Assembly (NCBI RefSeq): GCF_000485595.1
Contig: NW_014577167.1
Span: 185,577-240,186, forward strand
Origin: Priapulus caudatus
Lineage: Eukaryota; Priapulida; Priapulimorpha; Priapulimorphida; Priapulidae
DNA: 54,610 bases
Direction of reading: 5' to 3'
Part shown: positions 1 to 54,610 of the stretch, one piece after another
Layout of the letters: every line of letters begins with the position of its first letter
Position numbering within the stretch: the first letter of the stretch is position 1
The notes under the pieces: generated by a model
What the model was told of the DNA's origin: nothing
Seen by the model: only the letters and a program-made list of their open reading frames with translations
The model's database searches: none
Program-made: the position numbers and the translations under genes

Positions 1-393
1 GCTATTTGAAACAAAAGGCAGCTACTAACGCGTTATTGCTAACTCGATTTGTTCGATACGTACGCTAACTCGAATACGTACGATTTGAGCTCAAGTTGGT
101 TGCGTTACGCGTAGTAAATCGTAGGTATTATAAGGCTAGTAAATGACGAATTTCCCTTGCTTATTGTTGTCACACTCCTCCCTATTATGTACTCCTGATA
201 TACATGTATAGTTGTATACAGATGGCACCCTTCTTAAGTCCAATGAGGAGTCCGACTTGATAGCTCTCAAGCACTGGATCATTTGAAAATACACCTCCTT
301 GCAAACAGTTACATTACACAAAATAATAGGCTCAATTAATTTTGAAAAAACTACACATCAACACGCCACTCGAACATTCTATCGATTAAACAA
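1..393. other. 3' flank of BLM, no feature seen
   Basis: No coding exon, RNA or transposon end is recognisable here. On the minus strand, downstream of the BLM stop, I find no AATAAA or ATTAAA signal. This leaves open that the BLM transcript continues beyond the left edge of the window. Confidence 0.5.
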
Positions 394-13210
<12,817 letters not shown>

Positions 13211-13340
13211 TTTCCGACTGACGGAACGCTCACGGGTCAGTGACACAGACTGTCAGTGACAGTCGCAGTCTACGTAGACCTACAATAATTAGAATAGACG
13301 TGCAAAGTCAAACTCAAAGTGCGACACTGATAATATTACG

Positions 13341-14039
13341 CAGTGGATATTTAACCGCATACGGCAGAGTATCCACTTCCGCTATTTTACCGTACAGTAC
13401 TTCCGATTGGCTAGTATATTTATCAGGGCACAAAATTCATATTTTTTGGCACCGGCCCAGAGGGCTGGTAACAGCAATTTTTTACCAGCCCTCACAAATT
13501 TTGTTTGAAAATCAATGCCATGTTTCACGCTTGCATTCTCGATTTAAAATTTGTAAAATGTCGAAAAATAATGGCGTGATATCCTTCAGGTAAAACAGTA
13601 TAGGCTATTTGCTCATTAATGCTATAAACAAAAATGTAGGCACTCGCTAACACGGCTGAAACCACCGGCTCAGAGGGCCGGTGTTTTGCCAATGTTACCG
13701 GCCCTCCATATAATTTGCCGACATATATGCCGGTGGGCCGGTGCTAATTTCACGCCCTGTTTATGTACGTTAGTATATTATGAATGTGTTCAAAAGGTTT
13801 CGTATTGGAAACGTGATTAACGGAAAATAGCTTCTATGATCAAACGGGGCTACAAAGGTGTAGAAATAAATAGGATTTTAACCCAAAGAGTAAAGGTTCT
13901 CTAGATAGCGAAACCTTATGGGATTCGAACGTAATGTTGATGACGGCATAAATACACTAGCCAATCAAATGTGGTGTATGGTAAAATAGCAGAAGTGATA
14001 CTCTGCCATATACGGTTAAATATCTACTGACATTATACT
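13341..14039. mobile_element. MITE with ~80-bp inverted repeats, BLM upstream region
   Basis: Starts CAGTGGATATTTAACCG and ends with the complement of CAGTAGATATTTAACCG. The inverted arms run about 80 bp (13341-13420 and 13962-14039) and share the GGCAGAGTATC block. The interior holds a second TIR element (13424-13759). It begins about 130 bp upstream of the BLM start codon and so may overlap the promoter. No clear target duplication is seen. Confidence 0.65.
13424..13759. mobile_element. Nested hAT-like MITE
   Basis: Ends CAGGGCACAAAATT and the complement of CAGGGCGTGAAATT. The interior has two similar hairpin units built on ACCGGCYCAGAGGGCYGGT. It lies entirely inside the 13341-14039 element, so it inserted later. 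The flanking 8-bp duplication is not convincing. Confidence 0.5.
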
Positions 14040-14609
14040 AATAATAATATTATACTATTAGTATTACTTACAGACGTAGTCAATAATCTAGTTACATTTA
14101 TATAAGACTAGTCATTTGGTAAAAAGCAAATCACGTGTTCATTTTAATAAGAACCGAGACATTATATCAATAAATGAATAATTATCAGTGACCCGCCAAC
14201 CAGACTAATCCAGACTTGAATTTGAAAGCTGAACTTGAAGCACTGACAGTGACGCTGATAGGGTCTATGTCCCCCAGGGTACTATCGGAGGGTACCCTGG
14301 GTACGGTTCGATATATCGAAAGTACCTCGGGGTACTATACGATATGTCGCTGCGTACTCTGCATTGTCCCACCGTACCCTGACTTTCAGCCAACTGATGT
14401 CGTAATACCACGCGACCTTTTCTAACATCTCCGCCAAGCAGAACGCGTCCATTAAATTTAAATAATCAGCTAGATCTGCCTGGAGCACTGTTCTTCTTGC
14501 CATCTTTGTTGTGTACTTCCCACCGACTGTCAAATACGCGCATGCGCTGCGGACGTATTTCCGATGTTGTAAAACTAAAATATAAGTTAGCTCTTCGTTT
14601 AAAAAAAGG

Positions 14610-14912
14610 CTGTGGCTACGGGTATGGTAGCCATATCTTAATGTCTCGAGGCTACGGGCACGGGAGTCCATTCGCTTTCATACTTAACAAGACAAAGATG
14701 GCGGCGGTGGCGCCAGATTTCGAAATAACGCCTTGGGAAATAAATTCACGATTTGAGTTTAGATGAGCTAGAACCCTAACCCTAACCCTAACCCTAACAC
14801 TAACCCTAACCCTAACCCTAACCCTAACCCTAACCCTAACACTAACCCTAACGCAGTAACGGCAAAAAAGGGCTTCAATGAACGACGGCTACGGTACCGT
14901 ACCGGTACCTCC
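14610..14912. mobile_element. MITE carrying a telomeric CCCTAA array, copy 1 (nested)
   Basis: Homologous along its length to 40001-40271, sharing the block TTCGCTTTCATACTTAAC and GACAAAGATGGCGGCGGTGG before the array. The ends are diverged inverted repeats of CAGTGGCTACGGGTACGG. About 13 CCCTAA hexamers, two with an A change, lie at 14772-14852. It is inserted within the larger 14254-15302 element. Confidence 0.75.
14772..14852. repeat. Interstitial telomeric repeat (CCCTAA)n
   Basis: Thirteen or so tandem CCCTAA units, the metazoan TTAGGG telomere repeat in reverse, with two CACTAA variants. The array is internal to a transposable element and is not at a chromosome end. Confidence 0.95.
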
Positions 14913-15311
14913 AGCGATCTGCGTTGAAAAAAAGGAAAAAGAAAAATATTGTCAAACATAGCATACATTTTTATTGGATTGCGATGTTTTGAGGTTTCTT
15001 CTATGTGATCACTGTGATGTGGTAACTTGACAAAGTGTATGTACTAATACTACTATTACGACATCAGTTGGCTGAAAGTCAGGGTACGGTGGTACAAGTA
15101 CAAACGTCAATGCACTGCAGCCAGGGTACGCAGCGACATATCGTTTTCCGATATATCGAACCGTACGGCGTACCCAGGCCAGGGTACCCTCCGATAGTAC
15201 CCTGGCCCTGGGGGACATACTCACATAGACTATGACTATGAGTATGAGTATGATTATCATGCACCTATCACTGAGTATCAGTACACGACACTGTGTATCA
15301 GCGACAGTGAC

Positions 15312-15829
15312 ACTGACTGTAGTCTGAGACTGTACCACGAAGCACATACCACTATTACCAGCACCACCAAGCAACTGTCTTAACTAAATGATATTATAAC
15401 GTGTAATCTTTCATTAATTATTCTTCAAATAGTTTACTTAAGATCGTTTCTTCCTTTTTAAGTTTTGATCACACACTTTTACTTTTTTCATAAATGGCGC
15501 CATCGATAGATGCTCATTTCTTATTGTTTTGAATGCTCCCTTGGTTCGGTCCTTACTCCGCCATTGGAGACTGCGACACGAAGTAATAGATAATATCTGA
15601 TTTTTATCCATATATTGTAACCTCATCCCTTAGTGTATAGTACTTAATTGCATGTTATTTAATATATAGTTACATGTCCTTGATGTAGGATAATGTTTAC
15701 TGATAGCTGTTGCCAATTAGTTGCGTACATATAAATTTTGTGATAATGTAACCACAAGTCGGATGTTTTGTATACTAACGAGTAACGTTATTGTATGTCG
15801 CCGTAGTTTAGGCTACCTTGGCTACAAGC
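15312..15829. other. Upstream region of RPL36, first exon not located
   Basis: This should contain the RPL36 promoter and non-coding first exon, since an acceptor lies directly before the RPL36 ATG and a snoRNA follows at 15830. A pyrimidine-rich stretch around 15540-15560 (TTCGGTCCTTACTCC) could be a 5'TOP-type start, but I cannot assign the exon or donor with confidence. Confidence 0.3.
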
Positions 15830-15904
15830 ACTTGGAAATGATGTGATTGTCCGTGTTTCACCTGAAATTTTAAGGATTACAACACTTAGATATCTGATCC
15901 AGGT
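15830..15904 (+). ncRNA. SNORD18: C/D-box snoRNA, U18/SNORD18-like, copy 1
   Basis: Box C ATGATGT (15838-15844), D' CTGA (15862-15865) and D CTGA (15894-15897) are closed by a 7-bp stem, ACTTGGA with TCCAGGT. Twelve nucleotides before D' (GTCCGTGTTTCA, 15849-15860) are complementary to the conserved 28S rRNA sequence TGAAACACGGAC. This is the guide of vertebrate and yeast U18, which directs 2'-O-methylation. It lies upstream of the RPL36 ATG, probably in a 5'UTR intron. It is nearly identical to copy 3. Confidence 0.85.
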
Positions 15905-16005
15905 CAAAAACCGCTTGTTCCTTTAGCAAGAATAATTTTGTCTGTAGGTACGCTCTAAGTCTAATGTCATGACGTAATGTAGTACTACTACTAGTAGTAG
16001 TAGGC

Positions 16006-16431
16006 TAGATACAATAATGTAACCCAAACCCAGGAGGATAGGGTTACAAAGTGTCCCTATCCTTTTGTGTGGAGGAACGCCCGAGTGAATCACTCAGGCC
16101 GGTCTGCTGGTGCGTTTTCAGAGACTAGAACTTCCAAACTGGGTTTATTCTAAACACGAACCTTTCTCCGCTATCCGGGAACTTACTATGTATCGCAATA
16201 CTCTGTATTAAACTAATATAACCTGTTACAAAAATTCGAAGTGACGAGCAGCGAATATACTGAGCGCCATTTCTGTTGACCTGTGACGTACGAATTCCCA
16301 ATGCGCATAGCGATCGGCAAACGCAGCGCTCTCCGATTGGTCGGTGATTCACTCGGGCATTCCTCCACACAAAAGGATAGGGACACTTTGTAACCCTATC
16401 CTCCTGGATTTGGGTTACATTATTGTATCTA
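16006..16431. mobile_element. Mutator-like MITE, 426 bp, 9-bp TSD
   Basis: Begins TAGATACAATAATGTAACCC and ends with its complement. The inverted arms are about 90 bp and nearly identical. It is flanked by a 9-bp duplication with one mismatch (GTAGTAGGC 15997-16005, GTAGAAGGC 16432-16440). It sits between snoRNA copy 1 and the splice acceptor before the RPL36 ATG, hence within the inferred 5'UTR intron. A 66-bp relative is at 27158-27223. Confidence 0.85.
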
Positions 16432-16528
16432 GTAGAAGGCCTACTTTCCTTTTTGTATGTAGAGGGCCGTGACATGTATTATTGTATAGTTTCGCCCCAT
16501 TCATACTAATTTCTGTTTGATTTTAGAA

Positions 16529-19058
16529 ATGGTGAATCGCTACGAAATGGCCGTAGGCCTTCAAAAAGGCCACAAAACGACAAAAAATGTGACCAAACCT
16601 CGGCCTGCCCGACGAAATGGGGTAAGTCTGTTTTGTTACAAAGTATCATTATCATTCCTTCGTACTCACTACTAATACTATCCATCGTCATCTTATACTG
16701 TCTAGAAGTGATGTTACCAAATATCCGTGTTTCAGCTGAAATTACAGGATTACAAACATTAATCTCTGATCTAGGCAGTAAACAAATTTTGCAGTTGATA
16801 ATGTGGAACATGGTACCTACCACCTTTTATGTTGACATGTCCCATTTCCTGTATTGCTATTTTATGTATCAATATGTAATGTGCGCAAAGGGAAATGCAG
16901 AAAATACTGCTTGAAACTTGGCAATAGATAATTGCCAATAGCCAGAGATCCAAGTACAAGTATACTTGTGAGTATACCTGTGCTAATTTTGTCATTGCAG
17001 AAGCTTTCCAAGCACACTAAATTCATTAGGGACATTGTTCGGGAAGTGGCTGGATTTGCGCCATACGAGAGAAAAGCCATGGAGTTGCTGAAGGTCTCAA
17101 AAGACAAGCGAGCATTGAAGTTCTTGAAGAAACGAGTAAGAACCTGTCTGATTCAAGTTGTTAGGTTATAATAGCAAATCACACTAATAACATGCAATCT
17201 GTATGAATTTTCATGAAAATTTGTATAGCAATTTTGTGTTGGTTAAACTTGCAATGAATTTGATGGTAGCAAGTATTTCTAGCTCATCTGACATAGTCAG
17301 ATGCAGCTTGTAGAATCGCATGAGCGTCCGTCCGTCAACAGTTGGGCGCAAATATAAACGGCTCGACGTACGGATTCGAAAGTCGGGACGTAGGGTGGTA
17401 ATCCGAAAACGAGTTGGAATGTTGAAGCTGAGGTCAAAGGTCAAGAGGTGTAAAAGAAGGGGGTACATTCCCTCCTTAACTTAAGGTATAGGGAGGAAAT
17501 GCAGAATTGCAGCACAAATATAAACGGCTCGTGATAGTCGGTGTATAGCATCATGGTAGAAAAAGCCATCACTGTGCCGAAATTGGAGGTCACAGGTCAA
17601 AGGGCAGTGGGGAAAGGTCAGATATCAGACATTTTCTGAGGACATGGGCTAATGGACAGAGTGAAAAACTTTTGTTTCAGCGCTGACCTACCATTTTTAT
17701 CACTTTATTGAAAGGACCATGAAATGTGCTTTCCACTGACATGCGAAGAGTAAGTGTCTGATAACCTTTTGACCCTCAAGAGGAGGGTTAAACATGGATT
17801 CCTGAACTGCCTCAATGATGTCACAGTCATGGCACATCCATAATCGGGAAACCCAACATGCCTCGATAGCCTAACGTCTACAGCACAGGATTAGGGCTCA
17901 AAGGTCCTTGGATCGAATCCCATCAGATTTTTTATTTACGTGTTTTCTGTATTTTTCTATCTTTATCCATTTAACTATTTCTTTCCAATTAAGGAAAATA
18001 TTTACATGATTTATTTACAACAATTTCATAACAACAAATAATTTTTACAACAATTAAATTATTATTATTTTTAATAGGGTTAGGGTTAGGGTCACAATGC
18101 ACCATAAAACAGGAGTTTCAGGCACGCGATTTGTATCAACCAATGGGATTTGGGAGGTATGCTGAATGCAGAAGGTTGCTGAAATGATGTGTACACAACT
18201 GCGTATCTGCATATCTGCGCCTAACAAAGGTCTCACTACGCATGACTTAAATGTTACGTTTATCATTCTAGCAACAGACCTCAGATGAGCCCAGACGCTC
18301 TGCGGCTCTAGTTGTGTAAAGCAACATTATAGCAGCTGTTTTACTCTGTATCGAAGATCATATATGATCATGTGTATTACTGTTAGTGGCGCAACAAATA
18401 ACTGCAATACAGTGTCCACGATATAATTCACAATTCACCTTCAAATCAGTGTCGATGCATTTGTCAGGTTGTCAATATCTAAGGTGGGTGCACCATACAT
18501 GTTTTGGTGTCATAAAAGAAGCATGCTGATTTGCATATGTGTTCTGTTTCTATATCTGCGATATAGAAGACGTTCCCAAAGGTCACGTGCGTAACGTGCA
18601 CAGTAGCTGTATTCAGCTAGATGGTTGTTATGGCTGTGTTTGAGCTACTGGGATCAAGCATTATGTATTGCAACAGTTTTCCTACTGGGTTGTGTAACAT
18701 TGTGATAGATGTCATTGGTTATGTTATTGGTTATTGTTTATTACCCAATTATTGGTGATACTGTCACTGGGATGTGATTCAAATTTGATACACAGGTTTT
18801 GGCAACCTTGGCTACAAGCACCTGGAAATGATGTGATTGTCCGTGTTTCACCTGAAATTTTAAGGATTACAACACTTAGATATCTGATCCAGGTCAAAAA
18901 CCAATTGTGCCTTTAGTAAGTATAAGTTTGTCTGTAGTAGGCTCTAATGTAGTCGTGTCTCTTTTCAGGTTGGCACTCATTTGAGAGGCAAGAGAAAGAG
19001 GGAAGAAATGAGCAGTGTCATCATTCAAATGAGAAAGGCGCAATCACAGAAATCTTAA
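16529..19058 (+). CDS. RPL36: Ribosomal protein eL36 (RPL36), 3 coding exons
   Basis: Coding exons 16529-16621, 17001-17135 and 18969-19058 give 105 aa, the same length as human RPL36, in the cytosolic 60S subunit. Residues run from [20 protein letters not shown] through [20 protein letters not shown] to [15 protein letters not shown]. Splice sites are canonical (GGG/GTAAGT, TTGCAG/AAG, CGA/GTAAGA, TTTCAG/GTT). An acceptor (TTTGATTTTAG) two bases before the ATG implies a non-coding 5' exon upstream. AATAAA follows at 19059-19064, just past the stop. Introns 1 and 2 each host a U18-like snoRNA, which fits the habit of ribosomal-protein genes of hosting C/D snoRNAs. Confidence 0.97.
16698..16778 (+). 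ncRNA. SNORD18: C/D-box snoRNA, U18/SNORD18-like, copy 2 (diverged)
   Basis: In RPL36 intron 1. Box C GTGATGT (16708-16714), D' CTGA (16736-16739) and D CTGA (16766-16769), with a 9-bp terminal stem CTGTCTAGA / TCTAGGCAG containing one wobble. The guide TCCGTGTTTCA (16724-16734) keeps 11 nt of complementarity to 28S rRNA. The rest has diverged from copies 1 and 3, yet boxes, stem and guide persist, which argues for selection. Confidence 0.8.
17137..18819 (+). other. RPL36 intron 2 interior: SINE-like head and telomere-like hexamers
   Basis: Intron sequence 5' of snoRNA copy 3. A tRNA-like segment at about 17860-17926 has box B GGATCGAATCC (17910-17920), but its acceptor stem does not close, so it is probably a SINE remnant. 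A short GGGTTAGGGTTAGGG run lies at about 18078-18092. A CGTCCGTCCGTC run at about 17326 resembles tetranucleotide tracts elsewhere in the window. I see no gene. Confidence 0.45.
18820..18894 (+). ncRNA. SNORD18: C/D-box snoRNA, U18/SNORD18-like, copy 3
   Basis: In RPL36 intron 2. Box C ATGATGT (18828-18834), D' CTGA (18852-18855) and D CTGA (18884-18887), closed by the perfect 7-bp stem ACCTGGA / TCCAGGT. The guide GTCCGTGTTTCA (18839-18850) is complementary to 28S rRNA TGAAACACGGAC over 12 nt. Box D ends about 80 nt before the 3' splice site, the typical spacing for intronic C/D snoRNAs. The third base pair of the stem is C-G here and T-G in copy 1, a pairing-preserving change. Confidence 0.88.
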
Positions 19059-19267
19059 AATAAAGTGTAGAGTTAATGGAAAGTAGCTTTTTGTATGTGT
19101 TTCATTTACTTGCAATGCTTATTTTGTGTGGTAACGCCAATTACAAATAAAATATACGGTATCACTGCTGGTAAACGAATATTCATGGTAAACTGGCAAA
19201 ACATTTAATTGTAAAAAAAATCTACATTTGAAATGCAAAGTACTATATCTATAAGTCGCTAAAGGTA

Positions 19268-19897
19268 GTATCTCACTGGGCTGCGACTGTTGGCGACAAA
19301 TTGCGAACGGCATTAGCGAGGGAGATTCCAAAATGTCTCTAAACGTTCGCAGGGGTTATCAATTTCCTCGCTCTCGTGTCGCTGGAATTTTGAACATGGT
19401 CAAAAAATTTGCGCGACAAATTTTCTCTCAAAATGGTTACAGTCTTTGCGGGTGTCTCGAACCCTTCTCAATTTAGTTTCCGTGAGTCAGAAGGTGTGAG
19501 AAATATGAGAACTTTGTGAGGGGTTGGCGACCTATGAAACTAAATTGTGGGTCCTCGTACAGTAGCTTCTGCACTTCTCTGAGGTCCATCTCACTTGACG
19601 TCCGAGTACAAAATGATTGCTGGACTGGGGAGGGTCCCCGTATTTATATAGTCCAGATTTCTCAATTGTCACGCATAACTGTCGCGCGACAGTCGCAAGT
19701 GCAAAAAATTCGGAATTTTGTTGCGTGAGTGTCGCGCGACATGTAAGCGAACTCCCAGCAAATTTTGGCCCAAAATTTCGCCCCCGAACGTGTCGTAAGT
19801 ACCAATTCGGTGTGATTCCAAGTGAAAATTGTCGCTTTTTTCTCTCGCAATTTTGTGTCTCCAACTAGTCGCGAGCTGTCGCAGCCCAGTGAGATAC
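19268..19897. mobile_element. TA-flanked MITE downstream of RPL36
   Basis: Inverted ends GTATCTCACTGGGCTGCGAC and the exact complement bound 630 bp, with TA on each side (19266-19267, 19898-19899). The interior repeats the palindrome TGTCGCGCGACA-like motif and TTGTCGC. Open frames inside are shadows. TA duplication suggests a Tc1/mariner-class mobiliser. Confidence 0.75.
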
Positions 19898-19899
19898 TA

Positions 19900-20693
19900 G
19901 CTTAACACAGAGTATGTAAGCTGACCACAGTTGAAAAGTTCTGAAGAACATCACACAGATTATGGTGGACCTGCAAGTATGTGAGAAATATTGTCGGGTA
20001 TTATTAGGGAATGTGGAAATTTAAAATGAGGTGTTCTAGACAAGTCCTGGAAATGGACTTATTATGTATGGTCCTAGAAAGTTGCAAATTGATCTCGTCC
20101 AACCTGTTCAATTTTACATATAAATATATACATACATAATATACATATATAGTTATATATAGTTGTACATGGCATAATATACTAAAGATATAAGCTGCTT
20201 ACTGTCTCAGAGGCAATGAAATTTGTGTGAGGCAAGGTTTTGTTGACTAGAAAATACGAGATGCAATCGGGCTGGGAATCGAGGAGAATGATCATGGGAA
20301 AATGTTATGCTTAAATGTGTACGATCAATAGGTGTGTATAGAAACTGCAATGCTGTCAAGAGATATTTTAATAATGCACACCAGTATCCATATTTTATGC
20401 AATCATTTATTGTTCCGAAAATGCACATCGATATACCAGTGCCAAATTGACATGTCACGTGTGGTGGGTGACCTCAGTGGGAGCTTAAATTGCAAAAAAG
20501 TCATTGCAGCTCTTCATAAACGAACATAGACCGGGTTTTTCAGATGTTCATAAATAAAAAGATAAGCAGGTGCGTAACAGCATTAGAACATCGTGCTTCA
20601 GTGTGCTGTTTCCAGACATAAACATTCTTGCAAATTACATAATGAACGTTCCTTCAGACAATAGTTGCTAGCAAAATTGAAGCTTAGACACGG
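19900..20693. other. Intergenic RPL36-CCT3 (convergent), nothing recognised
   Basis: AT-rich sequence between the 3' ends of RPL36 (plus) and CCT3 (minus), with TATA-rich runs around 20110-20165. No exon, RNA or transposon end is recognised. Confidence 0.5.
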
Positions 20694-23600
20694 TTATTCT
20701 TGCATTGCCTCTTGAGTTGGTTGTGCCTCTGGCTGGTCATCTTTCTTCTTTTTCTGTCCTGACACAATATCGTCTATGCGCAGCAGCAAAATTGCAGTCT
20801 GTAACAAACAAGTAAAACCAATGAGGAAACATTTCATTCTCCAATTTTCATTTGTGAATTTTACCCAACTGATGGCGCCACCTGGCATAACTTAACACGT
20901 TCAACGCTGCCGGTGTTACCAATGTAACTACCAGCCCGAGTTGGGATTTTCGCGTTTTTACCGCGTATTCACTTATTGATTTATCACATTTACTTTGCAG
21001 GAAATCTAACCAAACTGACACGTTTACTCTGCATGAATGTTAATCTCACCCTTACACGTTCAAATAGTATGAAAATCATTCCCCTTCATAATAATATATT
21101 GATATGAAAACAGGGGAAAAACGGACATTTCGTGCATTTTCGTCTCAAATGCCACCGCACCAGTGGATTTTCGCTATAATGAAATATAAAATTTCGTTTG
21201 TTATGATATCAGTCAACAGTATACTATTTTTCCTGGTAAGAAATGTGACAATGCTTACACATATGTGAGGTATGAACCTTGTTTTGTGTTTCTACATGCA
21301 AACGTTCCTCGAAATTTTATATACTACACCATTATTATATTATATACCGTTAGGAAAACAGTAAACAAACCTTGATTCGATCTACGCCTTCTAGACCTAC
21401 TGCAGTCTACCTTGAGTCTCAAAACTCCTAATTTCACATTCGAATCAACGGTAAAGCATTGTATTCTTTAGTTCATGTAAGACTGGGGTAATATAGACTC
21501 CCTGTTTAATTTCTAGGTAGGTAGTGCCTGCCATCTGTTGGAAATCAGAGTAACAAAAACCAATAATCTATCCATGAACTGACTCGTGGATCCGCGGGGC
21601 AGTGTTTTGATTGTTCCCACGAGCTGACTCGTGGATCTGCGGGGAACGTGTTAAACTAGCATGTAAATATCATCGTGTGGCTTCCATAACAGTCCAGATA
21701 TGTACCTCCATTGCTGTCTTGTACGTCTGGGCTTTGACAGAAACTGGTTCCCATATACCATAGTCCTTCATATCCACGATTGTACCATCATCGCCATTGA
21801 TACCGTAAGTCGAGTTCTCTCCACCTGCATGCTTTGCCTGACATAAGGTAAGAAAATAGTCACGTCATTGGCGGACAGAATTGTCCATCATAAAACAATG
21901 CATGTAAACGCAAATGCGTGTCCCGTGAGCATTTAACGGTGATACGATCAGATCAGTTATCCGAACAAAATACTCCCCGCCCGTCTCGTTCGGATAATCG
22001 AGGTTCAACTGTACTGAGTTTAAACACAGTGCAGCCTACCCGTAGCGCAGTAAGAATTCTGATAGTGCTGCCACCACAGTTTTGGATAAGTGTCCTAGGA
22101 ATGACCTCCAGAGCACGAGAGACTGCACGGTATGGCCACTGGTGCACTCCGGTGATGCTTTTGGCCTTTTCATTCAGTGCCTGAAAATCACGTAATAAAA
22201 AATGAACATAACACCTCTACCTGACAGCAGAAGGCTTCATAACACAGACAATCAAGGATTCAGTGGACAGGGCCAAATTGGTATAGAAATGATCGGTATA
22301 GTAAAATATTGTACAATAATAGATGCTTTCAACTTACTAACAATAAATATAAACATGCACTACCTACAAATTTGCAGTAGCACAACATTCTCTCCAAAGA
22401 TGTGATTTTATATTCGATGCTACCAAATAACATACGTGTGCAAGAGCCATTTCGACAGAGCCCCCTCCTGGTACAAGTTTTGGCTCCACCATGACATTTC
22501 GTGCCACGTGTAGCGCATCCTGGAGATTACGCTCCACCTCATTAAGAATGTCCTTACTGGCTCCACGCAGCAAGATGGTGCATGCTTTTGGGTCTTTACA
22601 TTTCGTGATGAAGGTGAAATATCTGTCATTAGATGAAGTGAAGTATTATAATATCACTACAACTACCATTATCTCTGTCATATTCGAATTGTAATGACAG
22701 ATTATGATGGCATGTTGAATTCCTATTATTAGTCGAATTTGAATAACGACAAATTTATTGATATTACTACCAGTGTGACAGTATTATAAAACGTAGATCA
22801 CATAAAGATAGAATTCATGCTTCATACTTACTCATCACCAATCTTCTCAATCTCGAAAAGACCAGCGCCGGTACCAATGTCTTCCTCTCTGATTTCCTCA
22901 GTTCTGCTGACAATGGAGGCACCGCAGGCACGAGCTACACGATTGTTGTCAGACTTACGCAGCCTTCGCAGGGCTGTGATGCCTGCCTTCACCAGGAAGT
23001 GCTGTGCCAGATCTATAGTTTACATATTGAGCACATCATCACTAATCCATTGGTCACCTTACATCGTGTTCACCACAAAAAATAACATACAGCGGATGAC
23101 TACCACACATTAAAATATAAATCATTTACACAATGTTGAAAACTAGCAATTGCTAATACTTATTTCTTACATTTTTAACTCAGTGATAACCTTTCTTGAT
23201 GTTATGATGCACTATCCTTTATATGACACTAACCTGATACACCTTTTTCCGTAATGACAAGGTCAGGCTTGAAGGCAATGATGTCGTTGCAAACTTTCTC
23301 AATGTACTCTTCCTCCATCTGCAGAATACGTGTGAAGTCCTCTTCTTTCACAATTTCTATGGCTGTCTGGAAATGACAAGACACACAGTCAGTGATGTGC
23401 TTGAACACACCTACATTTGCAATATATAAATAATAATTTATGCATGTATTGCTACTGCAATTTAGTTAAAAATTACATAGTTGGTAAAAAAAACATGGAG
23501 AATGCAGATAATGTAAAACTTCTGGCAGCATTTACAGAAATAGGAATCCCATATAATAGCGTAAAACACAAACCTAGAAACAGAAGTGCATCTAAATCAA

Positions 23601-26600
23601 TAATTCCATTAAAACTTTACTCTGGACTATACAAGACACATAAAATACCACCAGAGAAATTGATTGTCATCATAGCAATCATATTAAGAAATGATGATTA
23701 GAAAGAGTGTACCTGACTTTCTCCTTTCTTGTACTCCAGATTGCAGTCAAGCAGCAGGATTCTGGGGTTCTCAATACGTCTGCGCATCTTTGGATGGGTA
23801 ACATCCTTGTTGAACATGACACCATCTAGTACCCTCGAATCCTCCATAGTGCCTCCAGGAACCTTCACAACATGCACACGTCACTCAAACGCACAACAGG
23901 TAGCATGGCCGCACGCTGTGATGCCAATCACCAATATGACTCAACAGATGACACTACATCACTATAGCAGGTTAGAGAAATTTCCACACAAAACAATTGT
24001 GCTGAGAATTAGAGATGAGATAAAAGTGAAAAAAATCAATTTAAAACTTTTCAGAGATTGCACCACTTACCTTCTCCACTTTTGCATATCGCTTGATATC
24101 AACTTCTAGTTTCCCACCCTCTTCAAGTGCAACCTTTTTTACTGCTTCATAAGCAATATTGCATGCCAAATCTGACCTGAAATGACACAACCACCATGAA
24201 GCTATTTCCCCACATTGCATCTCAATAACAAAATGGCACTGGATATATGTGCACATGAAGATGAAAACAAGTGAACCAAAACAACACTCAAAACTGAAAA
24301 TGTCTTTACGCAAATTAACAGGCCAAATGTAAACTGCTAGTGCCAAAAACTGGACACCAGAATATATATTTACCTACCATTTAGCAAGAAATTTTGTGCC
24401 AATGCAGCTCTGAATAATCTTCATCATTTCTGCGCGATTATTCACGTCAACGTCAACGCTGAAACAAAAGAAGAAAACTGCTGAGTCAGTGTAACTTTTA
24501 CGATTAATCTTACTGTGCTAGTAAATGCTTTGCTATACTCAACCTGATAGCACCCAACATGAAGACTAGTGTTGTCAATCGGTTGTAATTTCGTAATCGA
24601 TCATCAGTTGGACCCAAGTAACCGATGATCGGTTACAATCAGTTACTCGGGGTGTTGAATGCCTGCGTGTGCATGTACGTGTGTGCGTGTATGTGCTTGT
24701 TTAGCCGTGTTTACTGTTTGTTTTGCACTGTTTACTACTGTGTGTATAATACATGTACGTTAATAAAGGATAACTTGTATAGTAGCGATGATATCTCTGA
24801 TTCTCATCAACTTTTCGAAGAAAAAAAAATTCGATTTTTTTTTAAATGAAATCGATTATAGATTTTGAAAACCAAGCGCTTGGTTCGAGCCACTGTTCAA
24901 CCGATGATCGTGACATCACTAATGAAGACTACCCAGTATTTTAGTAATTGTTTAAATATGGTTTGTTTACATTAAATCATATAGTATAGCATTTAATCAT
25001 AAGTCTGTAATTAATCATATAATCAATTAACGATTAACCAATGAATTCATTGACTGACTGACTGACTGATTGGGCTGATTACCTGATGTTGTCCCTGAGC
25101 ACAACAAGCATGTCCTCAAGAGCTAGCCTGTAAGCCTGAATGATCACTGTCGGATGCATCTGCTGATCAAGGAACTGCTCTGCTGCAGACAGCATTTCTC
25201 CCGCTGCACATGAACATTGTCTTATTATTACAATTAGTGGCAGTAAGTATATTACTGGTGGTGGTGATGGGTAGACACTGGCCAAACACCACAAGAAACA
25301 GATACCTCTGGGAGAGCACACAGGAGCTTTTTAGGTCTTATGCTTCCCCAGAAGCTCAAGGGCCAAAGACAAGTTACCAGTATATGAATATACATGCTAA
25401 TTGCAATACCTTGTGCGTTTGACTTAAAAACAATTAAACAGAATTCTAGAATTCCATGAAATTTACTCAATTATTAAAGTTCTGACAAAATGAAAGAATA
25501 AATAATATACCCGTCCTGTCAGCATATATAAATATCTCTGCCCCCATCAACTGCTATACACAATTGAAAGGAAAGTACACACTAACAGCATGCAACTTTC
25601 TTTTAAACTTTAGAATTAACACTCACCAAGTATGATGACAGATGTTGTGCCATCTCCCACTTCTTCATCCTGGGTTCTGCTAATCTCTATCATAGTCTTC
25701 GCAGCTGGATGCTGAACTTGTATCTAAATTTTACAAGCAATTTATATTATGAAATTATCGAGTTAACATGTAAAGGCTGTAACACATAATCAGAACTAAA
25801 CTGACATTTGAATGGATAGTATAACCTTAACTATATAGCCACCTGGGTTATCTGATAACTTACAATTCAACTGCCTCTAATACGCACAAATAATCTAGTT
25901 TCGATTGTAATATACTTGTAATAGTGTTCGGAAGTTAAGACACATGGGACTGTTTATTCATCAGTAACCATAATCTGAGCATATTTCCACTCATTGTCAC
26001 TTACCTCACGTAAGATAGCATTTCCATCATTCGTCATTACAATGCCACCCATAGGGTCCATGAGCATCTTTAACATTGCTCGTGGCCCAAGACATGTTCG
26101 GATTACATCAGCTACTGCCTAAATAACACACATCATCAAATAAGAACTGAGGATTGAAGAAACAGAACGTGCAGTTGTGCTCATTTACAAATTTTGGGAA
26201 AAATCTTTTTCTTATTTGTTTGTTAGGATAATCTAATGGTTTTTCCTTACAACTAATTAGTGGATGGGTAGTTGATGAGAATAAAGTGTGCAATAACTTA
26301 TCAATAATCCTAAAACAGGTTTCTACCCACATTACCCGAACAGGATTGTGCGCCCCACTTGATTTTTGTGTCCTATTTTTGACCGCTTACATGACGATAA
26401 TACTGTACTATGCAATCCCACACATTGCCATTGAGAGCTGTTTGATGTTCACTGTTATTTCTAACTTTAGATACTACTCGACCTTGTTTTAATCAATTTC
26501 AATGTATATATTCAGAGCAAACGAGGACGTGGACACCCACTATATTATATAACTTACACCGCTGGTAGGCTGACAATGGGACTTTCATAGCAAGACAACC

Positions 26601-28178
26601 ATTTGAATAATATTAAAGATTATTATATACAATATAAATATATACTATAACAGTGATGAAAATTAACACTCGCCCAGTCGCCCGAGGCGAGTAGAAATAA
26701 TGTTGGACCCCAGAATTTCATTGAAAAGTCACACAGAATGCGTTGCTTTGTTTTTATAGTTAAACATTCAATAATCAGTGGAATCACTACGATTTCAGTG
26801 CTATGATTACGCCACTACAATTCGCTCACGATTTCCTAGAATTTTGATACATTTTTTGACCACCAGAATGAAAACTAATTCACTCTATCCTCCTAGGACT
26901 AGGAGTAAGAGTATCGAGTAGGAACACGTTGATACACGTTCACGGGGGCGGGCATTTTTCATGTTGATTCCCTGGTGAAACGTAAACCGGGCTCTCATTG
27001 GTTCAGGGCTGGGAACTCAGCCAGTGAGAGCATGTGTTGTATATGGTGTTGTATCTGACCAGAGCATCAATGCCACCAATGCAATAAATTTATATGCTCT
27101 GATCTGACATTGCCACTGATCATTGGGAAGGAACGTGGGTTGTAACATGGTTGTAATTAGATACAATAATGTAACCCAACAAGAGTAGCACCCTACTCTT
27201 GTTGGGTTACATTATTGTATCTAGGTTGTAATACAATCCAATGCAATCTAATAAAAATTGTGATCAATACTAAATAAAATATATTGAATTTTTTTAAAAA
27301 TATTGAATAAAATGCCATCAATTTGCTGTCCCCGCTAATCACAGAATTTGATCCAGTCCCAGCAATAAATTTATGGAACGAGCAGGGTGTCAGGTATAGG
27401 TCAAAGAAGCCGACTTTTAAAAATAAAGATACAATGCTAGAAAATGCATTGAAAATTGTTGAGAATAATGGCGCTGCTGATAGAACAGGGGCTCAAACAG
27501 ACACGATGATGACGGCTGATGATGATAAAACAGGAAGTGACAATGGGGACTGGATGGACTCTGACAATGACATGGAAACTGTTTTCAAACAATTGATTGA
27601 GTAACTACTCTAATTAATGGCGTAATAAAAACAAATGTGGAAATTGTTGAAGTACTTTTACTTCTTGTCACTAAGGTATAGTACGGAGTCCCCTAAATAA
27701 ATATTTGTATTGGCCACTCGTCGTGCACGTTTCATCCTGTTTCACTGTTTGAATTTTTCATGAAGATTGAGAATGGCCATGATTCATGAAGTTTATTAAC
27801 TCAGTCACATTGCTTCAGCAAGTGAATATATAGACATAGATTACGCGTGACTAGTTGTACTGATAATCATAATGGTAACAATCTGCACCTGTCGAACACA
27901 TTATTCATAACATGCTAACAGAATTTTAATTCTCGTTTTCGCGTGGTTTCTAGAATGTTTGGAAGCCAAAGCGCGGCCATTTTGAAAGCATGACTCACCT
28001 TCGTAGCATGAATGTTCCCCTGCTGCACCTTTTTCCCATGCTCACGCTTCACGTTCTGATCTATTAAGAAAGTATGTAAATTGGTAACACTGCAACAATA
28101 TCCCGACATGATACATGAATTACTTTGTCAAAAAACATGAATATCATACTTACTCAGCACGACAATCGGAGCATGCAT
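20694..28178 (-). CDS. CCT3: T-complex protein 1 subunit gamma (CCT3), 14 exons
   Basis: Exons: 28154-28178, 27999-28060, 26005-26118, 25627-25723, 25083-25203, 24378-24458, 24071-24176, 23713-23862, 23234-23366, 22832-23012, 22436-22622, 22040-22180, 21706-21837, 20694-20798. All phases join, giving 544 aa (human CCT3 545). It is an ATP-dependent subunit of the cytosolic TRiC/CCT ring that folds actin and tubulin. Visible: [15 protein letters not shown] near the N terminus, the nucleotide motif [18 protein letters not shown], the catalytic GDGTTS loop, [34 protein letters not shown] and [15 protein letters not shown] near the C terminus. Gamma rather than another subunit is supported along the whole length. 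Exons 1-2 with flanks recur at 34541-34720, across the N gap. Confidence 0.97.
20896..21650. mobile_element. piggyBac-like MITE, CCT3 intron 13
   Basis: Flanked by TTAA on both sides (20892-20895, 21651-21654), with short inverted ends CACGTTC / GAACGTG, the hallmark of piggyBac insertions. Near the right end ACTCGTGGATCYGCGGGG occurs twice as a subterminal repeat. It is 755 bp and non-coding, so a transposase would be needed in trans. Confidence 0.8.
24567..24921. mobile_element. hAT-like MITE, CCT3 intron 5
   Basis: Ends TAGTGTTGTCAATCG and the complement of TAGTGATGTCACGATC, with a perfect 8-bp duplication ATGAAGAC (24559-24566 and 24922-24929). It is 355 bp, with GATCGGTTAC-type subterminal repeats. 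The 8-bp duplication fits hAT. Confidence 0.85.
27158..27223. mobile_element. 66-bp arms-only Mutator-like element, CCT3 intron 2
   Basis: About 31-nt inverted arms starting TAGATACAATAATGTAACCC surround a loop of 3-5 nt. It is flanked by the perfect 9-bp repeat GGTTGTAAT (27149-27157, 27224-27232). The termini equal those of the 426-bp MITE at 16006-16431, so this is a minimal form with almost no interior. Confidence 0.9.
27323..27604 (+). pseudogene. Possible C-terminal fragment of a hAT/ZNF862-like protein
   Basis: An open frame antisense within CCT3 intron 2, with [20 protein letters not shown] followed by an acidic tail. A good acceptor (CCCGCTAATCACAG) lies just before AATTTGATCC, as if this were a last exon. 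The segment recalls C-terminal tails of domesticated hAT-derived proteins, but that is a weak pattern match. No upstream catalytic part is visible here, so I treat it as a TE remnant. Confidence 0.3.
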
Positions 28179-28524
28179 TTTCGTAAACTTTTCGGCACAA
28201 CGGAGCTGCACTACCGCCACCTGAGATCAATCTTTTTTTCAAATTACAAATTTTATTCTAAACTTTCCTAACGCGTAAGTAAATCTAGTATTTACACTAA
28301 ATATTAGTACTAAAACTATCTCCGCGTAGTTAAAAGTCATTTTTATTAGATACATATGATATTGACTTCACTTCGTCATTTCATAACGATGCATTATAAT
28401 AACATCACCATCGTCTGCTCTGCTCATTCCGGCGATATACGATCTACAATGTGAGACGAGACTCAGCCCGAAACAGCAGGCGGTTAAATTGTACCTGCAA
28501 CGTACAGTACACACTACACAGCAT

Positions 28525-28973
28525 CAGGGGCGGATCCAGAGAGGGGGTCCGGACCCCCCTTTTTACCACCAAAAAAGGAAAAAAGCATACACACGCACGC
28601 GCGCACGCACGCACGCACACACACACACAAACTTCTCTCATATTGTCTCCATAAAAAAAATCTTGTTTAGCGCTAGTTTTTCTGATAAAGATTTACTTAT
28701 ATATATGTAAATTCGTTATAAAAATCTAGAAATGGGCAAAGAGGGGTCCGCAGGCGTCCGCGGGACCGGATCTGATAGATTTTTGCATTCTAGACATCAA
28801 AATTACTGCTCAGATACTCTCAGAATGCACCATTTTTTTCAAAAAAATCTTGGGGGAGGTCCCCCTAAGTCGCCTTCGGCAGCTTTTTAAAACACCAGAA
28901 AAAGTAAGCAGGAAAAAGTGCCCTTTATTTCTTCCTGGACACCCCCTTTTCAAGAATCCTGGATCCGCCCCTG
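28525..28973. mobile_element. hAT MITE present only in copy A
   Basis: Perfect inverted ends CAGGGGCGGATCCAG bound 449 bp containing a short CA/CGCA microsatellite. The flanks CACAGCAT and CACATCGT match at 6 of 8 positions. The corresponding place in copy B (about 35050) lacks the element, so it is an insertion difference between the copies. Confidence 0.85.
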
Positions 28974-29732
28974 CACATCGTCAAGTGTAGTATTCTTTCA
29001 AAAAGTGCCCACATCTAATATTCTAATGACTCACTCCAACAGGCTCAGTCTTACAGAATTTTCCTATTTGGTGAGGTCATTCATGTTAATATACATGCAT
29101 GTGATGTATACGTCCTAAAATAAATAATATTTTATTTAAGATTATACATGGAGAGCGCACACTCATCAGCAGTTTGATATGAAAATGTTTATACCTGTCT
29201 CATTTGAAATAATTTTAAGGTGGCAAATATTTCCATATTTTATAACGTTCACATCTACCCAGTACATTTAATTATGTCAAAGTAAACATTATCAAAAGAA
29301 TATTTTCTATTATGGACTCTTGATATTATATTGTTGGAATTATGCATTGGAAGTGCATCGCACACACTTGAGAGAAGCTATCCATAAAAAAACGCTATTC
29401 AAATGTTTTAAGTTCAAATCAATTGTATTTCAAATGATAACAGATATCCATGAGTAGGCAATGGCAATCAACCTGCTGTAGTTACCAAATCAAACAATAA
29501 TTTTCTAACGCGCAATCATTTTTCTTGTAATAGATATATTATCATATATATAAAAAATTACTTTTAAATAAAGATACATATGCATCTATATTATTTCTAT
29601 GATCGATTACATCGTTTAGTTTAGGAATAAACACGTTGCATGCAGGAGCATATCCAGAGACATGATACAAGATTGCGTGGCACAGCTTTGTTGTTGATCC
29701 CGAGCGCTGCGCGCAGATGAGACCATAGATAT

Positions 29733-31820
29733 AGAAGAAGACCCAACACCGTCACTGAAGTACGGAGCTTACTGAGTTCTGCGGCGTTTTGTTCACGCTA
29801 CATCAAGGATTTTGCCACCATCACACGTCATCTTCGAAGGTTGTCACACAAGGATGAACCTTGGAGATGGACAGAGGAAGAAGATACTGCGTTCACGAAT
29901 CTCAAGAATGCTTTATCTGCTGAGACGACCCTTGGGTACTTTGATCCTGAAAAGGAAACTGTAATCTATACAGATGGAAGCCCAATTGGACTTGGAGCTG
30001 TGCTCACCCAGAAGGGTGTAGATGGAGATCCTGTGCCATTGTACTACGCTAGCTATCCACTTACTGCTACTGGATCCCGCTATCCCCAGATTGATCGTGA
30101 AGCGTTTGCAATCTACTGGGCAGTGAAGCGTTTCACCTGTATGTATACGGCAAGGACTTCAGAGTCGTGACCGACCATCAACCACTTGTATCGTTGTTCA
30201 ATAACCTCTCATCAAAACCGTCCGCAAGAATCGAGCGTTGGCTAATGGACCTGCAGAGGTATCGATTTCACGTTGATTATGAACCAGGTGACAAGAACCC
30301 GGCAGACTACGGTTCGAGACATCCGAGCAGTACACCTGCAACATCTACGCTTGAGGGTGTAGACGAGAGAACTGACGGTCACATTGCATACATAGTACGC
30401 AATGCTGTGCCAAAGGCAATGACTTTGAGCAAAATTGAAACTGCAACAGTGAGTATTACTGTTATACAGGCAGTTAGCATGTGCATGAAATCAGGGCAGT
30501 GGTACAAACCTTCCCCTGGTGTCAGTGTTTCTGAACTGTCGAGATACGAGCAAATAAAAACTGAGTTGACATGCACGGCAGATCAAACTGTGCTTTTAAA
30601 GTCGAATCGTATTGCCATACCTGCACAACTTCAGCAGAGAACAGTAGACATTGCACATGAGGGTCATCTTGGTATTGTGAAAACTAAGGCTCTTAGTCAA
30701 CTGGAGAAAGACCCTACAAGGTTTTCTTAGAACTTACAGATGTACTCCTCACTCTACAACAGACGTTGCAACTGCTACATTGTTCCTGAAGCGTGTGATC
30801 AAAACCAAACTACCCCAGATTGTGGAACATGACCCCATCAGTGACACAGTACGCGTACGGGACAATCAACAGAAGATGAAAATGAAATTCCATGCTGATT
30901 CAGCCAGATATGAGAAACCTACTGACCTACAAGTAGGTGACTCAGTGTTAGTGAAAACCCCATACAATCTTGTCAAAGGTGGCTTACCATGTGTCCATAT
31001 CAAACCACACCACTAACCATTACTCAGAAGAAGGGTAGTATGATATCTGCATCAGATGCATGGGCAGCATTCTGTGACCAGAAACTCTTCATTCTTCAAG
31101 AAAATCCCAAGTGATATGGGAGTAGGCATGGAGAGAGACTGTTAGATCACAAGAGACGAGGACTTGTATGATCGGTTTGGTGTTGAATGGGCTGTTCCGC
31201 AGTCCCATTTAATGCCTAATCAGTTACCACAAGCTGATAACATTCCGCGGCCCATTGACATCCCATTGAAGTTGACTGTGAACCCTCAGACGTCACCTTT
31301 TGATACAAATAGGTCATCACCTCCTATTCCCCCAAGGCGATCAACCCGGATGAGGAAGGCTCCAGAGAGACTTGACATCTTTAGAGTTTGACTGTAGTGG
31401 ATGAGAATGTTGTGAAAGCAGATAGCTTACAGCAATTTGTGAAATATAATCTCCAGTTTATGATTGTAGTGGACGAGTTAACCTTCAGTGTTAATCTATG
31501 TGAGCATCAGGCTCTAAGACAGTAATTTGTGTTTGAGCAAATAGTCCAAAGTTTATTAATAGTTATTGCATTAATTATTCGTGTAATTTTGTGTAAAACC
31601 AATATCAATGGTTATCCAGTGAGTGACTATAATTAAGCTGATTCAGTTAAAATCACCAGGAAGGGGATGTAATGTATTGTTTCATTATATTAATATTGCC
31701 CATACTAGATGGGGCCAGTTGTTCTCCCCTCCGAAGAACCAGAGTAATGATGCGACCGCATTGTCCGTTGTTTCTTATACTTGCGTTTATTTCACAATAA
31801 ATCTATGTGAATACATCACA
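29733..31820 (+). mobile_element. Ty3/gypsy retrotransposon remnant, copy A
   Basis: In order: the tail of reverse transcriptase, an RNase H domain with YTDGSPIGLGAVL and TDHQPL blocks, a small part of the integrase zinc region, then a jump to the integrase C-terminal part. The integrase catalytic core is deleted. A frame break separates the two RNase H halves near 30136. A purine tract (AGGAAGGGGA) at about 31658-31667 precedes a putative 3' LTR (31668-31820, TG...CA, with AATAAA). No 5' LTR, gag or protease is present, so it is dead. Confidence 0.8.
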
Positions 31821-32139
31821 CTAGTGATGAATTCTTTGGAATGCTCTAGCGTTTCACATCGTAGGGATCACAGTTCTGAGTGTGGTATGTCACGTGTCCA
31901 CATATTAATCCAATTATTAACAAATGATGCAATAATAAAATCAGGCCTCTGTTCACACGAGTGGGCTGTGAATAGGGATACATTTGTCGATTTACTACAG
32001 GTCTGTAGATTGATCGCTATCAAACAACTCAGTCCTGGTTAGAAGTAGAAGCAATTGTGATTATGGTTTCAAACTGCATGTGTTTGTAAGGGAAAGATAA
32101 GGACACACACAAAAAGCTAAATCAAAAACGCAATCGGCG
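31821..32139. other. Spacer between gypsy LTR and NHEJ1, copy A
   Basis: No gene recognised. It would contain the NHEJ1 3'UTR on the minus strand. The equivalent in copy B is 38001-38319. Confidence 0.4.
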
Positions 32140-33108
32140 TTAAAACAATCGTTTCTTTTTACTTTTCTTAATCCTCTTCACCTCCTCCTTTGCCAGCTTC
32201 TCCTCTAGTTCCCTCCTCCTCGTCAACTCTGCCGTCTCCTCCAAGTTTTCTCTGGGTGACTTGCTCGGACTAACGCCGGGTGTGACAGAGCCCGCCACCA
32301 GCGATGGCGGCAGTCGCTCGTCGCCCCAGGATACGCCCGTAACGACGGACGTGTTGTTTTCTGTCACCTCTTCCTCGTTGTCTGTGCTCGACTCTGGCTC
32401 TCTGCACAGCCAGCGTCGCTTCAGGGTCAGTTCTCCGTAAAGACGCCGCACATCGTCCGACGAGAACGCATCTCGGCCGCCGGCAGCGACCGCCGCGTCG
32501 AAGCCCTGTGACGTCGCCATCTGGTGGCGGAACGCCGTTGCATCAAACGCCGGCGTGAGCAGTCGCCGTTTAGACAGCAGCGCCCCCTGCGATGTGTAGT
32601 CGGCAATTTCTGTGTCCTTGCGGGCAAGCAGTTTCTCGAGCTCGGTCTTCTGTCGGTGCAGTTCGCTGACTGTTGTCAGGAGAGGAATGACCATCATCTC
32701 ACTTGTGCTCGCGCAAGGCAGTCTTCTGGCTGAAAATGTCCAGACAAATCTGACACTGGCTAATTTCGATGTGAAATCGATGTCCAAGTTGTCATTGCTC
32801 TGAGTCACGTTGAACGTTACACCCTCAACAACCTGCGCACTGATGACCGACTCTATGTGGTGCAATATTCTTCTCAGCGGTGCCTCCAAGTGTGGATTCA
32901 TGGTTTTGGTTTGTCCTAAGATATCATCTGCTTGTGCCTTGCATTCGAACAAACCATCATTGTAAAACCACATCAAGGAATAGCTACTCTCGGAGAAAAT
33001 CATCTTCACAAAGGTAGGCCCCATGCACCCATTGACCTGGAATGGCTGCCAAACAGCACTGGCCAAATCAGACTTGTGTTGCCTTCTCCACTCTATGTAT
33101 TCAGCCAT
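32140..33108 (-). CDS. NHEJ1: NHEJ1 / XLF (Cernunnos), intronless, copy A
   Basis: 322 aa (human 299). It is a non-homologous end-joining scaffold that pairs with XRCC4-LIG4 and Ku to bridge DNA ends in the nucleus. Visible: an N-terminal head domain with SYSLMWFYNDGLFE, then the coiled-coil stalk (about 142-174) with ELEKLLARKDTEIADYTSQG, matching human [20 protein letters not shown], then a disordered tail ending KKSKKKRLF, like the human Ku-binding KRKKPRGLFS. I chose the ATG at 33108; the frame is open further upstream but has no earlier ATG. No intron is present. The ATG lies 55 nt beyond the BBIP1 stop on the same strand. Confidence 0.9.
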   Translation of the reverse strand: MAEYIEWRRQHKSDLASAVWQPFQVNGCMGPTFVKMIFSESSYSLMWFYNDGLFECKAQADDILGQTKTMNPHLEAPLRRILHHIESVISAQVVEGVTFNVTQSNDNLDIDFTSKLASVRFVWTFSARRLPCASTSEMMVIPLLTTVSELHRQKTELEKLLARKDTEIADYTSQGALLSKRRLLTPAFDATAFRHQMATSQGFDAAVAAGGRDAFSSDDVRRLYGELTLKRRWLCREPESSTDNEEEVTENNTSVVTGVSWGDERLPPSLVAGSVTPGVSPSKSPRENLEETAELTRRRELEEKLAKEEVKRIKKSKKKRLF

Positions 33109-33163
33109 GATTGGCGATGTGGTGCTTATGCTTGATAATAGTTGTTTGTACTCAGTCACTTTA

Positions 33164-33439
33164 TTATTCAAGAGTTAGTCTATCAACATGACTCTCTTCT
33201 CCTCCCCCTCCTTCTCCTCCGGTAGACTCCGCTATGGTAGCTTCCTCTGCTTGAAGACTCTCTTCCTGCTGTTTAACCTTCTCCTGTGCATCCTTCTGCA
33301 TCTTCTCTAGCTTCTCAAGTGTTACAGATTTCATAGGAAGCAGTTTTGGTTTACACAGCACGAGTTTGGGTGTGTCTTCTTCGTAGAGTAGACCATGCTT
33401 CGGAAGCACCTCTTGATATGCATTTCTCGTTTCAGACAT
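33164..33439 (-). CDS. BBIP1: BBIP1 (BBSome-interacting protein 1), copy A
   Basis: 91 aa (human 92). It is the smallest BBSome subunit, needed for assembly of the complex that carries membrane cargo to cilia. The core [13 protein letters not shown] followed by [20 protein letters not shown] matches human EVLPKQGPLFVED and [20 protein letters not shown]. The C-terminal tail is Glu/Gly-rich and lineage-specific. A strong splice acceptor (TCCTTTTTTCGCAG) lies 2 nt before the ATG, implying a 5'UTR intron or a trans-splice site. An AATAAA (33160-33165 complement) overlaps the stop, directly before NHEJ1. Confidence 0.92.
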   Translation of the reverse strand: [91 protein letters not shown]

Positions 33440-33610
33440 ATCTGCGAAAAAGGATAATAAAATGTACAACAATACAGAAAAAATTCTATACAACCACTAG
33501 ATTTACTAATGGGCTAATGATGTACACACAGGCACTTGGGCTGAAAGGGTCTATGACTATGTCCCCCGGGGTACTGCCGGAACGTACCCTGGTACTATCT
33601 AATATCATAT

Positions 33611-34142
33611 NNNNNNNNNNNNNNNNNNNNNNNNNNNNNNNNNNNNNNNNNNNNNNNNNNNNNNNNNNNNNNNNNNNNNNNNNNNNNNNNNNNNNNNNNN
33701 NNNNNNNNNNNNNNNNNNNNNNNNNNNNNNNNNNNNNNNNNNNNNNNNNNNNNNNNNNNNNNNNNNNNNNNNNNNNNNNNNNNNNNNNNNNNNNNNNNNN
33801 NNNNNNNNNNNNNNNNNNNNNNNNNNNNNNNNNNNNNNNNNNNNNNNNNNNNNNNNNNNNNNNNNNNNNNNNNNNNNNNNNNNNNNNNNNNNNNNNNNNN
33901 NNNNNNNNNNNNNNNNNNNNNNNNNNNNNNNNNNNNNNNNNNNNNNNNNNNNNNNNNNNNNNNNNNNNNNNNNNNNNNNNNNNNNNNNNNNNNNNNNNNN
34001 NNNNNNNNNNNNNNNNNNNNNNNNNNNNNNNNNNNNNNNNNNNNNNNNNNNNNNNNNNNNNNNNNNNNNNNNNNNNNNNNNNNNNNNNNNNNNNNNNNNN
34101 NNNNNNNNNNNNNNNNNNNNNNNNNNNNNNNNNNNNNNNNNN
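33611..34142. other. Assembly gap (N run)
   Basis: 532 consecutive N. It lies exactly between the end of copy A and the beginning of a short unique stretch before copy B. Any open frame drawn across it is meaningless. Confidence 1.
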
Positions 34143-34540
34143 CGTTCATAATATATATACAATTATAGTTTTATGCTGTAGAAGAAAAAACCTTCTTCCA
34201 GTAGTGCTGCAACCCCGAGATCAAGTGGTGACCAATTTAGCCACCCTGTTTCACTGTTTGAATTTTTCATGAAGATTGAGAATGGCTACGATTCATGAGG
34301 TTTATTAACTCAGTCACATTGCCATTGCCATTGCCGGCCCATTGGCTTCAGCAAGTGAATATATATACTATATAGACATAGATTACTCGTGACTAGTTGT
34401 ACTGATAATCATAATGGTAACAATCTGCACCTGTCGAACACATTATTCATAACATGCTAACAGAATTTCCATTCTCGTTTTCGAGTGGTTTCTAGAATGT
34501 TTGGAAGCCAAAGCGCGGCCATTTTGAAAGCATGACTCAC

Positions 34541-34720
34541 CTTCGTAGCATGAATGTTCCCCTGCTGCACCTTTTTCCCATGCTCACGCTTCACGTTCTG
34601 ATCTATTAAGAAAGTATGTAAATTGGTAACACTGCAACAATATCTCGACATGATACATGAATTACTTTGTCAAAAAACATGAACATCATACTTACTCAGC
34701 ACGACAATCGGAGCATGCAT
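34541..34720 (-). pseudogene. CCT3: Duplicate of CCT3 exons 1-2 (partial gene copy)
   Basis: Exon 1 (34696-34720) and exon 2 (34541-34602) repeat the CCT3 5' coding exons with intact splice sites and the same intron spacing. No later CCT3 exons follow, because the copy stops near 34245 inside intron 2. It is either a truncated genomic duplicate or, more likely, the other haplotype's 5' end displaced by assembly. Confidence 0.85.
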
Positions 34721-35188
34721 TTTCGTAAACTTTTCGGCACAAACGGAGCTGCACTACCGCCACCTGAGATCAATCTTTTTTTCAAATTGCAAATTTTATT
34801 CTAAACTTTCCTAACGCGTAAGTAAATCTAGTATTTACACTAAATATTAGTACTAAAACTATCTCCGCGTAGTTAAAAGTTATTTTTATTAGATACATAT
34901 GATATTGACTTTACTTCGTTATTTCATAACGATGCATTATAATAATATCACCATCGTCTGCGCTGCTCACTCTGGCGATGTACGATCTGCAATTAAATGT
35001 GAAATGTGAGACTCGGCCCGAGACAGCAGGCGGTTAAATTGTACTTGCAACGTACAGTACACATCGTGAAGTGTAGTATTCTTTCAAAAAGTGCCCACAT
35101 CTAATATTCTAATGACTCATTCCAACAGGCTCAGTCTTACAGAATTTTCCTATTTGGTGAGGTCATGTACATATCCCATGCATGTGAT

Positions 35189-35227
35189 CAGGAGTAGATA
35201 ATAGGGGATCCCTATTATCTACTCCTG
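35189..35227. mobile_element. Nano-palindrome element copy 2 (39 bp, polymorphic)
   Basis: A perfect palindrome with 18-nt arms CAGGAGTAGATAATAGGG around a 3-nt centre. Perfect 7-bp repeats ATGTGAT flank it (35182-35188, 35228-35234). The equivalent site in copy A (29099-29105) has a single ATGTGAT and no element, so both the insertion and its target duplication are directly documented. Confidence 0.92.
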
Positions 35228-35922
35228 ATGTGATGTACGTCCCAAAAGAAATAATATTTTATTTAAGATTATACATTAATAGTGGAGAGCGCATACTCAT
35301 CAGTAGTTTGATATAAAAATGTTTATACCCGTCTCATTTGAAATAATTTTAAGGTGGCAAATCTTTCCATATTTTATAACGTTCACATCTACCCAGTACA
35401 TTTAATTATGTCAAAGTAAACATTATCAGAAGAAAGTTTTCTATTATGGACTCTTGATATTATATTGTTGGAATTATGCATTGGAAGTGCATCGCACACA
35501 CTTGAGAGAAGCTATCCATAAAAAAACGCTATTCAAATGTTTTAAGTTCAAATCAATTGTATTTCAAATGATAACAGATATCCATGAGTAGACAATGGCA
35601 ATCAACCTGCTGTAGTTACCAAATCAAACAATAATTTTCTAACGTGCAATAATTTTTCTTGTAATAGATATATTATCAGTGATATTATCATATATATATA
35701 TATATAAATTACTTTTAAATAAATATCTATCGATTACATAGAAATTATATAGATACATATGCATCTATATTATTTCTATGATCGATTACATCGTTTAGTT
35801 TAGGAATAAACACGTTGCATGCAGGAGCATATCCAGAGAGACATGATACAAGATTGCGTGGCACAGCTTTGCTGTTGATCCCGAGCGCTGCGCGCGGATG
35901 AGACCATGACCATAGATATAGA

Positions 35923-38000
35923 AGAAGACCCAACACGGTCACTGAAGTACAAAGCTTACTTAGTTCTGCGGCGTTTTGTTCACGCTACATCAAGGATTTT
36001 GCCACCATCACACGTCCTCTTCGAAGGTTGACACACAAGGATGAGCCTTGGAGATTGACAGAGGAAGAAGATACTGCGTTCACGAATCTCAAAAATGCTT
36101 TATCTGCTGAGACGACCCTTGGTTACTTTGATCCTGAAAAGGAAACTGTAATCTATACAGATGGAAGCCCAATTGGACTTGGAGCCGTGCTCACCCAGAA
36201 GGAATGGAAATCCTGTGCCATTGTACTACGCTAGCTATCCACTTACTGCTACTGAATCCCGCTATCCCCAGATTGATCATGAAGCATTGGCAATCTACTG
36301 GGCAGTGAAGCGTTTTCACCTGCATGTATATACGGCAAGGACTTCAGAGTCGTGACCGACCATCAACCACTTGTATCGTTGTTCAATAACCTCTCATCAA
36401 AACCGTCCGCAAGAATCGAGCGTTGGCTAATGGACCTGCAGAGGTATCGATTTCACGTTGATTATGAACCAGGTGACAAGAACCCGGCAGACTACGGTTC
36501 GAGACATCCGAGCAGTACACCTGCAACATCTACGCTTGAGGGTGTAGACGAGAGAACTGATGGTCACATTGCATACATAGTACGCAATGCTGTGCCAAAG
36601 GCAATGACTTTGAGCAAAATTGAAACTGCAACAGTGAGTATTACTGTTATACAGGCAGTTAGCATGTGCATGAAATCAGGGCAGTGGTACAAACCTTCCC
36701 CTAGTGTCAGTGTTTCTGAACTGTCGAGATACGAGCAAATAAAAACTGAGTTGACATGCACGGCAGATCAAACTGTGCTTTTAAAGTCGAATCGTATTGT
36801 CATACCTGCACAACTTCAGCAGAGAACAGTAGACATTGCACATGAGGGTCATCTTGGTATTGTGAAAACTAAGGCTCTTAGTCAACTGGAGAAAGACCCT
36901 ACAAGGTTTTCTTAGAACTTACAGATGTACTCCTCACTCTACAACAGACGTTGCACCTGCTACATTGTTCCTGAAGCGTGTGATCAAAACCAAACTACCC
37001 CAGATTGTGGAACATGACCCCATCAGTGACACAGTACGCGTACGGGACACTCAACAGAAGCTGAAAATGAAATTCCATGCTGATTCAGCCAGATATGAGA
37101 AACCTACTGACCTACAAGTAGGTGACTCAGTGTTAGTGAAAACCCCATACAATCTTGTCAAAGGTGGCTTACCATGTGTCCATATCAAACCACACCACTA
37201 ACCATTACTCAGAAGAAGGGTAGTATGATATCTGCATCAGATGGGCAGCATTCTGTGACCAGAAACTCTTCATTCTTCAAGAAAATCCCGAGTGATATGG
37301 GAGTAGGCATGGAGAGAGACTGTGAGATCACAAGAGACAAGGACTTGTATGATCGGTTTGGTGTTGATCGGGCTGTTCCGCAGTCCCATTTAATGCCTAA
37401 TCAGTTACCACAAGCTGATAACATTCCGCGGCCCATTGACACCCCATTGAAGTTGACTGTGAACCCTCAGACGTCACCTTTTGATACAAATAGGTCATCA
37501 CCTCCTATTCCCCCAAGGCGATCAACCCGGATGAGGAAGGCTCCAGAGAGACTTGATCTTTAGAGTTTGACTGTAGTGGATGAGAATGTTGTGAAAGCAG
37601 ATAGCTTACAGCAATTTGTGAAATATAATCTCCAGTTTATGATTGTAGTGGATGAGTTAACCTTCAGTGTTAATCTATGTGAGCATCAGGCTCTAAGACA
37701 GTAATTTGTGTTTGAGCAAATAGTCCAAAGTTTATTAATAGTTATTGCGTTAATTATTCGTGTAATTTTGTGTAAAACCAATATCAATGGTTATCCAGTG
37801 AGTGACTATAATTAAGCTGATTCAGTTAAAATCCACCAGGAAGGGGATGTAATGTATTGTTTCATTATATTAATATTGCCCATACTAGATGGGGCCAGTT
37901 GTTCTCCCCTCCGAAGAACCAGAGTAATGATGCGACCGCATTGTCCGTTGTTTCTTATACTTGCGTTTATTTCACAATAAATCTATGTGAATACATCACA
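35923..38000 (+). mobile_element. Ty3/gypsy retrotransposon remnant, copy B
   Basis: Same structure as copy A, including the shared internal integrase deletion, so that deletion predates the separation of the copies. It has its own frame breaks: a small deletion in RNase H around 36203 and an extra TA near 36330, where copy A instead lacks a T. The putative 3' LTR is 37848-38000. Non-functional. Confidence 0.8.
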
Positions 38001-38319
38001 CTAGTGATGAATTCTTTGGAATGCTCTAGCGTTTCACATCGTAGGGATCACAGTTCTGAGTGTGGTATGTCACGTGTCCACATATTAATCAAATTATTAA
38101 CAAATGATGCAATAATAAAATCAGGCCTCTGTTCACACGAGTGGGCTGTGAATAGGGATACATTTGTCGATTTACTACAGGTCTGTAGATTGATCGCTAT
38201 CAAACAACTCAGTCCTGGTTAGAAGTAGAAGCAATTGTGATTATGGTTTCAAACTGCATGTGTTTGTAAGGGAAAGATAAGGACACACACAAAAAGCTAA
38301 ATCAAAAACGCAATCGGCG

Positions 38320-39288
38320 TTAAAACAATCGTTTCTTTTTACTTTTCTTAATCCTCTTCACCTCCTCCTTTGCCAGCTTCTCCTCTAGTTCCCTCCTCCT
38401 CGTCAACTCTGCCGTCTCCTCCAAGTTTTCTCTGGGTGACTTGCTCGGACTAACGCCGGGTGTGACAGAGCCCGCCACCAGCGATGGCGGCAGTCGCTCG
38501 TCGCCCCAGGATACGCCCGTAACGACGGACGTGTTGTTTTCTGTCACCTCTTCCTCGTTGTCTGCGCTCGACTCTGGCTCTCTGCACAGCCAGCGTCGCT
38601 TCAGGGTCAGTTCTCCGTAAAGACGCCGCACATCGTCCGACGAGAACGCGTCTCGCCCGCCGGCAGCGACCGCTGCGTCGAAGCCCTGTGACGTCGCCAT
38701 CTGGTGGCGGAACGCCGTTGCATCAAACGCCGGCGTGAGCAGTCGCCGTTTAGACAGCAGCGCCCCCTGCGATGTGTAGTCGGCAATTTCTGTGTCCTTG
38801 CGGGCAAGCAGTTTCTCGAGCTCGGTCTTCTGTCGGTGCAGTTCGCTGACTGTTGTCAGGAGAGGAATGACCATCATCTCACTTGTGCTCGCGCAAGGCA
38901 GTCTTCTGGCTGAAAATGTCCAGACAAATCTGACACTGGCTAAATTCGATGTGAAATCGATGTCCAAGTTGTCATTGCTCTGAGTCACGTTGAACGTTAC
39001 ACCCTCAACAACCTGCGCACTGATGACCGACTCTATGTGGTGCAATATTCTTCTCAGCGGTGCCTCCAAGTGTGGATTCATGGTTTTGGTTTGTCCTAAG
39101 ATATCATCTGCTTGTGCCTTGCATTCGAACAAACCATCATTGTAAAACCACATCAAGGAATAGCTACTCTCGGAGAAAATCATCTTCACAAAGGTAGGCC
39201 CCATGCACCCATTGACCTGGAATGGCTGCCAAACAGCACTGGCCAAATCAGACTTGTGTTGCCTTCTCCACTCTATGTATTCAGCCAT
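38320..39288 (-). CDS. NHEJ1: NHEJ1 / XLF, copy B
   Basis: Same 322-aa frame as copy A with only a few coding differences, for example Lys to Asn in the head domain (TSKLAS versus TSNLAS) and Thr to Ala in the tail (ESSTDN versus ESSADN). All features described for copy A are kept, including the Ku-binding-like C terminus. It is probably the second allele rather than a paralogue. Confidence 0.88.
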   Translation of the reverse strand: MAEYIEWRRQHKSDLASAVWQPFQVNGCMGPTFVKMIFSESSYSLMWFYNDGLFECKAQADDILGQTKTMNPHLEAPLRRILHHIESVISAQVVEGVTFNVTQSNDNLDIDFTSNLASVRFVWTFSARRLPCASTSEMMVIPLLTTVSELHRQKTELEKLLARKDTEIADYTSQGALLSKRRLLTPAFDATAFRHQMATSQGFDAAVAAGGRDAFSSDDVRRLYGELTLKRRWLCREPESSADNEEEVTENNTSVVTGVSWGDERLPPSLVAGSVTPGVSPSKSPRENLEETAELTRRRELEEKLAKEEVKRIKKSKKKRLF

Positions 39289-39343
39289 GATTGGCGATGT
39301 GGTGCTTATGCTTGATAATAGTTGTTTGTACTCAGTCACTTTA

Positions 39344-39619
39344 TTATTCAAGAGTTAGTCTATCAACATGACTCTCTTCTCCTCCCCCTCCTTCTCCTCC
39401 GGTAGACTCCGCTATGGTAGCTTCCTCTGCTTGAAGACTCTCTTCCTGCTGTTTAACCTTCTCCTGTGCATCCTTCTGCATCTTCTCTAGCTTCTCAAGT
39501 GTTACAGATTTCATAGGAAGCAGTTTTGGTTTACACAGCACGAGTTTGGGTGTGTCTTCTTCGTAGAGTAGACCATGCTTCGGAAGCACCTCTTGATATG
39601 CATTTCTCGTTTCAGACAT
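39344..39619 (-). CDS. BBIP1: BBIP1, copy B
   Basis: Translates identically to copy A over 91 aa, with the same acceptor upstream of the ATG and the same 55-nt spacing to NHEJ1. Upstream of it, sequence beyond the copy A break is available, including the Mutator-like MITE at 39720, which begins about 100 bp upstream of the ATG. The 5' non-coding exon was not identified. Confidence 0.9.
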   Translation of the reverse strand: MSETRNAYQEVLPKHGLLYEEDTPKLVLCKPKLLPMKSVTLEKLEKMQKDAQEKVKQQEESLQAEEATIAESTGGEGGGGEESHVDRLTLE

Positions 39620-39719
39620 ATCTGCGAAAAAGGATAATAAAATGTACAACAATACAGAAAAAATTCTATACAACCACTAGATTTACTAATGGGCTAATGA
39701 TGTACACACAGGCACTTGG

Positions 39720-39947
39720 GCTGAAAGGGTCTATGACTATGTCCCCCGGGGTACTGCCGGAACGTACCCTGGTACTATCTAATATCATATGCCGGACCGT
39801 ACCTCGCCTACTCCACTAGCGATCCCGAACCCTAACCCTAATCCTAACCTTAACCACATCAAATAGTGACCAAGGTACGTTCCGGTATACCGGACCTTAC
39901 CCAGGCTACGTTCCGGCAGTACCCTGGGGGACATAGACCCTATGAGC
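39720..39947. mobile_element. Mutator-like MITE, 228 bp, 9-bp TSD
   Basis: Inverted ends GCTGAAAGGGTCTATG and the complement of GCTCATAGGGTCTATG, with long arms sharing GGGGTACTGCCGGAACG, flanked by the perfect 9-bp repeat GGCACTTGG (39711-39719, 39948-39956). The centre holds four to five degenerate CCCTAA hexamers (about 39829-39856). It belongs to the family of 14254-15302. The copy A version (33540-33610) is cut by the N gap. Confidence 0.85.
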
Positions 39948-40000
39948 GGCACTTGGAGTTGGAGCGTTTCAATCAAATATAATGGCTGCTAAATAATAGG

Positions 40001-40271
40001 CAGTGGCTACGGGTACGGTAGCCGTATCTTAATGTTTCGAGGCTACGGGTACGGGAGTCCATTCGCTTTCATACTTAACGAGACAAAGATGGCGGCGGTG
40101 GCGCTAGATAATAGATTTCGAAATAACGCCTTGGGAAATAAATTCACGATTTGAGAGTTTAGATGAGCTAGAACCCTAACCCTAACCCTAACCATAACCC
40201 TAAACCTAACCCTAACCCTAACGCCAAAAAGGGGCTTCAACGACCGACGGCTACCGTACCCGTAGCCACTG
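40001..40271. mobile_element. MITE carrying a telomeric CCCTAA array, copy 2
   Basis: Inverted ends CAGTGGCTACGGGTACGG and CCGTACCCGTAGCCACTG bound 271 bp. Internally GACAAAGATGGCGGCGGTGG precedes about eight CCCTAA hexamers (40172-40222). It is closely related to 14610-14912, with the array at the same internal position. No clear target duplication is seen. Confidence 0.8.
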
Positions 40272-40289
40272 CGAAATAAATACGAAATC

Positions 40290-40353
40290 TATTTACTACT
40301 AGTACTAGTACTAGTAGTAGTACTACTACTAGTACTACTAGTAGTAGTACTAC
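40290..40353. repeat. (TAC/TAG)n palindromic microsatellite
   Basis: A run of ACTAGT, TACTAG and AGTAGT trinucleotides that is self-complementary over most of its length. Confidence 0.85.
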
Positions 40354-42702
40354 CAAAGTCTTAATGTTTCTCTACTCTCTTTCACCTATTATTGCCGACA
40401 ATTTACTGTAAATGCCGTCCAAATGAAAACAATGTATTAATATCAAGGTGATACGATACTGGCTATAAATAATTCGATAATAAATACCGGGAACAAACAT
40501 GAAATAATGAAAACGAAAAGTAAATAGCTACTTGACTAGGTTGTGCGTGGTGCTGCCACCTCGCGTTGATAATTGTCAAGTAATCTATGAAGTTCTGCAA
40601 GTGCAATAGGTTGCCTTGCGCGTGACGTCACTGCCATAATAAATGCTACCCCGCGTCATTCTACCTGCAGACGTATATCTGATCAAAGCGGAGCGATAAG
40701 CCGTACCATAAATGTCTTGCTGTGGGTATTGAATTTGAAATCTAGTAAGTGGATTCGTGCATTACATTTATTTAGCGTTCGTTGTGAAACACGTGCACGT
40801 GCACAAACTGGGTGGTATCCCAGATGATCCCTTGGATGATTAGCTTTATCTGTGACACACAGCACATGTCGTCATGAAGGCCTAGGGTGAGTACATATAC
40901 GCATCGTACTTGGTGATGTAAGAACTCTATCGTTTTAGGCTCGGTTAATAATTTAGCATGACTGAATTGAAATCACAATTAACATCACAATTTATCTAAG
41001 TAAGCGTAAACAAATGGATAAAATAATATTTAGCATTTCATGGAGTACTAGCTACATTTAGTATTTTTCGGGCGTGCGTGCGTGTGTGTGCGCCTGTTTG
41101 TATGATTGAGGGCTCGCATGTGTGCGCGAGCGTGCGGTTAGATCTGGCGCACTATAGTGGGGACCCTGCTTGATACACCTCCCTTTTAATTAGGCCATAT
41201 AATGAAAGGCTGAGGTCAATAACTTTTGTTGCAATTGCCGACATACTGTAGATTATAGATGTGGTCAGATTATTCATCTGTTATTTATGCGCGCACAAAC
41301 GCGTTAAATCATATGTGTGGGTGCGTGCGTGCGTGCGTGCGTGCGCGTGCGTGTGTTGTTTGTGCGCGTGTTTATGTGTGCACATGATAAATGCGACGAC
41401 ATATTATATAGATATTCTTTAAGCATATAAATATTTTAAAAGAAATTCTGTAAGCAATAGCATATCAATAAACTAACTCGTCGAGTAATCAGTAAGAAAA
41501 TCGAAACTACGAGATTTGTTAACTTCTAATATTGCTGATTGATGGTTAGTTCTGACTATTAATTCAGTTTACCAACCAAGTTATGTGACGCGTTAGAATC
41601 TAATTATATGAGTCACAAAGTAGGCGGCCGAAAAGTTCCAAATCTTTCAGCATTTCGTTTCGAATATTTCCGGATAATCCATTTGTTGTGAACCTCGATA
41701 TTTGTTCTTTATCAAACTTTTCTCCGAGACGTCATTCTTTACTGAAAAAAAAACAATTACATATTTTCTTGCAAACAGACGTACTGTTGTCAAAACCCGA
41801 TTAGACGGGGTTCGACAAAAATGTTAAATATCAGAATTAATTAAGGTGGGTATAACAAAGAAGTTGCGAGTTTGTCCAATTTTCCTTCCAGAAATCTGAA
41901 AGACGTGCAAGCTAAGCACCCACGCCAAGCTGGTGCACACAGCATACATTTTACGCGTAGCATGTAAATATTATATACTTTATGGAAATGTCACGCAAAA
42001 ATCCATAGACGCGCACTGCAATGCGTTAGCAAACTCTGCGAACGTCTACAAACGCCTGTAATAATAGTGTACAGTAGACCAAATCACCAAAAATATGTGT
42101 ATTGTGTTAGAACGCTGATTGACATAACGTTGGTTTAAAATAGAGTGTATGGCGTTTTTATCGTAGTATAACGATGCCGACGACTAACGCGTATCTGCCC
42201 ATATAGTATAATTAGCATTGAAACAAAGCATATTAATGAATAAAGGAACTTAATTGACTTCAACGCCATTTTATGTAGGTATCGCGCATATTTGCGTTAT
42301 GGATGTATACACGCGTGTGAATAATTAACGCTACAGTCGTGCATTGCCTGAGACTCGTTATAAAAGCAAGAGTAGTATTGCTGAAAGCAAATTCGTGTTC
42401 TTAATACGGGTGTCCGGCGACGCTACTGCTACTGCATGGGGGTCGAGGTTACCTTATCGACTTACAAGTTACAGCCCGCAACACGCACGCGCCCGCACTA
42501 ACCCCCATAAACGTCCGTGTGCACGCACACAGGCATGCACGCACGCGTGTAGGCCTATATAGTGATAGCTACTATATAGTCATGTAACGATGTCACATAT
42601 AGAGAATGATTCATCTACCAAGCATTTGTTCTTTGTCTATAGGCAGGGTGGGTTCGGAAACTCTAACCCTATATGGGTTGCAGCGCTGCGGGAATTTAAC
42701 TT
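40354..42702. other. Intergenic, no gene recognised
   Basis: AT-rich, with GTGC-type microsatellites at about 41075-41100 and 41318-41365 and CA/CGCA runs near 42478-42545. No convincing exon. The promoter of the myristoylated-protein gene should lie near its right end. Confidence 0.5.
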
Positions 42703-44901
42703 ATGGGCTGTGGACGGTCAACGACTCTCACCCCGCAACAGTCAAATCGACCGCAAGAGCCGCTGAACGACAAGGTAAAATCAGCCACGCCAGTCGATAA
42801 AGAGGAGAAACAGCCCCTAGCCAGGACTGCTACGAACACTACGATCCAGGTGACACATGCAGGAACAGGTACGGGATATCGATAATTGTAATAATTGTGG
42901 TTATAATAATAGTAATAAAAAATAGAAATAATAATAATTAACTTGCTCTAAAAGACACTATATGACACTAACATTTTTGTTATATGTTTATCACTCTGTG
43001 ATATCGACTTTTTGCTCCCAGCTAGTATGTCGAATAGTGATATAAAGAGCTCATTAGCCATAATATAGTGTATTCGCTTTCGGTGGTGTGCCTGATATTG
43101 ATCTATCATATTAAATCCAATTACGTAGTCTGATAGAACTACGACAATAAGAATAGTATCGATAGTATTCAACCAAATGTCGGATGTAGACCTGTAGATT
43201 TTAGTCATAGAAGTTACAATTAAAATATTAATTATAATGACTAGTAACGACGAGTTTGTGTATTCGACAAACATTCATTAAACTTGCTATATATATATAT
43301 ATGTGTGTGTGTGTACATAAATAAATAAATAAATATATATATATATATAAGAACTTTATTCATGAATTTCCTCTACCGTTTTGCTTCCGTTACCGTTGTG
43401 CATGAAACATTTTTCATACATACAATGTGACAATAAATTAACAAACCGCATAAATACCGTCATTTGATCAAAACATTTTGATTCATACGCCCTTGTAGTG
43501 ATTTTTGAGAAATAAAAAACAAAGCTAAATCAACGTTAATATACTATATAATGTAATATACTATCGCTAAATGAGCGAATGTTAATAGCATCAATACGGG
43601 TAAATTAACGGTAAACTAATCGCGCGAAACCAGATAGTGTGTAGTAACAATTAATGGCGACCGGAATCTTGATGGATTTTCAGAAGACGAAAAGCGCCAT
43701 GAGAAGAGCAATCCCGAACTCGCGCCGTTCACAAACAGTTGCACGTCGCTACCGACGCGCCTGCAGCCGCCTGATTGGCCCGCGGAAACCGCTCGTTACG
43801 TCACTGCGCACTGACCAAAACGCGCGTCTCTTGTCGCGAGTCCCTCTCCTCGCTGCCTCTCCCCAAGCCACGGCCGCCAGCCCCGTCCGAACCGCGACTC
43901 GTCACCGACGCAGGATAGACCGCTGTCCATTCAGAACTACCTGGCCGACGTGCCGCGAATGCCGTCACTCGGCGAGGACGCGCTGCTGTACGACGACGAT
44001 GACGGGGGCGGTGGGGGGGGGTGGGGGGGGAGGGGGGGGGGGGGGGGATCACGGAATCCGAGTCGGTTGACACTGGCGACGACGTGCCGGCGTCGGTCGA
44101 CCCGTCGCTGTTGGAGGAATGCGCGATCGCTCGAACGGATCTCGAGGCGGAAATGCCGAATGTAAGCAGCAGCTGACGCTCACGATTTAATTATTAGCAC
44201 GCGCGCATACAACGTGAACAGTTCTCCTCACATTTTCAACTTAGACGCATAATTTTCCTACACGCACGCACCGCACGGCACGTCACTCACATCCACTCAC
44301 TCACTCACTCACTCACTCAGCTCAGCTGCACTTCACTCACTCACTCACTCACCATTCACTCACTCACTATCACATCACTCACTCACTCACCCTCACTCAC
44401 TCACTCACTCACTTCACTCACTCACTCACTCACTCACTCACTCACTCACTCACTCACTCCTCACTCACTCAACTCACGTCACTCACTCACTCACTCCCTC
44501 ACTCACTCACTCACTCACTCACTCACTCACTCACTGCACTCACTCACTCACTCACTCACTCACTCAACTCACTCACTCACTCACTCACTCACTCACTCAC
44601 TCACTCACTCACTCACTCAGCTCATCATCACTCACTCACTCACTCACTCACTCCACTCACATCACTCACTCACTCACTCACTCCTCCACTCACTCACTCT
44701 TGCACTACTCACTCACTCACTCATCTCACTATCACTCATCCTCACAACTCACTCATCCACTCACTCACTCACTCATCACTCACTCACTCACTCACATCAC
44801 TCACTCACTCACTCACCACTCACGCTCACTACTCATTCATTCACTCACTCACGCACTCACTCACTCATTCACTCACTCACTCACTGACACACAACTCACT
44901 C

Positions 44902-44945
<44 letters not shown>

Positions 44946-44986
44946 ACACACACCACACACCACTCACTCACTCACTCACTCACTTC

Positions 44987-45021
<35 letters not shown>

Positions 45022-45303
45022 TCACTCACTCACTCACTCACTCCACTCACTCACTCACTCACTCAACCACCTACCCAACCACCCACCACCTACCACCCAC
45101 CCACCTACCCACCACCAAACACCCACACACTATCTGGTGTGGGTGTGTGTGTGTGTGGATGCGTGTGTGTTCGTGCGCGCGCCGCGCGCCGTGTGTCGTG
45201 TGTGTGGACCTGTGTGGTGTGTGCGTGCGTGTGGTGTTTTGTGTGTGTGTGTGTGTGTCCGTGTGTGGGTGTGTGTGTGCACAGCGGCGAAAATAAAAAA
45301 AAG

Positions 45304-45344
<41 letters not shown>

Positions 45345-46550
45345 AAGAAAAAAAAAAAAAAAAAAAACAAAAAAGAAAAAACCAAAAAAAATACAAAATA
45401 AAACGAACAACAAACAAAAAAAACATAATAATAGAAAAAAACATAAAAAAAAAAAAAACAACCAAAAAAAAAAACCAAAGAAAGACAAATAAAACAAAAC
45501 AGACAAAAAAAAAAAGAAGAGAAGAGAACACAAACCCGGTCCGACTAATACCCAGTCCGTTTGCGTTGTGTGTGAATATGTGTGGTGTGTGTGGGTGTGG
45601 GTGGGTGTGTGTGTGTGGTGTGTGTGTGGTGTGTGTGTCTGTATGTGTGCGTGTCTCTGTTTTATGTGTCTTTCTGTATCTATGTCTGTCTGTCTGTCTG
45701 CTCTGTTTGTCTGCTCCCTTGTCTGTTTGTCTGTCTGTCTGTTGTCTGTCTGTCGGTCTGTCGTCTGTCGTCGTCGGATGTCTGTCTGTCTGTTCTGTCT
45801 GTCTGTCTGTTCTGTTCGGTCTGTCTGTGCTTCTTGTCTGTCGTGTCTGTCTGTCTGTCAGTCTGTCTGTTCTGTCTGTCTCCTGTACTGTATGTCTGTC
45901 TGTCCGTCGTCGTTCGTCGTCCGTCGTCCGGTCCGTACCAGTCGTCCGTCCGTCGTCCGTCCGTCCGTTCGTCTGTATTTCTCTCTGTCTGTCTGTCGGT
46001 CTATCTATCTATCTGTCTGTATCAATGACGAGATTGCGTTACCACCCCTCTTTCTTTCGTCGCGCTCGCTATGTATAGACAGGTAATGTTGTAATTTGAT
46101 TACGTTACTCTATAGCACGTGTCACCTTCAGCGGACATCGCCGAGGACTTCGCCTTGCAGAGCGAACACATGGAGCTTGCCGACGAAATCGCTGAACCTC
46201 CCGTTTTTCATCGGCGACACAAAATGTGAGTGCGATAGAATGTTGGATTGTCGCGGAATGATAGCTGCCGCTGCTGCTGCTGCTGCTACTACTGCTACTG
46301 CTACTGCTACTGCTACGTTCCTGACGCTACCGCTACCGCTACCGCCTACCGCTACCGTTACGCTACGCGCTGACCGCTCGCTACGCGCTTTCCGCTACGC
46401 TGACGCTACCGCCTTACGCTACCGCTATCCGCTACGCTACCGCTACCCGCTAGCCGCTGACGCTACTGCTACCGCTACTGCTACTGCTACTGCTACTGCT
46501 ACTGCTACTATTGCTGCTGCTGCTACTACTACTACTACTACTACTACTAC

Positions 46551-46588
<38 letters not shown>

Positions 46589-46801
46589 GTAATGACGGTG
46601 ATGATAATAAAATACAAAATATAATCAAAAGCCTATTCGAGATTAGCATAATTAATTTTTTTTTTTTGATAACCCACGAAGTAGTAGTTGACGAGCCGAC
46701 TTTTGGCAATTACCACCACCATCCCCACCACCACCACCAGCACCACTCCCACCACCGCTACCGCCGCCACCAACAACAACAACATCATCATCAACAACAG
46801 C

Positions 46802-46838
<37 letters not shown>

Positions 46839-48679
46839 CTACTACAACTACTACCATTACCAACATATATGCAATAGGGGGCTTCCAACAAGAGGTTGTT
46901 ATTCTTCAAACAGGCATCATTGTGACAGCCGAACATGTCACTACTCTCTAACAATTTTTCATAAATAAATCTCTACCTGGACAATCGCATATAATCGAGT
47001 TGTTAGGCGCCTGCAGCCTTTTTTGATAGAACGAAAGTTTGCTAACACCGTGTGCTTTCTTCCTGAAACCAATAGGCATCTCACTGCTAGCATGACGGAA
47101 TTCTTTTACATCCTAGATGAAAAGATTGGAATGGTGAGTGCATTATTCAATAGCACAATATAAATATATAGAATTTAATGAAACACTTGACTAATTGCTT
47201 AATGACCGAAGAGGCCACTGCTATCAGTAATCATCGTCCATGGAATCATACTTCGCTAACGAAGACATTTCATTGTGGACGGCCGTGCCATTCCGAGAAA
47301 CTGGCACGCGTTATGTCGTGCCGTATATACTCACGCTATCTGAGACGTAAACGAACCACGCGCCTGTGCGTGATTCAGTGACACACTGATCTCTACTATA
47401 CTAACTACTAAGACTAAGTTATAGTATAGTAGAGATCAGTGGTGCGTGTCCGTATATCACGTGGACTGTTGCTATGGAAACGGTTAATAAGAAATACGGA
47501 CGTATACTTATGCGAGTACAGCATCGCCTTCACGTAAGCAAATTTGATTTATAGAACGTATATAGTATCCAGAATAGCCCCACAGCAAACTACTTTTTAA
47601 TCAATACCACCCCTATACAGCAGCTCAGAGGAAATCGCATGTAATATATCAGCTTTAATGATCCAGTACGTGTTTACAGGGGCGTAGCCAGCCTTTCCAA
47701 GAGGGGGGATTCCTTCCAGGAGAGGGGATTCCAAACCTACTATATACTAATAAAACTTCGTTAAAAGTTTCGTCTCATGCTTTTATATACATACTGTATG
47801 AGATATGTGCTATTTTGATACAAACCAGGGTGGATTCCGGAATGCCTGGAATCACCCCTGGCTACGCCCCTGGTTTATATTGTGTAGTATTACAGCTATC
47901 TTGCAGACATATAGGACAATATATAGTCGAAAAAAACTTATTAAATTCTTATATATGTAAACGTAACGAAAACCAACGTTCAACATATGTTATAGCCTAC
48001 GACGTTCCGTCGACACCGAATTCACGGTATCCGCAGGAAAGCATAGATGTGCAGATAATAAGCGCTGTCGCAACATACGAAGAGCCGAGTTAAACAATAT
48101 AGGGGCACAAATTGCTTCTAGATATTACATCGACACCAACATATTATCAGGCGTGAATAACAGCAAACATTGTATATATACAGCTGTAATATTATACAGG
48201 CGCGATTGGGCGCACGAGGCACACATGAGTGAACCGCCGTGATCGGCACTAACAATTCGCTCTATATTCCATATGCCTCGTGCCTCTCGCTAATGTTCGA
48301 TGTTTCTAACTCCGAGGGCCGACTTCTGTGTACGCCACAGAGGCTCCTCCGCCTACTGTCACTGTTTTTCTCCTTTTCGGCGGGACCTTCTAACATATTC
48401 CGCCAGGCTCTACTGATATAATAAGAAAAAGCTCTATGATGTAATAAAAAAACTCATCCAATTTTTGGTCGTTTACCAGATTTAACGGGAAGTTGCGGCC
48501 ACCCAGAGATAATACGCCACTATCACGGAAACGAGTATTGCTGCTTGAGAAATGCAGTTCTATTATAGAAGCCTTAGAAGTATTTATACAGTTATTTCGA
48601 ACTTTCAAAATTTCAGGGCGGAGACTACGAATCCGAGGATGAGAGACAAAGTCGGCAGAGCGGACTTGGAATAATATGA
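42703..48679 (+). CDS. C1orf21-like predicted N-myristoylated protein, 5 exons
   Basis: Proposed exons 42703-42849, 43881-44161, 46116-46225, 47076-47133 and 48617-48679, giving about 218 aa. The start MGCGRSTTL is a myristoylation plus palmitoylation signal (Gly2, Cys3), predicting membrane anchoring. The C terminus reads MTEFFYILDEKIGM/GGDYESEDE, matching the human C1orf21 tail EFFRMLDEKIEKGRDYCSEEE; the middle is acidic and not recognisably conserved. Exons 3-5 join in phase with canonical sites. Exon 2 contains a G-run (44004-44047) across which the frame slips: QNYLADVPRMPSLGEDALLY upstream and ITESESVDTGDDVP downstream need one base more or two fewer. Alternative exon 1 donors exist at 42774 and 42868. 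The molecular function of this family is unknown to me. Confidence 0.65.
44283..46860. repeat. 2.6-kb block of successive simple repeats
   Basis: In order: (TCAC)n 44283-44890, (CA)n to about 44960, poly-C 44988-45019, more (TCAC)n to about 45065, GT-rich 45137-45285, A-rich 45294-45530, GT-rich to 45650, (TGTC)n 45680-45905 and (CGTC)n to 45970. After a non-repetitive stretch containing exon 3 (46116-46225) come CTG/ACC triplets 46262-46510, (ACT/TAA)n to 46590 and (CAC/CAA)n 46706-46850. The many long open frames here are artefacts. Confidence 0.95.
47384..47441. repeat. 58-bp imperfect palindrome
   Basis: Arms starting CACTGATCTCTACTATACTA pair with the complementary right half, around a short TAAGAC-type centre. 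No target duplication is visible. It is in intron 4 of the C1orf21-like gene. Confidence 0.7.
47677..47872. mobile_element. hAT-like MITE, 196 bp
   Basis: Ends CAGGGGCGTAGCCAG and CTGGCTACGCCCCTG are exact inverted repeats, of a type common in animal hAT families. Subterminal GGGGATTCC motifs. The flanks share only a GTTTA-like stretch, so the duplication is imperfect. It is in intron 4 of the C1orf21-like gene. Confidence 0.75.
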
Positions 48680-50550
48680 ACTATAGCGCAAATATACGGT
48701 TTAATGAGGTTCCACGCGCACGAAGCCATCCCACTCTTATCGGAGTAACAAGTGCGTAGTGCGCAGAGGAAGTCTGATACCTTTCTGCTCTCCGCGCGCA
48801 TGCAGCACACCGCCGACCGCGTGGCATTTAGAAAGCTGCTGTCAGTGTAAACCAAAGGCGATGAACATCACGGCTATAGGTATAGTGCACTCGATTTTAT
48901 TTTCATGATCACTCGTCTAACGTTACACAATACGTATTTCTCGAACTAAACAGCAGGTTGGCCGTAACACGAGAGTGATTCTGCTGCGTCGCGTAGCAAC
49001 GAGCGTGCAATTGATGCAGTCGGCTGACGGCAGTTTGAATCGGCGTTGGTGACAGCGACAGTCAGTTCAACTGCCAACTGAGAAATGTCAACAAAGAAAT
49101 AAATAAACAGGATACATGGGCTACCGCTGCGAGTTGAGTTTCCTGATTTCCTGCTTCGTTTAATTATTCACGAATGTTAAAAATGTTCTTTCGACTCTGG
49201 TCAAGAGCAGATAATAACACATTATGTGTTATTATCTGCTCTTGCTCTGGTTTATATGTCTGGGACCTCAAAGCGAACAAAATGTAATATCGGAACGCAC
49301 AACGTTAGACAGTGGCACGGTTATGGCAGTGCAGGGTAAACACATGTGGGCCTGTTAGAAATATCGTCTGTGTCGACAATGCTCTTCGTCTCACCCTGCA
49401 CGCCTCGCCTCGTCGACGAAACAGCGGCAGTGTGCCCGGCTACATCGGATTTTCCTTTCGCGCGTCTTGCCGCTACAAGAATACTAATTATAACGACACC
49501 GCGTTAATCACGCGACTCTCAAATCACCGCTGGCCAATATTCGCGCATCTTTTCACGGAGGACTCGCGTGCTCAGCATCGAGAGACGATACCCTGCGCAT
49601 CGGCGTCTCGCGGCACGCACGGGAAATCGTCACCGAGTCGAATAACTCGAAGCACTCGGCACTCGAGATAATTATTGGCCATGGTGATGAGTGCAATCGC
49701 CCGCGGATAAAGAACGCTGTAATCAGCGTCAAAATTAATTACGTGCTTACATTCACGATGTGCGCTGCCCTGCAGGTAGTAGCTGGGAAGCTCACGTATA
49801 GTAGCTGGGTTAATATAGCCGGCATCTGAGATCGATAACTAACAAATCGGCCGGGAGGCACTGATGGCAGAAGCGAGCGCGACGAGGCATACATCAATAG
49901 TATAGAACATTCCCTCACCTTCACCTGGGCGGACGACCACCTCCGACAACCCCTACGTGGGCGGGCGGCAACCTCCAAGTGGGCGGGTCGACAACCCCTA
50001 CGTGGGCGCGGTACCCTTCCTAAATGCGGAGGAGGGGGAGTGGCCACCAACTAACGTATGAGAACGACCACTTCTAGATGGACGGAAGCAACCACCCTTA
50101 CCTGTGCGAGCGTCAGACAACTGATGACGTCACATGAAAAACTTTATTACTTCTTCGAAGCGGATTTTAGATTTAATGATGACAGCAGATACGTTTGCTG
50201 TTGTTCACCGATTTAGCATACTTGCCCGATGTTGACATTTAGAGCGTATGCAACGGTCGGCGTTCTATCCTGCTACCGCACACATATGGCCGGGTACCAT
50301 ATCAAGCTTCATCGTGGCAAACCTTGCCTTGAATGTCTGCCGAGACCTGCGCTACTGTAGCGTAATGCACTAGTCAATTGACACCCCCACCCCCGACCCC
50401 CGGGACGGGTGGGGGAATTAACGGGGATATGCGGGGGATTTAACGCGCATTTGACAGCGTAAATTTACCGGGGGGGGCGGGGAATTTAATGCGTACCTTG
50501 AATAGCGGGGCATATATAGCGGGGGATTTAACGCTGAACCGTTAAACAAG
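48680..50550. other. Intergenic with palindrome and minisatellite
   Basis: No gene recognised. It holds the 43-bp palindrome at 49202-49244, a GC-rich minisatellite at about 49920-50015 with units like CAACCCCTACGTGGGCGGGC, and G-rich repeats (GGGGGATTTAACG-like) at 50400-50535 just before the next gene start. The 49312-49671 open frame shows no recognisable protein. Confidence 0.5.
49202..49244. mobile_element. Nano-palindrome element copy 3 (43 bp)
   Basis: A perfect palindrome with 20-nt arms CAAGAGCAGATAATAACACA around TTA, flanked by the perfect 7-bp repeat CTCTGGT (49195-49201, 49245-49251). Ends agree with copies 1, 2 and 4 at most of the first 14 positions. Confidence 0.88.
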
Positions 50551-53203
50551 ATGGCGGATCTCGTGCGAAAGAAAGTAAGTTTAAATCTTTATGAATCTTT
50601 AATTTATTATAATATACCCGACGATCCGCAGTATTTGATGTCTTTTATGAGAGAGTTTAAGGGTCTAAGATTTAGAATTTATTTGGATTACCTGTATTTG
50701 CGAGCTATTTCGATATGAAAATGATATAAACATGTGAGTTTTCGTTCTGTATGTCAGACGAATTCGTTTTGTATTGTAGATTCTCTTTCAATATGGAGAG
50801 CCAAGAAAGATATTAGATATAGGAGATGAAACAGCTGAGTTAAATAGGTTACTCCGAAGCGATTTTAATATCGCTAGAGAAGAGGGAAATATCGTCTTGC
50901 AACGGTTTGATGAGACATAGAGTGAGCGGCTAGACATAGCCGAAGAGGAAGAGCTTGACGACAGAGCTAAAATACGTGCGTTCGTCCTGCTTCGACAAAA
51001 AGATGTTGAAGATACAGCAGAGAAAACTCGGACACCTGTTGTGCAGACATTTAGACAGGTACGTGTTTAGGTCCTCACCTGACATCGTCAAGCTGAGCTA
51101 TTAGCCCATGTGGGTCGCTCTTCCGTCGTCCGTCCGTTCGTCCGTCCGTCCGTCCGTCCGCTTCGTTCTGTTCGTACCGTCCGTCCGTCCGCAACATTTT
51201 GGCTACGCGTCAAACGATAACTCCAGGAACGTATGACCCACACGTTTTGGAAATTGGGCTATAGTTGTTACTTCGCTATGCTCCCATATTAAAACGTCGC
51301 CTCATTTGGAGCACGCCAGGTCGACGTACTTCTCGAGCCACGGCATATTTTTTGCAAAAAGCTGGGAGATTGCCATAGTCAAGTTCAGGCTTACACGGAT
51401 TTTGCTATTTTGGTATGTGAATGAATAAGGCGCTAGGGGTTTTCGCATATTAGTAAAAATTATGACCAAATTAGTACGGCTGTGGGGGCAATTATATATG
51501 CACTATTATTATAGACACGGAGATAACAAACAGTAAATGTCGGTGTCACACTCGTCTGGTTCGTTTTACAAAGATATTTCATTTAACAATATCTTTAATG
51601 CAAAATTCTTGCTATGAACCATATATTATGATTTATACCATTATTATTATATTATTATTATTGTGATATAATGATTTATTGCTAAGAAACATCCAAAGCG
51701 GGTCTTATAGCCCATCTAACCGCTCACAAATTTGATTCATTTTTGTTTATACAAAATTTTATCTATAATTTATATATAAGTTCATTATTCTATATATTTT
51801 ACATCAAAAATTACACATAATTTATCAAAGTTATATATGGGAGTCCTCAATATATACTCTTCGTTCTATCATGTACGTCGATGTTGTGTTTTCGGCATTG
51901 CGCATGTCATTCGATTGGCACTGCGTCGCTTCGATTGTGGTGGTTCATGCGTGATTTCGACTTCTTCTCACTCACTCAATTTGTGCTGAAGCAATTGTAG
52001 TAGCCGCCAAGCAAGTCTATGTTGCTGTTATTATTTTTGTTCTATCGTGCTTACGATTTTACAACTCACTAATACCGGATTTTAATAAATAAGAGATCGG
52101 GTGTGCACAGGTGCCAAAAGTTATATTCATCTTACCTAAATCATAGTGTGTGTGCGTGCTGTGACGTGCGTGGTGCGTCGCGGCCCTGCCGCCGCGCCGC
52201 TCCGTGCGTTGCTTCGTGCGTGGCGTGCGTGCGTTGACGTGCGTGCGTGCCGTGGCACGTGACGTGTGTGTGCTGTGTTGTGCCTGTGGGTGGTGTGTGC
52301 TGTGTGTGTGTCGTGTGTGTCGTGTGTTGTGGTCCTGTGTGTGCTTGCTATGTACTGTATGTATTTTGTATGTATTATGTATGTATGTATTGCGTGTCGT
52401 CGCGCGCCGTGCATCGCGCTGCGAGTGGTATAAAACTAGTTACAAGTTAATTATATCTTACTATAAAAGTAAGATCGTCTGTCTGTCGGTCTGTCTGTCT
52501 GTCTGTCTGTCTGGTCTGTCTTCTGTCTGTCGAGCTATACGTTTCCGCATCGCCACTGCTCAACGGATCCTATCAAAACTTGGTGGCGAAATTCTACAGG
52601 TCATGACACGTTGATGGGCCTTTTTATTATTCCATATTTTAATTGTGGTTTATCCAGTGGTTCCACCTTTCCTGTATGCATGGGTCTCACCAGTGCTCCC
52701 AAGGGGGCATGGTTGTGTCCCGAGTGTGGGTATTAATTAATAATAGTATAAATGCAGAAACGCATACGGTGCGAAGGGAGTGCAAAAGAATGATTCTTGC
52801 AGCCAAGTCATTATTATTATTATTTAAATATCGATTACTTTGATTGTTATTGTCAGCTTGATTTTTTTAGGTGTTAAATAAAGAACCACTGGAAAACATA
52901 CCAGTAGAGTGGTCTCGCATGAAGTCACGGTTTTTCCAGTGGGCCATATTGGAGTACGATAGACGACTAGTACACATGCCCAAGCAACCTATCCGTAAAC
53001 TTCGCCAGCCGTCGTTATGCACAGTTGAATTAATCATGATGAATTTTTGTGCTATTGTTGGAAGTGGTAATCGAGGGGAGATTGCTCAATATTTGCTGTC
53101 AAATGTTTGCCAAATAATATGTGCTCACCTTTTAGTATCCTTTGTAAATAAAAAAGTTCTAGAATTGTACAAGGATTTCATTCTACTTAATTGCAATACA
53201 TAA
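50551..53203 (+). pseudogene. Unrecognised 3-exon gene with in-frame TAG
   Basis: Exons 50551-50574, 50780-51058 and 52871-53203, all phase 0 with canonical sites. The start AAGATGGCGGATCTCG is a good animal start context. Exon 2 begins ILFQYGEPRKILDI and continues with an acidic DIAEEEELDD block; this has the feel of a PB1/ubiquitin-like fold, but that is only an impression. Exon 3 carries EWSRMKSRFFQWAILEYDRR and ends at TAA 53201-53203. A TAG at 50918-50920 interrupts exon 2 between ...QRFDET and SERLD; the reading frame, codon style and donor continue intact beyond it. It is either a recent null allele, a sequencing error (TAG for TGG) or a pseudogene. Function unknown. Confidence 0.45.
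51115..51195. repeat. (CCGT)n tetranucleotide tract
   Basis: Tandem CCGT units with minor breaks inside intron 2 of the 50551 gene model. A related (TGTC)n tract at about 52472-52530 and GTGC-rich sequence at about 52147-52330 lie in the same intron. Confidence 0.85.
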
Positions 53204-53355
53204 AATATTCATAATATTATATTAGTATTTCTTTCGTATTTATATATATATGTGTTAAAAGGATGCATGACCACAGTAAGGTACACACCCAAATGTGAAA
53301 ACAATAAATGATTTTAACCGATTTATAAAAGCATAAGATTGCAGGTGCAGTTTTC

Positions 53356-53590
53356 ATTCCAGGTAGCTATTTCAATATAAACAAACTCAAATCTAAAGTA
53401 GTACCAAACTGCATGATTCCTATTAGCTATTTAAAATCTCACCTTGCAGTTTCTCACAATACTTGTATGCACATTCCACGTAGTTATTTCAATATAAACA
53501 AACTCGAATGTAAGGTAGTACTAAACTGCATTATTCCTATTAGCTATTTCAAATCTCACCTTGCAGTTTCTCAAAATACTTGTATGCACA
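53356..53590. repeat. Two-copy tandem repeat, 117-bp period
   Basis: Units beginning ATTCCAGGTAGCTATTTC (53356) and ATTCCACGTAGTTATTTC (53473) are about 90% alike and end CTTGTATGCAC. It lies just downstream of the 50551 gene model. No coding signal. Confidence 0.85.
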
Positions 53591-53676
53591 TTCTAGAAAT
53601 ATATCTGGAAATATCATTCTGGAAATATATATCTGGAATATATCTGGATATCTGGATATATATATAATATATATAT

Positions 53677-53714
53677 CAGGAGTAAATAATGGGAATTTTC
53701 ATTATTTACTCCTG
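53677..53714. mobile_element. Nano-palindrome element copy 4 (38 bp)
   Basis: Arms CAGGAGTAAATAATG around an 8-nt centre. It sits in TA-rich sequence, so the target duplication is ambiguous: ATATAT on both sides (53671-53676 and 53715-53720). The ends match the other three copies. Confidence 0.7.
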
Positions 53715-53721
53715 ATATATG

Positions 53722-54610
53722 TCTAGAATTTCTGGATATATCATTCCAGAAGGATATTCTGGATATTCCCGCAATATTCTGGAATATTGCCGGATTCAAG
53801 AAGAAATGCCTACATGCGTGTCGCGTGTGCGTACGCACAAAATGTACGAACACCCCACGCACAAATTTATTTGGAATTTTTTATTGAAGCGTGCGTTGAG
53901 TGCTCGTACGTAAATGTTAGTGAATACCGGCTAACGCAGCGCTAGCATATAAAAAAAAGTAGGCAGAGCTTATTTTGGCCAATGGCAGGACACCTTACAT
54001 TGTTTTTGCCCAGGCATCTATAAACAAATATAAATGCGGTACGAGCGAGCGGCACACTAGTATATTCATACTGCGTTTGATATACTGCGGTTGAAGTATA
54101 AATGAGCTTATTTATTGAAATTTGTACACCCAGTGCTTGAGGGTAAACATAATGAAGTAATACTGGTAGTTAATAAACGATAACTTTATTGTTTTGCAGT
54201 ACAATCGAAGAAGTGTCGAAAGCTAGGATGCTGTGTTATATAGTGTTATGTTTCATAAGTTGACACACACTAGTTTCTATATTCAAGAAGTGGCCGCATA
54301 GCCTCGTCGTGCCACAGAATTATCGACATCAATTTTAGAGGTGTGTGCAGACGTTGTACAAGCCACATACATGGGTCGGTAGACCTAAGTAAACGCTATG
54401 CTATCTATCATGAAACATGGTTCAAATTGAAACACCCAATAGTTAACTGACTTCTCATTTACATAGCTTCTTGTCTCCCAATATCATTTTATATATCATC
54501 TGACAGATGTGTAAGTGTGTGCGTATGTGTGTGTGCGTGTGTGCACGTGCTTACAAGCGTGTATATATTATGTGCGTGTACGTGCGTGTGTGTTTGTGTA
54601 TATATATATA
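53722..54610. other. Right-hand intergenic region
   Basis: No gene, RNA or complete transposon recognised. CTGGATATTC-type short repeats occur near 53735-53790, and a GT-rich microsatellite runs from about 54510 to the window end. Confidence 0.5.

Follow-up and report, generated by a model that had tools for sequence, protein, structure and literature searches.

The 39-bp palindrome at positions 35189-35227 of the analysed stretch of Priapulus caudatus DNA (54,610 nucleotides, hereafter the window) is probably a non-autonomous cut-and-paste DNA transposon, an ultra-short MITE made of two terminal inverted repeats of about 20 bp that lie back to back and are moved in trans. The family to which it belongs is a real, extreme MITE variant, apparently new in size and form. 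The evidence comprises its structure, the target-site duplications and their motif, the copy number, a pair of filled and empty sites, and longer relatives with the same ends.

Direct reading and a script agree that the insert is CAGGAGTAGATAATAGGG-GAT-CCCTATTATCTACTCCTG, with 18-bp arms and a 3-bp centre. The first-pass annotation had described a perfect palindrome; the inverted arms hold, the perfection does not, as 36 of the 39 bases pair and the central GAT is unpaired. Pairing extends to 43 bp (35187-35229) because the flanking duplication itself begins and finishes with AT. The longest hairpin arm with a loop of up to 8 bases is 20 bp here versus 12 bp in 100 dinucleotide shuffles of the window, which rules out a chance palindrome. 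Folded as single-stranded DNA, the palindrome reaches -17.3 kcal/mol (z -8.5), and none of 200 shuffles folded equally well.

The window contains a segment in two copies, A and B, which makes a filled and an empty version of the same site available, as had been claimed: ATGTGAT occurs twice around the insert in copy B and once, without the insert, in copy A, and the correspondence is exact at the junction. This comparison covers one site only, and the neighbourhoods are not identical, with small differences adjoining the empty site (GTATACG in A, GTACG in B). A run of 532 N lies between the copies, which may be two haplotypes that the assembler joined end to end instead of a true duplication; they provide a filled/empty pair either way. 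Together with the genome-wide copies described below, the pair supports the earlier claim of recent mobility by precise insertion with a target duplication. Each copy of the duplicated segment, on either side of the 532 N, also carries one 343-aa reading frame of the XLF type (DNA end-joining factor; 32140-33171 and 38320-39351, minus strand). A second insertion difference is a stretch of about 460 bp in copy A (28514-28973, ending ...TGGATCCGCCCCTG) that is absent from B. A 44-bp palindrome at 35737-35780 (CATAGAAATTATAT...) is flanked by the 8-bp duplication ATCGATTA; its left part is deleted in copy A, which therefore does not represent an empty site.

Features of the palindrome, its empty counterpart and the other family members in the window.
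Feature	Position	Strand	Basis or remark
Left target duplication ATGTGAT	35182..35188		7 bp, from sequence
Left arm (end) CAGGAGTAGATAATAGGG	35189..35206	+	Hairpin scan and folding; identical to the outer 18 bp of long elements such as L030 and L037
Unpaired centre GAT	35207..35209		Hairpin scan and folding
Right arm (inverted end) CCCTATTATCTACTCCTG	35210..35227	-	Hairpin scan and folding
Right target duplication ATGTGAT	35228..35234		From sequence
Empty target site, single ATGTGAT, copy A	29099..29105		Copy A versus copy B
Family member, 51 bp, ends CAGGGGTAGATAAT / CAGGGGAAGATAAT, 7-bp duplication TTACGAT	2771..2821	+	Window scan
Family member, 43 bp, 21-bp arms starting CAAGAGCAGATAAT, 7-bp duplication CTCTGGT	49202..49244	+	Window scan
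Family member, 38 bp, ends CAGGAGTAAATAAT	53677..53714	+	In AT-rich repeat; only ATATAT (6 bp) on both sides
Single end of a long fold-back element, non-coding, same family (CAGGAGTACATAATAGGGAGGAG...)	1..197	-	Remainder left of the window, where the next 3000 bases are N

A scan of the window for pairs of short inverted ends whose flanks repeat exactly uncovered further members of the family. The 51-bp and 43-bp members and the palindrome in copy B all have 7-bp duplications and ends close to CARGRGYARATAAT. Four different arm sequences occur among the short members of the window, and the arms within one member are more alike than the arms of different members. The arms of the 51-bp member are imperfect (perfect over 6 bp only), and it has a single, diverged relative elsewhere in the genome, and so does not prove that the unit as such has spread.

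Several other elements were seen in the window. A second, unrelated palindromic family with ends TAGATACAATAATGTAACCC and different centres is represented at 27158-27223 and at two loci elsewhere (L059:425-500 and L015:184-275); members of 66 and 76 bp have the 9-bp duplications GGTTGTAAT and CCTTCTAGA, and L015 holds a 92-bp variant. An element of 196 bp (47677-47872) with 14-bp ends CAGGGGCGTAGCCA and the 5-bp repeat GTTTA presumably resembles a hAT5-type MITE. A 937-bp stretch at 10510-11446 has ends CAGGCTTTCA and the 7-bp repeat TTGTATA, and inside it lies a 77-bp palindrome (11253-11329).

The terminal 14-mer CAGGAGTAGATAAT occurs at 1,951 exact places (971 + 980) in the 385-Mb assembly, and its reversed control at 0 + 1. 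We took the first 100 of these places in contig order and paired convergent exact ends. Forty-six ends pair into 23 short elements with lengths of 35, 36, 37, 39 (five cases), 40 (six), 41 (two), 44, 46, 47, 61, 77, 77, and 90 bp; 19 of these elements fall at 35-47 bp, with a concentration at 39-41 bp (13/23). Five longer pairs measure 275, 398, 609, 775, and 793 bp, giving 28 pairs in all, and 44 ends have no exact partner. Among 16 of the unpaired ends whose surroundings were read (L148-L163), at least six belong to short elements with one mutated arm (L148, L149, L154, L157, L159, and L162). If the first 100 places are representative, extrapolation gives a genome total of about 450 short elements with two exact ends. 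The paired-end patterns had 0 matches in viral contigs and 0 in prokaryote genomes.

Tabulating the flanks of genome-wide copies, as the first-pass annotation had proposed, showed an exact 7- or 8-bp duplication in 17 of the 23 short elements in genome order: 13 have 7 bp and four have 8 bp, against 0 and 1 of 506 cross-paired flanks. Three of the remaining six are one base off at 7 bp. The 7-bp duplication first noted is thus confirmed, though not as the only length, and the outcome that the annotation had named as refuting it, genome-wide copies without 7-bp flanking repeats, did not arise. A similarity search with the window site, in which 40 of 201 candidates were scored and 39 places beyond the window were taken, yielded 37 short elements after four duplicates were dropped; this set is biased by the query and its flank, and its duplications are 7 bp (16), 8 bp (16), or have one mismatch (5). 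Arm length is 19-20 bp in 28/37 elements of this ranked set versus 10/26 of a genome-order set that takes in members with longer interiors and mutated arms. The targets have the form ATN3AT or ATN4AT. Among 53 exact duplications pooled from all the short sets, the second base is T in 29 of the 30 that are 7 bp long and in 21 of the 23 that are 8 bp long, and the last base but one is A in 27 and 22 of them, respectively; part of this collection is biased to the flank of the query, and its genome-order members show the same form.

There are two arm subtypes, ending in ATAGGGAA and ATAGAAGA, with centres of 0, 1, or more bases. The zero-centre 40-mer of subtype ATAGGGAA is present at 42 places (control 0), at least seven of which sit within one larger repeat. 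Zero-centre palindromes could have originated repeatedly, so shared centres alone are no proof of one founder. In L080, L081, L083, L085, L086, L088, and L025, the 40-bp palindrome occupies a fixed site (ATGTTGAT) in the larger repeat and was copied along with it; any copies of the repeat that lack the palindrome would represent further empty sites.

The first-pass annotation had also suggested a search for longer elements with the same ends that encode a transposase. Longer elements were found; all those seen are non-coding fold-back elements, and no transposase-bearing partner was among them. They are about 0.5-0.9 kb long and have the outer 18 bp in common with the palindrome, and two of them, by their sequences, consist mostly of long inverted repeats. 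A search with the solo end at window position 197 (minus strand), in which 40 of 1,156 candidates were scored, led to 35 examined loci, 27 of them with a pair of ends. The duplications are 8 bp in 16 and 7 bp in five; among the other paired loci, three have none, two have one mismatch at 8 bp, and one has only 6 bp. An initial set in which all long elements had 8 bp (9/9) came from a query with a TGTATAT flank, and the wider sample has 7-bp duplications too. A 7.2-kb pair of ends on contig C7 was rejected as an autonomous element as its flanks differ.

These long relatives raise the alternative that transposition is confined to the 0.5-0.9-kb fold-back elements, or to a longer parent, and that the palindrome is a scar: unstable long inverted repeats would lose their interior in place, leaving about 20 bp per end within the original duplication. 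Short and long forms have the end sequence, the 7/8-bp duplications, and the AT-type targets in common; studied hAT elements require long ends; the centres are variable, and the filler in L131 repeats pieces of the end, like end-joining scars. Lengths between 47 and 400 bp are few but present (61, 77, 77, 90, 275, and 398 bp in 28 pairs). If short forms were collapsed long ones, however, a long form would be expected for every arm subtype. The second subtype, ATAGAAGA (AGAAGA), has 173 exact 20-mers (80 + 93; control 0), and in its first 100 places all 34 pairs span 40-130 bp (28 at 40-51 bp, ten at exactly 40 bp), the 130-bp pair (L134) being two adjacent elements; 32 of these 100 ends are unpaired and could belong to long copies. 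By comparison, five of the 28 pairs of the general 14-mer lie at 275-793 bp. As judged from these end lists, which overlap, the difference in length speaks for movement of the short form as such rather than for collapse, as support and not as proof. The sharp length peak at 39-41 bp is unlike random deletion, the short members of the window have four different arm sequences, and collapse would require that, after the divergence of A and B, a long element entered the site in copy B and then lost its interior. We regard such a scar as unlikely. An assembly or library hairpin artefact is strongly disfavoured and has hardly any probability: palindromes can form in libraries, and 532 N lie between copies A and B, but hundreds of copies stand at different places, each with its own duplication, and they come with a target motif and longer relatives that have the same ends.

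For the ultra-short transposon, we propose the following course. A transposase of the DDE type, made elsewhere in the genome and acting in trans, would recognise the 20-bp ends of an element that consists of two terminal inverted repeats of about 20 bp and a centre of zero to a few bases. Its cuts at the target, ATN3AT or ATN4AT, would be staggered by 7 or 8 nt, and gap repair after insertion would produce the 7- or 8-bp duplication. Such an enzyme would need only about 20 bp of each end, and we infer that the short form itself, not only a long parent, moves. New short forms would arise when end joining removes the interior and leaves about 20 bp per end, sometimes with filler; the filler-like centres, of which the one in L131 repeats end pieces, suggest this kind of birth. 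Counting against the proposal, no transposase with these ends was found among the hAT and P loci checked, and six of the 23 short elements lack an exact 7/8-bp duplication.

DNA has a persistence length of about 150 bp, and a 40-bp duplex is far below it, so the two ends of one unit could hardly be looped together in the usual way. It is conceivable, if doubtful, that the transposon amounts to little more than its 20-bp end and that the units of about 40 bp are mobilised by an unusual route, for example, with the paired ends coming from two separate copies or by way of a hairpin intermediate, the arms being kept identical by one arm templating the other. Hermes requires about 220 bp of each end in cells (PMC10368747), a demand that makes an enzyme of the Hermes type a poor candidate for moving 39 bp.

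Two superfamilies were considered as the source of the transposase, and we lean, short of proof, towards a hAT-like rather than a P-like enzyme. The ends of hAT elements often begin with CAG, and 144 matches to the hAT dimerisation domain are present in this genome. A hAT variant with 7/8-bp duplications is a tentative choice, with a somewhat less than even chance of being right. The target nTnnn(n)An equals the preference of Hermes, 5'-nTnnnnAn-3', and the 8-bp duplications with T second and A second-last are likewise hAT-like (PMC10368747); the motif is present here, and the 8-bp length in part of the elements only. Duplications of 7 bp have been described for hAT7 of rust fungi, but hAT duplications are usually 8 bp only (PMC12730594), in contrast to the mixture of 7 and 8 bp in the palindrome family, and Hermes and Tol2 require long ends (PMC10368747). 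No hAT gene is tied to the ends of the family: at 30 of the 144 hAT loci (about 91 kb, within about 1.5 kb), no end with fewer than two mismatches to the motif was found.

A transposase of the P superfamily is rather improbable. The genome has 26 P-type domain matches, and end-like motifs (1-2 mismatches) lie 3' of two of the three P genes checked, but no matching 5' end with a duplication was found upstream at the two loci followed, and at C1289 the two motifs enclose a separate stretch of 573 bp with TAGATT on its flanks. Covering the 3' side of three and the 5' side of two of the 26 loci, we saw no complete pair of ends, and no P gene is tied to the ends of the palindrome family. Galileo is a fold-back element with long inverted repeats, as are the long relatives here, and its end sequences differ from those of the family. 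The short elements do have the 7-8-bp duplications of this superfamily; Galileo duplications within a single genome are 7 bp and, rarely, 8 bp long (PMC4168063), a mixture as here, at a likewise palindromic target, which is, however, GTANTAC and not ATN3AT.

The link to Dada elements put forward earlier fails. Although Dada duplications of 6-7 bp overlap the 7-bp class of this family, which has 7 and 8 bp, Dada has no terminal inverted repeats, only short sub-terminal ones, and inserts in snRNA or tRNA genes (PMC3706591). The arms of the palindrome family, 15-21 bp long, reach the very end of the element, unlike those of Dada, and a scan of the window gave no Rfam match and no tRNA. Bacterial REP sequences are moved by a single-strand transposase, are not known to leave a target duplication, and are prokaryotic, unlike the present family with its clear duplications. 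They are comparable as palindromes of 20-40 bp in high copy (PMC3733652).

The family is like MITEs in being non-coding, with terminal inverted repeats, target duplications, high copy number (1,951 exact ends, with elements of 35-90 bp), and longer relatives whose ends are the same. Cut-and-paste transposition is indicated by inverted ends with target-site duplications at independent sites and, at one site only, by an empty site with a single target copy. MiteFinderII defines and searches MITEs at 50-800 bp with internal sequence (PMC6245586); the long relatives fall within this range, but 19 of the 23 short elements are 35-47 bp long with little or no interior. Among the titles and abstract openings listed, from a collection with few subscription papers and without Repbase, no eukaryotic palindromic transposon of about 40 bp is described, which does not establish novelty.

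Independent movement of units of about 40 bp, if it occurs, would put the lower size limit of DNA transposons in eukaryotes very low and, given the 220 bp or so per end for Hermes, would pose a mechanistic puzzle. Annotation tools that start at 50 bp would miss such units, which may be commoner than thought, and each of them adds a strong hairpin to the genome. With the filled/empty pair and the hundreds of copies, the question can be tested directly.
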